In this document: positions 1 through 58,321 of the stretch, piece by piece
Layout: the number at the start of each line of letters is the position of its first letter
Numbering within the stretch: the first letter of the stretch is position 1
NCBI GenBank assembly: GCA_016290885.1
Contig: JAEEVN010000005.1
Coordinates: 1-58,321 of the forward strand
Origin: Caryophanales bacterium
GTDB lineage: Bacteria > Bacillota_I > Bacilli_A > RF39 > UBA660
DNA: 58,321 nt
Reading direction: 5' to 3'
Program-made: the position numbers and the translations under genes
Notes under the pieces: model-generated
Told to the model about the DNA's origin: nothing
The model's input: the letters and a program-made list of their open reading frames with translations, nothing else
Databases searched by the model: none

Positions 1-2
1 TT

Positions 3-725
3 ATAGAATTTAAGAATGTATACTTTGGATACCCAGATGAACAAGATATCTTAAAGAATTTTAATTTAAAACTTGAACCTAATAAAAAGATAGCTATAGT
101 AGGCAGATCTGGTCAAGGTAAATCTACATTATTTAATCTATTAACAAGAGTATTTGATGTAAGAAAAGGATCTATTACACTTGATGGTATAGATATAAAA
201 GATTTAGATGAAAAAACTATTAGAAAGAATATATCTATTATTAGACAAGAACCATTTATATTTAATAGAACTATTAAAGATAACTTTAAAGTAGTAAATA
301 AGAATATTAAACTAGATGAAATAAAAGAATATAATAAAAAAGCTTATCTAGATGATTATATAGAATCTTTACCAGATAAATATAATACATTACTTGGTGA
401 AGGTGGAGTAAATCTATCTGGAGGTCAAAAACAAAGATTATCAATTGCAAGAACTTTAACAAAAGATACTAAAGTAATTCTATTTGATGAAGCTACTTCT
501 GCACTTGATAACAATTCGCAAGAATATATTAAGAAAACTATTAATAATTTAGTTAAAGATCATACAGTAGTAATAGTAGCTCATAGATTATCTACTATCA
601 TAGATGCAGATGTTATTTATGTAGTAGATGGTGGTAAAATCGTGGGTGAAGGAACACATGAATACTTATTAAAAACAAATAAGATTTATAAAAATCTATA
701 TGAAACTGAATCTTTAAATTCATAA
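3..725 (+). CDS. ABC exporter, ATP-binding half (5'-truncated by window)
   Basis: C-terminal nucleotide-binding domain of a multidrug/lipid-type ABC half-transporter, which powers export across the membrane by ATP hydrolysis. The reading frame is open from base 3; the start and membrane domain lie outside the window. Visible motifs, in fragment numbering: Walker A GRSGQGKS (34-41), signature LSGGQKQR (about 138-145), Walker B VILFDEATSALD (about 157-168), and the H-loop His in VAHRLS. The motif set is complete, so the domain should be active. The fusion of membrane and ATPase domains is inferred from family architecture. An intrinsic terminator follows directly. The substrate cannot be told from this part. 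Confidence 0.9.
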   Translation: MEFKNVYFGYPDEQDILKNFNLKLEPNKKIAIVGRSGQGKSTLFNLLTRVFDVRKGSITLDGIDIKDLDEKTIRKNISIIRQEPFIFNRTIKDNFKVVNKNIKLDEIKEYNKKAYLDDYIESLPDKYNTLLGEGGVNLSGGQKQRLSIARTLTKDTKVILFDEATSALDNNSQEYIKKTINNLVKDHTVVIVAHRLSTIIDADVIYVVDGGKIVGEGTHEYLLKTNKIYKNLYETESLNS

Positions 726-752
726 AAAGATAGCTAATGCTATCTTTTTTAT
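726..752 (+). terminator. Intrinsic terminator after the ABC gene
   Basis: Stem AAAGATAGC/GCTATCTTT with a 4-nt loop, followed by a T-run. It begins at the stop codon of the ABC gene and insulates it from the toxin-like locus downstream. Confidence 0.8.
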
Positions 753-760
753 TTTCATAG

Positions 761-795
761 GGGGAATTTTTAAATTTAACGCGAATATAATATAT
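761..795 (+). promoter_or_regulatory. Promoter of the small-peptide mRNA, sigma-H-like motif
   Basis: GGGGAATT (761-768), 14 bases, then GAATATAATATAT (783-795). A housekeeping TATAAT can be read at 786-791, but the bases 17 upstream are GGAATT and not TTGACA. The same two blocks with the same spacing precede radC (34415-34449). The arrangement fits a sigma-H-type promoter (AGGAATT...GAAT). The start site would fall at about 797, the first base of the left inverted-repeat arm. The sigma factor assignment is inference. Confidence 0.55.
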
Positions 796-848
796 GGAGC
801 ATTTAAAGCTTAGTGTCTACCGACTTTTCTAGAAAGGAGGTGATATAG

Positions 849-935
849 ATGAGAAAACGTTTATACGTATTGAGTATCTTACTCTTTTCATCCATAATTT
901 TATATCTCCTATTACTAATAATAGAAGCAATGTAA
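849..935 (+). CDS. 28-residue hydrophobic peptide, putative type I toxin
   Basis: Encodes a basic start (MRKR), then a single hydrophobic span of about 20 residues (VLSILLFSSIILYLLLLII), ending IEAM. Length and make-up match membrane-acting type I toxins as a class, but I recognise no specific family. The SD is exceptional: bases 831-844 are a 14-base perfect complement of the 16S rRNA 3' tail, 4 bases before ATG. A CTCCT inside the gene (906-910) could mask it. The 3' untranslated region overlaps a convergent antisense RNA with its own promoter and terminator. Toxicity is inferred from architecture. A small membrane peptide with another role is possible. Confidence 0.7.
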   Translation: MRKRLYVLSILLFSSIILYLLLLIIEAM

Positions 936-967
936 AAAAAAGACACTTAAGCTTATAGCTTAAGTGT
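934..967 (-). terminator. Terminator of the antisense RNA
   Basis: Perfect 11-bp stem ACACTTAAGCT/AGCTTAAGTGT, loop of three, then U8 on the minus strand (A8 at 934-941). On the plus strand no T-run follows, so it acts only on the leftward transcript. The peptide mRNA should read through it. Confidence 0.75.
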
Positions 968-1013
968 TCAAACCAAAAAGGTAGACACTTAGTTATAAAC
1001 TAAATGCTCCTCT
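934..1013 (-). ncRNA. Putative antisense antitoxin RNA (~78 nt)
   Basis: A minus-strand promoter (1048-1020) predicts a start at about 1013. The RNA runs leftward through the right repeat arm and ends at a strong intrinsic terminator: an 11-bp perfect stem (943-953 with 957-967, 3-nt loop) followed by eight U. It is fully complementary to the 3' untranslated region of the peptide mRNA. It also begins with the same GGAGCATTTA...AGTGTCTACC sequence as the 5' end of that mRNA. This matches antitoxin RNAs that target the toxin message 3' end (txpA/RatA, bsrG/SR4 type). Ends are predicted from promoter and terminator only. Confidence 0.65.
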
Positions 1014-1019
1014 AAATAA

Positions 1020-1048
1020 ATTATAGCATAAAATAGTAATATATACAA
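1020..1048 (-). promoter_or_regulatory. Promoter of the antisense RNA
   Basis: On the minus strand, -35 TTGTAT (1048-1043), 17-base spacer, -10 TATAAT (1025-1020). This is a near-consensus housekeeping promoter and contrasts with the unusual promoter of the opposing peptide gene. Confidence 0.65.
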
Positions 1049-1156
1049 TTCTTTTAGCATAATATGTTTTTGGAAAATATTGTTAAGTTATAAGAAAAAT
1101 CTTTTCTTTTTATAAGATTTATGATAGAATTATCTATATGATATGGAGGGATATTC

Positions 1157-1555
1157 ATGGGAATGTTTGATAAAATTTTAGGAAAAGAAGATGAGACTAA
1201 GACTGTAGAAGATGAATTCTACACATTAACTCCAGATGAAGCTTATAAAGATACTAATAGTGAAGGTAATAAAATGATATTACTTGAACCAAGAGCATAT
1301 TCTGAAAGCCAACAAATAGCTGATCATTTAAAGAAAAGAAATGCTGTTGTTGTTAATTTAAAAAGAGTAACTCCAGAGCAAGCTAAGAGAATAGTAGATT
1401 TCTTAAGTGGAACTTTATATGCTATTGGTGGAGATTTACAAAAATTAGGTTCAGGGATTTTCCTTTGTACACCAAAAAATATTAATGTACAAGGTAAAAT
1501 GACTGATGAAGAAGATAAAAAGGCTAAAACTAAAAACGATGATTTAGATTTATAA
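1157..1555 (+). CDS. sepF: Cell division protein SepF
   Basis: SepF anchors and bundles FtsZ at the division septum in Firmicutes. The 132-residue protein has the family layout: an N-terminal amphipathic membrane-targeting stretch (MGMFDKILG), an acidic linker to about residue 35, the SepF core (about 38-110, with ILLEPRAYSESQQIADHL and a conserved GGDLQKLGSGIFLCTP segment) and a short charged tail. SD GGAGGG is well spaced. It lies just upstream of a divIVA-like gene and ileS, the usual order at the end of Firmicutes division clusters, although ylmG and ylmH are absent here. Confidence 0.93.
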   Translation: MGMFDKILGKEDETKTVEDEFYTLTPDEAYKDTNSEGNKMILLEPRAYSESQQIADHLKKRNAVVVNLKRVTPEQAKRIVDFLSGTLYAIGGDLQKLGSGIFLCTPKNINVQGKMTDEEDKKAKTKNDDLDL

Positions 1556-1558
1556 TAC

Positions 1559-1587
1559 TTGATTTTATAATAAATTAGTATTATAAT
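1559..1587 (+). promoter_or_regulatory. Housekeeping promoter for the divIVA-like gene
   Basis: -35 TTGATT (1559-1564), 17-base spacer, -10 TATAAT (1582-1587), in the gap between sepF and the divIVA-like gene. Confidence 0.55.
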
Positions 1588-1613
1588 AACTAACCATTAG
1601 TTGAGGGTGGTTT

Positions 1614-1823
1614 ATGGATAAGTTTAATAAGACCATTTATGGCTATGATCCAGTAGAAGTTAAAACTTACCTGGATGAAATTATCAGTTTAGTTGAAAAA
1701 GTAGTAGCATCTAATAAAGAAAAGAATAATGAAATAATTAGACTTAGTAAAGAATTAGAGGAAACTAAAGCTAAATATGATGAATTAAAAGACAATTTTG
1801 ATAAAGTTATTAATAATAAATGA
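1614..1823 (+). CDS. Short DivIVA-domain protein
   Basis: 69-residue protein matching only the N-terminal lipid-binding part of DivIVA (FNKTIYGYDPVEVKTYLDEI, about residues 4-23) followed by one coiled coil to the end. DivIVA usually exceeds 150 residues and has a second long coiled coil and tetramerisation tail, both missing here. GpsB is also short but keeps a C-terminal domain not seen here. The position between sepF and ileS is the usual place of divIVA. It ends with TGA, evidence that TGA is a stop in this genome. It may mark curved membrane or division sites, but the reduced form makes the role uncertain. Confidence 0.75.
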   Translation: MDKFNKTIYGYDPVEVKTYLDEIISLVEKVVASNKEKNNEIIRLSKELEETKAKYDELKDNFDKVINNK

Positions 1824-2022
1824 TAGAGACGAATATTTAAATACTTTTAAGAGAGTTAACGGTTGGTGTAAGTTAATAAGTTATAAATATTAGATCACTC
1901 TTGATATCCTTATTTGAATAATTAGAATAAGGCGTTTAACTAACGTTATAGTATAAGAGCATAGAAAGTCTATGAAGTAAGGTGGTACCGCCTAATGGGT
2001 CCTTACATCATAGACTTTTTTT
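1824..2022 (+). promoter_or_regulatory. T-box riboswitch, Ile specifier, upstream of ileS
   Basis: T-box leader that senses uncharged tRNA-Ile and controls ileS. Visible parts: the Stem I signature AGAGAGTT...GGTTGGTG (about 1850-1867), the specifier ATC (1906-1908), the T-box sequence AAGGTGGTACCGC (1979-1991), and a terminator whose 3' arm is TCATAGAC followed by T7. TGGT in the antiterminator bulge pairs with an ACCA acceptor end, as expected for tRNA-Ile. Boundaries are approximate. Confidence 0.92.
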
Positions 2023-2043
2023 ATATTTAAAGGAGGAATATAT

Positions 2044-5000
2044 ATGGTATTCGAAAAATTAAAAAATGAAACACCTTTTGAAATGAATCAAAGGGTAGGA
2101 AAAAATTGGAAAGACAATGAAATATTTAAAAAATCTATTGAAAATAGACCAGATGATAATAGATTTGTCTTTTATGATGGGCCAATTTATGCTAATGCAA
2201 AACCTGGTTTACATCACATGTATGCAAAAGAAATAAAAGATGCATTCTGTAGATATAAAACTATGAAAGGTTATAAAGTACTTAGGAAAATAGGATTAGA
2301 TACTCATGGATTACCTGTTGAAGTTAACGTTGAAAAGAAACTTGGTTTTAATGGTAAAGATGATATTGAAAAATTTGGGATTCAAAACTTTATAAATGAA
2401 TGTAGGAATACTACAGATACATGTATTGATGATGTTAAAAAATTAACTAATATGATGGGTCAATTTATTGACTTTGATGATCCTTATGTTACATGTGATA
2501 ATAAATTTATTGAATCTGAATGGTGGATAATAAATGAAATGCATAAAAAAGGATTAATATATGAAGGAAATAGAGTACTTCCATATTGCCCTAGATGTGG
2601 TACAGAACTTTCTAACTTTGAAGTGGCGCAAGGATATAAAGATGTATCTGTAAATACTGTTATAGCACCATTTAAAGTAGTTGATAAAGATGAATATTTC
2701 TTAGCTTGGACAACAACACCATGGACTTTAATGGCTAACTTAGCTCTTTGTGTTAATCCAGATGAAGACTATGTTAAAGTAGAAAGTATGGGATATAAAT
2801 TTATCTTAGCTAAAGCTTTAGCAGATTCAGTTCTAGGAGAAGATTACTGCATACTTGAAACATGTAAAGGTAAAGACTTAGTAGGAACTAAATATGAACA
2901 ATTAATGCCATTTGTTAAAGTAGATGGTAAAGCATTTGAAGTAGTAGCAGATTCTTATGTAACTATGGAAGATGGTACTGGTATAGTACATATTGCTCCA
3001 GCATATGGCGCTGATGATAATAGAATAGCTAAAGATAATGGTATTACTTTTGTTAATCCAGTAGGTCTTGATGGTAAATATACTGAAGGACCATGGGCAG
3101 GTAGATTAGTAACTGATCCAGAACTTGAAATAGATATAATTAGATGGTTAAAGGAAAATGATAAATTATTTAAGAAAATAAAGATTAACCATGAATATCC
3201 ACATTGTTGGAGATGTAAACAACCACTTATCTATTTTGCTAAACCAGCATGGTATTTAAATAATACCTCAATGAAAGATAAGATAATTGAAGCTAATAGT
3301 AAAATTAATTGGCATCCATCATTTGTTGGTGAAAAGAGATTTAATAACTGGCTTGAAAATATGGTTGACTGGGGTATTGGAAGAAATAGATATTGGGGAT
3401 GCCCACTACCTATTTGGAAATGTGAATGTGGGCATTTTGATGTAATTGGTTCAATCGCAGAATTAAAAGAAAAAGCACTTGAAGAAATAAAAGATGAAGA
3501 ATTAGATTTACATAGACCATATGTAGATAATATTCATATAAGATGTTCTAAGTGTGGTAAAGTAATGACACGTGAAAAAGATGTTATGGACGTTTGGTTT
3601 GATTCTGGATCAATGCCATATGCTCAATATCATTATCCGTTTGAAAATAAAGAATTATTTGAAAAACAATTTCCAGCAGATTTTATCGCTGAAGGTATAG
3701 ATCAAACAAGAGGTTGGTTCTATGTACTTCTTGTAATATCTACAATTATTTCAGGAGAAAGTTCTTATAAGAATGTACTTGTTAATGACTTGATGCTTGA
3801 TGCTAATGGTAAAAAGATGAGTAAATCTCTTGGTAATATAGTAGAACCATTTACTACAATAGAAAACTATGGAGCAGATTCTGTAAGATTCTATTTAATG
3901 AATATTGGACCTGTATGGACACCAATTAAATTTGATCATAAAGCACTTGATGAAGTAGTATCTAAGTTCTATAACACATTAAAAAATACATATACATTCT
4001 TTGAATTATATGCTAATACTGATAATGTAGATCCTAGAACTTATGATGTTAAATATGAAGAACTTGATGAAATAGATAAATGGTTATTATCAAAATATAA
4101 TACATTAGTTAAGAATGTAACTGATTCATATGAAGAATATGATTTAAATAAAGTAGTTAAATACTTAATAACATTCTTAAATGATGATTTATCTAACTGG
4201 TATATTAGAAGAAATAGAAGAAGATTCTGGGGATCAGAACTTGATACTTCTAAAAAAGCAGTATATAAAACTACTTATGATGTATTAATTGGATTCCTTA
4301 AGTTAGTAGCTCCAATTGCACCATTTATAACAGATGATATATATACCAAACTTACTAACGAAGAATCAATTCATTTAAGTGATTTCCCTAAATATGATGA
4401 AACTAAAGTAAATGAAAAAATAGAAACTAGAATGGACCTTGTAAGAGATTTAATTTCTTTAGGTAGAAATGCTAGAGAAGAAGCTAAGATAAAAGTTAGA
4501 CAACCTATATCTAAAGCTATTCTTGATGGTAAGAATGAAGAATTAATTTCAGATCTAGTAGACTTAATAAAAGAAGAATTAAATGTTAAAGAAGTAGTAT
4601 TCGAAAAAGATTTAACTAAATTTATGACTTTAGAAATTAAACCTAACTTTAAAGTATGTGGTAAGATGTTTGGTAAAAATATAAATGATTATGCAAATAA
4701 ATTACTGGAACTTAATCAAGAAGATATAAATAATTTATCTAAAGGTAATAGTGTTAAAGTTAGATTCATGGAAGAAGACTTAGAAATAACACCAGATATG
4801 GTTGATATTAGAGTTAATTCTAAAGAAGGATATGATGCTGCATACTTAAATGATAATTTTATAGTTATAGACACTACTTTAAATGAAGATTTAATATTAG
4901 AAGGTATTGCAAGAGAAATAGTATCTAAAGTTCAAAATCTAAGAAAAGATTCTGGCTTTGAAGTAGAAAATAGAATTGATTTATATTATGATGGAGATCT

Positions 5001-5136
5001 TGATGATGTACTTAGTAAATTTACTGATTATATCAAAAAAGAAACATTATCTCTTGATATAATTAAAACTACTTTAGATAGTGAATCTTATGATATTAAT
5101 GGTAGAGAAGTTAAATTAAAAGTAGAAAGAAAATAG
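2044..5136 (+). CDS. ileS: Isoleucyl-tRNA synthetase, type 2, with GxHH signature
   Basis: Charges tRNA-Ile and edits misactivated valine. The 1030-residue protein is the eukaryote-like IleRS2 form. The class I signature reads GLHH (residues 55-58) in place of HxGH, in the context GPIYANAKPGLHHMYAKEIK. KMSKS is intact at 591-595. The CP1 editing domain shows TTTPWTL (223-229) and a GTGIVHIAPAYG segment. Cys pairs CPRC (182-185) and CSKC (about 500) suggest zinc sites. SD AAAGGAGG is strong. IleRS2 enzymes resist mupirocin, and those with GxHH are reported as hyper-resistant, so resistance is predicted here. It is controlled by the preceding T-box. Confidence 0.95.
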   Translation: MVFEKLKNETPFEMNQRVGKNWKDNEIFKKSIENRPDDNRFVFYDGPIYANAKPGLHHMYAKEIKDAFCRYKTMKGYKVLRKIGLDTHGLPVEVNVEKKLGFNGKDDIEKFGIQNFINECRNTTDTCIDDVKKLTNMMGQFIDFDDPYVTCDNKFIESEWWIINEMHKKGLIYEGNRVLPYCPRCGTELSNFEVAQGYKDVSVNTVIAPFKVVDKDEYFLAWTTTPWTLMANLALCVNPDEDYVKVESMGYKFILAKALADSVLGEDYCILETCKGKDLVGTKYEQLMPFVKVDGKAFEVVADSYVTMEDGTGIVHIAPAYGADDNRIAKDNGITFVNPVGLDGKYTEGPWAGRLVTDPELEIDIIRWLKENDKLFKKIKINHEYPHCWRCKQPLIYFAKPAWYLNNTSMKDKIIEANSKINWHPSFVGEKRFNNWLENMVDWGIGRNRYWGCPLPIWKCECGHFDVIGSIAELKEKALEEIKDEELDLHRPYVDNIHIRCSKCGKVMTREKDVMDVWFDSGSMPYAQYHYPFENKELFEKQFPADFIAEGIDQTRGWFYVLLVISTIISGESSYKNVLVNDLMLDANGKKMSKSLGNIVEPFTTIENYGADSVRFYLMNIGPVWTPIKFDHKALDEVVSKFYNTLKNTYTFFELYANTDNVDPRTYDVKYEELDEIDKWLLSKYNTLVKNVTDSYEEYDLNKVVKYLITFLNDDLSNWYIRRNRRRFWGSELDTSKKAVYKTTYDVLIGFLKLVAPIAPFITDDIYTKLTNEESIHLSDFPKYDETKVNEKIETRMDLVRDLISLGRNAREEAKIKVRQPISKAILDGKNEELISDLVDLIKEELNVKEVVFEKDLTKFMTLEIKPNFKVCGKMFGKNINDYANKLLELNQEDINNLSKGNSVKVRFMEEDLEITPDMVDIRVNSKEGYDAAYLNDNFIVIDTTLNEDLILEGIAREIVSKVQNLRKDSGFEVENRIDLYYDGDLDDVLSKFTDYIKKETLSLDIIKTTLDSESYDINGREVKLKVERK

Positions 5137-5150
5137 TGTAAAGCATAAAT

Positions 5151-5179
5151 AAGAAGCATAATTATATGCTTCTTTTTTA
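5151..5179 (+). terminator. Terminator after ileS
   Basis: Stem AGAAGCATA/TATGCTTCT with a 4-nt loop and a T-run. Confidence 0.8.
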
Positions 5180-5210
5180 TGTTATAATTATATTATAGAG
5201 AGGTATATAT

Positions 5211-6209
5211 ATGACAATAGATTATCAAATTGATAAAGAAATTGAAAGACATAAAGAAAGAGTACAACAACTAAGAGATTTACTAAAAATGTATCAACAA
5301 AATAATGAAAATTATTATGTTGAAAGAAATATGGACCAAGCTATTAACGCAGGTATAGATCCAAATACTATAATTCAATATGGAGAAACAAGAAGTAACC
5401 TTAATCCATATGCAAAACAAATTGAAGATTTGCAAAAAGCACTTAATGAAGAAATAAAACTACATGCAGATAATATGGCTAGATTAAATAAAGAAAGAGA
5501 AGAATTAACAGAAAAGAAAGATATACCAGCTCATATAGATATAAACTATATAGCACCTGCTATTGAAGAAATAAAAAGACAAGTACCAGGTGTTTCTGAA
5601 ATACGTTCTAAAGGATTCTATTATGATTCATTTAGTAAAGTAGCATATGTATCTGTATTAAATAGAGATGGTTTAGTATCACAAGTAACTCTTAATAAAA
5701 AAGATTATGATTTATTAAGTGAATATTTTAATAGTTATCCAGAAGATATTAAAATACATGATTATGAAAAAGAAAATAAAGATAAAGATGAAGAAGTAAA
5801 AGAAACAAACGAACTTGAAGATGATAAATTATCTAAAGAAGAAATAATAGATAGATTAATTAAAGCAATGTTCCCAGAAGGAACAGATTATACGATGCTT
5901 CCTGATATAAAGAGAAATCTAGAAAGTAAATCAATAGAAGAATTACAAGAATCACTTGAAGAATATAATAAAATGAGTAATCAAAATCCAAATAATAAAC
6001 CTCTTGATCCTACATTAAATGTAGAAGATGAACAACTTAAAGATGATTTAATGAATGAAATAATAACAGCAATGTATCCTGATGGAGTAGAACTTAAAAA
6101 ACTTATTGAAACAAAAAATAATCTTGATAAGAAAACTACACCTGAATTACAACAAATGCTTGAAGAATTACAAAAAACAGAAGTTAAGGAGAATCCAACC
6201 TATAATTAG
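5211..6209 (+). CDS. Hypothetical coiled-coil protein with duplicated C-terminal module
   Basis: 332 residues, not recognised. Residues 1-105 are charged and heptad-like (coiled coil), without signal peptide or membrane span. A compact section follows (about 110-185, containing SKGFYYDSFSKVAYVSVLNRDG), then an acidic linker. The C-terminal half holds two copies of a ~45-residue module of the form EEIIDRLIKAMFPEGTDY...LESKSIEELQESLEE and DLMNEIITAMYPDGVE...LDKKTTPELQQMLEE. It stands alone between terminators with its own TATAAT upstream, so it is probably monocistronic. Likely a cytoplasmic scaffold or binding protein, but no function can be assigned. Confidence 0.75.
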   Translation: MTIDYQIDKEIERHKERVQQLRDLLKMYQQNNENYYVERNMDQAINAGIDPNTIIQYGETRSNLNPYAKQIEDLQKALNEEIKLHADNMARLNKEREELTEKKDIPAHIDINYIAPAIEEIKRQVPGVSEIRSKGFYYDSFSKVAYVSVLNRDGLVSQVTLNKKDYDLLSEYFNSYPEDIKIHDYEKENKDKDEEVKETNELEDDKLSKEEIIDRLIKAMFPEGTDYTMLPDIKRNLESKSIEELQESLEEYNKMSNQNPNNKPLDPTLNVEDEQLKDDLMNEIITAMYPDGVELKKLIETKNNLDKKTTPELQQMLEELQKTEVKENPTYN

Positions 6210-6230
6210 ATTGCAAATGCAATCTTTTTA
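6208..6230 (+). terminator. Terminator after the coiled-coil gene
   Basis: Stem AGATTGCA/TGCAATCT with a 2-nt gap and T5, starting inside the stop codon. Confidence 0.7.
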
Positions 6231-6258
6231 TGTGTTATAATATTTATAGGAGTTTAAT

Positions 6259-6933
6259 ATGAATATAGAAGAAATAATAAAGAAAAGACATTCTGTTAGA
6301 AGTTATACTTCTAAAGAGATAGAAAAAGAAAAAATAGATATATTGAATGAATTAATAAATGATATTAATCCTAAAGAAAATCTACATATTCAATTGATAA
6401 TAAATGATCCAGATGTATTTGATAAATATGGAGGGTTTATTCTTCAATATGGTAAATTACATAATTGTAAGAATTATATAGCTTTAATAGGTAAAAAAGA
6501 TGATAATTTACTTGAAGAAAAGTGTGGATATAATGGCGAAAAACTAGTATTAAAAGCTACCGGATTAGGTCTTAATACATGTTTTGTAGCAGGTACATAT
6601 AAAAAGAAATATGTTACTGCTAATATATCCGAAGATGAGGAATTAGTATGTGTAATTGCACTTGGGTATGGTGAAACAAATGGAAATGTAAGAAAGAGTA
6701 AATCCATTGAAGAAGTGACTGATTCAAAAGAATATCCAGATTGGTTTGAAAAAGGACTTGAATATGCATTACTTGCACCTACAGCACTTAATCAACAAAA
6801 ATTTAAATTAAATTATTTGGGAGACAATGTAGTAGAAGCAATTACTCTTACTGGGCCAAAATCTAAGATAGATATTGGTATTGTTAAATATCATTTTGAA
6901 CTTGGCGCAGGTAGAAAAATTATTTGGAAATAG
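6259..6933 (+). CDS. Nitroreductase-family FMN protein
   Basis: 224-residue protein of the nitroreductase (FMN oxidoreductase) superfamily. The N-terminal IIKKRHSVRSYTSKEI carries the family's Arg-Ser-x-Arg phosphate-binding signature. Internal GLGLNTCFVAGTY and VCVIALGYGE match the second-half FMN and dimer motifs. It probably reduces nitro or quinone-like substrates with NAD(P)H; the true substrate is unknown. The stop overlaps the SD of the next gene, another flavin-fold protein, so the two are likely co-transcribed. A TATAAT lies about 17 bases upstream of the start region. Confidence 0.85.
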   Translation: MNIEEIIKKRHSVRSYTSKEIEKEKIDILNELINDINPKENLHIQLIINDPDVFDKYGGFILQYGKLHNCKNYIALIGKKDDNLLEEKCGYNGEKLVLKATGLGLNTCFVAGTYKKKYVTANISEDEELVCVIALGYGETNGNVRKSKSIEEVTDSKEYPDWFEKGLEYALLAPTALNQQKFKLNYLGDNVVEAITLTGPKSKIDIGIVKYHFELGAGRKIIWK

Positions 6934-6941
6934 GAGGATTT

Positions 6942-7334
6942 GTGAAAGAAGTATATGAATTTTTAAAAGAAGCAGGAACATTTTATATTGCTACAATTGA
7001 TGGGGATAAACCAAGAGTTAGACCATTTGGAGTAGTAAATATATTTGAAGATAAATTATATATTCAAACTGGTAAGAGAAAAAATGTATCTAAACAAATA
7101 GAAATAAATAATAATGTAGAAATTTGCACATTTTTAAATGGCAAATGGATAAGATTAGAAGGCAAACTTATATCTGATGATAGAATAGAAGCTAAAAAGA
7201 GTATGTTAGATGCTAATCCATCACTTAGAAGTATGTATAATGAAAACGATGATAATACAGAAGTATTATATTTTAAAGATGCTACTGCTACTATCTATTC
7301 ATTTACAGAAGAACCAAAAGTAATTAAATTTTAA
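6942..7334 (+). CDS. Pyridoxamine 5'-phosphate oxidase-like flavin protein
   Basis: 130-residue protein with the split-barrel FMN-binding fold of PNPOx-like proteins: an N-terminal helix, then GTFYIATIDGDKPRVRPFGV and a strand pattern ending in LEGKLISDD. It is too short to be a true PdxH, so it is better called a PNPOx-family protein that may bind FMN or F420-like cofactors. I place the start at GTG 6942 because AGGAGG (6932-6937) lies four bases before it and the longer frame would need a TTG inside the previous gene. Tightly coupled to the nitroreductase gene. Confidence 0.82.
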   Translation: MKEVYEFLKEAGTFYIATIDGDKPRVRPFGVVNIFEDKLYIQTGKRKNVSKQIEINNNVEICTFLNGKWIRLEGKLISDDRIEAKKSMLDANPSLRSMYNENDDNTEVLYFKDATATIYSFTEEPKVIKF

Positions 7335-7363
7335 TTGATTTTATAAAGTTTTTATAGTATACT
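7335..7363 (+). promoter_or_regulatory. Promoter of the yceD-rpmF pair
   Basis: -35 TTGATT (7335-7340), 17-base spacer, -10 TATACT (7358-7363), directly after the preceding stop codon. Confidence 0.55.
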
Positions 7364-7381
7364 TTATATGCCGGAGGAAAT

Positions 7382-7858
7382 ATGAATATTAATCTAAGTA
7401 AATTATTATGTAATCAAACAGATGAAATAGTAATTAATGAAGAAATAGATATCCCAAAAGAATACTTAAATGATGATATAAGAGATATATCTAAGGTAAG
7501 TGTTACTGGTAATATTACTAGTGATGGGTACATGATTAGTTTAAATTTAAATATTAAATGTGTATTAACATTAATATGCAGTATTTCACTAAAAGACGTT
7601 AAATATGACATAGATATAGATATTGATGAAGAAATTAGTGAAGAAAACGACGAAAATATGAAAATTTTAAACAATTCTATTGATTTACTTCCAATTATAT
7701 GGCAAAATATATTAATGGAAATTCCAATCAAAGTTGTAAGTCCAGATATCGAAGAAAAAAATATTTACGGAGATGGATGGAAATTTATAACTGATGAAGA
7801 AGAGGATAATGAAATAGATCCTAGATTATCTAAATTAAAGGATTATTTAGATGAATAG
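7382..7858 (+). CDS. yceD: YceD/DUF177 family protein
   Basis: 158 residues, highly acidic. YceD (DUF177) proteins are encoded next to rpmF across bacteria and have been linked to 23S rRNA accumulation and ribosome assembly. The family pattern is visible: an N-terminal strand-rich part, a central LNLNIKCVLTLICSISLKDV segment with the conserved Cys pair spaced by a few residues, and a C-terminal DPRLSKLKDYL motif directly before the end. SD GGAGG is close to the ATG. The 17-base gap to rpmF supports an operon. The adjacency is the best support for the assignment. Confidence 0.88.
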   Translation: MNINLSKLLCNQTDEIVINEEIDIPKEYLNDDIRDISKVSVTGNITSDGYMISLNLNIKCVLTLICSISLKDVKYDIDIDIDEEISEENDENMKILNNSIDLLPIIWQNILMEIPIKVVSPDIEEKNIYGDGWKFITDEEEDNEIDPRLSKLKDYLDE

Positions 7859-7875
7859 AGGGAAGGAGTGATAGT

Positions 7876-8160
7876 ATGGCAGTTCCATTTAGAAAAATAT
7901 CAAAAACTAGAGGTAGAATGAGAAGAACTCATTACAAAATTGAAGCTAACGGTACAGTTAAGTGTTCAAATTGTGGTGCAGCTATTAGACCTCATAGAGT
8001 TTGCCCAGAATGTGGTTTCTATAAAGGTAAAAATGTTACTGAAAAAGTAGTAGCAGAAACTAAAAAAGAAGAAACTAAAAAGGCTACTCCAAAGAAAGAA
8101 ACAAAAAAGGTAGAAAAAACTACTAAAGCTAAAAAAACAACTAAAAAAGAGTCAAAATAA
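7876..8160 (+). CDS. rpmF: Ribosomal protein L32 with basic C-terminal extension
   Basis: Large-subunit protein bL32. The N-terminal ~52 residues are the standard protein (AVPFRKISKTRGRMRRTHYK) with a four-Cys zinc ribbon (C30, C33, C43, C46). Standard bL32 ends near there at 56-60 residues. This one continues for about 40 more residues made almost only of Lys, Glu, Thr and Ala, probably a disordered tail. The zinc form means it is the C+ type and not the zinc-free paralogue. Co-transcribed with yceD. Confidence 0.95.
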   Translation: MAVPFRKISKTRGRMRRTHYKIEANGTVKCSNCGAAIRPHRVCPECGFYKGKNVTEKVVAETKKEETKKATPKKETKKVEKTTKAKKTTKKESK

Positions 8161-8176
8161 TTTTGACTCTTTTTTG
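8148..8176 (+). terminator. Terminator after rpmF
   Basis: Stem AGAGTCAAAA/TTTTGACTCT and T6, with the stop codon in the loop. Confidence 0.8.
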
Positions 8177-8200
8177 ACAATGAAAAATATTTAATATTTA

Positions 8201-8224
8201 TATATCATATTTATGATATATAAT
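8201..8224 (+). promoter_or_regulatory. Palindrome overlapping the gmk -10 element
   Basis: TATATCAT (8201-8208), 4-base spacer, ATGATATA (8213-8220), directly abutting TATAAT (8219-8224). It may be an operator or only AT-rich chance; no matching second copy was noticed in the window. Confidence 0.3.
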
Positions 8225-8242
8225 TATTTTAAGAGGTAAAAA

Positions 8243-8809
8243 ATGAAAAAAGGAAAATTAATTGTAGTATCTGGACCTAGTGGTGTAGGGAAAGATACTG
8301 TAGTATCTGAATATTTAAAATTACACCCAGAGGATGTATTGTCTATCTCAATGACTAGTAGGCCAAAAAGAGATTATGAAGTAGATGGAGTACATTATTA
8401 TTTTAGAACTAAAGAAGGTTTTGAAGAAGAGGTAGCACAAGGTAATTTACTTGAATATGCTTTATATAATGGTAATTATTATGGTACTCCTAAAAGCGAA
8501 GTTATCAAGAGACTAGAAGATGGAATAAATGTTATTCTTGTTATAGAAGTACAAGGTGCTAGAAATATTAAGAATATGCTTGGTAAAGATGCATTATTAA
8601 TATTTGTTTTACCACCATCAATAGAAGCTTTAAAAGAAAGACTACTTAATAGGGGCACTGATTCTATGGAAGTTATTAATGAAAGATTAGAAATCGCAGA
8701 AAGAGAAATAAGAGAAAATACTTTTTACGATTATAAAATAATAAATGATAACCTAGATAGTGCTGTAAAATCACTTGAAAATATAATAAAAAATGAAATA
8801 AATAAATAA
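8243..8809 (+). CDS. gmk: Guanylate kinase
   Basis: Phosphorylates GMP to GDP with ATP, a step in GTP and dGTP supply. 188 residues, slightly short but complete. P-loop GPSGVGKD (11-18); the GMP-binding segment SMTSRPKRDYEVDGVHYYF with its conserved Arg and Tyr residues is intact, as are VILVIEVQGA and the lid region with RLLNRGTDS. The usual Firmicutes neighbours rpoZ and priA are not adjacent; gmk follows rpmF after a terminator. SD AAGAGG precedes ATG. Confidence 0.95.
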   Translation: MKKGKLIVVSGPSGVGKDTVVSEYLKLHPEDVLSISMTSRPKRDYEVDGVHYYFRTKEGFEEEVAQGNLLEYALYNGNYYGTPKSEVIKRLEDGINVILVIEVQGARNIKNMLGKDALLIFVLPPSIEALKERLLNRGTDSMEVINERLEIAEREIRENTFYDYKIINDNLDSAVKSLENIIKNEINK

Positions 8810-8840
8810 AAAAATGATATAATACTTATGAGGTGTTCTT

Positions 8841-9989
8841 ATGAAAAAAGATAAGATTAATTATGATGATGTTAATGAAATGGCATCTATTGGTAAAAAG
8901 ATTTTAAAGATACTTTATATTTTATTAATAGTACTTGGTATTTATGCATTAACATTAATAAATAAAGAATGGAAAATATTTGGTTTTATATGGAGTTTTA
9001 TAAAAGTTATTTCTCCAATATTTATAGGAATAACTATTGCATATTTACTTAATCCATTAATTACCAGAATGACTGCTAAAAAGAAATTAAATAGATTAGC
9101 AGCTACTATAATTATATTTGTGGTATTTATATTAGTAGTATATTTATTACTTCAATATTTAATACCATTAGTAGTAAGAGAAGTTAATGAATTAATTAAA
9201 TATCTACCAACAGTATTTGATTCAGTTAATGGATTTATAAATGGATTATTAACTAAATTAAATATGAGCGAATTAAATGAAACTAATACATTAAATGTAA
9301 ATAATATTCTAAATGGTTTATTAAATACATATACTTCTAATATGCCAACAAAATTATTAGCATTAGCAACATCATTTGTATCTAAAACAGGTACATTATT
9401 ACTTAGTTTAATTATAGGATTCTATTTATGCTTAGATTTTGATAGAGCATCAGAATTCTTATATATATTTATTCCTAAGAAATATAGAGCAAGTACACAT
9501 GCTTTATTTAAAGATATTTCTGAACAAATATTCTCATTTGTTAAAGGTACAGGTTTAATTGCAATACTTGTATTTGCAGTATCTGCTATTTGTTTTGGAA
9601 TATCTGGTTTAAAAGCAGCAGTATTCTTTGCATTATGGAATGCAGTAACTAATATTATTCCATATGTTGGACCATATATTGGTGGTATTCCTATAATAGC
9701 AGTAGCATTTGCTACAGATTATAGATTAGGTATTATTATTACAGTAGTAGTAATTGCAATTCAATTAATTGAAAGTTATATATTACATCCAATTGTTATG
9801 AGTAAGACAATGAAATTACATCCAGTAACAATTATTTTAGGATTATTGATATTTGGACATTTCTTTGGTATAATTGGTATGGTTATTGCAACACCGCTTA
9901 CTGCAATAATTAAAACTATATGGTTATTCTTAAATGATAAATTTAAAATAACACAGATGTTTAGTAAAAATCAAAAGAATGAAGAGTAA
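8841..9989 (+). CDS. AI-2E family (PerM/YdiK-like) membrane transporter
   Basis: 382-residue polytopic protein of the AI-2 exporter superfamily. Hydrophobic spans lie at about 20-42, 52-72, 82-105, 185-200, 230-260, 262-292, 300-320 and 330-362, with the long soluble region between spans 3 and 4 that typifies the family. The motif region WNAVTNIIPYVGPYIGGIP matches the conserved NIIPYIG(P) signature. Members export autoinducer-2 or act as Na+/H+ antiporters; the substrate here is open. The gene ends just before the Ala T-box, whose 5' stem may overlap the last codons. Confidence 0.88.
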   Translation: MKKDKINYDDVNEMASIGKKILKILYILLIVLGIYALTLINKEWKIFGFIWSFIKVISPIFIGITIAYLLNPLITRMTAKKKLNRLAATIIIFVVFILVVYLLLQYLIPLVVREVNELIKYLPTVFDSVNGFINGLLTKLNMSELNETNTLNVNNILNGLLNTYTSNMPTKLLALATSFVSKTGTLLLSLIIGFYLCLDFDRASEFLYIFIPKKYRASTHALFKDISEQIFSFVKGTGLIAILVFAVSAICFGISGLKAAVFFALWNAVTNIIPYVGPYIGGIPIIAVAFATDYRLGIIITVVVIAIQLIESYILHPIVMSKTMKLHPVTIILGLLIFGHFFGIIGMVIATPLTAIIKTIWLFLNDKFKITQMFSKNQKNEE

Positions 9990-10162
9990 ATAATTATATT
10001 TATTATAGAGACTTAGTGATGGTGAAATACTAAGATAAATAAATTATTGAAAGCTACCATTCTAGATGTGAGAAATCACCGGTTAAAACCGTTATTGAAT
10101 TAAGTTAAATAAAGGATGGTACCGCCATTATGGCTCCTTAGTGTACTATCCTTTTGTTTTGT
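9988..10162 (+). promoter_or_regulatory. T-box riboswitch, Ala specifier, upstream of cmk-alaS
   Basis: Compact T-box leader. Visible: AGAG...GATGGTGAAA (about 10007-10027), the specifier GCT (10053-10055) in the context GAAAGCTACC, the T-box sequence GGATGGTACCGCC (about 10114-10126), and a terminator pairing AAAGGAT with ATCCTTTT. The 5' half of Stem I (about 9988-10006) pairs with the AATAAATTATT before the specifier. It should respond to uncharged tRNA-Ala. The first gene downstream is cmk and alaS is second. Confidence 0.85.
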
Positions 10163-10174
10163 TTAGGAGGATTT

Positions 10175-10828
10175 ATGTTTAATATAATAGCAATTGATGG
10201 ACCTAGTGGTTCAGGGAAAGGAACAATAGCTAAAGAAGTAGCTAGAAGATTAAATTATACATATATAGATACAGGCGCTATGTATAGATGTGTGGCATTA
10301 AAATCATTAGAGCTTAATATTAATGAAGATGAAGAAGAAAAAATAGTAGAACTTCTTAAGAATATGGATATAAGATTAACTAATGATGGTAAAACTTATA
10401 TGGATGATATTGATGTGTCTGATAAGATTAGAACTATGGAAGTAACTTCTAGAGTATCTAAAATATCATGTATAGTACCTCTTAGATTAGTCATGGAAGA
10501 AAAACAAAGAGAAATGGCTAAAAAATCTAATATAGTTATGGAAGGTAGAGATATAACTACTGTTATATTTCCTGATGCTAAATATAAGTTTTATATAGAT
10601 TGTTCTTTAGAAGAAAGAGCAAAAAGAAGATTAGAACAAAATAAAGAAAAAGGTATAGAATCAACATATGAAGAAGTATATAATAGTTTAAAACAAAGAG
10701 ATTATGATGATATGAATAGACCTTTAGGAGCCCTAAAAAGAACTGATGATCAACATTATATAGATAATAGTAAAAATACAAAAGAAGAATCAGTAGATGA
10801 AATATTAAAGATAGTAGGTGAAGAATAA
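10175..10828 (+). CDS. cmk: Cytidylate kinase
   Basis: Phosphorylates CMP and dCMP to the diphosphates, recycling nucleotides from RNA turnover. 217 residues. P-loop GPSGSGKG (9-16) with the cmk-specific IAIDGPSGSGKGTIAK start, the DTGAMYR substrate motif, MEGRDITTVIFPDA, and the C-terminal RQRDYDDMNRPLGAL-like lid region (here KQRDYDDMNRPLGAL). The start at ATG 10175 follows AGGAGG by four bases; a longer frame upstream lies in the T-box terminator. Its stop shares one base with the alaS ATG (TAATG), so it is translationally coupled to alaS and shares the Ala T-box. That control of a nucleotide kinase is unusual. Confidence 0.95.
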   Translation: MFNIIAIDGPSGSGKGTIAKEVARRLNYTYIDTGAMYRCVALKSLELNINEDEEEKIVELLKNMDIRLTNDGKTYMDDIDVSDKIRTMEVTSRVSKISCIVPLRLVMEEKQREMAKKSNIVMEGRDITTVIFPDAKYKFYIDCSLEERAKRRLEQNKEKGIESTYEEVYNSLKQRDYDDMNRPLGALKRTDDQHYIDNSKNTKEESVDEILKIVGEE

Positions 10829-12564
10829 TGAATTTAAAAGATAAATATATAGAATTTTTTGTAAGTAAAGGACATGTACAAATTCCAAGTGCTCCAATAG
10901 TGCCTGAAAATGATCCATCAGTATTATTCAATACTGCAGGTATGCAACCATTAATTCCTTATTTAATGGGGCAAAAGCATCCACTTGGAGATATGCTTTG
11001 TGATTATCAAAAATGTATGAGAACTACAGATCTTGATGAAGTTGGTGATAAAACACATCATACATTCTTTGAAATGCTTGGTAACTGGTCTTTAGGAGCA
11101 TATTTCAAAAAAGAAAGTATAACTTGGAGTTTTGAATTTTTAACTAAAGTATTAGAAATACCAACTAATAGATTAGGTGTTACTGTATTTGGTGGAGATG
11201 ATAAAGTTCCTTTTGATAAAGAAGCACATGATTTATGGCTTAATTTAGGTATAAGTGAAGGACATATAGCATCCACTGTAGAAGATAATTTCTGGGCAGC
11301 TGGAGATACTGGCCCATGCGGTACAGATACTGAAATATTCTATTTTAGATCAGATGAAGAAGTACCTGAAATATTTGATACTGAAGATGAAAGATGGGTA
11401 GAAATCTGGAATAATGTATTCATGGAATTTAATAGAGATGAAAATGGTAATATTTCATATCTTCCTAAAAAGAATATAGATACAGGTATGGGTGTAGAAA
11501 GAGTAGTAGCAGTCTTAGAAGGCAAAACTGATAACTATACTTCTTCACTTTGGATAGATGTAATTAAAAAGATTGAAGAAATATCTGGTAAACCATATGA
11601 AGGTAATGAAAAAGCATTTAGAATAATTGCAGATCATATTAGAACTGCTACATTTATAAGTGCAGATAATGCTGGTATTAAACCATCTAATAAAGACCAA
11701 GGATATATTTTAAGAAGATTAATAAGAAGAATGATTAGATATGCTAAGAAGTTAGATATTGATGTTAATAGCGATTTTGATATAGAACTTGCTAAATTAA
11801 TTATTGATAAATATAAATCTTACTATGAAGAATTAGATAAGAATAAAGAAATAGTATTTGAAGTTCTTACTAATGAAAAGATTAAGTTTAATAGAACATT
11901 AGAAAAAGGTCTAAAAGAATTTGAAAAAGTATCTAATACTGATATAGATGCAGATACTGCATTCCATTTATATGATACTTTTGGATTCCCAATAGAACTT
12001 ACTATGGAATTAGCAGAAGAAAAAGGTATTAAAGTAGATTTAGAGGGATTTAAAGCTAAATTTAAGGCACATCAAGAATTATCTAGAACTAATTCTGAAG
12101 GTAAATTTAAGGGTGGTTTAGCAGGTAATTCTGAAATTGAAACAAGATATCATACTGCAACACATTTACTTAATGCAGCCCTTAAAATTACTGTTTCAAA
12201 GGATGTTCATCAAAGAGGATCAAATATTAATGAAGAAAGAATGAGATTTGACTTTAACTGTGATCATAAATTAACTGATGAAGAAATAAAAAATACTGAA
12301 GATTTAGTTAATAAATGGATAAATGAAGATTTAACTGTCACTAAACAAGAAATGACTAAAGAAGAAGCTATTAATTCTGGAGCAGAATGTATGTTTATAG
12401 AAAAATATCCAGATATAGTTACTGTATACTCTATAGGAGATGTTTCTAAAGAATTATGTGGTGGTCCACATGTATCTCATACTAAAGAAATAGGTAAATT
12501 TAAGATTACTAAAGAAGAAAGTGTATCTTCAGGTATAAGAAGAATAAAAGCAATTATTGAATAA
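10828..12564 (+). CDS. alaS: Alanyl-tRNA synthetase, short form without C-terminal domain
   Basis: Charges tRNA-Ala. 578 residues, against about 870 for the usual enzyme. The class II catalytic core (about 1-250, with FNTAGMQPLIPYLMG and HHTFFEMLGNWSLG) and tRNA-recognition part are present. The editing domain is intact with zinc/catalytic residues HTATH (442-446) and CGGPH (C544, H548). The chain then stops, so the DHHA1/C-Ala oligomerisation and tRNA-elbow-binding part is absent. This is not a frameshift: the stop lies inside a clean terminator and mltG follows. The core motif style recalls the short AlaRS of Patescibacteria, from memory. Confidence 0.93.
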   Translation: MNLKDKYIEFFVSKGHVQIPSAPIVPENDPSVLFNTAGMQPLIPYLMGQKHPLGDMLCDYQKCMRTTDLDEVGDKTHHTFFEMLGNWSLGAYFKKESITWSFEFLTKVLEIPTNRLGVTVFGGDDKVPFDKEAHDLWLNLGISEGHIASTVEDNFWAAGDTGPCGTDTEIFYFRSDEEVPEIFDTEDERWVEIWNNVFMEFNRDENGNISYLPKKNIDTGMGVERVVAVLEGKTDNYTSSLWIDVIKKIEEISGKPYEGNEKAFRIIADHIRTATFISADNAGIKPSNKDQGYILRRLIRRMIRYAKKLDIDVNSDFDIELAKLIIDKYKSYYEELDKNKEIVFEVLTNEKIKFNRTLEKGLKEFEKVSNTDIDADTAFHLYDTFGFPIELTMELAEEKGIKVDLEGFKAKFKAHQELSRTNSEGKFKGGLAGNSEIETRYHTATHLLNAALKITVSKDVHQRGSNINEERMRFDFNCDHKLTDEEIKNTEDLVNKWINEDLTVTKQEMTKEEAINSGAECMFIEKYPDIVTVYSIGDVSKELCGGPHVSHTKEIGKFKITKEESVSSGIRRIKAIIE

Positions 12565-12576
12565 TTGCTTTTTTAT
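12548..12576 (+). terminator. Terminator overlapping the alaS stop codon
   Basis: Stem AGCAATTAT/ATAATTGCT then T6. The alaS stop codon (12562-12564) is within the hairpin, so the coding end and terminator are fused. Confidence 0.8.
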
Positions 12577-12646
12577 TTACACTTTATATTTTTATTTATA
12601 TATTTTACAAATATTTTTTGTTATAATTATTATATTAGAGGTGTAT

Positions 12647-13717
12647 ATGAAAAAGATAAAAATTATTATTCCAATTATAATTGTATTATTAATGGGATGT
12701 TTAGTAGGATTATGCTTTTATATGGTTAGTCCTGTATCTAAAAGTGATAAAAAGGTTGTATTTGAAGTAAAGAACTTCAATGAAGATTATGGTATGAAAT
12801 CCCTTATTAGTGATTTAAAGAAAGATGGTTTAGTTAGAAATGAATCGTTTACTTATTACTATGTAAGATTAAATAAATTTGATGTAGAAGCAGGTACTTA
12901 TATTCTTCATCCTAATATGAGTTTAAGAGAAATATTTGAAAAAATATCTAATTCAAGTAATGCAAAAGCAGATACTATTACTATAACTTTTAAAGAAGGT
13001 TATAATATGAGAGGTATTATTAATACTATTACAAGTAATACTAAAATTACTGAAGAAGAAATATTAAATAAATTAAAAGATACTGAATATATTAATTCTT
13101 TAATAAAAAAATATTGGTTCTTAACCGAAGAAATATTAGATCCAAATATTTATTATCCACTAGAAGGTTATTTAGCCCCAGATACTTATGAATTTAAGAA
13201 AGATGCTACTATTGAAGATATATTTGAAAAAATGTTAGATCAAGAAGGAGATGTACTTAATACTTATAAAGATTCAATAGAAAAGAGTAGTTTATCACTT
13301 CATAAAATTATGACATTAGCATCTATTCTTGAACTTGAAGGTAATAATATAAATAATAGGAAACAAATAATGGGTGTATTCATGAATAGATTAAATAATG
13401 GTATGAGCCTTGGATCTGATGTTACTACTTACTATGCTATTGGTGTCGATATGTCAGAAAGAGATTTATATCAAAGTGAAATTGATGATATAAATGCATA
13501 TAATACAAGAAGTTCTGCTGCAGGTGGTATGATACCTGTTGGACCTATATCTAATCCATCAAAAGAATCTATTGATGCTGCAGTAAATTATTTACCAAAT
13601 GATTACTTCTACTTTGTTGCAGATAAAAGAAATAATATATATTTTAGTAAAACATTCGAAGAGCATAACCAAATTATTTCAGATTTAATGGAACAAGGTT
13701 TATGGTATACATATTAA
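12647..13717 (+). CDS. mltG: Endolytic murein transglycosylase MltG
   Basis: Cleaves nascent glycan strands in peptidoglycan and so sets strand length. 356 residues: a short basic N-terminus, one membrane anchor (about 5-28), a LysM-like region, and the YceG catalytic domain. The catalytic Glu is in LASILELEG, followed by the family signature VFMNRLNNGMSLGSDVTTYYA and GPISNPSKESIDAA. ATG 12647 is chosen because AGAGGTG lies six bases upstream, and a TATAAT precedes that; a longer frame would start inside alaS. In B. subtilis the homologue (yrrL) sits in the same cluster but after yrzB, so the order is changed here. Confidence 0.93.
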   Translation: MKKIKIIIPIIIVLLMGCLVGLCFYMVSPVSKSDKKVVFEVKNFNEDYGMKSLISDLKKDGLVRNESFTYYYVRLNKFDVEAGTYILHPNMSLREIFEKISNSSNAKADTITITFKEGYNMRGIINTITSNTKITEEEILNKLKDTEYINSLIKKYWFLTEEILDPNIYYPLEGYLAPDTYEFKKDATIEDIFEKMLDQEGDVLNTYKDSIEKSSLSLHKIMTLASILELEGNNINNRKQIMGVFMNRLNNGMSLGSDVTTYYAIGVDMSERDLYQSEIDDINAYNTRSSAAGGMIPVGPISNPSKESIDAAVNYLPNDYFYFVADKRNNIYFSKTFEEHNQIISDLMEQGLWYTY

Positions 13718-13740
13718 AAATGTCGTAAGACATTTTTTTA
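13717..13740 (+). terminator. Terminator after mltG
   Basis: Stem AAAATGTC/GACATTTT, GTAA tetraloop and a T-run. Confidence 0.75.
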
Positions 13741-13790
13741 ATTGCATTTATGATATAATTATAGTAATATAATTAACTAAGGGTGATGTT

Positions 13791-14816
13791 ATGGGAACAA
13801 AAATGAGTAATTCGGATAGAAGATTACTAAGAGAAGCAGTGGCTGAAAGAATAAAAGAAGTTAAATTTAATCCTGAAAGAAGAATACATTTGCCAAAAGA
13901 AAAGATAGATGAATTATTATTTGATTATAAAGATGGTTATAAATGCTTAGCGTGTACTATAGAAGGATTATGCAAGATAGATTTAAGCGAAGCAGATTTT
14001 ACTAATGCTATTCTTCAACCTGCAAAAACTGTAGACTTAAGTAATACAAATGTAAATATTGTTTTTACTGAATTATTTTATAGTGGTAATATACTAGGGC
14101 AAACTTATACAATTCAAAACGTTGATTTCTCTGGTGTAGACTTATCAAATAGCTTTGGTATATGTAATGATCAATGGGAATTAACATTTAATTTTGAAAA
14201 TTGTGATTTTTCTAATACAGGCTTAAAAACTAAGACACATAGTTTTTTATTTAGAGGTTGTAATTTAGATGGGTTAAATTTTAATGGAGTTAAATTTGAA
14301 TGTAAATCTCTTAGAAGTGATAGACATATTCTTATGACTAATGGTGATGTAAGAAGTTATAATGTTGGTGTTCAAAACTGTAATTTATCTAATACAGGAG
14401 CTATAATTAATGTTACAGATAAAACTTTAAAGACAGATATTCAAAAAGGTAAATTTGGGCGTTTTCATGAAACAATATCTGTTCAAGTGGAAGAATATAT
14501 AGCAAAACAATATAAAGCGGGCAAATTAAGAGGATGTACTATTAAAGGCATGAATCTTAAAACAGCATTAGAAAAGATTAAAGAAGTTAAACCAAGAGAA
14601 AAGAAAGATACTGGAATTGATGCAATAATAGAAGAAACAATCAGTATGATTGATTCACAAATACCATCATTAGAAATGGAACATAGAGAATCTGAAAACA
14701 GATTTATATTACCATCAAAAGGACCTAAAAAATATAAATTAACACCAGAACAAGAAAGAGAAGTACAAGAAAAAGTTAATAACCTTTGTGCACATTTTGG
14801 TGATATAGATGATTAA
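13791..14816 (+). CDS. Pentapeptide-repeat-like protein of unknown function
   Basis: 341 residues, cytoplasmic. The middle (about 60-215) carries scattered runs of the A/S-D/N-L/F-x-x type: IDLSEADFTNAIL, NVDFSGVDLSNSF, NCDFSNTGL, GCNLDGLNFNGVKF and NCNLSNTGA. These are spaced irregularly, so it is a degenerate right-handed beta-helix and not a classic gyrase-protection protein. N- and C-terminal parts are charged and helical. It is flanked by terminators and has its own TATAAT, so it is independently transcribed although inserted between mltG and ireB-ruvX. Function unknown. Confidence 0.75.
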   Translation: MGTKMSNSDRRLLREAVAERIKEVKFNPERRIHLPKEKIDELLFDYKDGYKCLACTIEGLCKIDLSEADFTNAILQPAKTVDLSNTNVNIVFTELFYSGNILGQTYTIQNVDFSGVDLSNSFGICNDQWELTFNFENCDFSNTGLKTKTHSFLFRGCNLDGLNFNGVKFECKSLRSDRHILMTNGDVRSYNVGVQNCNLSNTGAIINVTDKTLKTDIQKGKFGRFHETISVQVEEYIAKQYKAGKLRGCTIKGMNLKTALEKIKEVKPREKKDTGIDAIIEETISMIDSQIPSLEMEHRESENRFILPSKGPKKYKLTPEQEREVQEKVNNLCAHFGDIDD

Positions 14817-14836
14817 AAGACCAATGGTCTTTTTTT
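14815..14836 (+). terminator. Terminator after the pentapeptide-like gene
   Basis: Stem AAAGACC/GGTCTTT with a 3-nt loop and a T-run. Confidence 0.7.
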
Positions 14837-14878
14837 CTTTTTAAATATATGGTATAATATCATTTATGAGGTGAAATT

Positions 14879-15130
14879 ATGGATAATAATTCAACAAATA
14901 TTTTTGATGCAAAGGATATAAATAACACATTAGTTAGTGATACATTAAATGAAGCAGTAGAATCTCTAGAAGAAAGAGGTTATAACTCAATTAATCAATT
15001 AGTAGGATACTTAATTAGTGGTGATCCAGGATATATTTCTAACTATAAAGAAACAAGAAAGAAATTATCAAAAATAGATAGAACTGATATTATTGAAGTA
15101 TTACTTCGTAGTTATTTGAGTAGAAAATAA
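14879..15130 (+). CDS. ireB: IreB family regulatory phosphoprotein (UPF0297)
   Basis: 83 residues, the usual length for IreB/YrzL. In Enterococcus IreB is phosphorylated by the PASTA kinase IreK and acts in cephalosporin tolerance. The N-terminal TNIFD is followed by a region with Thr residues, then the conserved core LEERGYNSINQLVGYLISGDPGYI (about 31-54) and KIDRTDIIEVLLRSYL. The next gene, ruvX, begins two bases after its stop, the standard yrzL-yrrK-yrzB order. SD GAGGTGA is good. No kinase gene is in the window. Confidence 0.92.
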   Translation: MDNNSTNIFDAKDINNTLVSDTLNEAVESLEERGYNSINQLVGYLISGDPGYISNYKETRKKLSKIDRTDIIEVLLRSYLSRK

Positions 15131-15131
15131 T

Positions 15132-15548
15132 ATGAGAATAATAGGTTTAGATTTAGGAACTAAAACTTTAGGAGTAGCAGTAAGCGATAAATTAGGTATT
15201 ATCGCTTCCTTTTATAAGACTTACTTTTTTAAAGATGAAGATTATAATTCTTTAGTTCCTATAGTAAAAGATTTAATGAATGAATTTGATACTAATAAAA
15301 TAGTATTAGGTTTACCTAAGAATATGAATAATACTTTAGGTTTTGCTTCAGAAAGAAGTATTAATTTTAAAGAATTATTAGAAAAAGAATTAGATGTAGA
15401 AGTAATCTTAGAAGATGAAAGATTATCTTCAGTAGAAGCTAATAATGCTTTAATAGGATCCGATATGTCTAGAAAGAAAAGAAAAGGGAAAGTTGACTCA
15501 GTAGCAGCAAGTATAATACTTCAAAGATACTTAGATAGGAGTAAATAA
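15132..15548 (+). CDS. ruvX: RuvX/YqgF, RNase H-fold nuclease
   Basis: YqgF-family protein, proposed as a Holliday junction resolvase and implicated in 16S rRNA 5'-end maturation. 138 residues, normal length. Key acidic residues are visible: Asp in IGLDLGTKTLGVAVSD (D7), Glu in LEDERLSS and Asp in KGKVDSVAASIILQRYL, giving a complete RNase H-like site. Starts two bases after ireB and overlaps the next gene by one base. Confidence 0.92.
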   Translation: MRIIGLDLGTKTLGVAVSDKLGIIASFYKTYFFKDEDYNSLVPIVKDLMNEFDTNKIVLGLPKNMNNTLGFASERSINFKELLEKELDVEVILEDERLSSVEANNALIGSDMSRKKRKGKVDSVAASIILQRYLDRSK

Positions 15549-15817
15549 TGAAAGAAAATTATTTTACATTAATAGATAATGATGGTAATGAAAAAAAGAT
15601 GAGAGTACTTTATACATTTGATTTAGTAGAAACAGGTAAGAATTATATTGTTTATACTGATGATACTAAAGATGAAAATGGTCTTATTAAAGTATATGCA
15701 TCTTGTTATAATCCAAATAAGAAAACTAGTGATTTAATGCCAATAGAAACAGAAAAAGAATGGAAATTAGTCGAGGGTATATTAAATACTCTTACTAAAG
15801 AAAAAAATAATGGATAA
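15548..15817 (+). CDS. yrzB: DUF1292 protein (YrzB-like)
   Basis: 89 residues. DUF1292 proteins always sit beside ireB and ruvX in Firmicutes but have no firm function. Visible pattern: FTLIDNDGNEKKMRVLYTFDLVETGKNYIVYTDD, a beta-rich core, then a KEWKLVEGILNTL helix. It overlaps ruvX by one base and the methyltransferase gene by eight, so translation is coupled. Confidence 0.88.
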   Translation: MKENYFTLIDNDGNEKKMRVLYTFDLVETGKNYIVYTDDTKDENGLIKVYASCYNPNKKTSDLMPIETEKEWKLVEGILNTLTKEKNNG

Positions 15818-16397
15818 TCTTATTAAAGAAATGGAAGTTTATGCAGAAGAAAAAAATATTCCTATAATGCAAAAAAAAGGAATAGATTTTTTATGCAAAA
15901 TAATTTCTAAAAGTAATTCAAAGAATATCTTAGAAATAGGTACTGCTATTGGATATTCTGCAATTAAAATGGCACTTGTCAATGATGATATAAATGTTAC
16001 TAGTATAGAAAGAGATCAAGATAGATATATTTTAGCGTTAAAGAATATAAAAAAGGCTAAATTAGACGAGAGAATTAATGTAATATTCACTGATGCCTTA
16101 GATATAGAATTATCTGATAAATATGACTTAATATTTATTGATGCTGCTAAAGGACAATATATTAAATTCTTTGAAAAATTTAAGAAGAATTTAAATCCTG
16201 GAGGAGTAATAATATCTGATAATTTAAGCTTTCATGGTTTAGTAGAACAAAAAGAAAGAATTGAGAGTAGAAATCTAAGACAATTAGTAGGTAAAATAAA
16301 GAAATATATTGAATTCTTAGAAAATAATAAAGAATTTAAAACTAAATTTTATAAAGTAGGAGACGGTATAGCAGTTTCTATAAAAAAGGAGGATTAA
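15810..16397 (+). CDS. trmR: O-methyltransferase TrmR (YrrM-like)
   Basis: SAM-dependent O-methyltransferase, 195 residues. Motif I is ILEIGTAIGYSAIKMA, with the acidic VTSIERDQDR as the SAM ribose-binding strand and FIDAAKGQYIKFFEKF and GGVIISDNL as motifs of the caffeoyl-CoA/catechol O-methyltransferase fold. B. subtilis YrrM (TrmR) methylates 5-hydroxyuridine at tRNA position 34 to mo5U. The two genes that follow are homologues of the hydroxylation proteins, so the same role is likely. No good SD: the start lies within the yrzB end and probably relies on coupling. Confidence 0.85.
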   Translation: MDNLIKEMEVYAEEKNIPIMQKKGIDFLCKIISKSNSKNILEIGTAIGYSAIKMALVNDDINVTSIERDQDRYILALKNIKKAKLDERINVIFTDALDIELSDKYDLIFIDAAKGQYIKFFEKFKKNLNPGGVIISDNLSFHGLVEQKERIESRNLRQLVGKIKKYIEFLENNKEFKTKFYKVGDGIAVSIKKED

Positions 16398-17219
16398 ATG
16401 AGTAAAATATATATTCCTCTTCCTAAAAAAGAAGATATAGATCTATATGATGTAGATGGATTCTTTATAGGAATAAAAAATTATAGTTATGGATTTAATA
16501 ATTTAATTAGTTTAGATGAATTAAATGATTATATTAATAAAAGTAATAAAGAAATCTTTATTACTTTTAATCGTCTTTACTATAATAATGAAATAGAGGA
16601 TTTAAAGAAATTAATAAGTGAATTAATTAAACTTAATATTACTGGTATAGGTTTTAGTGATATTGGAGTTTTAAATATATTAAATGAATTAAATTATAAT
16701 GGAAAAATACTATGGTTTTCTAATCATTTAGGTACTAATTCAAGAACAATTAAATTCTTAAGTAAAAGAAATGTAGATTTATTCTTATTATCAAACGAAA
16801 TAACTAAAGATGAAATAATAAAAATTAAAAATAATTCTAATGAATTAGTAGGATGTACTTTATATGGACATTTAAATATGGCTACATCTTCTAGAAAATT
16901 ATTAACTAATTATTTTGAATTTATAAATAAATCTAAAGAAAAAGATACATATACTATTAAAGATAAAATTAAAGATGAAGAATATATAGTTACTGAAGGA
17001 TTTAATACTGATTTTTATACTAAAAGAATATTAAATGGCATTAAATATTATAATGAATTAAGTAATATAATTGATTTTATATACTTAGATGATTATATGA
17101 TTGATTCTAAAGATTTTATAAATATAGTAAAAGCATTTAAATCTAATGAAGTAATGGATTCTGATTATTTAGGATTCTTAGAAAAGAAAACTGTATATAA
17201 GGTGGAAGATTATGAATAA
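16398..17219 (+). CDS. trhP1: Peptidase U32-like tRNA hydroxylation protein, short paralogue
   Basis: 273 residues, homologue of B. subtilis YrrN. The U32 family proteins YrrN and YrrO (TrhP1/TrhP2) take part in prephenate-dependent formation of 5-hydroxyuridine at tRNA wobble position 34. The TIM-barrel-like pattern is seen (FITFNRLYYNNEIEDLKKLISEL, IGFSDIGVLNIL, ILWFSNHLGTNSRTIKFL). It lacks the Cys-rich cluster motif of the next gene. It is likely a partner subunit. SD AAGGAGG is strong, and it overlaps trhP2 by eight bases. Confidence 0.8.
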   Translation: MSKIYIPLPKKEDIDLYDVDGFFIGIKNYSYGFNNLISLDELNDYINKSNKEIFITFNRLYYNNEIEDLKKLISELIKLNITGIGFSDIGVLNILNELNYNGKILWFSNHLGTNSRTIKFLSKRNVDLFLLSNEITKDEIIKIKNNSNELVGCTLYGHLNMATSSRKLLTNYFEFINKSKEKDTYTIKDKIKDEEYIVTEGFNTDFYTKRILNGIKYYNELSNIIDFIYLDDYMIDSKDFINIVKAFKSNEVMDSDYLGFLEKKTVYKVEDYE

Positions 17220-18411
17220 GATAGAATTACTTGCTCCAGCAGGAGATTTAGAAAGATTAAAATGGGCTTTTAGATATGGAGCAGATGCTGTATATCTAGG
17301 AGGAGAAAAATTTTCTCTAAGAAGTATGGCTAAGAATTTTACTCTAGACGAAATAAAAGAAGGAGTAGAATTTGCTCATAATTTAAATAAAAAAGTATAT
17401 GTAACAGTAAATATAGTATTTCATGAAGATGATATAGAAGATCTAGTAGATTATTTAAAGAAATTAGAAGAATATAAAGTAGATGCAATAATTGCATCAG
17501 ATATGTTTATATTAGATTTGTTAAAAGAAAATAATATTAATTTAGAATTTCATTTAAGTACTCAAAGTTCTTGTTTAAATAAAGAATCAGCTTCATTCTT
17601 TAAAAAAGAAGGAGTAAAAAGAGTAGTACTTGCTAGAGAATGTTCTAAGAATGATATAGTAGATATAATTAAATCTACTGGTATAGATACGGAAGTATTT
17701 ATACATGGTGCTATGTGTATGGCATATTCAGGAAGATGTACTTTATCTAATTATATGACTAATAGAGATTCTAATAGAGGAGCATGTGCTCAAATATGTA
17801 GATGGGTATTTGATTTATATGATGAAAAAGAAAAAATAAATGATAAAACAGATTTTTCTTTTTCACCAAAAGATTTATCAATGTTAAAGTTTATACCAGA
17901 TCTAATTAATATAGGAGTAACATCTTTAAAAATAGAAGGTAGAATGAAATCTATATATTATTTAGCAACACTTCTTTCAGTATATAGAAAAGTAATTGAT
18001 GATTGTTATAATGGAACTTATGAATATAATAAAGAAGATGAATTAATATTAGAAAGAGTAGCTAATAGAGATTCTCTTCCTCAATATTTTGATAAAAAAC
18101 CTAGTGTTAATGAACAATATTATATAGGAAGAGAAGAAAACTCTAATCAAGATTTCCTTGGAGTAGTTCTTGATTATGATAAAAATAATAAAGAAATAGT
18201 AATTGAACAAAGAAATCATTTTAAAGTTGGAGATACTATTAATATATTTGGACCAGGTAAAAAATCATTTAATTTAGTGGTAAAATATATTAAAAATGAA
18301 GATAATGAGCTAGTGGATGCAGCAAGACATGCACAAGAGATAATTAGGATACCTTCAGACATAGAAGTATCTAAATATGATTTAATTAGAGTAAGCTTTT
18401 TAAATAGATAG
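17212..18411 (+). CDS. trhP2: Peptidase U32-family tRNA hydroxylation protein (YrrO-like)
   Basis: 399 residues. The N-terminus MNKIELLAPAGDLERLKWAFRYGADAVYLGG is the U32 hallmark. The signature EVFIHGAMCMAYSGRC with LSNYM and later GACAQICRW supplies the Cys residues expected to hold a metal centre. A C-terminal beta-barrel domain starts around residue 310. Although named peptidases, the TrhP branch acts in wobble uridine hydroxylation. Operon with trmR and trhP1, which fits hydroxylation followed by methylation. Confidence 0.88.
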   Translation: MNKIELLAPAGDLERLKWAFRYGADAVYLGGEKFSLRSMAKNFTLDEIKEGVEFAHNLNKKVYVTVNIVFHEDDIEDLVDYLKKLEEYKVDAIIASDMFILDLLKENNINLEFHLSTQSSCLNKESASFFKKEGVKRVVLARECSKNDIVDIIKSTGIDTEVFIHGAMCMAYSGRCTLSNYMTNRDSNRGACAQICRWVFDLYDEKEKINDKTDFSFSPKDLSMLKFIPDLINIGVTSLKIEGRMKSIYYLATLLSVYRKVIDDCYNGTYEYNKEDELILERVANRDSLPQYFDKKPSVNEQYYIGREENSNQDFLGVVLDYDKNNKEIVIEQRNHFKVGDTINIFGPGKKSFNLVVKYIKNEDNELVDAARHAQEIIRIPSDIEVSKYDLIRVSFLNR

Positions 18412-18431
18412 TAAATACTATCTATTTTTTG
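18401..18431 (+). terminator. Terminator after the trhP operon
   Basis: Stem AAATAGATAGT/ACTATCTATTT with T6, covering the stop codon. Confidence 0.8.
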
Positions 18432-18460
18432 TTGACAAAATCAACTTTTTTTAGTATTAT
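18432..18460 (+). promoter_or_regulatory. greA promoter
   Basis: Consensus -35 TTGACA (18432-18437), 17-base spacer, -10 TATTAT (18455-18460). A good example of the housekeeping promoter type of this genome. Confidence 0.75.
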
Positions 18461-18493
18461 TTTAATCGTTGAGTATTGGCGAGGTGACCATTA

Positions 18494-18967
18494 ATGAAAA
18501 ACGAAAAAAAAGAAATATTTTTAACTAAAGAAGGTCTTGCAGAATTACAAGAAGAACTTGATGATTTAAAACAAAATGTTAGACCAGAAGTTATAGGGCA
18601 AATTAAGGAAGCAAGAGCTCAAGGAGATCTATCTGAAAATGCTGAATATCATGCTGCTAGAGATAGACAAGGTCAAGTTGAAGCTAGAATAAAAGAATTA
18701 GAATACTTAATAGATAATGCTACTATTATTGAAGATACTAAATCTAACGTAGTTCAAGTTGGATCTACAGTAGAAATTAAGTATATAGCTGATAATGAAG
18801 TAGAAACTTACTATATAGTTGGTAGTACAGAAGCTGATCCATTTGAAAATAAAATTTCTAATGAATCACCAATTGCTAAAGGTATTATGGGTAAGAAAAA
18901 AGGAACTATTGTTACTATTGAAAGCCCTAATGGAAATTATGATATAGAAATAGTATCTTTAAAGTAG
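18494..18967 (+). CDS. greA: Transcription elongation factor GreA
   Basis: Rescues backtracked RNA polymerase by stimulating transcript cleavage. 157 residues, normal. The N-terminal coiled coil (about 8-78) carries the catalytic tip acidic residues in GDLSENAEYHAARDRQ (Asp and Glu at the tip). The C-terminal FKBP-like domain includes VQVGSTVEIKY and SPIAKGIMGKKKGTIV. SD GAGGTGA. It follows the trhP genes, as in B. subtilis, and lies nine bases before tig, so probably one transcript. Confidence 0.96.
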   Translation: MKNEKKEIFLTKEGLAELQEELDDLKQNVRPEVIGQIKEARAQGDLSENAEYHAARDRQGQVEARIKELEYLIDNATIIEDTKSNVVQVGSTVEIKYIADNEVETYYIVGSTEADPFENKISNESPIAKGIMGKKKGTIVTIESPNGNYDIEIVSLK

Positions 18968-18976
18968 GAGGAAAAT

Positions 18977-20221
18977 ATGAGTAAGAATATACATGAAATA
19001 GAAGTTGAATTAAAAGGTAAAGAATGGACTACTGCAGTAGATGAAGCTTTTAATAAAGCTGTTAAGACTGCTAAAATAGATGGATTTAGACAAGGTAAAG
19101 CACCAAGAGCAGTATTTGAAAAGAAATATGGTAAAGTATCTTTATTTTATGATGCTATTAATGCTAAATTACCAGAAATGTATTCTAAAGTATTAAAAGG
19201 TAATGATTTAGAACCAATAATTGATCCAAAGATTGAAATCTTAGATATAAATGATGATTTATGTAAAGTTAAATTTATAGTTACTACTAAACCTGAAGTA
19301 AAAATTAAAAAATATAAATCTTTAGGAGTTAAAAAAGAAGAAGCTAAAGTAACTAAAAAAGAAGTAGAAGATGAAATTGAAAATCTAAGAATGAGATATG
19401 CTGACTTAGAAATCAAAGAAGGTAAGATTGAATCTGGAGATATCGCTGTCATAGACTTTGAAGGATTTAAAGATGGAGTAGCTTTCGAAGGTGGTAAAGG
19501 TGAAAATTATTCTTTAACTATTGGAAGTAATACTTTTATACCTGGATTTGAAGATGCTTTAATTGGTCATAAATCTGGTGAAAATGTAGATGTTAAAGTT
19601 ACATTCCCTAAAGATTATCAATCAGAAGAATTAAAAGGTCAAAAAGCAGTATTTAAAGTAACTATTCATGAAGTTAAAACTAAAGTTCTTCCAGAACTTA
19701 ATGAAGATTTCTTCCTAGATTTAGAAATGGATGGAGTTAAAACTAAAAAAGATTTAGAAAAAGTTACTGAAGATCAAATTAAAGCTAGAAAAGAATATGA
19801 TATAGAAAATAAATATATTGATGAATTACTAGCAGAAGTAGCTAAGAATACTACAGTAGATATTCCAAATGAATTAGTAGAAGAAGAAATTGATCATATG
19901 ATTCATGAATATGCTCATAACTTAGAACATCAAGGTATTAGTTTAGATATGTTCTTTAAATATACTAATAGCGATGAAAATGCTCTAAGAGAACAAATGA
20001 GAAATGATGCTGAAACTAGAGTTAAATATAGATTTATGCTTGATGAAATAGCTAATTTAGAAAAGATAGAAATATCTGATAAAGAAGCTAATGAAGAAGC
20101 AGAAAAGATGGCTAAGAGATATAATATATCTAAAGATGAATTTATAGCTCATATAGGTGGTCTTGAAGTTCTTAAATCAGATTTAAGAATAGGTAAAGCT
20201 ATTGATGTAATTAAAAAATAA
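18977..20221 (+). CDS. tig: Trigger factor
   Basis: Ribosome-bound chaperone with peptidyl-prolyl isomerase activity. 414 residues. The ribosome-binding N-domain carries DGFRQGKAPRAVFEKKYG (about 36-53), which holds the G-F-R-x-G-x-x-P signature. The FKBP-type domain (about 150-230) shows GDIAVIDFEGFKDGVAFEGG and FIPGFEDALIGHKSGE. The helical C-domain follows to the end. SD AGGAGG. Shares a transcript with greA and ends at a terminator. In many Firmicutes clpX and lon follow tig; here lon is close but clpX is missing. Confidence 0.95.
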   Translation: MSKNIHEIEVELKGKEWTTAVDEAFNKAVKTAKIDGFRQGKAPRAVFEKKYGKVSLFYDAINAKLPEMYSKVLKGNDLEPIIDPKIEILDINDDLCKVKFIVTTKPEVKIKKYKSLGVKKEEAKVTKKEVEDEIENLRMRYADLEIKEGKIESGDIAVIDFEGFKDGVAFEGGKGENYSLTIGSNTFIPGFEDALIGHKSGENVDVKVTFPKDYQSEELKGQKAVFKVTIHEVKTKVLPELNEDFFLDLEMDGVKTKKDLEKVTEDQIKARKEYDIENKYIDELLAEVAKNTTVDIPNELVEEEIDHMIHEYAHNLEHQGISLDMFFKYTNSDENALREQMRNDAETRVKYRFMLDEIANLEKIEISDKEANEEAEKMAKRYNISKDEFIAHIGGLEVLKSDLRIGKAIDVIKK

Positions 20222-20240
20222 CCTAATGGTTATTTTTTTA
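20214..20240 (+). terminator. Terminator after tig
   Basis: Stem AAATAACC/GGTTATTT, TAAT loop and a T-run, overlapping the stop codon. Confidence 0.75.
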
Positions 20241-20269
20241 TTTACATTTTTTATTTAAGGTGTTATTAT
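20241..20269 (+). promoter_or_regulatory. Promoter of the sigma-like gene
   Basis: -35 TTTACA (20241-20246), 17-base spacer, -10 TATTAT (20264-20269), a housekeeping type. Confidence 0.6.
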
Positions 20270-20291
20270 CTTTCCTATACGAGGGATGATT

Positions 20292-20921
20292 ATGACAAGA
20301 ACATCAGAAATATTAAAGGAAGAAATTAGTAATTGTGAAAGTAAATATAGTGGCCAATATGAGGATTTAATAAGAAATTATCCAGTATTAACTAATGGAG
20401 AAGAAAAATTATTATTCTATCTTTATCATAAAACTGGAGATGATTCTTATAAAGAAGTTATAACTAAGTGTTATCTAAGATATGTATTTGATACTTGTAA
20501 TAATAAAACAAGTTATAGAGAAGATTTAATTTCAGAAGGTACAATTTTATTACTTAATTCTATAGAAAAATATGATTATAGAACTGCTAAAACTAGTCTT
20601 AGAATTCAATTAATTAATGATTTAGCTAGACTATATACAAAGTTAACTAATAAAAATGAACAATCACTTAATACTTCAGATTTTGAATGCTCTCTAAGAG
20701 ATTATGAAGAAGAATATGATGAAGAGGAACAAGAACCAAGAAAAGAGAAATTAATAATTGAAATTAGTGAAAGAACTAATATAATTAAAAAGGATTATTT
20801 ACTTGGATATGAAGCATCTTTTGATATTTTAAGTAATACTCTTGGATATACAGGGAAGACAACTTATAAAAAATCAAAAGCTCTAGGTAAGAAGTATAAA
20901 CCAGGGGAAATGGAATATTAG
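20292..20921 (+). CDS. Divergent sigma-70-like protein
   Basis: 209 residues. Residues about 36-117 align by eye with sigma-70 region 2: GEEKLLFYLYHKTGDDSYKEV, then CYLRYVFDTC, then EDLISEGTILLLNSIEKYD (compare the DLIQEGxIGLxxAxxKFD consensus) and SLRIQLINDLARLYTKL. A very acidic linker follows (about 133-152). The C-terminal FDILSNTLGYTGKTTYKKSKALGKKY (about 168-193) could be a degenerate region 4 helix-turn-helix. It would be an alternative sigma factor of the sigma-H/ComX size class, or a non-DNA-binding relic. ATG 20292 is preferred because GAGGG sits six bases upstream; the ATG at 20286 touches the SD. Confidence 0.6.
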   Translation: MTRTSEILKEEISNCESKYSGQYEDLIRNYPVLTNGEEKLLFYLYHKTGDDSYKEVITKCYLRYVFDTCNNKTSYREDLISEGTILLLNSIEKYDYRTAKTSLRIQLINDLARLYTKLTNKNEQSLNTSDFECSLRDYEEEYDEEEQEPRKEKLIIEISERTNIIKKDYLLGYEASFDILSNTLGYTGKTTYKKSKALGKKYKPGEMEY

Positions 20922-20951
20922 AAATAAATATATTTATTTATTTCTTTTTTA
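20920..20951 (+). terminator. Terminator after the sigma-like gene
   Basis: Stem GAAATAAATA/TATTTATTTC, four-base loop, T6. Confidence 0.75.
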
Positions 20952-20962
20952 TTTAAAAACAA

Positions 20963-20990
20963 TTGACTATTTTATATTTTTAATTATAAT
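20963..20990 (+). promoter_or_regulatory. lon promoter
   Basis: -35 TTGACT (20963-20968), 16-base spacer, -10 TATAAT (20985-20990). No CIRCE or CtsR operator was recognised next to it. Confidence 0.6.
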
Positions 20991-21025
20991 AAATATCGTT
21001 TTTATTAAACATCAGGAGGTGGATT

Positions 21026-23332
21026 ATGTTAAAGACTAAATTACCAGTTATAGTTCTAAGAAACATAGTCTTATTACCTCTCGGTGAGATTAAACTTGAA
21101 GTAGAGGAAGTTCTAGATAAAGAGATTATTTATAACGCGATTAATGAACATAACGGATATGTTTTACTTGTATCTCCTAAATACGCTACTAATGATGTAT
21201 TAACAAAAGAAGATCTTCCTAAAATAGGTATAATAGGTAAAATAACAAGTAATTTTGAATTGCCTAATACAAATGTAAGAATTAGTATAGCAGGTATAAA
21301 TAGGGCATTTATATATGATTATATACAAGATGGAGATCTAGTTAAAGATGCTATTATTGGGCCTCAAAAAGTAGAACCTGAAGATAGTGATATATCTAAC
21401 GCTAAAATAAGATTAATAAAAGAAGAATTCTCTAAATATGTAGCAGTTATGCCTTCTATATCTAATTACTATGTTAATAAAATTAATGAAGAAAAATCTT
21501 TAGAAAATATAACTGATTCTATAATTAATATATTACCAATATCTTTTGAAGAAAAATATAAATTTTTAGAAGATCCTAATGCTAATACAAGAGCAGATTA
21601 TTTAATATCTCTTCTTCAAAAAGAAAGAAATATATCTGCTTTAGAAAATGATATAGAAACTAAATTAAAAATTAATTTAGATGAATCTCAAAAAGAATTT
21701 GTATTAAGAGAAAAATTAAAAGTAATAAAGAAAGAATTACATGAAGATACATCTAAAGAAGATGAAATAGATTCTTTAAATAAGAAAATAGCATCTCTAA
21801 AGATCGATGAAGATATAAAAGAAAGATTATATAAAGAAGTTAAGAAGTATGAAAATATTCCTATATCTTCACCAGAATTAACTATATCTAAAAATTATTT
21901 AGATACTATGTTATCTTTACCTTGGAATATTCTAACTAAAGATGAAACTAATCTAAGTAAGATAGAAAAAGTTCTAAATGAAACTCATTATGGCCTTAAT
22001 GATATAAAAACAAGAATACTTGAATATATAGCAGTTAAGAAATTATCTAATGAAGAAAATGCTCCAATACTTTGTTTAGTTGGACCTCCTGGAGTAGGTA
22101 AAACAACTCTAGCATTCTCTATAGCTAAAGCTCTTAATAAAAACTTTGTTAAAATATCTGTAGGCGGTGTTTCTGATCAAGCCGAAATAGTAGGGCATAG
22201 AAGAACTTATGTAGGAGCAGAACCTGGTAGAATTATTAATGGTATGATTAAAGCTAAATCATCTAATCCATTATTCTTAATCGATGAGATAGATAAAATG
22301 ACTCAAGGATTTAATGGAGACCCAGAATCTGCAATGCTTGAAGTTCTTGATAGAGAGCAAAATAAATACTTTACTGATAACTTCTTAGAAGAAAAATATG
22401 ATTTATCTAAAGTAATGTTTGTATTAACAGCAAATGATATTTCTTCTATACCAGGACCACTTTTAGATAGATTAGAAATAATAGAATTATCTAGTTATAC
22501 TAGATTTGAAAAATTAGATATTGTTAAGAAATATATGCTTCCTAAATTATTAAAAGATCATGGATTAAATAAGTATAAAATTACATTTACAGATGAAGGA
22601 ATTAACTCTATTATAGAAAATTATTCTAAAGAAGCAGGAGTAAGAGAACTTGAAAGAATTATTAGTAAAATTCTAAGAAAATTAGCAGTTAAAATATTAA
22701 ATAAAGAAATCAAAGAAATAGAAATAAATAATAAAAACTTATCTGAATTTATAGGTAAAGAAAAGTATTCTTCTAAAAAGAACATAAAGAATTTACCTGG
22801 AGTAGTAAATGGTCTTGCATATACTCCATTTGGAGGAGTAACTCTTCCTATAGAAGTATGTTTCTATAAGGGTAGAGGTAATATAATACTTACTGGTTCT
22901 CTTGGAGAAGTAATGAAAGAAAGTGCTAATATATCTATTGGATATGTTAAGACTATTTTGAAAGATCTAAAAGTAAAAGAAGATTTCTTTGAAACACATG
23001 ATATTCATATAAATGTAACTGAAGCTGCAGTTAAAAAAGAAGGACCTTCTGCAGGAGTAGCTTTAACTACTGCAATTATATCTTCATTAAAGAATAAAAC
23101 TATTTCTAATGAAATAGCGATGACTGGTGAAATAACTCTTATGGGTAGTATCTTAGAAATAGGAGGTTTAAAAGAAAAAACTATTGGAGCATATAACTCT
23201 AATGTTAAAAAAATCTTTATACCTAAAGCTAATGAAAAAGACTTAGAAGAATTACCAAAAGAGATAACTGAAAATATAAAAATATATTTAGTAGATAACT
23301 ATAAAGATATATATAAAGAATTATTTAAATAG
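21026..23332 (+). CDS. lon: ATP-dependent protease Lon (LonA)
   Basis: Degrades misfolded and regulatory proteins in the cytoplasm. 768 residues with the LonA layout: N-terminal substrate domain (about 1-200), coiled-coil linker, AAA+ domain with Walker A GPPGVGKT (353-360) and Walker B LFLIDEIDK, and a C-terminal protease domain. The catalytic dyad is visible: Ser675 in EGPSAGVA and Lys718 in LKEKTIGAY. SD AGGAGGTG. Monocistronic between its own promoter and terminator. Confidence 0.96.
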   Translation: MLKTKLPVIVLRNIVLLPLGEIKLEVEEVLDKEIIYNAINEHNGYVLLVSPKYATNDVLTKEDLPKIGIIGKITSNFELPNTNVRISIAGINRAFIYDYIQDGDLVKDAIIGPQKVEPEDSDISNAKIRLIKEEFSKYVAVMPSISNYYVNKINEEKSLENITDSIINILPISFEEKYKFLEDPNANTRADYLISLLQKERNISALENDIETKLKINLDESQKEFVLREKLKVIKKELHEDTSKEDEIDSLNKKIASLKIDEDIKERLYKEVKKYENIPISSPELTISKNYLDTMLSLPWNILTKDETNLSKIEKVLNETHYGLNDIKTRILEYIAVKKLSNEENAPILCLVGPPGVGKTTLAFSIAKALNKNFVKISVGGVSDQAEIVGHRRTYVGAEPGRIINGMIKAKSSNPLFLIDEIDKMTQGFNGDPESAMLEVLDREQNKYFTDNFLEEKYDLSKVMFVLTANDISSIPGPLLDRLEIIELSSYTRFEKLDIVKKYMLPKLLKDHGLNKYKITFTDEGINSIIENYSKEAGVRELERIISKILRKLAVKILNKEIKEIEINNKNLSEFIGKEKYSSKKNIKNLPGVVNGLAYTPFGGVTLPIEVCFYKGRGNIILTGSLGEVMKESANISIGYVKTILKDLKVKEDFFETHDIHINVTEAAVKKEGPSAGVALTTAIISSLKNKTISNEIAMTGEITLMGSILEIGGLKEKTIGAYNSNVKKIFIPKANEKDLEELPKEITENIKIYLVDNYKDIYKELFK

Positions 23333-23355
23333 AAGTCAAATTGACTTCTTTTTTA
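23330..23355 (+). terminator. Terminator after lon
   Basis: Stem AGAAGTC/GACTTCT followed by T6. Confidence 0.75.
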
Positions 23356-23405
23356 TTGCTTTTTTTAATATAAATTGATAATATTAATAATAGAGGTATG
23401 ATATT

Positions 23406-23786
23406 ATGAATAAGAAAACATGGATATTTTTAGGAGTCATAGTTTTGTTTATAGTAGGTATTATAGTTATTTATAATGTTACTAAAACAAAAGACTTAAT
23501 AAGTAAAGAAAAAACAGTACAAGGAATTAAATTTAGTAATGCAAAATTAACTAAATTATCTGATAAATATATTTTTAATGTAACTGTTACTACTAGTAAG
23601 GAAGCAGTTAAAGTAATTGATTTTGATGCAACTGTATATGATAAAAAAGGGAATAGGTTAGAAACATTAACAGGATATATTGGAGATATAGATAATTTAT
23701 CTAGAAAAGATATAACAATTGAATGTAAAGAAGATCTATCTGAAGCATATGAAATTAATTACACTATAAGGATTAATAATGATTAA
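23406..23786 (+). CDS. Small membrane-anchored protein, unknown
   Basis: 126 residues. One N-terminal membrane span (about 6-26) without a lipobox or clear cleavage site, so probably an anchored protein with an external domain. Residues 36-126 are beta-rich: an ISKEKTVQGIKFSNAKLT start, DKYIFNVTVTTS, and a final EINYTIRI strand. This recalls FxLYD/immunoglobulin-like surface domains but is not a confident match. It overlaps the nuclease gene by eight bases, so the two are co-expressed at the envelope. Confidence 0.65.
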   Translation: MNKKTWIFLGVIVLFIVGIIVIYNVTKTKDLISKEKTVQGIKFSNAKLTKLSDKYIFNVTVTTSKEAVKVIDFDATVYDKKGNRLETLTGYIGDIDNLSRKDITIECKEDLSEAYEINYTIRINND

Positions 23787-24327
23787 AAAAATATCATTAT
23801 TTTTTCTTTTATTAATACCATTTAATGTATTCGCATTAGAAAAAGTAAAATTAGATAAATGTATTGATGGAGATACGGCATCTTTTATATATAAGAAAGA
23901 AGCAACTAAATTTAGATTTTTATCAGTTAATGCTCCTGAAAGTACATCTAAAGTAGAAGCATATGGCCCTGAAGCTAGTGAATATACTTGTAATGAATTA
24001 AAAAATGCTAAAAAGATAGAGATAGAATTTGAAGAAAATTCTGAAAAAAAAGATAAATATGATAGATATTTAGTATATGTATTTGTAGATGATGAATTAC
24101 TTCAAGAAAAACTTTTATATAGAGGACTAGCAGACTTAAAATATAATAAAAATAATTATAAATATACTACTAAATTAGAAAAAGCTAATAAACATGCTAA
24201 GAAAGAATTATTAGGTATATATAGTACTAAAGAATATAAAGAAGAATTAGAAGAAAATTTATTATCTTATTTAACAAAATGGGGTAAAAAAATATTATCA
24301 AATATTTTAAAAGAAATAATTGATTAA
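23779..24327 (+). CDS. Secreted thermonuclease-like protein (SNase fold)
   Basis: 182 residues with a signal peptide (about 1-19, ending NVFA). The staphylococcal-nuclease core follows. IDGDT gives Asp30 and Asp32, FRFLSVNAPE gives Arg46 and Glu54, and DKYDRYLVYVF gives Arg96, matching Nuc Asp21/Arg35/Glu43/Arg87. The position of the calcium ligand Asp40 is Asn51 (VNAPE in place of VDTPE), which could weaken metal binding. Cys28 and Cys71 may form a disulfide. A Lys-rich helical tail extends past the barrel. Probably digests extracellular nucleic acid for nutrient use or DNA uptake. The start overlaps the preceding gene. Confidence 0.85.
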   Translation: MIKKISLFFLLLIPFNVFALEKVKLDKCIDGDTASFIYKKEATKFRFLSVNAPESTSKVEAYGPEASEYTCNELKNAKKIEIEFEENSEKKDKYDRYLVYVFVDDELLQEKLLYRGLADLKYNKNNYKYTTKLEKANKHAKKELLGIYSTKEYKEELEENLLSYLTKWGKKILSNILKEIID

Positions 24328-24338
24328 TTTCTTTTTTT
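24310..24338 (+). terminator. Terminator after the nuclease gene
   Basis: Stem AAGAAAT/ATTTCTT with the stop codon at its 3' side and a long T-run. Confidence 0.6.
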
Positions 24339-24373
24339 CTATGTTATAATATAAAAAGTGTAGGTGAATGACG

Positions 24374-26341
24374 GTGTTTAAGAATGTTTTAAATGATTTA
24401 AAACTTAATAGAATATCTTATTTATTAGAAGTCATAGAAACTCAGAACTTTAAACAAAAAGTAGATGCTTATAATAAATTAAGAAAGATTAAACTAAATG
24501 AAGATGATGGGCATTTTATCATTGATAAAGTTACTACTATTAAACATAGTAATAAAGATGATTTTAATGTAGAAATATCTTTACTTTCTTTAGTATTCAA
24601 GAATTACTATGATTCATATTCTGATCATATATTAGAAATATTTAAAAAATTAAACACCAACACTAAATATGAACTTTTAAATATATTAGCAAATTCAAAC
24701 GATCCATCTGAACTTATATTATATAGAATATTACTAACAAATTATTATAAAGAATTTAATAATTATCCTTTAGGAACAATTGCTACTAATAAAGATAATT
24801 ATGATTTAATATTCCCTGAATTATATGAAACATTTAAAGCTAAAAATAATAGAAATAGTATATTACTATTATTAAATGATTTTATAAATCAAGGAGTAGT
24901 ACCTTTAGAACATTTAAATAAGAATAAAAAAGTATTACAAAAATTAATTATTAATATTTTTAAAGAAGGTATTAAATATAAAATAGATACTAATGAAAAT
25001 TTCATGTCTAAGAAAGAATATATTGATTTAAGAATATTCCTTGAAGTAGCAATTAATATTGAATTTTATGTTTCAAGTAAAGAAACTAAATCTAATTTAG
25101 ATAAGTTATATAAGATTAAAGATAATCAATTAAAATTATTTATATTAGAAAGTTATTCTAGAAAAGAAATGAGTATCTCTAAAATGAATCTTAATTCTAT
25201 AGCAAGAGATAATTTAAGTAGATATCCATTATATACTTTCTTAGAATATAATAATTTAGAAAAATTAATGCCTAAAAAATATAGTAATAATAAAGATTTA
25301 TCTTTATCAGATCTATATATTAATTATGGTATATCAACTGGATATACAAAAGTACCATATGATTTTGAATTATTAGAAGAAAGAATAATAGATAATTATA
25401 AATATTATATTTATAAATTTAAAGCACCATTTAATTATAATGAAGAAATTATTGATCCGGCGACTGATTATTTACTTAGAAATATTAAAGTAGATCAAGA
25501 ATTAATAAATAATGGTGAAATAACCTATATAGGAGTATCTGGAGGATATAATAAGGATAAGAACCCTTCTAGTATAGAAAAGCCTTTAGAAGGGCTTAAA
25601 ATAGCTAAATTAGATGATGATTTAGATAAAGTAATAAATAAATTATTAAATATAGAAATTAAACCTGTAGAAGTTAAAAAAGAAGAAGTAGTAGTACCTA
25701 AAGAAGTAAAAGAAAGTAAATTATCTAAAATATTTGATTTTTCTAAATTACTTACATTCTTTAGTATTATGATCATGGTATTAACTATACTATTAATATT
25801 ATATTTAAATAATATAGATTTATTTAATTTAAGAAAAAATAGTCTAAATCATACTAATATGATTCATGCAGTATTACTAGAACAAAAAGATCTAGTTAGT
25901 GAAATAAATTATAAAGAAATCTTCTGGAAAGAAGATGGAGAATACTACGTATTATTCTTTAAGAAAAAAGATAAGAGTATATATTATGAATATTTAAATA
26001 CTCTTCTTAAAAACGACTATAAATTCTATTTTGTAGATCTATCTAATAAAGATAATAAACCTATATATGAAGGAAATGAAACAGGATTTGTTATTAGTGA
26101 AGATACTTTATTAAAAGTAAAAGATCATGAATATTCGTTCTATATAATTGGTAAATCTAACATACAAGATGAATTTAAATCTTATACTGATGAAATAGAA
26201 AAGAAATTAGAAGAAGAAAGAAAAGCAAAAGAAAAAGAAGCTGCTAAAAAGAAAAAGAAGAAAAATGAACCAGTAGATGCTGAAGATATTCTAAAAGAAT
26301 TAGAAAAACAAGAAAATACTGAACAACCTACTGAAGAATAG
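24374..26341 (+). CDS. Large single-pass membrane protein, unknown
   Basis: About 655 residues, not recognised. The first ~420 residues are helical and HEAT-like, without signal peptide. A linker with the run KPVEVKKEEVVVPKEVKE leads to one membrane span (about residues 460-482, FFSIMIMVLTILLILYL). Beyond it lies a ~130-residue domain (EDGEYYVLFFKKKDKSIYYEYLNTLL...FYFVDLSNKD) that looks thioredoxin-like but has no CxxC. A Lys/Glu-rich coiled tail ends the protein. GTG 24374 is preferred: AGGTGA ends six bases before it, whereas the ATG at 24368 touches the SD. It may link a cytoplasmic platform to an outer domain. Confidence 0.65.
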   Translation: MFKNVLNDLKLNRISYLLEVIETQNFKQKVDAYNKLRKIKLNEDDGHFIIDKVTTIKHSNKDDFNVEISLLSLVFKNYYDSYSDHILEIFKKLNTNTKYELLNILANSNDPSELILYRILLTNYYKEFNNYPLGTIATNKDNYDLIFPELYETFKAKNNRNSILLLLNDFINQGVVPLEHLNKNKKVLQKLIINIFKEGIKYKIDTNENFMSKKEYIDLRIFLEVAINIEFYVSSKETKSNLDKLYKIKDNQLKLFILESYSRKEMSISKMNLNSIARDNLSRYPLYTFLEYNNLEKLMPKKYSNNKDLSLSDLYINYGISTGYTKVPYDFELLEERIIDNYKYYIYKFKAPFNYNEEIIDPATDYLLRNIKVDQELINNGEITYIGVSGGYNKDKNPSSIEKPLEGLKIAKLDDDLDKVINKLLNIEIKPVEVKKEEVVVPKEVKESKLSKIFDFSKLLTFFSIMIMVLTILLILYLNNIDLFNLRKNSLNHTNMIHAVLLEQKDLVSEINYKEIFWKEDGEYYVLFFKKKDKSIYYEYLNTLLKNDYKFYFVDLSNKDNKPIYEGNETGFVISEDTLLKVKDHEYSFYIIGKSNIQDEFKSYTDEIEKKLEEERKAKEKEAAKKKKKKNEPVDAEDILKELEKQENTEQPTEE

Positions 26342-26345
26342 TATA

Positions 26346-26374
26346 TTGATTTTTATATAGTTTTAGAGTATAAT
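26346..26374 (+). promoter_or_regulatory. Promoter of the Val T-box operon
   Basis: -35 TTGATT (26346-26351), 17-base spacer, -10 TATAAT (26369-26374), placed just before the T-box leader. Confidence 0.65.
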
Positions 26375-26384
26375 CTAATAAATG

Positions 26385-26581
26385 CGTTATAAGTGTGAGG
26401 AGTAAAATAATAATTATTTTAAGAGAGTCTATGGATGGTGAAAATAGATAATAATTTTATTTGAAGGTTGCATACTAAGCAGAAATATCCGTTAATACGC
26501 GTTAAGTATAAGAGAGCATAGATATCTATGAAGTAAGGTGGTACCACTCGAAAGAGCCCTTACATCATAGGTATTTTTTTG
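26385..26581 (+). promoter_or_regulatory. T-box riboswitch, Val specifier, upstream of HD gene and valS
   Basis: Stem I signature AGAGAGTC...GGATGGTGAAAA (about 26422-26444), specifier GTT (26467-26469) in the context GAAGGTTGC, T-box AAGGTGGTACCAC (26535-26547), and a terminator ending in T7 with arms TCTATGA and TCATAGG. It senses uncharged tRNA-Val. The first downstream gene is an HD hydrolase and valS is second. Confidence 0.9.
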
Positions 26582-26597
26582 TTAGAAAGGAGCATAT

Positions 26598-27344
26598 ATG
26601 AATAAAGCATTAGAAGAATTTACTAGATATACTAATAGTTATTTAGAATATGGTGATATGATACAAAATAAAATAGATCATACACTTCGAGTCACTGATA
26701 ATGCAGTTTCTTTATCAAGAAAATTAAATTTATCAGAAGATAAAATAGAAATAATTAGAGTAATTGGATTACTTCATGATATTGGTAGATTTGAGCAATG
26801 GAAGAATTATCATACGTTTTATGATGTTGATAGCATTGATCATGGTAATTATGGATATGAAGTGTTAAAGAAAGACAATTATATTGATAAATATATAGAT
26901 AATAATCAAGATACTGTTTTAAGAGTAGTTAAAAATCATAATAAAATGGATTTGCCAAATGATTTAACTGAAGAAGAAGTATTATTCATTAAAATTATTA
27001 AAGATGCAGATATGCTTGATATTTTATATATGCGTAGTATTTATGAATTAAAAATAAAAATCGAAGATAAACCTATGTCTAAGGAAGTTTGGGATAAAGT
27101 TTTAGAACATAAATTAATTAGTAAAGAAGATTTAATAACTTTATCTGATAAATTAGGAATTACTTTTGGTTTTGCATTTAATTTTAATTTTAAAGAAAGC
27201 TATATTATTTTAAAAGAAAGAAAATACTTTGATAAAATAATAGATATTTATAAAGATATTACAAATAATGATGAATTAAAAAATCAATTAGAAGAAATGA
27301 GAAATATAATAAATAATTATATAGAGGAGATGACATTATGTTAG
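26598..27344 (+). CDS. HD-domain phosphohydrolase
   Basis: 248 residues. Metal ligands of the HD superfamily are visible: His28 (NKIDHTLRV), His60-Asp61 (GLLHDIGRF), His82 (DHGNYG), His114 (KNHNKMD) and Asp136/138 (IIKDADMLD). The predicted role is hydrolysis of a phosphate mono- or diester, perhaps a nucleotide; the substrate is unknown. It lies directly downstream of a Val T-box and its last codons overlap the valS start, so it is expressed on valine-tRNA starvation along with valS. SD AAAGGAGC. A link to nucleotide signalling is only a guess. Confidence 0.82.
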   Translation: MNKALEEFTRYTNSYLEYGDMIQNKIDHTLRVTDNAVSLSRKLNLSEDKIEIIRVIGLLHDIGRFEQWKNYHTFYDVDSIDHGNYGYEVLKKDNYIDKYIDNNQDTVLRVVKNHNKMDLPNDLTEEEVLFIKIIKDADMLDILYMRSIYELKIKIEDKPMSKEVWDKVLEHKLISKEDLITLSDKLGITFGFAFNFNFKESYIILKERKYFDKIIDIYKDITNNDELKNQLEEMRNIINNYIEEMTLC

Positions 27345-29857
27345 ATACAAAATATAATCATAAAGAAGTAGAACAAAATAAATATGATATATGGAAAGAA
27401 AAAGGATATTTTAACTGTGATCCAGAAAGTAATAAGGATCCATTTACTATAATACTTCCACCACCAAATGTAACAGGTAAATTACATTTAGGGCATGCAT
27501 GGGATGTATCACTTCAAGATATAGTAGCTAGATATAAAAGAATGGATGGTTATGATGTTTTATGGTTACCAGGTACTGATCATGCTGCTATTGCAACAGA
27601 AGCAAAAGTTGTTAAAAAATTAAAAAGTGAAGGTATTAATAAATATGAACTAGGTAGAGAAAAATTCTTAGATGCTTGCTGGGATTGGACTAGAGAATAT
27701 GGCGGTAATATTAGAAAAGAATGGGCTAATATGGGATGTTCTCTTGATTATACTAAAGAAAGATTTACACTTGATGAATATTCTGTTAATGCCGTTAATA
27801 AAGTATTTATAGATATGTTTAATAGAGGGCTTATCTATAAAGGTAAAAGAATTATTAACTGGGATCCAGAAGCTAAAACAGCTCTATCTAATGAAGAAGT
27901 TAATTATAAAGATACTAAAGGTGCTTTCTATCATATTAAATATATGTTAGCAGGAACAAATGATTATTTAGATGTTGCTACTACAAGACCAGAAACTTTA
28001 TTTGGTGATACTGCAGTAGCAGTTAATCCTAAGGATGATAGATATAAAGATTTAATAGGAGAAAAAGTAATAGTACCTATAGTTAATAGAGTAGTTCCAA
28101 TAGTTGGTGATGATTATGCCGATATGGAAAAAGGTACTGGTGTAGTTAAAATAACTCCAGCTCATGATCCTAATGACTTTGAAGTAGGAAATAGACATAA
28201 CTTAGAAAGAATAGTAGTTATGGATGAAACTGCTCATATGAATGAAGAAGCAGGTAAATATAAGGGTTATGATAGATTTGAATGCAGGGAAGCATTAGTA
28301 AAAGAATTACAAGATAAAGATTTATTAATAAAAATAGAAGATATAACTCACTCAGTTGGTTATTCAGAAAGAACTGATGCTATGGTTGAACCATATCTAT
28401 CAGAACAATGGTTTGTTAAGATGGATGGACTTTCTAAAAACTTAATTGAAATGCAGCAAGATAAAGATAAGAAAGTTAATTTCTTCCCAAAAAGATATGA
28501 AAAGACTATTATTCAAAAAGCTAATGAATGTTATGATTGGTGTATATCTAGACAATTATGGTGGGGTATAAGAATACCAGTTTGGTATAAAGATGGCGAA
28601 ATGAAGGCTAGTATTACTTCTCCAGGAGAAGGATGGGTACAAGATCCAGATGTACTTGATACTTGGTTCTCATCTGGTTTATGGCCATATTCAACACTTG
28701 GATGGGCTATGGAAGATAAAACATTATTTAATAGATATTTTCCAACTAATTTCATGTCTACAGGTTATGATATTATATTCTTCTGGGTATTTAGAATGAT
28801 GTTTCAAGCTGAAGCTTTTACTGGTAAAAATCCATTTAAGGATTGTTATATGCATGGACTTATTCGTGCTAAAGATGGAAGAAAAATGTCTAAATCTTTA
28901 GGTAATGGTGTTGAACCAATAGATATGGTTGATAAATATGGAGCAGACTCTCTTAGATATTATTTAACTACTAGTAGTGCTCCAGGATTAGATTTAAGAT
29001 TTGATGAAGATAAATTAACATCTACATGGAATTTTATTAATAAGATATGGAATGCTTCTAGATTTACTTTAATGAATATTGAAGGTTTAAAAGAAATAGA
29101 TTTATCTGATTTATCTAAAGAAGATAAATGGATTTTAACTAAATTACAAAAAACTATTAAAGATGTAAGAAAATACATGGATAAATATGAATTCCAAAAT
29201 GTTGGTACAGTTTTATATGACTTTATATGGAGTGATTTCTGTGATTCATACATAGAATTTTCTAAATTTAGTATAGATAAAGAATCTACTAAGAGTACAT
29301 TACTTTATGTATTAACTAATATATTAAAAATGCTTCATCCATTTATGCCATTTGTAACTGAAGAAATATATCAAAAATTACCTATTAAAGATAGTGAATC
29401 TATAATGATTAGTTCTTATCCAGTAGTAGATAAAAAACTTATATTTGAAGAAACAAACGTAGAAGATATAATTGATTTTATTAAGACTTTTAGAAATACT
29501 AAACAAGCTAATAATATTCCTAGTGATTTTAAAGCTAGATTTGATATAGAAATTGATCCAATTGCTATTAAATTATTAAAACTTGAAGGTAAGATAGTTA
29601 ATGAAGAATTAGATATTAAATCTTATAAAGTAGTATCAAATTATACAAATGGAGAAATCTATTTTGAAAAAGAATTAACTGATGAAGAAAAAGAAGCTAG
29701 AGAAAACTTAATTACTAGTTTAAAATCTTCAATTGAAAGAAGAGAAAAATTATTATCTAATGAAAACTATGTTAATAAAGCGCCAGCAAATATAGTAGAA
29801 ATGGATAGACAAAAATTAGAAGAAGAAAAAAATAAATTAAAGGAACTACTAGGGTAG
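27338..29857 (+). CDS. valS: Valyl-tRNA synthetase
   Basis: Charges tRNA-Val and edits threonine. 839 residues, near the usual 870-880. HLGH signature in PPPNVTGKLHLGHAW (50-53) and KMSKS (516-520). The editing domain shows TTRPETLFGDTAVAVNP and DPNDFEVG. A short C-terminal coiled coil (about 780-839) is present. The sibling IleRS in this window lacks the HxGH form, whereas ValRS keeps it. Start overlaps the HD gene by seven bases; expression is under the Val T-box. Confidence 0.96.
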   Translation: MLDTKYNHKEVEQNKYDIWKEKGYFNCDPESNKDPFTIILPPPNVTGKLHLGHAWDVSLQDIVARYKRMDGYDVLWLPGTDHAAIATEAKVVKKLKSEGINKYELGREKFLDACWDWTREYGGNIRKEWANMGCSLDYTKERFTLDEYSVNAVNKVFIDMFNRGLIYKGKRIINWDPEAKTALSNEEVNYKDTKGAFYHIKYMLAGTNDYLDVATTRPETLFGDTAVAVNPKDDRYKDLIGEKVIVPIVNRVVPIVGDDYADMEKGTGVVKITPAHDPNDFEVGNRHNLERIVVMDETAHMNEEAGKYKGYDRFECREALVKELQDKDLLIKIEDITHSVGYSERTDAMVEPYLSEQWFVKMDGLSKNLIEMQQDKDKKVNFFPKRYEKTIIQKANECYDWCISRQLWWGIRIPVWYKDGEMKASITSPGEGWVQDPDVLDTWFSSGLWPYSTLGWAMEDKTLFNRYFPTNFMSTGYDIIFFWVFRMMFQAEAFTGKNPFKDCYMHGLIRAKDGRKMSKSLGNGVEPIDMVDKYGADSLRYYLTTSSAPGLDLRFDEDKLTSTWNFINKIWNASRFTLMNIEGLKEIDLSDLSKEDKWILTKLQKTIKDVRKYMDKYEFQNVGTVLYDFIWSDFCDSYIEFSKFSIDKESTKSTLLYVLTNILKMLHPFMPFVTEEIYQKLPIKDSESIMISSYPVVDKKLIFEETNVEDIIDFIKTFRNTKQANNIPSDFKARFDIEIDPIAIKLLKLEGKIVNEELDIKSYKVVSNYTNGEIYFEKELTDEEKEARENLITSLKSSIERREKLLSNENYVNKAPANIVEMDRQKLEEEKNKLKELLG

Positions 29858-29866
29858 TTCCTTTTA
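29839..29866 (+). terminator. Terminator after valS
   Basis: Stem AAGGAACTAC/GTAGTTCCTT with a 4-nt loop, covering the stop codon. Confidence 0.75.
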
Positions 29867-29914
29867 TTGATTAAATTTAAATTTGTGATATAATTAACAA
29901 TAGGAGATGATTAA

Positions 29915-32158
29915 ATGAAAATATGTAGTAACTGCAAAAGAGAAAATAAAGACGATGCAGTATTCTGCACTGGCTGTGGTAGAAAATTTAAAAAAGAAAC
30001 AGACATAGCCAAAATAGTATTATTAGTAGGAGTATTTTTAGTATTATTCTCTAGTATATTCTTTGGAATATTAAACTGGGGTATTATGAATAATCTATTT
30101 AGATTATTATTCTTCTGTTTTGAATCATGCTTATTCTTCTTATTAAGTTTAGCTTTAAAGAAGGTAAGTAATGTAACATCAAGAATATTCTTGGTAATTG
30201 GGTTAGTGTTAACACCATTTACATTAGCACTTATACCTTATTATAATTTAATACCTAATATTCTTTATAATGAGGCATTAATATATACATATTTAGCTGT
30301 ATTATTCTTATTAACATATGCAGCATATATATTAATTAATTTTAAATTTAAAAGTAAAATATTAGACTATTTAGCATATTTTAGTTTATTATTTTCAATT
30401 ATTTGTACTGTAGGAGTATTTACTTCAAGCCTAACAATATTAGCATTTGTATTAGTATTATATATGTTAGTTCTTACAATTGTATCTAAATTTCTTACAG
30501 GAAATAGGGTATATTATATTTTCTCAATTATATTATCATTCTTATTAATACCATTATTAATAGCAGTATTCTTATATAAGAGTGATATAGAAATAATCAT
30601 GAGTATTATTATATTTGTATTATTCGTGGCAGATTTATATCTAAAGATGATATTTAATAAGAAGAGTGTAATGCATTTCTTCACACCGTTCTTCTTACAA
30701 TTACTAAGCTTTGTATTAATTTGTAATATGTTTGGAGATAGTGACACTATTTCAATCATAGCATTAGCAGCAGTTAATATTGTATTCTATTTTGTAACAT
30801 TAATATTTAAAAATAATATGTTCTCAATAGTAACACTTATATTAACTCATATCCTGTTAGCATTCTTAACATTCCTTTGTATGGTAATTTCAAATAACAT
30901 GATACTTGTTATAGTAAGTTTATTAGCATTAGTTTATAACTTAGGATTATTAATTGCTAAGAAATATAACTTTGCACATATCTTTATAACATTAAATGTA
31001 TTATTTGCAGTAGTAGGATTAAACTTCTGGTTATATAACTTTAGTAGTTTAATAATAGTAACATTCTTATCGATTGTTTATTTAATTATTTATTTAGTAT
31101 TAAAACTAATTAAAAATAAATATGATTTCATATATTTAATAATAATGCTTGCAATTGGATTAGTTTCTATATTTATGGAACTAAATGGATCATTTGGCAT
31201 TATCAAATTAATATTATGTATTACATTTATAATTGGATATATTCTAATTAATATATTTAAAGAAAATATAGCATTAAGAATAATATGGTTTATTATATTA
31301 AATGGAATAATCTTTACATTATTTAATAATTTATATTATGGATTACTTGCAGCTTCTTTATTTACTATAGTAACAAGTGTAATATTCCAAAAAACATTAA
31401 AATTAGATTATAAACCATATTTATTATATGCAGAAATAGCTATATTTGCTGCAACATTCTTTAATACAATGCATCATAGTTTAATATCTTTATTTATTAA
31501 TGTATTGGCATTCGTATTAGGATATTTATGCGTATCATATTTCCATAATAAGAAACCATGGAAGATTGCATATATAATGGTTGGTTTATTATATATTACT
31601 AAGTTAATTGGAGTAGTAATAGAACCAATAGTTATATCTAGTTTAATAGCTATATTAATAGATTTAATAATAATAGTATCTATGTATCTATTAGATAGAT
31701 TTAATAGTAAAGAATTAGTAATAATTTCATTAGTTACATTAATTCCATATTATACTTTATTAGGAAAAGGAATAAGCACAACTTCTGATGAATTATACTT
31801 AATACCATTTGTAGTTTATCATGTATTATTAACATTTGTTATTAAATGGAAGAGTAATACAAATAGAAATGTATTTATATTAATACCATTCTTCTTATTT
31901 GCAGTATTATTCTTATTTATAAATAGTGGTGTAATATCTACTATAATATGTGCAGTATATGCTCTAATATATATGATAATGGGTCTTGTTAAGAAATATA
32001 ATTTATTAGTATTCTTTGCTATTGGATATTTAGTACTTGCTATATTATTCCAAATCTTTACAGTACTTAATAGTATGGCTGCTATTATAGCATTATTAGT
32101 AGTAGGATTCATATTAATATTTGTAGCAGTATTTTATAGTACAAGAAAGAAAGATTAA
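29915..32158 (+). CDS. Zinc-ribbon polytopic membrane protein
   Basis: 747 residues. The N-terminus is a zinc ribbon (CSNC at 4-7 and CTGC at 18-21, MKICSNCKRENKDD...). The rest is some 20 or more hydrophobic spans starting at about residue 33 with short loops. Bacilli encode many such zinc-ribbon plus membrane proteins of unknown role. The make-up (very high Ile, Leu and Phe) and lack of polar motifs give no clue to transport. It is monocistronic, bounded by terminators. Confidence 0.75.
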   Translation: MKICSNCKRENKDDAVFCTGCGRKFKKETDIAKIVLLVGVFLVLFSSIFFGILNWGIMNNLFRLLFFCFESCLFFLLSLALKKVSNVTSRIFLVIGLVLTPFTLALIPYYNLIPNILYNEALIYTYLAVLFLLTYAAYILINFKFKSKILDYLAYFSLLFSIICTVGVFTSSLTILAFVLVLYMLVLTIVSKFLTGNRVYYIFSIILSFLLIPLLIAVFLYKSDIEIIMSIIIFVLFVADLYLKMIFNKKSVMHFFTPFFLQLLSFVLICNMFGDSDTISIIALAAVNIVFYFVTLIFKNNMFSIVTLILTHILLAFLTFLCMVISNNMILVIVSLLALVYNLGLLIAKKYNFAHIFITLNVLFAVVGLNFWLYNFSSLIIVTFLSIVYLIIYLVLKLIKNKYDFIYLIIMLAIGLVSIFMELNGSFGIIKLILCITFIIGYILINIFKENIALRIIWFIILNGIIFTLFNNLYYGLLAASLFTIVTSVIFQKTLKLDYKPYLLYAEIAIFAATFFNTMHHSLISLFINVLAFVLGYLCVSYFHNKKPWKIAYIMVGLLYITKLIGVVIEPIVISSLIAILIDLIIIVSMYLLDRFNSKELVIISLVTLIPYYTLLGKGISTTSDELYLIPFVVYHVLLTFVIKWKSNTNRNVFILIPFFLFAVLFLFINSGVISTIICAVYALIYMIMGLVKKYNLLVFFAIGYLVLAILFQIFTVLNSMAAIIALLVVGFILIFVAVFYSTRKKD

Positions 32159-32180
32159 ACATTATGTTTAATCTTTTTTA
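32151..32180 (+). terminator. Terminator after the zinc-ribbon membrane gene
   Basis: Stem AGATTAAACA/TGTTTAATCT with T6, containing the stop codon. Confidence 0.8.
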
Positions 32181-32218
32181 TTTTTATGATATAATTTTTA
32201 TTGTTAAAGGTGATTTTT

Positions 32219-33922
32219 ATGAAATTAAAAAATAGTTATTTTTTTACAATTAGAGAAAGTATTAAAGATGAAGATTCTGTTTCAGGAAATTTATTAGTTA
32301 GATCAGGAATGATTAAAAAAACATCTTCTGGAATATATATGTATCTTCCTTTAGGATATAGAGTATATAGAAATGTAGAAAGAATAATAAGAGAAGAAAT
32401 GAATAATGCAGGAGCACTTGAAGTACATATGCCAACACTTGCTCCAACAGAATTATTTGAAAGATCTCATAGATTACATTTATTTGGTAAAGAAATGTTT
32501 AAATTAGAAGATAGATATGAAAAGAAATATGCTTTAGGACCAACACATGAAGAATTATTTACAGTAGCTGCTACTAGTGGTGTTGATTCATTTAAAGATT
32601 TACCATTTACTATGTATCAAATACAAAATAAATTTAGAGATGAAGCAAGACCAAGATATGGTTTAATTAGAGTAAGAGAATTCTCTATGAAAGATGCTTA
32701 TTCATTTGATAAAGATGAAAAAGGCTTAGATGATTCTTATAATAATATGTTTAATGCATATAAAAAGATATTTGGAAGACTAGGTATTAATTATAAAGTA
32801 GTTACTGCAGATACTGGTAAAATGGGTGGTTCTTTATCTGAAGAATTCCAAGCAATATCTGATATAGGAGAAGATACATTAGTACTTTGTGATAAATGTG
32901 ATTATGCTTCTAATATAGAAGTATGTACTTCTATGATAATGACTGAAGAATCTTCTGAAAAAGCATTAGAAAAAGATTTAGTAGAAACACCTAATGCTAA
33001 GACTATTGAAGAAGTATCTAAATATTTAAATGAAGCACCTAATAAATTTGTTAAAACTTTGATATATAATATTGATGGTAATTTATATGCATGTCTAGTT
33101 AAAGGAGATTCAGTTATTAATGAAGATAAATTAGCTAGATTAATGAATGCTACTGAAGTAGAACTTGCTACTAAAGAAGAAATAGAATCTAAGACTAATT
33201 CTATAGTTGGATATGCTGGCCCAATAGATTTAAATATACCTATTATAATGGATAATGAAGTAGAATTAATGGTTAACTTTATAGTAGGAGCTAATAAAGA
33301 AAATTATCACTATAAGAATGTTAATATTACTGATTTTAAATATGATTTTAAAGGTGATATTAGAAATGTTAAAGAAGGAGATACTTGTCCTAATTGTGGT
33401 GGTAAATTATACTTTAAAAAAGGTATAGAAATTGGTAATACGTTTAAATTAGGTACTAAGTATTCAGAAGCTTTAGATTTAAAATATCAAGATTCTAATA
33501 ATGAATTAAAACCTGTTATTATGGGTTGCTATGGTATAGGGCTTGATAGATGTATTGCTTCTATAGTAGAACAAAATAATGATGAAAATGGTATTATATG
33601 GCCTATAAATGTAGCACCATATAAAGTAGCTATAGTAGTTATAGATCCACTTAATGTAGATCAAATGGATGCTGCTAACCATTTATATCAAGAATTAGTA
33701 GATAATAATATAGACGTTATTCTAGATGATAGAGATGTAAGACCAGGTGTTAAATTTAATGATATGGATTTAATTGGTATACCTATTAGAATTACTATTG
33801 GTAAAAAGATAGTAGAACATTTAGTAGAATTAAAGAAGAGAAATTCTGAAGAAGTAACAGATATATCTATATTTGATGTTTTATATAAAGTACAAGATAT
33901 AATTGAAGAAAAGAATATATAA
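32219..33922 (+). CDS. proS: Prolyl-tRNA synthetase
   Basis: Charges tRNA-Pro. 567 residues, the bacterial form with an inserted editing domain (about 225-400) between motifs 2 and 3. Class II motifs: SGIYMYLPLGYRVYRNVERI (motif 1), FRDEARPRYGLIRVREFSMKDAY (motif 2) and the C-terminal GIGLDRCIAS (motif 3). ATG 32219 is chosen: AAAGGTGA sits about seven bases before it and a TATAAT lies further upstream. Unlike ileS, alaS and valS it has no T-box; a 40-base gap follows the previous terminator. Confidence 0.95.
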   Translation: MKLKNSYFFTIRESIKDEDSVSGNLLVRSGMIKKTSSGIYMYLPLGYRVYRNVERIIREEMNNAGALEVHMPTLAPTELFERSHRLHLFGKEMFKLEDRYEKKYALGPTHEELFTVAATSGVDSFKDLPFTMYQIQNKFRDEARPRYGLIRVREFSMKDAYSFDKDEKGLDDSYNNMFNAYKKIFGRLGINYKVVTADTGKMGGSLSEEFQAISDIGEDTLVLCDKCDYASNIEVCTSMIMTEESSEKALEKDLVETPNAKTIEEVSKYLNEAPNKFVKTLIYNIDGNLYACLVKGDSVINEDKLARLMNATEVELATKEEIESKTNSIVGYAGPIDLNIPIIMDNEVELMVNFIVGANKENYHYKNVNITDFKYDFKGDIRNVKEGDTCPNCGGKLYFKKGIEIGNTFKLGTKYSEALDLKYQDSNNELKPVIMGCYGIGLDRCIASIVEQNNDENGIIWPINVAPYKVAIVVIDPLNVDQMDAANHLYQELVDNNIDVILDDRDVRPGVKFNDMDLIGIPIRITIGKKIVEHLVELKKRNSEEVTDISIFDVLYKVQDIIEEKNI

Positions 33923-33936
33923 TTCTTTTCTTTTAT
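33907..33936 (+). terminator. Terminator after proS
   Basis: Stem GAAAAGAAT/ATTCTTTTC over the proS stop codon, followed by TTTTA. Confidence 0.6.
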
Positions 33937-33952
33937 TAATAAGGAGGATTTT

Positions 33953-34393
33953 ATGGTATATAAAGATAAGTATACGGAATTATCAAATAGTTTTAATGAC
34001 ATGGTTAATAAATGTATATATACTATGGTTGAATTAAAGAAACGTGGAATTGATGTAGTTAAAGATGATAATTCATTTTTCCAAGTTCCAGGGCCTAAAG
34101 CAGAAAACGGTAAATTTTGTAGTGGTATTGTTACTAAAGATTTTGGGGGAGCTTTTAAAGCAATACCTGGAAAGAATCCTACTGATGCAGATCTAAAATT
34201 AACAGAAATATATTTGGCAAGAGTAAGAGCTACTAAGAAATATGGTAGATTATTAATATCATATGCAGAATCACTAGATGCTTTTAATAAGGGTAAACCA
34301 AATACTTTACCCATTGATGCTGTTATTAATGCAATGAATGAATTATATGAATTTACTGTTAATACTCCTAATGAAAAGAAAAAGAAGAAATAA
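33953..34393 (+). CDS. Hypothetical protein
   Basis: 146 residues, not recognised, with no signal or membrane span. The sequence runs helix (about 1-32, ELSNSFNDMVNKCIYTMVELKKRG), a short hydrophilic beta part containing FFQVPGPKAENGKF and FGGAFKAIPGKNP, then two helices and a Lys-rich end (EKKKKK). SD AAGGAGG is strong. It lies between the proS terminator and the unusual radC promoter. No function is offered. Confidence 0.65.
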   Translation: MVYKDKYTELSNSFNDMVNKCIYTMVELKKRGIDVVKDDNSFFQVPGPKAENGKFCSGIVTKDFGGAFKAIPGKNPTDADLKLTEIYLARVRATKKYGRLLISYAESLDAFNKGKPNTLPIDAVINAMNELYEFTVNTPNEKKKKK

Positions 34394-34408
34394 TCTTCTT
34401 TTTTTATT
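34380..34408 (+). terminator. Terminator between the hypothetical gene and radC
   Basis: Stem AAAGAAGA/TCTTCTTT with the stop codon in the loop and T6, so radC needs its own promoter. Confidence 0.75.
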
Positions 34409-34414
34409 TTACTA

Positions 34415-34450
34415 GGGGAATTATTCTTTTTTTAGAGAATATAATATATA
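34415..34450 (+). promoter_or_regulatory. radC promoter, sigma-H-like, leaderless
   Basis: GGGGAATT (34415-34422), 14 bases, GAATATAATATATA (34437-34450). Both blocks and the spacing match the promoter at 761-795. The expected start site (about 34450) falls on the radC ATG itself, and no SD lies before the gene, which points to a leaderless message. The sigma-H assignment is inference; the repeated motif is seen directly. Confidence 0.55.
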
Positions 34451-35130
34451 TGAATACATTAATTAAAGATATACCTATTTTAGATAGACCTAGAGAAAGA
34501 TTCATTAAATATGGAGTAATTAATCTAAGCAATGAAGAACTCCTCTCTATAGTGCTTAAAACAGGCTATAAAGGGTATTCTGTTAAAGATATATCAAATA
34601 ATATATTAAAAGAAATAAAAGATATAACAGATTTAAAAGAATTAACTATAAATAAACTTATTAGAATAAATGGAATAGGGGAGGTAAAAGCAATTACTCT
34701 ACTATCTGCTATAGAGTTAGGTAGGAGAGTATATTCTAATAAAAATAATATTATAATTAAATTAAATAATTCTAAAGAAATATATAATTATATAAAAGAT
34801 AAACTAATATATAAAAAACAAGAATATTTTTATTGTTTATATTTAGATACAAATAATAAATTAATTGAAGATAAATTACTATTTATAGGTACTCTAAATA
34901 AAGCTAATATTCATCCTAGAGAGATATTTAAATATGCATATATAAATGATTCTACTAAAATAATACTTATTCATAATCATCCCTCTAATAACGTTATTCC
35001 TTCTAAAGAAGATATTATTTTGACTAAAAATATTATAGATATAGCTAAGATACATAATATAAAAGTATTAGATCATATTATTGTAGGATTAAATAATTAT
35101 TATAGTTTTTATGATAATAATGATATATAA
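34450..35130 (+). CDS. radC: RadC-family JAB/MPN protein
   Basis: 226 residues. The N-terminal helix-hairpin-helix part (about 55-85, LIRINGIGEVKAITLLSAIELGRR) precedes a JAMM metalloprotease-like domain with His175, His177 and Asp188 (HNHPSNNVIPSKED) and a Glu in HPREIF. RadC is induced in competence in B. subtilis and streptococci, but its role is not settled. No SD precedes the ATG, and a -10 element ends five bases upstream, so translation is probably leaderless. It stands alone. Confidence 0.9.
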   Translation: MNTLIKDIPILDRPRERFIKYGVINLSNEELLSIVLKTGYKGYSVKDISNNILKEIKDITDLKELTINKLIRINGIGEVKAITLLSAIELGRRVYSNKNNIIIKLNNSKEIYNYIKDKLIYKKQEYFYCLYLDTNNKLIEDKLLFIGTLNKANIHPREIFKYAYINDSTKIILIHNHPSNNVIPSKEDIILTKNIIDIAKIHNIKVLDHIIVGLNNYYSFYDNNDI

Positions 35131-35143
35131 TGTTTACTTTTAC

Positions 35144-35173
35144 TTGACATTATGTATTTTTTTATTATACAAT
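35144..35173 (+). promoter_or_regulatory. Promoter of the HTH gene
   Basis: -35 TTGACA (35144-35149), 18-base spacer, -10 TACAAT (35168-35173). Confidence 0.65.
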
Positions 35174-35196
35174 TAAAGTAACAATAGGAGGTTTAT

Positions 35197-35958
35197 ATGG
35201 AGAGAATTAATAAGATATTAAGTGAATCTGGAGTATCAAAAGTTAAATTAGCTAAATACTTAGGTGTTAGTAGACAAATGGTATATAATTATTTAGAAAT
35301 GGATTCTATAAATGATTGGCCATTAGAGAAAAAAATAAAATTATTTTCTTTATTAAATATTAAATCTATAGATGATATAGATGATATAGTAGTAGATAAT
35401 GATTTTATTAAACATATTAATGGTTTAATAAATGATGACTACTCTACTTTAATAGAGAAGGGGAACCTTTATTTTGATGGTATTAATCAAAATGATCAAA
35501 AGACATTTAATGATATTATATATTTATTAAAAGATAAATTATCTAATAATACATTAGAAGCATCTAAAACTTGCAAATATTTATATTATTTTATAGAAGC
35601 TTTAGAAACAACTCCAGACTTAAAATACGTTTTAGGATATATAGCTAAGACTACAGGTTTTGTACCAGTTGATGAATATGTATATGATGCTGATAGTCAA
35701 TTTGCATTTGAAAGTATATTCTATTCAGCTATGATGATGTATAAGAATGGTTCTGCATCACGTGAAAAGATAATTGAAGTACATAAGAAATTTGAAGCAG
35801 AAATTGAAAATAAACAAGAAGAAAAATTATCTAGAACACAAGAACTATATACAACACAAGCTCAAGCATTAAAAGAATTAGGATACACAGAATTAACTAA
35901 AGAAAATGCAGCAGAAGTACTAGAAAAGATGGCAGAAATTGAATCTAGAAAGATATAA
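35197..35958 (+). CDS. XRE-type DNA-binding protein
   Basis: 253 residues. The N-terminal ~60 residues form a Cro/C1-type helix-turn-helix: KILSESGVSKVKLAKYLGVSRQMVYNYLEMDS (about 5-36). The remainder (about 70-253) is helical with no known domain; the last part (EAEIENKQEEKLSRTQELYTTQAQALKELGY) is a coiled coil. It may be a regulator with its own dimerisation or ligand region. SD AGGAGG and a good promoter support expression. The gene downstream on the opposite strand is convergent. Target genes cannot be told. Confidence 0.8.
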   Translation: MERINKILSESGVSKVKLAKYLGVSRQMVYNYLEMDSINDWPLEKKIKLFSLLNIKSIDDIDDIVVDNDFIKHINGLINDDYSTLIEKGNLYFDGINQNDQKTFNDIIYLLKDKLSNNTLEASKTCKYLYYFIEALETTPDLKYVLGYIAKTTGFVPVDEYVYDADSQFAFESIFYSAMMMYKNGSASREKIIEVHKKFEAEIENKQEEKLSRTQELYTTQAQALKELGYTELTKENAAEVLEKMAEIESRKI

Positions 35959-36009
35959 TGACTATTTCATATAATAATTATTATGTAAACTTTTAAAAGA
36001 ATTAAAATA

Positions 36010-36037
36010 AAGACAGCTTATTAAGCTGCCTTTTTAT
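36010..36037. terminator. Shared convergent hairpin
   Basis: CAGCT/AGCTG stem with T-rich flanks on both strands, between the HTH gene and the convergent hypothetical gene; it overlaps the stop of the latter. Confidence 0.55.
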
Positions 36038-36494
36038 TATTCTCTTCTTCTCTTTCTAATATTAATTTTTTAATATTATTTATATCTATTATATGATGTT
36101 TTTCTAAATTAATTTTATCTGATTTATATTCCTTTATTGGACCAATACTATGTACATATTCAGAGGAATTATCATATCCATTTATTAATAGTATTTTTCT
36201 TTCTTTACCATCAGGTAGTTTTTCTATACTCTTAGTCATTTTTACATTAGTTAAACGACATAATCTAACATGTATTCTATCAGATTGATTTGTATGATAG
36301 AATTCTCTTATTATATGTAGATTATTACTATTATAGTTTGGTGAGGTAATTACACATGATTTTCCATAATAACCAGTTTCTACATTATATACGCGTACTT
36401 TTCTTATATAATATTTAGAACCGTCCATAGTAAGAATATCTGCTTTTTTATCAAATGTTTTTTCTATTAAATTTATAGGTTTTTTCTTACTCAT
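36021..36494 (-). CDS. Hypothetical protein
   Basis: 157 residues, unrecognised. A basic N-terminus (MSKKKPINLIEKTFDKK) is followed by a beta-rich section (KADILTMDGSKYYIRKVRVYNVETGYYGKS...), then an NLEKHHIIDINNIKKLILEREEE helix. No signal peptide or membrane span. Start at 36494 (third codon of the longer frame) because GGGAGG is then seven bases upstream; the first ATG is only one base from the SD. A consensus promoter precedes it. Confidence 0.65.
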   Translation of the reverse strand: MSKKKPINLIEKTFDKKADILTMDGSKYYIRKVRVYNVETGYYGKSCVITSPNYNSNNLHIIREFYHTNQSDRIHVRLCRLTNVKMTKSIEKLPDGKERKILLINGYDNSSEYVHSIGPIKEYKSDKINLEKHHIIDINNIKKLILEREEENNKKAA

Positions 36495-36528
36495 ATGCAT
36501 ACCTCCCTTCTAAAAAAGATAGGTTAAT

Positions 36529-36558
36529 ATAATAACATATTTTTAAGGGCTTTGTCAA
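36529..36558 (-). promoter_or_regulatory. Promoter of the 36494 hypothetical gene
   Basis: On the minus strand, TTGACA (36558-36553), 18-base spacer, TATTAT (36534-36529). Confidence 0.65.
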
Positions 36559-36667
36559 ATAGTTTTATCACTACTCTACTCTATTAGTATACTTATATTT
36601 TACAAAGGAATTTAATTTATATTTATAAATAAAATAAATAATATTATAATATATTTAGAGGTGTCTT

Positions 36668-37483
36668 ATGAAAAAGAAAAAATTTAAACTATCTAGTTTA
36701 TTTATAGGTATATGTTTCTTATTCTTTCTAACTATGTTCTCTTTTTCTTTATATAATATTATTAAATGGAATATAGATGCTAGAAAGACGAATGAACAAA
36801 TAGATAATTTAAAAACTATTACTAAGATTGAAGAAGTAAAAGATAATGAAAATACTGAGATAATTGGAGAAAATATTGATTATGCTAATCCTTATTGGGA
36901 TTATATAAAATATGATCTAATTAATGTTAATTTTGATGAATTATTAGAACAAAATGATGAGACAGTAGCATGGATACAAGTAAAAGGCACTAATATTAAT
37001 TATCCTGTTGTTAGAGCCTCAAATAATGATTATTATTTAACTCATTCATTTAATAAATATTATAATGAAGCTGGATGGGTATTCATGGATTATAGAAATA
37101 CTGGTAATGAAAAGAATACTATTATATATGCTCATGCTAGATTAGATAAAACTATGTTTGGATCATTAAAAACTGTTATTAGTGATGATTGGCTTAATGA
37201 TACATCTAATTATGTAGTTAAACTATCTACTCCTACTGAAAATACATTATGGCAAGTATTTAGTGTATATCATATCCCTACTACTAATGATTATTTATAT
37301 ACTGATTTTTATACTGATGAAGAATTTAATAATTTTACTAATATGCTTATAAATAGAAGTATATATAATTTTAATACTACAGTAGATTCTAATGATAGAA
37401 TACTTACTCTATCTACTTGTTATAGAAATGATGAAAAAGTAGTATTACATGCTAAATTAATAAAAAGAGAAGCTAGAAACTAA
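36668..37483 (+). CDS. Class B-type sortase
   Basis: 271 residues. N-terminal membrane anchor (about 10-33), then a sortase barrel. His156 lies in IIYAHARLDKTMFGSL and Cys251 in LTLSTCYRNDEKVVLHAKL, the transpeptidation pair. The conserved Arg that normally precedes the last strand is Lys257 by alignment; Arg253 (two after Cys) may take its place. AWIQVKGTNINYPVVRASNNDYYLTHSF is class B-like. No LPxTG or NPQTN substrate is recognised in the window. The divergent upstream gene is not obviously related. SD AGAGGTG. Confidence 0.85.
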   Translation: MKKKKFKLSSLFIGICFLFFLTMFSFSLYNIIKWNIDARKTNEQIDNLKTITKIEEVKDNENTEIIGENIDYANPYWDYIKYDLINVNFDELLEQNDETVAWIQVKGTNINYPVVRASNNDYYLTHSFNKYYNEAGWVFMDYRNTGNEKNTIIYAHARLDKTMFGSLKTVISDDWLNDTSNYVVKLSTPTENTLWQVFSVYHIPTTNDYLYTDFYTDEEFNNFTNMLINRSIYNFNTTVDSNDRILTLSTCYRNDEKVVLHAKLIKREARN

Positions 37484-37496
37484 CTTCTCTTTTTTC
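37463..37496. terminator. Bidirectional terminator, sortase / VanZ-like
   Basis: Stem AAAGAGAAG/CTTCTCTTT with T-runs outside on both strands. The two convergent stops overlap by four bases inside it. Confidence 0.75.
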
Positions 37497-37896
37497 TTAT
37501 CTTATAAAATAATAATATGCCAGATATAGATCCTATCATATCTATAAATATATCTCTAACTTCCCCACTTCTATTATTTATAAACATTTGATGTAATTCA
37601 TCAAAGAAAGCATATGTAATACATAATATAAAGGCATTTATAAGACCTTCTTTATCATTTTTAAAGTTCATTACACTAAATATACCTAGAATAAGATATA
37701 TTAGTATATGAGCAAGTTTACGTACTATAAATGAATATACTTCTGGGTTACAATTACTAATAAATTTACATATACTAGAATTAATAACACCATCACTTAA
37801 TATAGTAGATTCATTACCTGTTTGATTAGATAATAAAAATATAACTATCATCCATAGAATTAATACAATTACTTTAAGTATTTTAACTGTTTTCAT
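37480..37896 (-). CDS. VanZ-like membrane protein
   Basis: 138 residues with four membrane spans (about 5-22, 62-80, 88-106, 113-132). The VanZ family signature is present: SNQTGNES after the first span, VRKLAHILIYLILG in the second, and AFFDELHQMFINNRSGEVRDIFIDMIGSISG, with conserved Glu-His-x-x-Gln and Arg-x-x-Asp. VanZ gives teicoplanin resistance in enterococci, but most homologues are uncharacterised envelope proteins. SD GGGAAGGGG. Its own promoter lies upstream. Confidence 0.85.
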   Translation of the reverse strand: MKTVKILKVIVLILWMIVIFLLSNQTGNESTILSDGVINSSICKFISNCNPEVYSFIVRKLAHILIYLILGIFSVMNFKNDKEGLINAFILCITYAFFDELHQMFINNRSGEVRDIFIDMIGSISGILLFYKIRKKRS

Positions 37897-37919
37897 TAGT
37901 AATTCCCCTTCCCTAAAAT

Positions 37920-37947
37920 ATTATATATTTTTTATATTAAAAGTCAA
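37920..37947 (-). promoter_or_regulatory. Promoter of the VanZ-like gene
   Basis: TTGACT (37947-37942), 16-base spacer, TATAAT (37925-37920) on the minus strand, directly after the phosphohexomutase terminator. Confidence 0.6.
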
Positions 37948-37971
37948 TAAAAGAGCTATTTAAGCTCTTTC
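37947..37971 (-). terminator. Terminator after the phosphohexomutase gene
   Basis: Stem AAAGAGCT/AGCTCTTT with a U-run on the minus strand, overlapping the stop codon. Confidence 0.7.
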
Positions 37972-39545
37972 ATTACTTTATCTATTAAATTATATAATCT
38001 TTCATTAGATTTTTCTAATGATATATCATTTACAATGAAATATACTTTTAACTTAGGTTCTGTACCACTAGGTCTAATCATAAAATATTCATTATCATTA
38101 AGTATTATTTTTAATGTATTAGATTTTAATTCTTTAGACTCTAAATAATCAATTATTTGAGCATTAAATATATTATCTTTTCTAATCTTATTCATTAATA
38201 CTTCTCTATCTTTAAGATTATCAAATTTTATAGACATAGTCTTATGACTATAATAACCAAATTTAGAATATATTTCCTCTAAATATTCTTTTAAAGTTAT
38301 ATCTTGACTCTTTAAATAACATAGTATTTCAATCATAAATATAATTGAAGAAAAACTATTTTTATCATTAACATCGATATTAAATACATATCCTAAACTT
38401 TCTTCAAAACCAAATAAATAGTTATCTGGATCTTTCTCTTTAACTGCAATTACATTCTTACATCCAGTTAAACATTCTACTACATTTGCTTGATAATAAT
38501 CTGCTATTTTATCAAACATATTAGAAGATACTATACTTCTAACAACATAATTACCTTTGACTACTTTAATATTATTAAGTAAATAATATAAGAATATAAT
38601 TCCTATAATATTTCCATTTAAAGGTATATAATTACCATTATCTCTATATAGTACCCCTATTCTATCAGAATCAGGATCAGTTGCTAAAATAACATCGCTT
38701 TTTAATTCTTCAGCATATTTTTTAGCTAGTCCATAGTTTTCTTCTATTTCTGGATTTGGTGATGGTGCAGTAGTAAATTCTGAATCTATTTTACATTGTT
38801 CATTTACAAGATTATATCTTATTCCATATTTTTCAAATATAAATGGTACAGTTCTAATACCTGTTCCATGAAAAGAAGTATAAGTTATTTTTAATTTATC
38901 AGCGTATTTATCAATTAAATCTTTATTAATAATTACTTTCTCATTTTCTAAATTAAAACTTTCTATTGTAGATTCATCAATATAATTAAATAAATTATTA
39001 CTTATAGGGGCTTCTTTTACATCAGTATAATCCACTAAATTTATTTCTTTTAGTATATCTTTATCAACTCCTGATACTATTTGCCCACCATTAGGGCCAT
39101 ATACTTTATAACCATTATATTCTTTTGGATTATGACTAGCAGTAATAACTATACCTCCTGAAGCTTTTAGATATTTAGTAGCAAAAGATACAAATGGTGT
39201 ACTAGATATATCTTTAGTAATATATGTTTTAATACCATTATAGTTAAGAACACTAGCTGCTAGAAAAGCAAATTCTCTAGAATTCATCCTAGTATCATAA
39301 CCAATTACTACACTAGGATCTTTAAAATTCTTATTTAAATAATTAGATAATCCAAGTGTAACTTTACCAATAGTATATTTATTTAATCTTGAATTACCTA
39401 ATCCCATTAACCCTCTGATACCTGCAGTACCAAATTCTAAATCATCAGCAAAGCATTTACTAATTTCTTCTTCACTCATTTTAGATAATATATCTTTATC
39501 TTCTTTAGATACGAAATCTAACCATCTTAAATATTCTTTATTCAT
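37956..39545 (-). CDS. Phosphoglucomutase/phosphomannomutase
   Basis: Alpha-D-phosphohexomutase, 529 residues (about 40 shorter than B. subtilis PgcA). All four site loops are visible: the catalytic phosphoserine loop TASHNPKEYNGYKVY, the magnesium loop ATDPDSDRIG, the sugar-binding GFEESLGYVF, and the phosphate-binding RPSGTEPKLKVYF. AGIRGLMGLGNSRLN near residue 45 is the substrate arginine region. Interconverts hexose 1- and 6-phosphates for envelope polysaccharide. It shares a base with the GNAT gene upstream, so it is the last gene of a short operon. Confidence 0.93.
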   Translation of the reverse strand: MNKEYLRWLDFVSKEDKDILSKMSEEEISKCFADDLEFGTAGIRGLMGLGNSRLNKYTIGKVTLGLSNYLNKNFKDPSVVIGYDTRMNSREFAFLAASVLNYNGIKTYITKDISSTPFVSFATKYLKASGGIVITASHNPKEYNGYKVYGPNGGQIVSGVDKDILKEINLVDYTDVKEAPISNNLFNYIDESTIESFNLENEKVIINKDLIDKYADKLKITYTSFHGTGIRTVPFIFEKYGIRYNLVNEQCKIDSEFTTAPSPNPEIEENYGLAKKYAEELKSDVILATDPDSDRIGVLYRDNGNYIPLNGNIIGIIFLYYLLNNIKVVKGNYVVRSIVSSNMFDKIADYYQANVVECLTGCKNVIAVKEKDPDNYLFGFEESLGYVFNIDVNDKNSFSSIIFMIEILCYLKSQDITLKEYLEEIYSKFGYYSHKTMSIKFDNLKDREVLMNKIRKDNIFNAQIIDYLESKELKSNTLKIILNDNEYFMIRPSGTEPKLKVYFIVNDISLEKSNERLYNLIDKVMKELK

Positions 39546-40045
39546 TATAACTCCTTTCTATAATACTCTACAGTTATAGTAGTTCCATCTGGATTTGTTT
39601 CTTCTCTTGTTTTTATATGTTCAGTAAATCCATAATGCTTGTATATTTCTTTATTCCTTAATTCATCTGGTTCAACTCCAATAGTTGCATATTTATATCC
39701 TCTTTCTTTTAAATCATTAATCAAAAAATTATATAATATAGAAAAATATCCTTTATCTCTATAATCAGGCATAGTTCTAAAAGCAAGTAAGTATGCAGTT
39801 TCTCCATTAATTAAATCTTCAGAATTCTGTATTAATTTTCCATTAATAGCTGCAGTTGCTTCACATATGACTTTACCATTTAATAAGCCATGATAATTAA
39901 TTGTTCTATTATTTTTAATATTATCTATAGCATTTTCTTTCCATTTAATCCAGTTTTCTCTATCTTCAGGATCATTTTCTATATAAAAATCCATCATAGC
40001 TGCGACTTCTTCTAAAGTAGCTATTTTACATATATAATCATTCAT
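39545..40045 (-). CDS. GNAT-family N-acetyltransferase
   Basis: 166 residues. Acetyl-CoA motif A is seen as FRTMPDYRDKGYFSILYNFLINDLKERGYKYATIGV (R-x-x-G-x-x-x pattern), followed by NKEIYKHYGFTEH, the usual motif B. Substrate unknown. It overlaps the upstream small gene by eight bases and the downstream phosphohexomutase gene by one, giving tight operon coupling. Confidence 0.85.
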   Translation of the reverse strand: MNDYICKIATLEEVAAMMDFYIENDPEDRENWIKWKENAIDNIKNNRTINYHGLLNGKVICEATAAINGKLIQNSEDLINGETAYLLAFRTMPDYRDKGYFSILYNFLINDLKERGYKYATIGVEPDELRNKEIYKHYGFTEHIKTREETNPDGTTITVEYYRKEL

Positions 40046-40316
40046 CTTTCAACCTCCTTTTAACTAATAATATTAGTTCTAATGGGCCATTATTTTTATT
40101 TAATACTATTAATAAACTTTGTAGTTTAGTTTTTAAACAAATATTATTTTTTACAGATTCAAAATCAAAATTATTAATATTATATTCATTTATAAAATTA
40201 TCTATATCATCTTTTAATTTCTTTAATTCATATTCTTTTAGATCATATTCATCCATTTCAAGAAGTCCATAATATGCTTCGATTAATAGATTTAATTTTT
40301 CTTCTAATGTGTTCAT
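40038..40316 (-). CDS. Small hypothetical protein
   Basis: 92 residues, helical and charged; no membrane span, no recognised family. Leu-rich heptads (EEKLNLLIEAYYGLLEM, ELILLVKRRLKDE) suggest a coiled coil or helix bundle. It overlaps xerD by four bases and the GNAT gene by eight, so it is within an operon. Function unknown. Confidence 0.6.
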   Translation of the reverse strand: MNTLEEKLNLLIEAYYGLLEMDEYDLKEYELKKLKDDIDNFINEYNINNFDFESVKNNICLKTKLQSLLIVLNKNNGPLELILLVKRRLKDE

Positions 40317-41188
40317 TTTTTACTCCTTGGGTGTGCTTCATCATAATTTTCTTTTATATAATTATCTGATACATGAGTATATATTTGAGTAGTTTCTATA
40401 TTTTCATGGCCAAGCATAGTTTGAATACTTCTTAAATCTGCGCCATGATTTAGTAAATGAGTTGCAAAACTATGTCTAAGTGTATGTGGACTAAGTTCTT
40501 TTTTAATACCTTTTTCTTTTGCAATAGTTTTAAGTATTTTAAAGAAACCTTGTCTTGTTAATTTATCTCCTCTAGAATTAAGAAATAATATATCACTTTC
40601 TTTGTTTTTTAATAGAGTATTTCTATATATATTTATATATTCACTTAAATATTTAGTAGCAATATCATCGATAGGAACTATTCTTTCTTTAGACCCTTTA
40701 CCAAATACTCTTACTAAATTCATATTAAAATCTATATTATTTACCTCTAAATTAAGTAATTCACTAACTCTTAATCCTGATGAATACATTAACTCTAACA
40801 TAGCTTTGTTTCTATATGAAAAAGCATCATTTAAATTAATATCTAGTAATTTATTTATATCATCTTCACTTAATACTTTAGGTAACTTTTTAGGAGTCTT
40901 TAATCCAGTGATTTCATCACAAGGATTAATTTTAATACTATTATTTTTTTCTAGAAATTTAAAATAATTTTTAATAGATACTATATGTCTATTAATACTT
41001 CTAGGATTAATCTTATTATTTAAATATCCTAAATAACTAATAACATCATCTTTAGTAATAAATTTATAACTTTTATTAGTAAATTTATAAAAATCTTCTA
41101 AATCTCTTTTATAAGAATCTATTGTATTAATACTTAATTGTCTTTCTATTTTTAAATAATTAATATAATCTTCTATTTCATTAATCAT
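40313..41188 (-). CDS. xerD: Site-specific tyrosine recombinase XerD
   Basis: Resolves chromosome dimers at dif. 291 residues. N-terminal SAM-like core-binding domain (about 1-90) and catalytic domain with the full set Arg140, Lys164, His235, Arg238, His261 and nucleophile Tyr270 (SSGLRVSELL, GKGSKER, SPHTLRHSFATHLL, MLGHENI, TQIYTHV). The end, YDEAHPRSKK, is XerD- and not XerC-like. A minus-strand promoter TTTACA/TATAAT (41235-41206) precedes it. No dif site or integrated element was recognised, so it is housekeeping. Confidence 0.9.
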   Translation of the reverse strand: MINEIEDYINYLKIERQLSINTIDSYKRDLEDFYKFTNKSYKFITKDDVISYLGYLNNKINPRSINRHIVSIKNYFKFLEKNNSIKINPCDEITGLKTPKKLPKVLSEDDINKLLDINLNDAFSYRNKAMLELMYSSGLRVSELLNLEVNNIDFNMNLVRVFGKGSKERIVPIDDIATKYLSEYINIYRNTLLKNKESDILFLNSRGDKLTRQGFFKILKTIAKEKGIKKELSPHTLRHSFATHLLNHGADLRSIQTMLGHENIETTQIYTHVSDNYIKENYDEAHPRSKK

Positions 41189-41205
41189 ACTCTACCCTCT
41201 CTATA

Positions 41206-41235
41206 ATTATAACATGTGTTAATATATTATGTAAA
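41206..41235 (-). promoter_or_regulatory. xerD promoter
   Basis: On the minus strand, TTTACA (41235-41230), 18-base spacer, TATAAT (41211-41206). The rarA TATAAT (41268-41273) faces the other way. Confidence 0.6.
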
Positions 41236-41290
41236 CTAAGCATATATAAACTTAACACTTTTTATGATATAATATCTCTAGGTGATATTT

Positions 41291-42508
41291 ATGAGAGAAC
41301 CATTAGCAATACTTATGAGGCCAAATAAATTAAATGATGTCATTGGGCAAGATCATTTAGTAGGAAAAGATGGTCCAATTAGAAATTTTGTTAAAAATAA
41401 GAGATTATTCTCTATGATATTATATGGTAATCCTGGTATAGGTAAAACTAGTATTGCTACTGCTATTGTAAATGAACTTGATATGAAATATAGATTTTTT
41501 AATGCAGTAACTAATGATAAGAAAGATCTAACAGTAATTATTGAAGAAGCTAAATTATATAATGGTATTATATTAGTATTAGATGAAATACATAGACTTA
41601 ATAAAGATAAACAAGATATATTATTACCTCATTTAGAATCAGGTCTTATTACTTTAATTGGTTTAACTACTTCTAATCCTTATCATAGAATTAATCCTGC
41701 GATTAGATCTAGATGTACAGTATTTGAACTTCATGATTTAACTACTGAAGATATAATTAAAGGCTTAAATAAAGCTATTAAAAGCCCTTATTTAAAGGAT
41801 ATTAAGATTAGTAAGGAAAATATCAAACAAATAGCAAAACTCTCTTCATGTGACCTTAGAAGTGCTTATAATTTACTAGAAATGTGTTATTATTCTTCTA
41901 GTAGTAAAGAAATAACTAAAGATACTATTTTAAATATAACAAATAAGCCTGTATTTAATTCTGATAAAGATGAAACTAATCATTATGATTTATTATCTGC
42001 TTTTCAAAAATCTATTAGAGGATCAGATGTAAATGCTGCCCTTCACTATTTATCAAGATTAATAATGGAAGGAGATTTAGATTCTATATATAGAAGAATG
42101 ACTGTTATTGCATATGAAGATATAGGGCTTGCTGCTCCTTTAATAGGAGTTAAAGTAGAAGCTGCTATTAATGCATCAGAAAGAGTTGGTCTTCCAGAAG
42201 CTAGAATAATACTTTCTAAAACAATAATAGAAATGTGTTTAAGCCCTAAATCTAATTCATCAGTAGTAGCAATAGATAAAGCATTAAATGATTTAAATAA
42301 TGGTATATATCCAGTTCCAGAAACTATAAGAATAGATTCAAAAATATATAAGTATCCTCATGATTATCCAGGCGCTTATGTTAAACAACAATATATGCCA
42401 GATAATTTATTAAATAAGAAGTATTATAAAGCTAAATTAACTTCTAAATATGAAAAAGAATTAAATGATATATATGAAAAAATAGAAAAAATAAACAAGA
42501 CATCTTAA
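41291..42508 (+). CDS. rarA: Replication-associated recombination ATPase RarA (MgsA)
   Basis: AAA+ ATPase that acts at stalled replication forks. 405 residues. Walker A GNPGIGKTS, Walker B LVLDEIHR, sensor and Arg-finger regions (SNPYHRINPAIRSRC), then the C-terminal MgsA tetramerisation domain with IAYEDIGLAAP and KSNSSVVAIDKAL. ATG 41291 is chosen: AGGTGA lies six bases upstream, and the longer frame begins in that SD. The only plus-strand gene among minus-strand neighbours here; it is convergent with the next gene. Confidence 0.93.
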   Translation: MREPLAILMRPNKLNDVIGQDHLVGKDGPIRNFVKNKRLFSMILYGNPGIGKTSIATAIVNELDMKYRFFNAVTNDKKDLTVIIEEAKLYNGIILVLDEIHRLNKDKQDILLPHLESGLITLIGLTTSNPYHRINPAIRSRCTVFELHDLTTEDIIKGLNKAIKSPYLKDIKISKENIKQIAKLSSCDLRSAYNLLEMCYYSSSSKEITKDTILNITNKPVFNSDKDETNHYDLLSAFQKSIRGSDVNAALHYLSRLIMEGDLDSIYRRMTVIAYEDIGLAAPLIGVKVEAAINASERVGLPEARIILSKTIIEMCLSPKSNSSVVAIDKALNDLNNGIYPVPETIRIDSKIYKYPHDYPGAYVKQQYMPDNLLNKKYYKAKLTSKYEKELNDIYEKIEKINKTS

Positions 42509-42521
42509 TGTCTTGTTTTTA
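42491..42521. terminator. Bidirectional terminator, rarA / hypothetical
   Basis: Stem AACAAGACA/TGTCTTGTT with T- and A-runs on either side; the convergent stops overlap by four bases. Confidence 0.75.
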
Positions 42522-42810
42522 TTAAACTTATCTTTTTAGGTTTAATACCTAATATTCTTTTATTAACTTCGATTCTATGATTTAAATTATTTAATTTATT
42601 TCGTTTAGATAATAGTGAACCTCTCATTTTCCCAAATAAATATTTATCCTCTCTACTTGCAGTTATTTCTTGATAAAGTCCTATACTAGCTACTCTTTCA
42701 CTTAAACCTAAAACATCAAGTGCTACCATATTTCTTTCATCAATAAATAAATTTGTTTCATCAATTAATTTTCTTCTTTGTTCATCACTTAATACTATTT
42801 TATTTTCCAT
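42505..42810 (-). CDS. Small hypothetical protein
   Basis: 101 residues, charged and helical, unrecognised. VLSDEQRRKLIDETNLFIDERN and LLSKRNKLNNLNHRIEVNKR suggest helical hairpins; the basic C-terminus (PKKISLIKTRH) could bind nucleic acid, but that is a guess. It starts nine bases after queA and is probably the last gene of the ruvA-ruvB-queA line. Confidence 0.6.
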   Translation of the reverse strand: MENKIVLSDEQRRKLIDETNLFIDERNMVALDVLGLSERVASIGLYQEITASREDKYLFGKMRGSLLSKRNKLNNLNHRIEVNKRILGIKPKKISLIKTRH

Positions 42811-42818
42811 AAATACCT

Positions 42819-43841
42819 CTACTTAATAAACATTGCATCTCCGAAGCTAAAGAATCTATATTTTTCTTTAACAGCTTCATTATATGCATTTAATATATTC
42901 TCTTTTGTACTAAAAGCACTAACTAACATAACAAGTGTTGATTTAGGTAAATGAAAATTAGTTATTAAAGCATCAATAGCTTTAAATTTATATCCAGGAT
43001 AAATAAATATATCTGTCCAACCAGAACATTCTTTAAATTCATTATATAAATTCATAATAGTTTCAAGAGTTCTAGTAGTAGTTGTACCTACAGATATTAT
43101 TCTTCTTCCATCTTTTTTAGCTTTATTTAATACTTCTGCTGTTTCTTTAGACATAGTATAAAATTCACTATGCATTTTATGATTAGTAACATCTTCTACT
43201 TCAACTGGTCTAAATGTACCTAGTCCTACATGAAGAGTTATTTCTTCAATTAATATACCTTTTTCTTTAATCTTAGAAAGTAATTCTTTGGTAAAATGAA
43301 GACCTGCAGTTGGAGCAGCAGCTGAACCTACTTCTTTAGCATATACTGTTTGATATCTATCTTTATCTTTTAATTTTTCATGTATATATGGAGGTAATGG
43401 CATTTCACCTAATCTATCTAATATTTCAAGTAATATTCCATTATATATAAATTTATATTGTCTTATACCCTCTTCACCTTCATAAACACATTCTGCACTT
43501 AATTCATCACTAAATTTAATAATAGATCCTACTTTAACTCTTTTAGCAGGTTTACTAAGGCATTCCCAAGTATCTTCTCCTAAATCTTTAAGCATTAATA
43601 CTTCTATTACGGCATCTGTATCTACTTTATGCCCTATTAATCTTGCAGGCATAACTTTAGTATTATTAAGAACTAATACATCCCCAGGATTAAGATAATC
43701 TATAATATCATAGAAATTTTTATGTTCTAATTCTCCAGTTTTTCTATCCATTACTAGTAATCTAGACTTATCTCTATCTTTAATTGGAGTTTGTGCTATT
43801 AATTCTTCAGGTAAATAATAATCAAAATCACTTGTCTTCAT
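42819..43841 (-). CDS. queA: tRNA ribosyltransferase-isomerase QueA
   Basis: Adds the epoxycyclopentane part of queuosine using the ribose of S-adenosylmethionine. 340 residues. Signature segments: [67 protein letters not shown] and a final FSFGDAMFI. Usually tgt follows queA; it is not present in this window. SD AAGGTGAT. Confidence 0.94.
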
Positions 43842-43867
43842 TTAAATCACCTTAAGGTATTATAGCA

Positions 43868-43896
43868 CAAAAAAAGCAATATTAATTGCTTTTTTA
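43868..43896 (-). terminator. Terminator after ruvB
   Basis: On the minus strand, AAAAAGCAAT/ATTGCTTTTT hairpin with U7, placed between ruvB and queA. It would separate queA from ruvAB. Confidence 0.65.
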
Positions 43897-44895
43897 AAAT
43901 AAACTATCTATTTTACTTATTTTTAAATGTTCATATGCTTTTTCAGTAACCATTCTACCTCTATTGGTTCTTTTTAAATAACCATTTTGAAGTAAATAAG
44001 GTTCATATACATCTTCAATAGTAGCTTTTTCTTCACCTATAGAAGATGCTAAAGCATCTATTCCTACAGGGCCACCATTAAATTTAGTAATAATAGTATT
44101 AAGAAGTTTATGATCAAGTTCATCAAGTCCTTCTCCATCCACTTTTAATTTATCTAAGGAAGATTTAGTTATTTCTTCTGTAATACTATCAAGTTCATTT
44201 ACTAATGTAAAATCTCTAACTCTTTTAAGTAATCTATTTGCTATTCTAGGAGTACCTCTACTTCTTTTAGCTAGTTCTAGCGCTGCATTATCATCAATTG
44301 ATATATCAAATACTTTAGCAGTTCTCTTAACTATTTTAATTAAATCATCAGTAGAATAATAATCTAAATGAGATATTATTCCAAATCTATCTCTAAGTGG
44401 ACTAGAAAGATCTCCTATACGTGTTGTTGCTCCTACTAATGTAAATGGAGGCAAATCTATTTTAATACTTCTAGAAGAACTATCTCCATTAATTATAATA
44501 TCTAAAGTAAAATCTTCCATTGCAGAATATAATACTTCTTCAATATATCTAGGTAATCTATGTATTTCATCAATAAATAATACATCTCCTTCACTTAAAG
44601 AAGTAAGTATTGCTGCTAGATCACCAGTCTTTTCAATAGCAGGACCACTAGCAGTCTTAACATTAACTCCAAGTTCATTAGCTATTATATATGCAAGTGT
44701 AGTTTTACCTAGTCCTGGAGGACCATATAATAATACATGATCAAGTGATTCATTTCTAAGTTTAGCAGCTTTTATAAATACATCAAGATTACCTTTAACA
44801 TCATCTTGACCTATATATTCTCTTAAATACTGAGGTCTAAGTTTATATTCATCTAAATCAAGTTCTGATTCATTAGGATTAATAATTTCATCCAT
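43894..44895 (-). CDS. ruvB: Holliday junction helicase RuvB
   Basis: AAA+ motor of branch migration with RuvA. 333 residues. Walker A GPPGLGKT (58-65), Walker [11 protein letters not shown], sensor [22 protein letters not shown] with the Arg finger, and the C-terminal winged helix ending in [12 protein letters not shown]. It lies 15 bases after ruvA, as usual. A terminator follows it. Confidence 0.96.
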
Positions 44896-44910
44896 AATAT
44901 CACCTCTTTT

Positions 44911-45456
44911 CTATTTTAATAATAATTTTAATGCTTCTTTAATTCTATCTTCTATTTTTAACGAACTATCTATATTAGGTAATATTTTATTGATTTCAGG
45001 AGTCTTATAACCAAGGCCTAATAAAGCATCTTTTAGTTCATTATCACTAACTTTAACTTCATCTTTATTAACTAATTTACCCTTTAAATCAAGAATGATT
45101 TGTCTAGCAACTTTATCTCCGATTTTAGGGAATTTCTTTAAATAATTGATATTACCATTTTCTATTTCTTTCATTAATTCATCAGAAGATACAGAAAGTA
45201 ATGGTAATGCCATTTTAGGGCCTAATCCTTTAACATCTATTAATTTTAAAAACATATTCTTTTCATCTATATCTTTAAACCCATATAAAGTGTTATCATC
45301 TTCTCTAATTTGTTGATATATAAAAACTTTACATTCATTATCTAATCTATAAGAATATGGATTAGAAGTATATACTTTATATCCAATATTATTATTTTCT
45401 ATTACTATATATTCAGGATATATATAAGTTATCTTTCCTATAATGTATTCGTACAT
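44911..45456 (-). CDS. ruvA: Holliday junction DNA-binding protein RuvA
   Basis: Holds four-way junctions for RuvB. 181 residues: an OB-fold (MYEYIIGKITYIYPEYIVIENNNIGY), helix-hairpin-helix motifs (DVKGLGPKMALPLLS and KFPKIGDKVARQIILDLKGKL), and domain III for RuvB contact (ELKDALLGLGYKTPEI). ATG 45456 is chosen because GGGTGAT is six bases upstream; the longer frame adds a non-family stretch. No ruvC is seen; ruvX lies elsewhere in the window. Confidence 0.95.
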   Translation of the reverse strand: MYEYIIGKITYIYPEYIVIENNNIGYKVYTSNPYSYRLDNECKVFIYQQIREDDNTLYGFKDIDEKNMFLKLIDVKGLGPKMALPLLSVSSDELMKEIENGNINYLKKFPKIGDKVARQIILDLKGKLVNKDEVKVSDNELKDALLGLGYKTPEINKILPNIDSSLKIEDRIKEALKLLLK

Positions 45457-45510
45457 TTTATCACCCATTATAATTATAGCATACATATATTTGGAAAAAC
45501 AATCGAACAA

Positions 45511-45540
45511 ATAAAAAAACTATGATAAATCATAGTTTAT
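45511..45540 (-). terminator. Terminator after the small membrane gene
   Basis: On the minus strand, AAACTATGA/TCATAGTTT with a 4-nt loop and U-run. Confidence 0.75.
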
Positions 45541-45752
45541 TTAGTATCTTTCTTAACACATACACCATATCCAGGTTTATCACCAGCTACATATTTTTCT
45601 TTAGCCATTTCGCATGTTCTTTTGGTCATATAATCAGTAATATGGCCTCCAAATTTATTTAATAAAACAAGGAATAGTGTTATTAATAACGTAATAATTA
45701 TAATAGTTTTTAATAAATCATTTAAATTTTTACTATTTATTTTCTCTATCAT
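45537..45752 (-). CDS. Small membrane protein, unknown
   Basis: 71 residues: an N-terminal polar part, one membrane span (about 15-36, IIIITLLITLFLVLL), and a tail with two Cys (RTCEMAKEKY and YGVCVKK). The start at 45752 follows GGTGAT by three bases; a longer frame would reach into obg. It sits between obg and ruvA, with a terminator after it. Not recognised. Confidence 0.6.
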   Translation of the reverse strand: MIEKINSKNLNDLLKTIIIITLLITLFLVLLNKFGGHITDYMTKRTCEMAKEKYVAGDKPGYGVCVKKDTK

Positions 45753-45793
45753 ACTATCACCTAGTATAATTATTACATATTTTTTTAAAATAA

Positions 45794-47065
45794 TCAATCT
45801 TCTAATGTATATTCAAATTCATAATTGTCTATTCTAACTAAATCTCCTTCTTGAATACCCATTTTTCTTAATTCTTCATCTACACCCATTCTTCTAAGTT
45901 TATTAGAAAATCTTCTAACACCTTCATCAGTAAATTTAGTCATTTTAAATAATTTTTCTATTCTATCACTATGAATAACATAAACATCATCTTCTTTAGT
46001 AATAGTAAATGGTTGTTCTTCTTTAAATTTATATAAAATATGGCTTTCTATTTCATCTTCAGTATATAAATCTTCAGAAAATATTTCATCTAATTTATTA
46101 GCAATTACTATTAATAAATCATCAATACCAGTATTATTAATAGCACTTATTTCATATACATCTTTTTTAACTTTTTTCTTAAATTCTTTTAAATTTTCTT
46201 CTGAATCAGGCATATCCATTTTATTAGCTACTATTATTTCTTCTTTTTTAGTTAATTTTTCTGAATAACTATTAAGTTCATTTCTAATAACTAAATAATT
46301 ATCATATGGATCTCCTTCAATACCAGACATATCTACTATATGTACTATTATTCTAGTTCTTTCAATATGTCTTAAGAATTTATCACCAAGGCCTACACCT
46401 TCAGAAGCTCCCTCTATAAGCCCTGGAAGATCTGCTACTACATAAGATCTACCATCTTTAGTTTTAACCATACCAAGATTTGGACTTAATGTTGTAAAGT
46501 GATATGCTCCTATTTTAGGTTTAGCTGCACTTATTTTAGATAAGAATGTAGATTTACCTACTGAAGGTAATCCAACTAATCCTACATCTGCTAGCATTTT
46601 TAATTCTATTTTTAAAGCTTTTTCTTCTCCTGGTTCACCATTTTCAGAGAAATTAGGGGCAGTATTAGCATGTGTTTTAAAGGCAGCATTGCCTCTTCCA
46701 CCTCTTCCACCTTTAGCTACTACTACTTCATCATTTTCTTTGGTTAAATCAGCAATTATTAGGCCTGTATCAGTATCTTTAATAACAGTTCCTAGTGGTA
46801 CTTTAACATATATATCTTCTGCCATAGCACCAAATTTATTGCTACCTTTACCATTTTCTCCTTTTTTACCTTTTATTTCTTTTTGATATTTTAAATCTAA
46901 AAGAGTATGAAGACCTTTATCTACTTTAAAGATAATAGAGGATCCTTTACCTCCATTACCACCATTTGGTCCACCCATAGGTACATATTTTTCTCTTCTA
47001 AAACTAGTACATCCATTACCACCGTCACCAGCTTTAACTTTAAGTACTACTTCATCTACGAACAT
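45794..47065 (-). CDS. obg: GTPase Obg
   Basis: Ribosome-assembly and stress GTPase. 423 residues in three parts: the glycine-rich Obg fold (about 1-158: GDGGNGCTSFRREKYVPMGGPNGGNGG), the G domain with GLPSVGKST, DLPGLIEGASEGVGLG and NKMD, and the C-terminal OCT domain (about 340-423). SD AAGGGGTGAT. The small ORF on the other strand here is a shadow of the glycine-rich part. Near rplU-prp-rpmA as usual, with trmB inserted. Confidence 0.96.
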   Translation of the reverse strand: MFVDEVVLKVKAGDGGNGCTSFRREKYVPMGGPNGGNGGKGSSIIFKVDKGLHTLLDLKYQKEIKGKKGENGKGSNKFGAMAEDIYVKVPLGTVIKDTDTGLIIADLTKENDEVVVAKGGRGGRGNAAFKTHANTAPNFSENGEPGEEKALKIELKMLADVGLVGLPSVGKSTFLSKISAAKPKIGAYHFTTLSPNLGMVKTKDGRSYVVADLPGLIEGASEGVGLGDKFLRHIERTRIIVHIVDMSGIEGDPYDNYLVIRNELNSYSEKLTKKEEIIVANKMDMPDSEENLKEFKKKVKKDVYEISAINNTGIDDLLIVIANKLDEIFSEDLYTEDEIESHILYKFKEEQPFTITKEDDVYVIHSDRIEKLFKMTKFTDEGVRRFSNKLRRMGVDEELRKMGIQEGDLVRIDNYEFEYTLED

Positions 47066-47076
47066 ATTATCACCCC

Positions 47077-47715
47077 TTAATTCTTAAAAGATGCATCAAC
47101 ATAATATATTTGTCTATGTTCTTTAAAATATTGTTTTTCAAAGTCAGTCATTACATTATCTATTTTTCTTTCATCATTATGTAAATCCATACTAACTCTA
47201 TTAAATGTATACCAATATTTACTTAAACTTTCTAAAGCTGATGCAAATAATATTTTATTATCAGTCTTTAATATAATATGTTTATCTTTTCTAAATACTC
47301 TATCATATATTCTTAAATAACTTTCATGAGTAAATCTCTTTCTTTCATCTTGTTTTTTAGGCCAAGGTTCAGAGAAAGTAAGATATATAGTATTTATATC
47401 TTTCTTAAATATATTAGCTAAGTCACTTGCATTAGCATGAATCATCTTTAAGTTATTTAATTTATAATTATTTGCTTGTTTTAAAGCATATGCAATTTGA
47501 TTTTTATCTAGTTCTAATCCTATAAAGTTAAGATTTGGATATTTCATAGCCATACCTATTATAAAACTACCTCTACCCATACCTAGTTCAAGCATAATTG
47601 GATTATTATTACCAAATACACTAGACCAATTACCTATATTCTTTTCAGGATTTCTAACTAATATTTTGCTATCATCAATTATTTCACTAGCATTTTTTAC
47701 AACGTTATATCTCAT
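47077..47715 (-). CDS. trmB: tRNA (guanine-N7)-methyltransferase TrmB
   Basis: Makes m7G46 in the tRNA variable loop. 212 residues. SAM-binding MLELGMGRGSFIIGMAMKYP and FIGLELDKNQIAYAL, then TIYLTFSEPWPKKQDERKRFTHESYL, the TrmB signature with the catalytic Asp position (here Ser in FSEPWPK, family: FSDPWPK). ATG 47715 is used: GAGGTG is four bases upstream. It lies between rpmA and obg. Confidence 0.93.
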   Translation of the reverse strand: MRYNVVKNASEIIDDSKILVRNPEKNIGNWSSVFGNNNPIMLELGMGRGSFIIGMAMKYPNLNFIGLELDKNQIAYALKQANNYKLNNLKMIHANASDLANIFKKDINTIYLTFSEPWPKKQDERKRFTHESYLRIYDRVFRKDKHIILKTDNKILFASALESLSKYWYTFNRVSMDLHNDERKIDNVMTDFEKQYFKEHRQIYYVDASFKN

Positions 47716-47745
47716 AACACACCTCATTTTTATTTTACTATATAT

Positions 47746-47777
47746 TTAAAAAAATATCATCACATGATGATATTTTT
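47746..47777 (-). terminator. Terminator after rpmA
   Basis: On the minus strand, AATATCATCA/TGATGATATT plus a U-run, right after the rpmA stop. Confidence 0.8.
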
Positions 47778-48060
47778 ATGCTTCGTATACACTAACTTGT
47801 TTCTTATCTTTACCTTTTCTTTCAAACTTAACTGTTCCAGTTACTTTAGCAAATAAAGTATGATCAGTACCCATACCTACATTAGTTCCTGGATAAATTT
47901 TAGTTCCTCTTTGACGATATAAAATAGAACCAGCAGAAACAACTTCACCATCACTAGCTTTAGCACCTAGTCTTCTACCAGCAGAATCTCTTCCGTTATG
48001 AGTAGAACCTTGAGCTTTAACGTGTGCGAATTTTTGTATATCTAAAATCATTCTAATCAT
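47776..48060 (-). CDS. rpmA: Ribosomal protein L27 with N-terminal extension
   Basis: bL27, whose N-terminus reaches the peptidyl transferase centre. 94 residues. In Firmicutes a short leader is cut off by the protease Prp. Here the leader [12 protein letters not shown] (1-12) precedes [14 protein letters not shown]; the consensus leader ends LQFFA, so the first Phe is replaced by Lys. Cleavage is expected after Ala12. The protease gene is next to it. SD GGAGGT is seven bases from ATG. Confidence 0.95.
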
Positions 48061-48064
48061 GATA

Positions 48065-48358
48065 TTACCTCCTTATAATTTTTATATAATCTTTATAATC
48101 TTTTTCAAGATTTTCTAAAAGAAGTATCATATTATTAAGTAATTTATTTACTATTTCATCTTCTTTTAATTTTCTAATAATAATTTCATTATCTAAATCA
48201 CTATAATCTATAGCATCAGGATTAATTTCAATTATTGCATTAATAGTAGTAATAACTATAGATGATACAGAAGCACATACAATGTCTTTTCCTTTATCAT
48301 CATATCCTGCATGACCTTTAATAGTAATTAGATTATCTTTTAATTCGACTTTTATCAT
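48065..48358 (-). CDS. prp: Ribosomal-processing cysteine protease Prp
   Basis: 97 residues, YsxB/Prp family. It trims the N-terminal extension of L27. The catalytic pair is visible: His in [13 protein letters not shown] (about 16) and Cys in [11 protein letters not shown] (about 28). It lies between rplU and rpmA, the fixed order in Firmicutes. Confidence 0.93.
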
Positions 48359-48368
48359 AGCAAAATCC

Positions 48369-48665
48369 TTATTTTATAGATTTAATAACTACTTGAGTAT
48401 ATGGTTGTCTATGACCTTGTCTTTTTCTGAAGTTGTTCTTTTGAATATATTTAAATATTCTAATTTTTCTTTGTTTTCCTTGTTTAACAACTTCACCAGT
48501 AACTACAGCACCTTCTACATAAGGATGTCCAATAACATCACCTAGCATAAGTACATTAGTAAACTTAACAGTTTTACCTTCTTCAACGTCTAATTTTTCT
48601 ACATAAATAGTATCGCCTTCAGTAACTGTATATTGTTTACCACCAGTTTCAATTATAGCTTTCAT
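48369..48665 (-). CDS. rplU: Ribosomal protein L21
   Basis: bL21, 98 residues, binds 23S r[28 protein letters not shown] and the basic [29 protein letters not shown] end are typical. First gene of rplU-prp-rpmA. A structured leader and a consensus promoter lie upstream. SD AAAGGAGG. Confidence 0.96.
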
Positions 48666-48669
48666 TTTA

Positions 48670-48770
48670 ACGCCTCCTTTATAATTTTCTTAAGACTCGC
48701 CTAATAGGTAACTTACGTTTTATAACCATTTTCGTGCGGTTGTAAGCCAATTAAGGCATTACAAACGTTA
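48670..48770 (-). promoter_or_regulatory. L21 leader (autoregulatory RNA of rplU-prp-rpmA)
   Basis: The minus-strand leader forms a three-way junction. Outer stem ACGTTT/AAACGT (48768-48763 with 48720-48715) encloses one hairpin TGTAATGCC/GGCTTACA and another AACC/GGTT. Position and form fit the Firmicutes ribosomal L21 leader. Binding by L21 is inferred. Confidence 0.7.
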
Positions 48771-48772
48771 TA

Positions 48773-48801
48773 ATAATAACATTTTTATATATAAAAGTCA
48801 A
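48773..48801 (-). promoter_or_regulatory. rplU operon promoter
   Basis: On the minus strand, TTGACT (48801-48796), 17-base spacer, TATTAT (48778-48773). A clear housekeeping promoter. Confidence 0.7.
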
Positions 48802-48822
48802 TGTTTTTCAATATGTTTACAA

Positions 48823-48852
48823 TAAAAAAAGAAGATTATTCTTCTTCTTTTT
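48823..48852 (-). terminator. Terminator after xseB
   Basis: On the minus strand, AAGAAGAAT.AATCTTCTT-type stem then U7, at the xseB stop. Confidence 0.6.
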
Positions 48853-49069
48853 CTAATTCTTTAAAATCTTCTAATTTACCATCAGCATTTAATATTTTAT
48901 TAACTGCTTTAGTAGCATCATCTAATTTTTTAGAACATTCTTTAGCTAATTTCATAGCTTCAGTATATTTATTAATAGCATCATCTAGATCAATATTACC
49001 TTGTTCTAATTCTGATACTATTTCTTCAAGTTTATTTAATTTTTCTTCAAAACTTAATTCTTTACTCAT
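48836..49069 (-). CDS. xseB: Exodeoxyribonuclease VII small subunit
   Basis: 77 residues, XseB. LSFEEKLNKLEEIVSELEQGNIDLDDAINKYTEAMKLAKECSKKLDDATKAV is the family core. It partners XseA. It overlaps xseA by eight bases and is the last gene of nusB-xseA-xseB. Confidence 0.93.
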   Translation of the reverse strand: MSKELSFEEKLNKLEEIVSELEQGNIDLDDAINKYTEAMKLAKECSKKLDDATKAVNKILNADGKLEDFKELEKEEE

Positions 49070-50261
49070 TTTTAATCTCCTTTACAGTACTAATTATTTC
49101 TCCATTAGATACTTTTATATTTAATGTATCATTAACTTTTACATCTTTTATATCACTAATTACTTTATTATCTATTTTACTAATAGAATAACCTCTTTTT
49201 AAAGTATTTAGAGGATTTAATACACTAAGTTTATTAATTAAATTAGAATATTTATTATTCTTATTATTCATATATAAATTAATAATAGTATTAGTTTTAT
49301 CTATTAAGTTATCTAGTTTTTGTTCTTTTATTTCATATATACTCATTGGATTACTTAGTATATAACTAGATTTAATTCTATCTAATATCTTTTTATTAGT
49401 ATCTAATATATTATTCATATTTTTACTAGATCTTATTTCTAATTGACTTATTAATTTTAATAAATCAGCTTTAGAAGGCACTGCTATTTCTGCTGCTCCT
49501 GTAGGAGTTTCTGCTCTTTTATCTGCAACAAAATCAGCAATTGTAAAGTCTATTTCATGACCTACAGCACTAATTACAGGTGTATTACACTCATATATAG
49601 CTCTAGCTACTATTTCTTCATTAAATGCCCATAAATCTTCAATAGAACCTCCACCTCTACCTACAATTAATGTATCTAAATCATAAGTATCAGCAAGTTT
49701 AATATTTCTAACTATATCATCCTTAGCTTCTTTACCTTGTACTAAAGATGGGAAAAGAATTACTTCACATAATGGATATCTTCTATTAATAGTAGAAATT
49801 ATATCTCTTATAGCTGCACCTGTAGGAGCTGTAATAATACCAATTCTTTTAGGAATTTTAGGTATTTCTTTTTTATGTTCAGGATTAAATAATCCTTCTT
49901 TTTTAAGATCTGCTTTTAACTTTTCATATAAAGCATATAGATTACCTACTCCATCTTCAATCATTTCATCTACATATATTTGATAATTACCAGTAGATGG
50001 AAATACACTAATTCTTCCTCTAACTAATACTTTAGTACCATCAATCGGTTCAAACTGTACGCTTTTAGTTTGAGAAGCAAACATAATTGCACTAATTCTA
50101 CTTTCTTCATCTTTAATAGTGAAATAAAAATGTCCTCTAGAATGTCTCTTAAAGTTAGATATTTCACCTTTAATAGCAATATTTTGTAAATTAGCATCAT
50201 TATCAAATTTATACTTTATATAACGAGTTAAAGCTCCAACTGTTATATAATCATTATTCAT
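49062..50261 (-). CDS. xseA: Exodeoxyribonuclease VII large subunit
   Basis: Degrades single-stranded DNA to oligonucleotides. 399 residues: N-terminal OB-fold (GEISNFKRHSRGHFYFTIKDEESRISAIMF), catalytic region with GIITAPTGAAIRDI, VGRGGGSIEDLWAFNEE and AVGHEIDFTIADFVADKRAETPTGAAE, then a coiled coil. ATG 50261 follows GGAGA by about nine bases; the longer frame would extend into nusB. Confidence 0.94.
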   Translation of the reverse strand: MNNDYITVGALTRYIKYKFDNDANLQNIAIKGEISNFKRHSRGHFYFTIKDEESRISAIMFASQTKSVQFEPIDGTKVLVRGRISVFPSTGNYQIYVDEMIEDGVGNLYALYEKLKADLKKEGLFNPEHKKEIPKIPKRIGIITAPTGAAIRDIISTINRRYPLCEVILFPSLVQGKEAKDDIVRNIKLADTYDLDTLIVGRGGGSIEDLWAFNEEIVARAIYECNTPVISAVGHEIDFTIADFVADKRAETPTGAAEIAVPSKADLLKLISQLEIRSSKNMNNILDTNKKILDRIKSSYILSNPMSIYEIKEQKLDNLIDKTNTIINLYMNNKNNKYSNLINKLSVLNPLNTLKRGYSISKIDNKVISDIKDVKVNDTLNIKVSNGEIISTVKEIKNE

Positions 50262-50658
50262 CTTTATTATCTCCATGATAAATTTTATCAAGTACTGCAT
50301 TAATCATATCTTTTACTTTATCATCACTATATTCTTTAGCAAGTTCAACAGCTTCATTAATAGCTACTATTTCTGGAGTATCAGTATAGCATAATTCATA
50401 TATACCCATTCTTAGTATTGCTCCATCTATTTTACCAAGTCTATCAATAGTCCAATCTTTAAGATTCTTATTAGCTATTTTATCTATATCATTTCTGTTT
50501 TCTAAAACACCATGTACCATTTCATCAACAAAATCATTATCAACTTCACATACTTCTTTAATAACATCTTCAACTTTATAATCTATATTAGATGCTTCAT
50601 AAAGAAATATTTGATATAAAATAGTCATAATTTTCTTTCTTAATTCAGTTCTATTCAT
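50254..50658 (-). CDS. nusB: Transcription antitermination factor NusB
   Basis: Binds the boxA sites of rRNA leaders with NusE. 134 residues, all-helical. NRTELRKKIMTILYQIFLYE at the start and the C-terminal RMGIYELCYTDTPEIVAINEAVELAKEYSDDKVKDMINAVLDKI are the family signature. Own TATAAT upstream, SD GAGGTGATG. Overlaps xseA by eight bases. Confidence 0.94.
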   Translation of the reverse strand: MNRTELRKKIMTILYQIFLYEASNIDYKVEDVIKEVCEVDNDFVDEMVHGVLENRNDIDKIANKNLKDWTIDRLGKIDGAILRMGIYELCYTDTPEIVAINEAVELAKEYSDDKVKDMINAVLDKIYHGDNKDE

Positions 50659-50681
50659 ATTTCATCACCTCTTTAATTATA

Positions 50682-50711
50682 TCAAAAAAAGTCTCCAATA
50701 TGAAGACTTAT
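50682..50711 (-). terminator. Terminator after the CPBP gene
   Basis: On the minus strand, AAGTCT/AGACTT stem with a 9-nt loop and U7. Confidence 0.7.
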
Positions 50712-50714
50712 TTA

Positions 50715-51302
50715 TTAATTAATTATACCTAATACTATAGTTACTATTCCTAAAACCATATGAGTTAATATAACACCACATAGGTTTTTATCTTTTTTAT
50801 AAAATATATATAATATTATTCCTATAATAAATGTTAATACACAAGTTAAAATATCTCTATATATTATATGAACAAATGAATAACATAAACTAGATATAAT
50901 TATCCATATATAATTATATTTGCTATTTATATCAAAATATCCAAAAACTCCTCTATATAGAAATTCTTGTATTGGACAAGATATAAATACATAAAATATA
51001 TAAAATAATAATGTTTCATTAGGATTATATTTATCTAGATGTAATAATTTAAGAATCAATACTATTATTATACATATTGCTATTAATATTAAATTTCTTT
51101 TAATAGATTTAAATAAATTAACTTTAGTTATTCCAAGTTCATTATTTTTAACTTTAAACAATTTCATTAATAAAAATATAAATATTCCTATACCTGTTAA
51201 TAAGTAAAATTTTATATCATATAAATAATTATTACACAGTATTAAAATAGGAACTATTATATATATTAATAATATAATTGCTAATAATAATTTGTTTTTC
51301 AA
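50715..51302 (-). CDS. CPBP-family intramembrane protease-like protein
   Basis: 195 residues, about six membrane spans. The CPBP (Abi/CAAX-like) motif 1 reads CPIQEFLYRGVFGYF, with Gln in place of the first Glu of EExxxR but keeping Glu and Arg; motif 2 is SLCYSFVHIIYRD with the His, and TGVILTHMVLG-like C-terminal His (GVILTHMVLG). The loss of one Glu may weaken activity. The start is TTG (51302) after AAAGGA. Role (peptide maturation or immunity) unknown. Confidence 0.8.
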   Translation of the reverse strand: MKNKLLLAIILLIYIIVPILILCNNYLYDIKFYLLTGIGIFIFLLMKLFKVKNNELGITKVNLFKSIKRNLILIAICIIIVLILKLLHLDKYNPNETLLFYIFYVFISCPIQEFLYRGVFGYFDINSKYNYIWIIISSLCYSFVHIIYRDILTCVLTFIIGIILYIFYKKDKNLCGVILTHMVLGIVTIVLGIIN

Positions 51303-51320
51303 ATTATAATCCTTTCTATT

Positions 51321-52829
51321 CTATTTAAATAAACTCTTTAATACTTTATTAATAATTCTATTTAATAGTTTATCAGTAGTTTTATTTACTACTTTTTTAC
51401 CTAGTTTATACTGAGGTGTATTTTTCTTTTCTCTTTCTTGTCTATTTTTTTCTTTTTCTTGAAGTGCTTTAGCTTTTTCTTCTTCTTTTAATCTTTTAGC
51501 TTCTTCTTTTTCTTTATTTATTTCTTCTTTTTCTATATTTTCTTTTTCTCTAGTCTCATTAATTATTTCAGAAGCTGATCTATCATTAATATCTTCATCA
51601 TATTTACCTGCAAGTGGACTTTGATTAATAATTCTATTTCTAGTCATATCATCAATTACACCAATTTTACTTTGTGGAGGTAATATAAATACTCTTTCAC
51701 ATACTTCAGGTTCACCTTTTTCATTTTGAAAACTTACTATTGCTTCTCCAGTACCAAGTTCAAGTATAGTATCATATGTCTTGAACTTAGGATTAGTTCT
51801 AAATGAATCTGCTGCAGCTTTAGCTATTTTTTGATCTGCTGGTGTATATGCTCTTAAATTATGTTGAACTCTATTACCAAGTTGATCTAAAACTGTTGCT
51901 GGTATATCAGTTGTATAATGAGAAATAAAGTATAAACCTATACCTTTAGATCTAATCAATCTAACTATTTTTTCTACTTGTTTTAATCTATATGGAGGCA
52001 TTTCTCTAAATAGAAAGTAAGCTTCATCAAAGAAGAATACTATTTTTGGTATATCTAAATCTCCAACTTCTGGCATTGAATCATATAATCTAGTTAGTAA
52101 ACAAAGCATAACTGCAGAATATAAATCTGGATTTTTATATAATTCAACTGCATCAAGTATATTAATAATTCCTTTGCCATTATTATCTATTGATACTAAA
52201 TCATGAATATTTAGTTCTGGTTCTCCGAAGAACTTAGATAATCCTTGATTTTCAAGTACACTAAGGCTTCTAAGAATTACTCCAACACTTTGAGTAGTAA
52301 CATTACCATATGTTGTAGTAAGTTCATTTCTTATTTCACCAACTCTATTTAAAGCTTGTTTTAAATCATCAAGTGTATCTAAATCCCAGTTTTTATCTTC
52401 AGATACTTTAAATACTATATTTAAAACACCTTCTTGAGCTTCAGAAAGACCAAGCATAATAGATAATACATTTACTCCTACATCAGATACTTTAAATCTA
52501 ATTGGGTGTCCATTTAGTCTATAAACATCCCAAAATCTAACAGGAAATTCTTTTACTTCAAAATTATCTAATTTAAGATTACTAACTCTCTTAGCAATAT
52601 TATCATTCATTTCTCCAGTTACTGCAGTACCTGCTAAATCACCTTTAACATCTGCCATAAATACAGGTACACCTAAATCAGAAAAACTTTCTGCCATTAC
52701 TTTAGAAGTTATAGTTTTACCAGTACCAGAAGCACCAGTAATTAGACCATGTCTATTAGCCATACTAGGTAATAAACATACTTCTTTATCATTGTTTTTA
52801 CCTATTAAAAGTTTATTATTAATATACAT
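51321..52829 (-). CDS. HerA-like/DUF853 ATPase
   Basis: 502 residues, YjgR family (DUF853), related to HerA DNA translocases. Walker A GASGTGKT (32-39), Walker B-like KIVFFFDEAYFLF, and YFISHYTTDIPATVLDQLGNRVQHNLRAYTP, with QSKIGVIDDMTR near the end of the fold. The last ~80 residues are an unusual Lys/Glu coiled coil ending in a basic, hydrophobic tail (LLNRIINKVLKSLFK). SD AGGAGG. Follows mutS by 14 bases, suggesting co-transcription. Confidence 0.87.
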   Translation of the reverse strand: MYINNKLLIGKNNDKEVCLLPSMANRHGLITGASGTGKTITSKVMAESFSDLGVPVFMADVKGDLAGTAVTGEMNDNIAKRVSNLKLDNFEVKEFPVRFWDVYRLNGHPIRFKVSDVGVNVLSIMLGLSEAQEGVLNIVFKVSEDKNWDLDTLDDLKQALNRVGEIRNELTTTYGNVTTQSVGVILRSLSVLENQGLSKFFGEPELNIHDLVSIDNNGKGIINILDAVELYKNPDLYSAVMLCLLTRLYDSMPEVGDLDIPKIVFFFDEAYFLFREMPPYRLKQVEKIVRLIRSKGIGLYFISHYTTDIPATVLDQLGNRVQHNLRAYTPADQKIAKAAADSFRTNPKFKTYDTILELGTGEAIVSFQNEKGEPEVCERVFILPPQSKIGVIDDMTRNRIINQSPLAGKYDEDINDRSASEIINETREKENIEKEEINKEKEEAKRLKEEEKAKALQEKEKNRQEREKKNTPQYKLGKKVVNKTTDKLLNRIINKVLKSLFK

Positions 52830-52843
52830 AAATACCTCCTATA

Positions 52844-55387
52844 TTAATCTTTTTCTTCTTCATTAGCTTCTTTTTTTAACTCAAATAATGTATTTAAAGC
52901 ATCCATTGGAGTTATATTAAGAACATCTAATTCTTTTAATTTATTAAGTGTTTTTGATTCTTTACGTTCTTCTACCAAAGGAAGAGTAAGTTCTATTACT
53001 TTTTCCTTCTTTGATGTACTTTCATATGATTTTAATATTTCATCTGCTCTTTTTAATAAAGAATCTGGTAATTTAGCAAGTTTTGCTACATGAAGTCCAT
53101 ATGATTTATCAATAGATCCTTCTTTTATTTTATGCAAGAATGTTACATTACCATTTTCTTCGATTGCAGATACATGTACATTTCTTAAATGTTTTAATCT
53201 TTGATCTAAGTCTGTTAATTCATGATAGTGAGTTGAGAAGAATGTTTTAGCTCCTACTTTATCATGAATATATTCAATTATAGCTGCTGCAAGTGCCATA
53301 CCATCATATGTAGCAGTACCTCTTCCTAATTCATCAAATAATATTAAACTATTTTTAGTAGCATGCATTATTGCATTATTAGCTTCTTCCATTTCTACCA
53401 TGAATGTTGATGATCCAGATACTAAATCATCTGAAGCTCCTATTCTTGTAAATATTCTATCAAATATAGGTATATTAGCCTCTTTACAAGGTACAAATGA
53501 ACCTATTTGAGCAAGAATACTAATAATAGCCATTTGTCTTTCATATGTTGATTTACCGGCCATATTAGGGCCTGTTATAAGCATAACTATATCATCTTTA
53601 TCAAAGTATATATCATTAGGAGTAAACTCTCCATTCATTACTTTTTCTATAACAGGATGTCTACCTTCTTTAATATCAATAATATTATCTTTATTAAGTT
53701 TAGGTCTTACAAAATTATTTTCTTCTGCTACTACTGATAGAGACTGTAATACATCTATATCAGATATTACTTTAGATAAATCTTGAAGATCTGGTATATA
53801 TTCTTTAATTTTATTTCTTATTTCTATAAATAAATCATATTCTATTTGAATAATTTTTTCTTCTGCATGAAGTATTAATGCTTCTTTTTCTTTTAATACA
53901 GGAGTTATATATCTTTCCCCAGTAGATAATGTTTGTTTTCTTTCATATCCAAATTCTGGTTTAATATCTTTCATAGCACCCTTAGATACTTCAATATAGT
54001 ATCCAAATACTTTATTAAATCCTACTTTTAAAGTCTTAATTCCTGTCCTTTTTCTTTCTTCTTCCTCTAAAGAAAGTACAAAATCTTTATTATTCTTTCT
54101 AGAATTCTTTAATTCATCAAGATCTTTATTATATCCTTCTTTGATTAAATATCCTTCTTTTAAAGTAATTGGAGCATCTTCATAAATAGATTTCTCTAGT
54201 AATTCATATAAATCTTTAAATTCATTTATTTCACCGAAACCTAATTTCTTCATAATTTCATTAATCTTAGGTAAGGTAGAAAGAGATACTTTTAATTGAA
54301 GTAAATCCCTAGCATTAGCAGATCCATATCCTATTTTACCTACTAATCTTTCTAAGTCATAAACTCTATCAAGTGATTCTCTAAGTTCATCTTTAAGAAT
54401 AAATTCATTAGATAATTTTTCAATCTTATCATATCTTTTATTTAGTTCATTTATATCTATTAAAGGATTTAATACTAAGTTTTTAAGTCTTCTTGCACCA
54501 GGTGCAGTCTTAGTTTTATCTATTAACCAAAGTAATGAATATTTCTTTTCTTTAGTTCTAATATTTTCTACCAGTTCAAGATTTCTTTTAGTATTAATAT
54601 CCATTCTAAGGAATGAATTTTCATTTACTATATTTACTTTTTGTAAATGATCTATACTTCTTTTTTGAGTATTTTCAAAATAAGATAATAGTTTTTTTAT
54701 TGATTCAATTATTCTTTCATCTTCAATATCTTCATATATATAATCATAGTTATTTTCTAAGTCTTTATTATTATAAATAGATATAGTTATATTGTATCTT
54801 TTTCTAGCTTTATCTAGAATAGTTCTATCAAAGTCTGTATCTATAACTACTTCTTTTATATTTCTTTCGATTATTTCATTAACTACTTTTTCAGGATCAT
54901 GTTCTATTATAAATGAATTAATTTCTCCAGTAGTTAAATCACTAAATGTTATTACATATGCATATTTAATATCTAGTATTGTACCTATATAGTTATTAGA
55001 TCCTTCATCAAGTGATTCACTATTCATTACAGTACCTGATGATACTACTTGTACTATATCTCTTTTAACAAGAGTTTTAGTAGTTTTAGGGTCTTCTACT
55101 TGTTCACAAATAGATACTTTATATCCTTTTTCTACTAGTTTATCTACATATATATTAGCAGCATGAAAAGGAACACCACACATTGGTACTCTTTCTTCTA
55201 AACCACATTGTTTACCTGTTAAAGTTAATTCTAATTCTCTTGATGCTATAGCTGCATCTTCAAAGAACATTTCATAAAAATCTCCAATTCTAAAGAATAA
55301 TATAGAGTCCATATTATTCTTTTTAGTTTCTATATATTGTTTCATCATTGGAGATATTTTAGAAATATCTACGTCTTCCATATGCAT
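52844..55387 (-). CDS. mutS: DNA mismatch repair protein MutS
   Basis: Recognises mismatches and, with MutL, starts repair. 847 residues. N-terminal mismatch domain with the GDFYEMFFEDA motif (Phe wedge), connector, lever and clamp domains, and the ATPase with Walker A GPNMAGKST (606-614), LILFDELGRGTATYDGMALA and FFSTHYHELTDL. No mutL follows; the next gene is the HerA-like ATPase. SD GGTGA. Confidence 0.96.
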   Translation of the reverse strand: MHMEDVDISKISPMMKQYIETKKNNMDSILFFRIGDFYEMFFEDAAIASRELELTLTGKQCGLEERVPMCGVPFHAANIYVDKLVEKGYKVSICEQVEDPKTTKTLVKRDIVQVVSSGTVMNSESLDEGSNNYIGTILDIKYAYVITFSDLTTGEINSFIIEHDPEKVVNEIIERNIKEVVIDTDFDRTILDKARKRYNITISIYNNKDLENNYDYIYEDIEDERIIESIKKLLSYFENTQKRSIDHLQKVNIVNENSFLRMDINTKRNLELVENIRTKEKKYSLLWLIDKTKTAPGARRLKNLVLNPLIDINELNKRYDKIEKLSNEFILKDELRESLDRVYDLERLVGKIGYGSANARDLLQLKVSLSTLPKINEIMKKLGFGEINEFKDLYELLEKSIYEDAPITLKEGYLIKEGYNKDLDELKNSRKNNKDFVLSLEEEERKRTGIKTLKVGFNKVFGYYIEVSKGAMKDIKPEFGYERKQTLSTGERYITPVLKEKEALILHAEEKIIQIEYDLFIEIRNKIKEYIPDLQDLSKVISDIDVLQSLSVVAEENNFVRPKLNKDNIIDIKEGRHPVIEKVMNGEFTPNDIYFDKDDIVMLITGPNMAGKSTYERQMAIISILAQIGSFVPCKEANIPIFDRIFTRIGASDDLVSGSSTFMVEMEEANNAIMHATKNSLILFDELGRGTATYDGMALAAAIIEYIHDKVGAKTFFSTHYHELTDLDQRLKHLRNVHVSAIEENGNVTFLHKIKEGSIDKSYGLHVAKLAKLPDSLLKRADEILKSYESTSKKEKVIELTLPLVEERKESKTLNKLKELDVLNITPMDALNTLFELKKEANEEEKD

Positions 55388-55419
55388 AATTATTCACCTA
55401 TAAAAATTATAACATAAAA

Positions 55420-55453
55420 TAAAAAAAGTATTAAGTTTTTACTTAATACTTAA
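55420..55453 (-). terminator. Terminator after the prepilin peptidase gene
   Basis: On the minus strand, AAGTATTAAGT/ACTTAATACTT with AAAA loop and U7. Confidence 0.8.
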
Positions 55454-56244
55454 TGAATTAATTCTAGTAAAGAATTAAAATCTACTTGTAATAAAAACAA
55501 TATCATAGTAGCAATAGCAAGACATGGCCCAAATGGAAGCATTGGTTTATCTTTCTTAAGATTAGATATTATTGCAAAAGGAAGTGCTATAAATGATGCT
55601 AAGAATATAATTACAATACATAATTTAAAATTCATTACTATTGCAATATATGCCATCATTTTAAGATCACCTTTACCAAGAGATTCTTTTTTAAATACTA
55701 AATCTCCTATCTTTTTAATAGCAAACATAATTAAATATACAATTACTACATCAATTACTATATCTATTAGAGCATATCCTAAATCCATTAGATTTAATAT
55801 TTCTTCATTATAAAATCCTATAAATAGTTTTAAAAGTAATATAATCGATGAAAATACTATTAATACTTCATCAGATATAATCATATATTTAGTATCACTA
55901 AAACATATAATTATTAAAGATGTTATAAATAATAAACCAAATACTAATTTTAATATACCAGATTCTTGAAATGATAAATATGTTAATGCAAATAATATAC
56001 CGGATAATATCTCTATAAATAGATATAATTTAGATATCCTTTGATGGCAATAATTACATCTTCCTCTTTGAATTATAAAAGAAATAATAGGTATTTTTTC
56101 ATATAATTTTAATTCATGATTACATTTATCACATGTAGATTTCTTAAATATATATTCTCCAATAGGCAATCTATATCCAAGTATTTCTATAAAGAAACTA
56201 CATAATACTCCAAGTAAAAAGAATAATAATAAATATATATACAT
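55450..56244 (-). CDS. Prepilin leader peptidase/N-methyltransferase
   Basis: 264 residues, eight membrane spans. The cytoplasmic N-terminal loop holds two zinc-binding CxxC pairs (C38, C41, C63, C66), and the aspartate protease pair is Asp117 (CFSDTKYMIISDE) and Asp193 in GKGDLKMM. Processes type IV prepilins or competence pseudopilins (ComC-like). No pilin genes are in the window. It is single, with a housekeeping-type TATAAT upstream. Confidence 0.92.
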   Translation of the reverse strand: MYIYLLLFFLLGVLCSFFIEILGYRLPIGEYIFKKSTCDKCNHELKLYEKIPIISFIIQRGRCNYCHQRISKLYLFIEILSGILFALTYLSFQESGILKLVFGLLFITSLIIICFSDTKYMIISDEVLIVFSSIILLLKLFIGFYNEEILNLMDLGYALIDIVIDVVIVYLIMFAIKKIGDLVFKKESLGKGDLKMMAYIAIVMNFKLCIVIIFLASFIALPFAIISNLKKDKPMLPFGPCLAIATMILFLLQVDFNSLLELIH

Positions 56245-56280
56245 ATATTCACCTCTATCATAAAAATTATATCATAAAAA

Positions 56281-56311
56281 ATCAAAAAATCTACATTATT
56301 GTAGATTTTTA
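56281..56311 (-). terminator. Terminator after recO
   Basis: On the minus strand, AAAAATCTAC/GTAGATTTTT hairpin and U6, overlapping the stop. Confidence 0.75.
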
Positions 56312-57036
56312 TATTTAATATCATTTAGGAATTCTTTAGTTTTTAGATAGTATCCTGTATATCTATCATAATATTCATCAACAAATGCATCTATTTCTTT
56401 TTTTATCTTATCAGATACATCTGTTTTAGATATTTTATCAATATCTATAAGATATAACATTCTAATAATTTTTAGTGTTTTAGGATCTACTATTCTTTCA
56501 TTAGTTTGATGTTCTAAACAAACAAACCCTCCATGTGATGCAGATAAAGTTACCACTTTAGATTTACCACATACAGAGCAAGTTTCAAGATTAGGAGCTA
56601 CACCAATATATGATAAGTATTTAAGTTCTAGTATATGGCACATTACTTCTGGATCCATCCCTTCATTTATTTTTAATAAACAAGATACTAATATATCATA
56701 TATATTTTTATTTTCATTTTCTTTTAATACTTGTGAAGTTAAATCAAGCATGAATGATGCATAGCTTATTTTTAATAAATCTTTTCTAATTTCTAGGAAT
56801 GGATCTATTATAGAGGCATCAATTAAAGTACTTAATTTACCTTCTTTATAACTTATTTGAAATTCTGCATAGGTAAGCTTAGTAGTATAACTTCTAAGTT
56901 TATTCTTTAAATTCTTACTACCTTTAGCTATTACTCCAATAATTCCATATTCTTTAGTTATAATATCTAATATTTTAGAACTTTCTTTATAACTTCTTTC
57001 ATTAAGAATTATTCCATTTACTTTTTCTATTCTCAA
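56296..57036 (-). CDS. recO: DNA repair protein RecO
   Basis: Loads RecA with RecR/RecF at gaps. 246 residues: N-terminal OB-fold (EKVNGIILNERSYKESSKILDI), helical part, and a zinc finger with CSVC (about 157-160) plus a second site reduced to FVCLEHQ. The start is TTG (57036) after AAGGTGA. Middle position in ybeY-era-recO, as in many Firmicutes. Confidence 0.93.
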   Translation of the reverse strand: MRIEKVNGIILNERSYKESSKILDIITKEYGIIGVIAKGSKNLKNKLRSYTTKLTYAEFQISYKEGKLSTLIDASIIDPFLEIRKDLLKISYASFMLDLTSQVLKENENKNIYDILVSCLLKINEGMDPEVMCHILELKYLSYIGVAPNLETCSVCGKSKVVTLSASHGGFVCLEHQTNERIVDPKTLKIIRMLYLIDIDKISKTDVSDKIKKEIDAFVDEYYDRYTGYYLKTKEFLNDIKYKNLQ

Positions 57037-57045
57037 GGTATCACC

Positions 57046-57933
57046 TTATTCAAAATCTTTTTTATCAAAACCTAGTTCTGCTAGTAATTTATCTTTATCT
57101 CTCCAATTATTTACTGTCTTAACAAATAATTCTAAATCTACTCTTTTACCTACTAATTTTTCTATATCTTCTCTAGCATTAATACCAATTTCTTTAATCA
57201 TAGAACCAGATTTGCCTACAATTATCTTTTTAACTGCATCTCTTTCTACAACTATACATGCATTAATAACTACCCTAGATTTATTTTCATCATAATTTTC
57301 TATAATTACTGTAGTAGAATATGGTATTTCTTTATCAGTTTTTCTAAATATTTTTTCTCTTATAATTTCAGATACCATAAATTTAACGCTTTGATCTGTA
57401 TATAAATCATTAGCATAATATGGTGTTCCTTCATTTAAATAAGATTTAATTACATTAAGTAATTCCTCTACATTATTATCTTTTAATCCTGATACTGGTA
57501 TTATTTCATCAAAATTATATTTGTCTTTATAAGACATGATTAAATCATATAATTCATCTTTTTTAACTTTATCTATTTTACTTAATACTAAGAATACTTT
57601 TGAATCATATTCTTTTATTTTATCTAAGATAAATTCATCTCCCTTACCAAATGGTTTAGATGAATCTACTAAGAATAATATAATATCTGTATCAAATACA
57701 CTATATGTTTCATTATTTAAAAATTTACCTAATTTATTTACTGGTTTATGTACTCCAGGAGTATCTATAAATACTATTTGTGATTCTTCATCATTATATA
57801 TACCTTGTATATTATTTCTAGTTGTTTGTGGTTTATCTGATGTTATAGATACCTTTTCTTTAATGATTGCATTAAGTAAAGTACTTTTGCCCGCATTAGG
57901 TCTACCTACGATTGATACTACTCCTACTTTCAT
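57046..57933 (-). CDS. era: GTPase Era
   Basis: 16S rRNA maturation and 30S assembly GTPase. 295 residues: G1 GRPNAGKS (10-17), G3 DTPGVH, G4 SKID, then the KH domain with IVVERDAVKKIIVGKSGSMIKEIGINAREDIEKLVGKRVDLELFVKT. Its ATG overlaps the ybeY stop. Normal length. Confidence 0.96.
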   Translation of the reverse strand: MKVGVVSIVGRPNAGKSTLLNAIIKEKVSITSDKPQTTRNNIQGIYNDEESQIVFIDTPGVHKPVNKLGKFLNNETYSVFDTDIILFLVDSSKPFGKGDEFILDKIKEYDSKVFLVLSKIDKVKKDELYDLIMSYKDKYNFDEIIPVSGLKDNNVEELLNVIKSYLNEGTPYYANDLYTDQSVKFMVSEIIREKIFRKTDKEIPYSTTVIIENYDENKSRVVINACIVVERDAVKKIIVGKSGSMIKEIGINAREDIEKLVGKRVDLELFVKTVNNWRDKDKLLAELGFDKKDFE

Positions 57934-58321
57934 ACTCTTTTTACTCCATAACTATCTAATATTTTTTCTTGAAGAGAAAACATTTTTTCTTCATCATCTT
58001 TATTCATATGATCATATCCAAGTAAATGAAGAAAACCATGTGTTACTAAGAAGAATAATTCTCTTTTTACTGAATGACCATATTCTTTAGCTTGTTCATA
58101 TACTCTATCTATTGATATATAAATATCTCCCAAAGTTTTAACAGGTTCATCAATTGTTTCTCCTTCTTCAAGTGCAAATGATATAACATCTGTTTCTCTA
58201 TCAATACCTCTATACTCTTTATTAATTTTATGAATATAATCATTATCTACAATAATTATAGATATAACTGAATCTTTTATATTCATATAATTAAATAGAT
58301 ATTCTATATAATCATTTAATT
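57930..58321 (-). CDS. ybeY: Endoribonuclease YbeY (5'-truncated by window)
   Basis: Metal-dependent RNase of rRNA maturation and quality control. The zinc motif HGFLHLLGYDH is near the C-terminus, and REYRGIDRETDVISFALEEGE (here KEYRG) is the conserved core. The frame stays open upstream of the ATG at 58286 to the window edge, reading LNDYIEYLFNYMNIKDSVI, which matches the normal N-terminal part. So the true start lies beyond 58321 and the ATG at 58286 is internal. Confidence 0.93.
   Translation of the reverse strand, partial: LNDYIEYLFNYMNIKDSVISIIIVDNDYIHKINKEYRGIDRETDVISFALEEGETIDEPVKTLGDIYISIDRVYEQAKEYGHSVKRELFFLVTHGFLHLLGYDHMNKDDEEKMFSLQEKILDSYGVKRV

What the first reader, a model, noticed from the sequence alone, without database searches (positions are those of the whole stretch)
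761..1048. Putative new type I toxin-antitoxin locus with fold-back mRNA
Seen directly: a 28-residue hydrophobic ORF (849-935) with a 14-base perfect SD; a minus-strand promoter (TTGTAT-17-TATAAT, 1048-1020); an 11-bp hairpin plus U8 on the minus strand (967-934); and complementary 5' and 3' arms (796-821 and 980-1010) around the ORF. Known: type I toxins are short membrane peptides controlled by convergent antisense RNAs, and some (hok, aapA) have 5'-3' fold-back. Inference: this is such a system. The antisense RNA starts with the same sequence as the mRNA, so both RNAs may compete for the 3' arm. I recognise no matching family.
Basis: partly seen in the sequence, partly recalled or inferred. 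Interest (0 to 1): 0.85.

Follow-up and report, generated by a model that had tools for sequence, protein, structure and literature searches.

The report
New toxin–antisense RNA family, gut Bacilli
A 250-base unit that encodes a tiny membrane peptide and, on the opposite strand, a small RNA that should silence it recurs up to eleven times per genome in one family of uncultured gut Bacilli; it matches no known toxin–antitoxin family and seems to use an RNA switch not described before, though toxicity has not been tested.

Summary
It is one copy of a large, unnamed family. The window's genome holds five full copies. A covariance model of the antisense RNA (asRNA) finds the element in 159 of 291 genomes of the same family, but in only one genome outside that family in a class-wide sample.

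Copies share a 30-residue peptide (MKxRxFxxKxLxxIxIILxLL...IKK), a Shine–Dalgarno (SD) hairpin, the asRNA (two hairpins, U-tract) and the 5'–3' fold-back. The asRNA hairpins and the fold-back show compensatory changes. Of 131 evaluable asRNA copies, 23 have lost the toxin or its SD. Of 48 peptide copies none keeps an expressible toxin without the asRNA. This one-way loss is expected of an antitoxin.

Best reading: a new family of type I toxin–antitoxin. The asRNA copies the mRNA's 5' arm and competes for the 3' arm. Folding predicts that the fold-back opens the SD by about 3 kcal/mol (58 of 60 elements) and that asRNA binding closes it: opposite polarity to hok and aapA, close in logic to BsrG/SR4. 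No match in Rfam, Pfam, NCBIfam, PHROGs, PADLOC, plasmids, phages or viral contigs. Toxicity, transcription and switch polarity are untested. The window's own copy has an atypical C-terminus.

The parts
761..791 (+). Toxin promoter: GGGGAATTTTT ... GCGAATATAAT (-10 TATAAT at 786-791; also fits a SigH-type GGGGAATT-N-GCGAAT promoter)
   Evidence: the same block occurs without the element before other genes in G000 and sister genome G009
796..821 (+). mRNA 5' arm GGAGCATTTAAAGCTTAGTGTCTACC (start of mRNA near 796, inferred); pairs with the 3' arm; its ACC is also the base of the SD-sequestering hairpin
   Evidence: covariation
818..841 (+). SD-sequestering hairpin (UACC...CUUUU/AGAAAGGAGGU)
   Evidence: local hairpin pairs the SD in nearly all of 60 family members
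830..844 (+). Extended Shine-Dalgarno TAGAAAGGAGGTGAT
   Evidence: conserved GAAAGGAGGTG
849..935 (+). Toxin-like ORF, 28 aa, one hydrophobic stretch; family consensus is 30 aa ending IKK, this copy ends IIEAM
934..967 (-). asRNA intrinsic terminator: 11-bp hairpin (967-943) plus U8 (941-934); in most family members the U-tract encodes the peptide's Lys-Lys on the other strand
934..1013 (-). Antitoxin RNA, about 80 nt, two hairpins; starts GGAGCATTTAG..CTAAGTGTCTACC like the mRNA itself
980..1010 (+). mRNA 3' arm GGTAGACACTTAG...CTAAATGCTCC, complementary to the 5' arm and to the asRNA 5' end
1020..1048 (-). asRNA promoter, -35 TTGTAT (1048-1043), 17 nt, -10 TGC-TATAAT (1025-1020); the TG-N-TATWAT element is conserved in most copies of the genus

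Best explanation
The element is one member of a new family of type I toxin-antitoxin modules, so far confined to one family of uncultured gut Bacilli. Shown by sequence: a 30-aa membrane peptide gene with an extended SD, and a convergent asRNA of about 80 nt that covers the stop codon and 3' UTR, ends in a terminator whose U-tract encodes the peptide's Lys-Lys end, and begins with a copy of the mRNA's own 5' end. Inferred: (1) the nascent mRNA hides its SD in a 5'-UTR hairpin built on UACC. (2) In the finished mRNA the 3' arm pairs with the 5' arm, takes UACC away and makes the SD easier to open. (3) The asRNA, a mimic of the 5' arm, captures the 3' arm as an antisense duplex, so the 5' arm falls back on the SD, translation stays off and the duplex can be cut by RNase III. 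(4) If the asRNA runs short, the peptide is made and damages the membrane. Type I TA identity: about 0.85. This polarity of the switch: about 0.4.
For: Family: five full copies in the own genome; R1 matches 159/291 genomes and 101/150 genera of the family, up to 11 per genome. Peptide: 30-aa consensus; pN/pS 0.54 against 0.87 and 1.02 in shifted frames. asRNA structure: 11 of 22 pairs with changes on both sides. Fold-back: 13-bp inner helix 95.6% paired, 8 of 13 pairs with double changes; fold-back plus terminator covariation score 0.246 against 0.116 shuffled and at most 0.06 when slid. One copy changes 5' arm, terminator and 3' arm together from GTGTC to GTACT. One-way loss: 23 of 131 asRNA copies lack a usable toxin (10 deleted, 10 coding-broken, 3 SD lost; my reading), while 47 of 48 evaluable peptide copies have the asRNA and the exception also lost its promoter and 5' arm. 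At the window's own site next to sepF, sister genome G009 keeps only the asRNA. Switch: SD opening costs 4.3 kcal/mol in full-length RNA, 7.3 without the 3' arm, 6.9 when the 3' region is blocked as by asRNA; 58 of 60 elements agree and shuffled 3' arms give -0.2 instead of -3.0.
Against: No expression, toxicity or RNA-end data exist. The window's own peptide lacks the nearly invariant IKK end, so this copy may be weak. The SD energies are thermodynamic predictions for related, non-independent sequences, and some folds keep the SD paired even in the fold-back form. An alternative pairing (5' arm with the terminator stem) fits 92.5% of cells, though with little covariation beyond shuffling. Part of the peptide's C-terminal conservation may serve the asRNA U-tract rather than the protein.
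Confidence: 0.72

Rival explanations
1. Type I toxin-antitoxin with the classical polarity: the 5'-3' fold-back is the inert form, as in hok and aapA; 3' trimming activates the mRNA and the asRNA mainly triggers RNase III decay (as RatA, SR5, SR6).
For: Fold-back of 25 or so pairs is very stable; hok and AapA mRNAs are inert in the folded-back form and need 3' trimming (PMC6733600); RatA acts by decay from the 3' overlap (PMC4147584).
Against: In aapA the fold-back itself hides the SD. Here removing the 3' arm is predicted to close the SD, in 58 of 60 elements, so 3' trimming should silence rather than activate. No anti-SD is seen in the 3' arm.
Confidence: 0.35
2. A riboregulated but harmless small membrane protein (for example a stress or transporter regulator) with a cis-antisense RNA.
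For: Toxicity is untested; the peptide is short with no known family.
Against: Many copies per genome, tandem arrays, and one-way loss (toxin lost, asRNA kept) are what an addictive or toxic product predicts; a harmless regulator would lose both or the asRNA first.
Confidence: 0.15
3. A mobile inverted-repeat element (MITE-like repeat) whose ORF and hairpins are incidental.
For: Dispersed copies of about 290-320 bp with inverted end repeats and varied flanks.
Against: Coding selection, conserved SD and asRNA promoter, covariation of RNA helices including GU-tolerant changes. No target-site duplication seen at the one site compared with empty relatives. Absent from viral, phage and plasmid sets.
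Confidence: 0.05

Closest known systems
BsrG/SR4, with TxpA/RatA, BsrE/SR5 and YonT/SR6 (Bacillus subtilis)
   Same: Convergent asRNA overlapping the 3' end of a small membrane-toxin mRNA; SR4 binding far from the SD lengthens the stem that hides it (PMC4147584; PMC5848175), the same logic as predicted here. yonT has an extended SD (PMC5848175), as here.
   Different: No sequence match of peptide or RNA. Here the asRNA starts as a copy of the mRNA 5' end and competes with a covarying 5'-3' fold-back; I know of no such arrangement for SR4. Chromosomal and multi-copy here; largely on prophages or other integrated elements there.
par of pAD1, RNA I/RNA II (Fst/Ldr family)
   Same: Convergent promoters, about 230-nt mRNA, about 30-aa membrane toxin, 5'-UTR stem-loop hiding the SD (PMC7472228).
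   Different: Fst uses direct repeats DRa/DRb, which let the antitoxin cover the start region, and a shared bidirectional terminator. Here repeats are inverted, the asRNA does not reach the start region, and its terminator lies inside the mRNA. Peptide unrelated.
hok/Sok and AapA/IsoA
   Same: 5'-3' long-distance fold-back of the toxin mRNA and, in aapA, SD-hiding hairpins formed during transcription (PMC6733600).
   Different: There the fold-back is the inert state; here it is predicted to loosen SD hiding. In AapA the antitoxin is not a copy of the mRNA 5' end (own knowledge). No sequence match.

Membership tests
Type I toxin-antitoxin (functional class) | Small hydrophobic peptide gene with its own ribosome-binding site, under coding selection | tested here: met
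Type I toxin-antitoxin (functional class) | Antisense RNA gene with its own promoter and terminator, conserved opposite the peptide gene | tested here: met
   (sequence only; transcription not shown)
Type I toxin-antitoxin (functional class) | Antitoxin kept when toxin is lost, not the reverse | tested here: met
Type I toxin-antitoxin (functional class) | Peptide is toxic and the RNA prevents its synthesis | not testable with these tools
   needs expression experiments
Fst/Ldr (par) | Peptide homologous to Fst/Ldr | tested here: not met
   no Pfam or NCBIfam match at any meaningful E-value
Fst/Ldr (par) | Direct repeats DRa/DRb and shared bidirectional terminator | tested here: not met
   repeats are inverted; asRNA terminator at 943-967 has no U-tract on the + strand
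hok/Sok and AapA/IsoA | 5'-3' fold-back of toxin mRNA supported by covariation | tested here: met
hok/Sok and AapA/IsoA | Fold-back gives an inert full-length mRNA | tested here: inconclusive
   prediction points the other way; no experiment
BsrG/SR4-like (3'-overlap antitoxins) | asRNA overlaps the 3' end of the toxin mRNA only | tested here: met
   asRNA covers 934-1013; SD at 830-844
BsrG/SR4-like (3'-overlap antitoxins) | Sequence relationship of toxin or RNA | tested here: not met
   no Rfam, Pfam, NCBIfam or PHROG match

The most novel reading that the evidence does not exclude
The 5'-3' fold-back is the ON state of the toxin mRNA and the antitoxin is a molecular mimic of the mRNA's own 5' arm: by taking the 3' arm it sends the 5' arm back to hide the SD. 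Translation would then need a complete mRNA that has escaped the antitoxin. The same U-tract both ends the antitoxin RNA and encodes the toxin's terminal lysines.
Probability: 0.38. Interest if true: 0.85.

Novelty: new variant of a known kind. Interest (0 to 1): 0.72.

Why it matters
This is a lineage-wide, multi-copy candidate toxin-antitoxin family in reduced genomes (about 1.1 Mb) of gut bacteria known almost only from metagenomes, in a group for which I found no described type I system. It gives natural covariation for a 5'-3' fold-back in a Gram-positive-type toxin mRNA and a clear, cheap test of whether a fold-back can switch a toxin on instead of off. The repeated asRNA-only remnants, one at an orthologous site, give a comparative test for antitoxin function that needs no culture. 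The dual use of one U-tract as terminator and as Lys-Lys codons is an unusual overlap.

Tried and rejected
Known families: Rfam on the window and on 16 loci, Pfam, NCBIfam, PHROGs and PADLOC gave nothing at a meaningful score for the element. Mobile or phage origin: no match in viral contigs, phages or plasmids. MITE reading set aside for lack of a target-site duplication and because of coding selection and RNA covariation. Alternative pairing of the 5' arm with the terminator stem was tested and covaries less than the fold-back. Weak matches of the peptide to KASH, SMIM43 or FliL models (E > 0.05) were taken as low-complexity noise. My consensus promoter scan lists neither promoter of the element; comparative conservation was used instead. 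A check of the SD against the host's own 16S rRNA failed because the 16S end is not in the assembly. Literature: full-text searches for type I systems with fold-back or in this group found only the systems compared here; Jahn and Brantl 2013 is not held.

Full report
What was reported and whether it is there. All features in the finding are present at the stated places. The RNA from 796 to 1013 folds 8.2 standard deviations better than dinucleotide shuffles, with the two arms, a local hairpin at the SD and the terminator hairpin. The mRNA start near 796 and the asRNA start near 1013 are inferred from promoter positions; no RNA data were available.

It is a family. A DNA search of the window's own genome (1.11 Mb, 52 contigs) finds three further full copies and a partial match; reading that fifth place shows a full copy too. 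Related genomes add many more, some in tandem. I aligned 21 asRNA copies, fixed a two-hairpin structure (11 of 22 pairs with changes on both sides; covariation 0.314 against 0.232 shuffled) and built a covariance model. It matches 159 of 291 genomes and 101 of 150 genera in the family at E <= 0.01, with up to 11 matches per genome. In a class-wide sample of 395 genomes only one genome outside the family matches at E <= 1e-4; that match is a complete element about 85% identical to family copies, so transfer or contamination is possible. The peptide profile finds nothing outside the family in a phylum-wide sample. A DNA pattern in named genomes hits uncultured Bacilli, Tenericutes and Firmicutes gut genomes (rabbit, ruminants, chicken; Candidatus Onthousia, Candidatus Ventrenecus; a few records carry other labels such as Clostridia or Ruminococcus), and nothing in viral contigs. 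I believe this is the RF39-type group, but that is from memory.

The peptide. Intact copies encode 30 residues with a basic start, one hydrophobic stretch and the end IKK. The window copy is atypical (28 aa, ends IIEAM). pN/pS over moderately diverged pairs is 0.54, against 0.87 and 1.02 when the same DNA is read in the two other frames. In the common form the last codons are ATA AAA AAA TGA: the A-run is the complement of the asRNA's U-tract, so the antitoxin's terminator and the toxin's terminal lysines are the same bases. Part of the IKK conservation may therefore serve the RNA.

One-way loss. I read all copies by hand. Of 135 distinct asRNA elements four are cut by contig ends. Of the remaining 131, 108 keep SD and ORF, 10 have lost the toxin gene altogether, 10 have a broken coding sequence (start lost, nonsense, frameshift, deletion) and 3 have lost the SD or leader. 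In the other direction, all 30 peptide-led loci have the asRNA next to them, as do 17 of 18 further evaluable ones. The exception, L245, lost the asRNA terminator but also its own promoter and 5' arm. The ascertainment differs between the two sets, but in each the partner was free to be missing. At the window's own site beside sepF, the sister genome G009 has an asRNA-only remnant, while the nine other genomes of the genus in which sepF was found show no element there. This is what is expected if the peptide is harmful without the RNA. It is not proof of toxicity.

The RNA anatomy. In 60 non-redundant elements the inner fold-back helix (13 pairs) is 95.6% paired with 8 pairs showing changes on both sides; with the terminator helix the covariation score is 0.246 against 0.116 for shuffles and at most 0.06 for slid versions. 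In the first 15-member alignment the outer helix shows GC/AU swaps in up to half of the sequences. L134:6812-7045 has changed GTGTC to GTACT in the 5' arm, with matching changes in the terminator and the 3' arm. A local hairpin pairs the SD with UACCUC just upstream in nearly all members. In most of the wider family the 3' arm hairpin is followed by TTTTTT, so it probably also ends the mRNA; the window's group lacks that T-run and usually has a separate hairpin with T-run just downstream, which is weak in the window itself.

How it probably works. The anti-SD bases UACC sit at the inner end of the fold-back helix, so the two structures compete. Predicted SD opening energy is 4.3 kcal/mol in the full-length RNA, 7.3 without the 3' arm, and 6.9 with the 3' region blocked as by asRNA. 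58 of 60 elements agree; shuffled 3' arms give a mean change of -0.2 instead of -3.0. The elements are related, so 58 is not 58 independent tests. Because the asRNA begins with nearly the same sequence as the mRNA, it can replace the 5' arm on the 3' arm; the predicted duplex is complete. This yields a switch in which fold-back favours translation and the antitoxin restores hiding. hok and AapA use fold-back to silence (PMC6733600). BsrG/SR4 uses 3'-end binding to lengthen the stem over the SD (PMC4147584). The element therefore works most like BsrG/SR4 with a fold-back added. It is not a member of either family by sequence. RNase III cleavage of the duplex is likely by analogy and untested.

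What it is not. No library match at a meaningful score; no plasmid, phage or viral match. The Fst family is excluded by its direct repeats, shared terminator and peptide. A MITE reading is disfavoured.

Limits. No expression data, no toxicity data, no RNA ends; thermodynamic predictions only; genomes are draft assemblies; small-protein catalogues of the human microbiome were not searchable here, so the peptide may already be listed there without a function.

Noticed in passing
window 761-791; G000:C36:15938-15964; G000:C37:24772-24798; G000:C45:182205-182231; G009:C3, C7, C2, C23: The toxin promoter block GGGGAATTT-N-CGAATA (or close variants) recurs in G000 and sister G009 before other genes (MacB-like ABC ATPase, a C39-peptidase-like protein, secreted proteins, topA) with zero hits for the reversed control pattern. 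It resembles a SigH-type promoter, and the genome encodes a SigH-related sigma factor (L276; TIGR02859 E 1e-29, below the curated cut-off)..
   Followed up: partly
L014 (G031:C28), about 1409-1518: A palindromic insert of about 45 bases (TGATATGAACCCCATTTC...GAAATGAGGTTCATATCA) sits in the loop of the asRNA terminator, flanked by a repeated ATGACTT, like a small inserted repeat with target duplication.
   Followed up: no
L069-L083 and most wider-family copies, asRNA promoter spacer: Many copies have a small covarying inverted repeat (GCAAGTTTCCTTGC / TGAAGTTTCCTTCA) just upstream of the asRNA -10; it could be an operator or an RNA hairpin..
   Followed up: no
L153:364-1166; L102:6680-7527; G005:C9:211548-212143; G002:C53:3137-3707: Tandem arrays of two to three elements about 290-370 bp apart, sometimes mixing intact and asRNA-only copies.
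   Followed up: partly
window 1811-2007 and 26378-26564; 48683-48751 (-): Two T-box leaders (the first before an isoleucyl-tRNA-synthetase-like gene) and an L21 leader found by Rfam.
   Followed up: no
L072:1076-1125 (+): Rfam ssNA-helicase RNA (RF03070, 49.4 bits, above gathering) close to a toxin-antitoxin copy.
   Followed up: no
L145:2861-2971 region: A copy whose 5' UTR is deleted so that the promoter -10 lies next to the ATG; the ORF is intact, possibly leaderless.
   Followed up: no

What the first reader, a model, noticed from the sequence alone, without database searches (positions are those of the whole stretch)
761..795. Shared non-housekeeping promoter motif at the toxin and radC
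GGGGAATT-N14-GAATATAATATAT occurs at 761-795 and 34415-34449, with 21 matching bases at identical spacing, in two unrelated intergenic sites. Other promoters in the window are TTGACA/TATAAT-like. The layout resembles sigma-H (AGGAATT...GAAT). radC belongs to competence regulons in B. subtilis and streptococci, so a stress or competence regulon that includes the toxin is a fair hypothesis.
Basis: partly seen in the sequence, partly recalled or inferred. Interest (0 to 1): 0.75.

Follow-up and report, generated by a model that had tools for sequence, protein, structure and literature searches.

The report
SigH regulon including toxin cassettes
The two matching DNA motifs are almost certainly promoters for the alternative sigma factor SigH, which in this uncultured small-genome bacterium appears to switch on DNA-uptake and DNA-maintenance genes together with five scattered copies of a tiny, probably toxic membrane peptide whose RNA antidote is made from an ordinary promoter.

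Summary
The motif is exactly as described. Genome-wide, GGGGAATT-N14-GAATATAAT occurs 6 times against 0 for the reversed control. Five copies precede one repeated small-peptide cassette and the sixth precedes radC. A profile finds 16 sites in the 1.11-Mb genome (E <= 7e-4; next hit 0.13), each just upstream of a gene on its strand: five toxin-like cassettes, radC, comK, comEA-comEC, dnaG-rpoD, topA, a UvrD-like helicase, a C39 exporter, an ABC transporter, a surface protein, a Bro-N protein and a small membrane protein.

A SigH-like sigma factor lies after mrnC-rlmB. The motif matches published Listeria SigH promoters and recurs before dnaG-rpoD across the genus. A model trained without toxin or radC sites still ranks the two reported sites first.

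The 'toxin' is a type I-like cassette: a selected 28-33-aa hydrophobic peptide, a folded mRNA and a convergent antisense RNA with a housekeeping-type promoter. In other genera the cassette has an extended -10 toxin promoter, so this lineage apparently moved the toxin, not the antitoxin, under SigH.

DNA uptake is doubtful: no ComGA-type ATPase was found in this genome and no DprA in the genus. The radC site is strong only here. No expression data exist.

The parts
724..749 (+). intrinsic terminator of the upstream ABC-transporter gene
760..791 (+). SigH-type promoter of the toxin-like cassette: -35 GGGGGAATT 760-768, 11-bp spacer, -10 CGCGAATATAAT 780-791
796..821 (+). predicted 5' end and 5' arm of the toxin mRNA (GGAGCATTTAAAGCTTAGTGTCTACC), complementary to the 3' arm at 980-1010
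   Evidence: own 5'/3' arms pair better than arms exchanged between cassettes, permutation 0 of 10000
823..842 (+). Shine-Dalgarno AAAGGAGGTG within a predicted hairpin (CTTTTCTAGAAAGGAGG)
849..935 (+). 28-aa hydrophobic peptide MRKRLYVLSILLFSSIILYLLLLIIEAM, toxin-like
   Evidence: family under purifying selection at protein level; no Pfam or NCBIfam match
980..1010 (+). 3' arm of the toxin mRNA, complementary to the 5' arm; on the antisense strand it is the 5' hairpin of the antitoxin RNA
936..1012 (-). predicted antisense antitoxin RNA, two hairpins, terminator 967-943
   Evidence: covariance-model match 933-1031 at 1.4e-18, (a training sequence)
1020..1028 (-). extended -10 promoter (TGCTATAAT) of the antisense RNA, not SigH-type
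34414..34445 (+). SigH-type promoter of radC: -35 AGGGGAATT 34414-34422, 11-bp spacer, -10 AGAGAATATAAT 34434-34445
34450..35130 (+). radC (RadC/UPF0758 family); start codon lies at the predicted +1, so the mRNA would be leaderless

Best explanation
Both sites are promoters read by the SigH-like sigma factor encoded at G000:C4:64678-65289. When SigH is active, RNA polymerase starts at about 796 and makes the toxin-like mRNA, and at about 34450 makes a leaderless radC mRNA. It also transcribes comK, comEA-comEC, dnaG-rpoD, topA, a UvrD-like helicase, exporters and four further copies of the toxin-like cassette. Each cassette is type I-like. The 28-33-aa membrane peptide is translated from an mRNA whose ribosome site is predicted to be hidden by a hairpin and by 5'-3' pairing. 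A convergent antisense RNA from an ordinary extended -10 promoter overlaps the mRNA 3' end and is inferred to block it. Because only the toxin promoter is SigH-type, a SigH pulse would raise toxin mRNA relative to antitoxin, inferred to slow or arrest growth while DNA is processed. Shown by sequence: motif, site set, conservation, sigma gene, cassette anatomy, selection on the peptide. Inferred: SigH binding, start sites, toxicity, antisense action and the physiological purpose.
For: Motif: 6 exact sites against 0 control; 16 profile sites with a clean score gap, each shortly upstream of a same-strand gene. A matrix trained without toxin or radC sites recovers both window sites as the top two. 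Sigma factor: only three proteins match sigma-70 region 2; one is 204 aa, lies after mrnC-rlmB as sigH does in B. subtilis (synteny recalled from general knowledge), and has SigH-type models as its best NCBIfam hits, although below their cut-offs. SigH-like proteins in 10 of 12 genus members. Target genes: dnaG-rpoD in 10 genus members and spoIIAA in one; comK (PF06338, 1.1e-44), comEA-comEC. Published Listeria SigH promoters have the same layout and include dnaG-rpoD and comEA-comEC (PMC4754846). Orthologous sites are conserved in sister species G009 at topA, C39 exporter, adhesin, comK, comEA, dnaG, helicase and toxin cassettes. Cassette: synonymous fraction 0.60 against 0.24 expected, 5'/3' arms matched by locus, covarying antisense hairpins, terminator.
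Against: No transcript or binding data. The SigH protein scores below the NCBIfam equivalog cut-offs. In several genus members the toxin and radC sites have degenerate -10 elements, TAATA or CAAATA, so SigH control may be weak there. The -10 elements of the two window sites contain TATAAT, so some SigA reading is possible. Toxicity of the peptide is not tested and no known family matches.
Confidence: 0.83

Rival explanations
1. The sites are SigA promoters: TATAAT at 786-791 and 34440-34445 is the -10 and GGGGAATT is an activator or repressor site, for instance for ComK or an unknown factor.
For: Both window sites contain a perfect TATAAT with a 17-bp distance to GGAATT.
Against: TATAAT is not kept at the other sites (GAATAATAT, GAATATTAT, GAATAAAAT, GAAAATAAT) while GAA and GGGGA are. 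The -35/-10 spacing is fixed to 11-12 bp as in SigH promoters (PMC4754846), and the sites fall on known SigH targets.
Confidence: 0.08
2. The shared motif is simply part of a repeated mobile cassette; the radC copy is a leftover of a deleted cassette, and there is no regulon.
For: Five of six exact matches lie in copies of one cassette, and relatives contain partly deleted cassettes.
Against: Ten further sites in this genome precede unrelated genes other than radC, and the same genes carry it in sister species. No antisense RNA copy lies next to radC: the antisense model finds only the five cassette loci in the genome.
Confidence: 0.04
3. The small peptide is not a toxin but a regulatory or signalling membrane peptide of the SigH state, and the antisense RNA tunes its amount.
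For: No match to known families. Fst hallmarks PXXXG and tryptophan are missing from the window peptide. No toxicity data.
Against: Multicopy convergent cassettes with an SD hairpin, 5'-3' pairing and an antisense RNA are the usual anatomy of type I toxin-antitoxin loci (PMC7472228). Relatives keep orphan antisense RNAs after losing the peptide ORF, as expected for antidotes.
Confidence: 0.2

Closest known systems
SigH (Spo0H) regulon of Bacillus, Listeria and other Bacilli
   Same: Promoter layout (GGAWWW-N11/12-NNNGAAT), dnaG-rpoD, comEA-comEC, spoIIA in a relative, sigma gene next to mrnC-rlmB.
   Different: -35 is GGGGAATT rather than AAAGGAATT; includes toxin cassettes, topA, a UvrD-like helicase and a C39 exporter; comGA and dprA not found; comK itself carries a SigH-type site.
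SigH-driven competence in Staphylococcus aureus and Lactobacillus sakei (PMC3486894, PMC3364868)
   Same: SigH acts on com genes in bacteria that do not sporulate.
   Different: comG ATPase and DprA are not found here; no toxin cassettes reported there in what I read.
Fst/par type I toxin-antitoxin family (PMC7472228)
   Same: Convergent promoters, short hydrophobic peptide, hidden ribosome site, antisense RNA.
   Different: No PXXXG and no conserved tryptophan; arms are inverted rather than direct repeats; antisense RNA has its own terminator.
SigB-controlled type I toxin-antitoxin loci of Clostridioides difficile (PMC6563280)
   Same: Type I loci under an alternative sigma factor.
   Different: There SigB promoters serve toxin and antitoxin; here only the toxin side carries the alternative-sigma promoter, and the factor is SigH.

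Membership tests
SigH-dependent promoters | GGAWW(W) -35, 11-12 bp, NNNGAAT -10 | tested here: met
   against PMC4754846
SigH-dependent promoters | Located at canonical SigH target genes in the lineage | tested here: met
   dnaG-rpoD in 10 genus members, spoIIAA, comEA-comEC
SigH-dependent promoters | A SigH sigma factor is encoded | tested here: met
   204-aa protein, best NCBIfam hits SigH but below equivalog cut-off; position after mrnC-rlmB
SigH-dependent promoters | Transcription depends on SigH | not testable with these tools
   needs RNA or in vitro transcription
Competence regulon (transformation) | comK and comEA-comEC carry the promoter | tested here: met
Competence regulon (transformation) | ComG-type ATPase and DprA present | tested here: not met
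   PF00437 absent from own genome; PF02481 absent from 12 genus genomes; control genomes ring
Type I toxin-antitoxin | Short hydrophobic peptide actually encoded | tested here: met
   28 distinct coding sequences, synonymous fraction 0.60 against 0.24 expected
Type I toxin-antitoxin | Convergent antisense RNA with own promoter and terminator | tested here: met
   (predicted from sequence only)
Type I toxin-antitoxin | Peptide toxic, RNA protective | not testable with these tools
   needs expression in a laboratory strain
Fst/Ldr toxins | PXXXG motif and conserved tryptophan | tested here: not met
   window peptide and aligned relatives against PMC7472228

The most novel reading that the evidence does not exclude
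In this genus the toxin side of a family-wide type I cassette was moved from a housekeeping-type promoter to SigH while the antitoxin RNA stayed housekeeping, making several redundant toxins part of the SigH/competence state, for example to arrest growth of SigH-on cells while DNA is taken up or repaired.
Probability: 0.5. Interest if true: 0.8.

Novelty: new variant of a known kind. Interest (0 to 1): 0.66.

Why it matters
When chromosomal type I toxins are ever switched on is a long-open question. Here the promoter logic gives a direct, testable answer: toxin under SigH, antitoxin under a housekeeping-type promoter. The related cassettes with extended -10 toxin promoters in other genera give a natural before-and-after comparison. 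It also gives a SigH regulon, reconstructed from sequence alone, for an uncultured small-genome lineage that appears to have kept comK and comEA-comEC without a detectable DprA.

Tried and rejected
The exact motif in all species genomes gave one hit, the sister species, so the exact 35-base form is lineage-specific. Rfam shows no known antitoxin RNA in the cassette, only a T-box leader downstream. Pfam and NCBIfam do not know the peptide. A viral-contig pattern for the cassette's ribosome-site region found nothing. The idea that radC is in the regulon throughout the genus was rejected: in six of eleven genomes radC follows another gene without the motif. The idea that the motif belongs only to the cassette was rejected. 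In one search two flanking letters of one site (Bro-N gene) were typed wrongly; the test used the right letters.

Full report
Observation. The motif is present exactly as written at 761-795 and 34415-34449. In the whole 1.11-Mb assembly the core GGGGAATT-N14-GAATATAAT occurs six times and its reversed control never. Five of the six lie in copies of the same small cassette as the one at 761; the sixth is the radC site.

A regulon, not just a repeat. Looser searches, a weight matrix and a sequence profile run over twelve genomes of the genus give 16 sites in this genome with E at most 7.3e-4; the next hit is at 0.13. Many of these sites were used to build the profile. Downstream genes are: five toxin-like cassettes, radC, comK, comEA-comEC, dnaG-rpoD, topA, a UvrD-like helicase, a C39 peptidase exporter, a MacB-like ABC transporter, a thioester/SpaA-type surface protein, a Bro-N protein and a small membrane protein. 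To avoid circularity I trained a two-block matrix on sites at other genes only, with toxin and radC sites left out. It ranks the two reported sites first and second in the window (33.8 and 28.8 bits), against a maximum of 19.0 in forty Markov-model random sequences of the window's length and dinucleotide make-up.

Which sigma factor. Sigma-70 region 2 is found in three proteins: RpoD, a 695-aa oddity, and a 204-aa protein that lies directly after mrnC and rlmB, the place of sigH in B. subtilis (general knowledge), and whose best NCBIfam models are SigH, below their cut-offs. SigH-like proteins are found in ten of twelve genus members. The consensus AGGGGAATT-N11/12-NGCGAATATAAT has the layout of the six mapped SigH promoters of Listeria, which include dnaG-rpoD and comEA-comEC (PMC4754846). 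In this genus the motif precedes dnaG-rpoD in ten genomes, and spoIIAA in a relative with sporulation-type sigma factors. I take the identification as SigH as strong but comparative.

Competence. ComK (PF06338, 1.1e-44) and comEA-comEC carry the promoter here and in sister species G009; comK also in G001 and G003, comEA also in G006. But no PF00437 ATPase was found in this genome and no DprA in twelve genus genomes, with controls ringing. The state may therefore be a reduced or repurposed competence program. radC is a lineage-specific member: strong here, degenerate in four relatives, absent in six.

The cassette. A 28-33-aa hydrophobic peptide follows a perfect ribosome site inside a predicted hairpin. 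The mRNA 5' end pairs with its own 3' end. A convergent RNA from an extended -10 promoter overlaps the 3' end and has its own terminator. In 32 cassettes of the family the two arms pair better with their own partner than with others' (permutation 0 of 10000). Substitutions in 28 distinct coding sequences are mostly synonymous (0.60 against 0.24 expected). These counts pool related pairs, so they are descriptive rather than independent tests. The antisense model finds exactly five cassettes in this genome, all five with a SigH-type toxin promoter, and cassettes in many relatives. In other genera, and in a few copies within this genus, the toxin promoter is an extended -10 (TGNTATAAT) or similar housekeeping-type element instead. 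In several genus members it is a weaker SigH-like form with TAATA or CAAATA at -10. The direction of change, from housekeeping-type to SigH, is inferred from this distribution; no tree was built.

Mechanism. Most likely SigH raises toxin mRNA and radC together with the com and DNA-maintenance genes, while the antitoxin RNA stays at its housekeeping level. The site anatomy is shown; SigH binding, starts, toxicity and purpose are inferred. C. difficile gives a precedent for type I loci under an alternative sigma factor, SigB, but there both sides carry it (PMC6563280). In the literature I could search I found no SigH-driven type I toxin.

Noticed in passing
L220, L221, L222 (sister species G009): Three antisense RNA copies remain after the toxin ORF and its promoter are gone; the cut begins just behind the upstream gene's terminator. 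L221 appears to lie in the same place as an intact cassette of this genome (C47). Possible orphan antidotes.
   Followed up: partly
L029:376-2463 (-): 695-aa protein with an isolated sigma-70 region 2 and no other recognised domain.
   Followed up: no
window 34437-34450; L067:2983-3018: radC and the UvrD-like helicase start at the predicted +1 of their SigH-type promoters, so both mRNAs would be leaderless; the spacing is kept in relatives that retain the site.
   Followed up: partly
L071:2402, L154, L164, L168: The comK promoter has GAAAATAAT instead of GAATATAAT in all four genomes seen, a conserved deviation that may set a weaker SigH response.
   Followed up: no
L152:1192-2001 (-), L166, L170, L181, L183: Bro-N, KilA-N-like and ORF6N-like DNA-binding proteins, usual in phages, carry the SigH-type promoter in several genus members (only L152 was checked against Pfam).
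   Followed up: partly
window 1811-2007 (+): T-box leader upstream of ileS.
   Followed up: no
L066 and L080: The usual dprA place between rnhB and topA is empty in this genome, and a SigH-type promoter stands directly before topA.
   Followed up: partly
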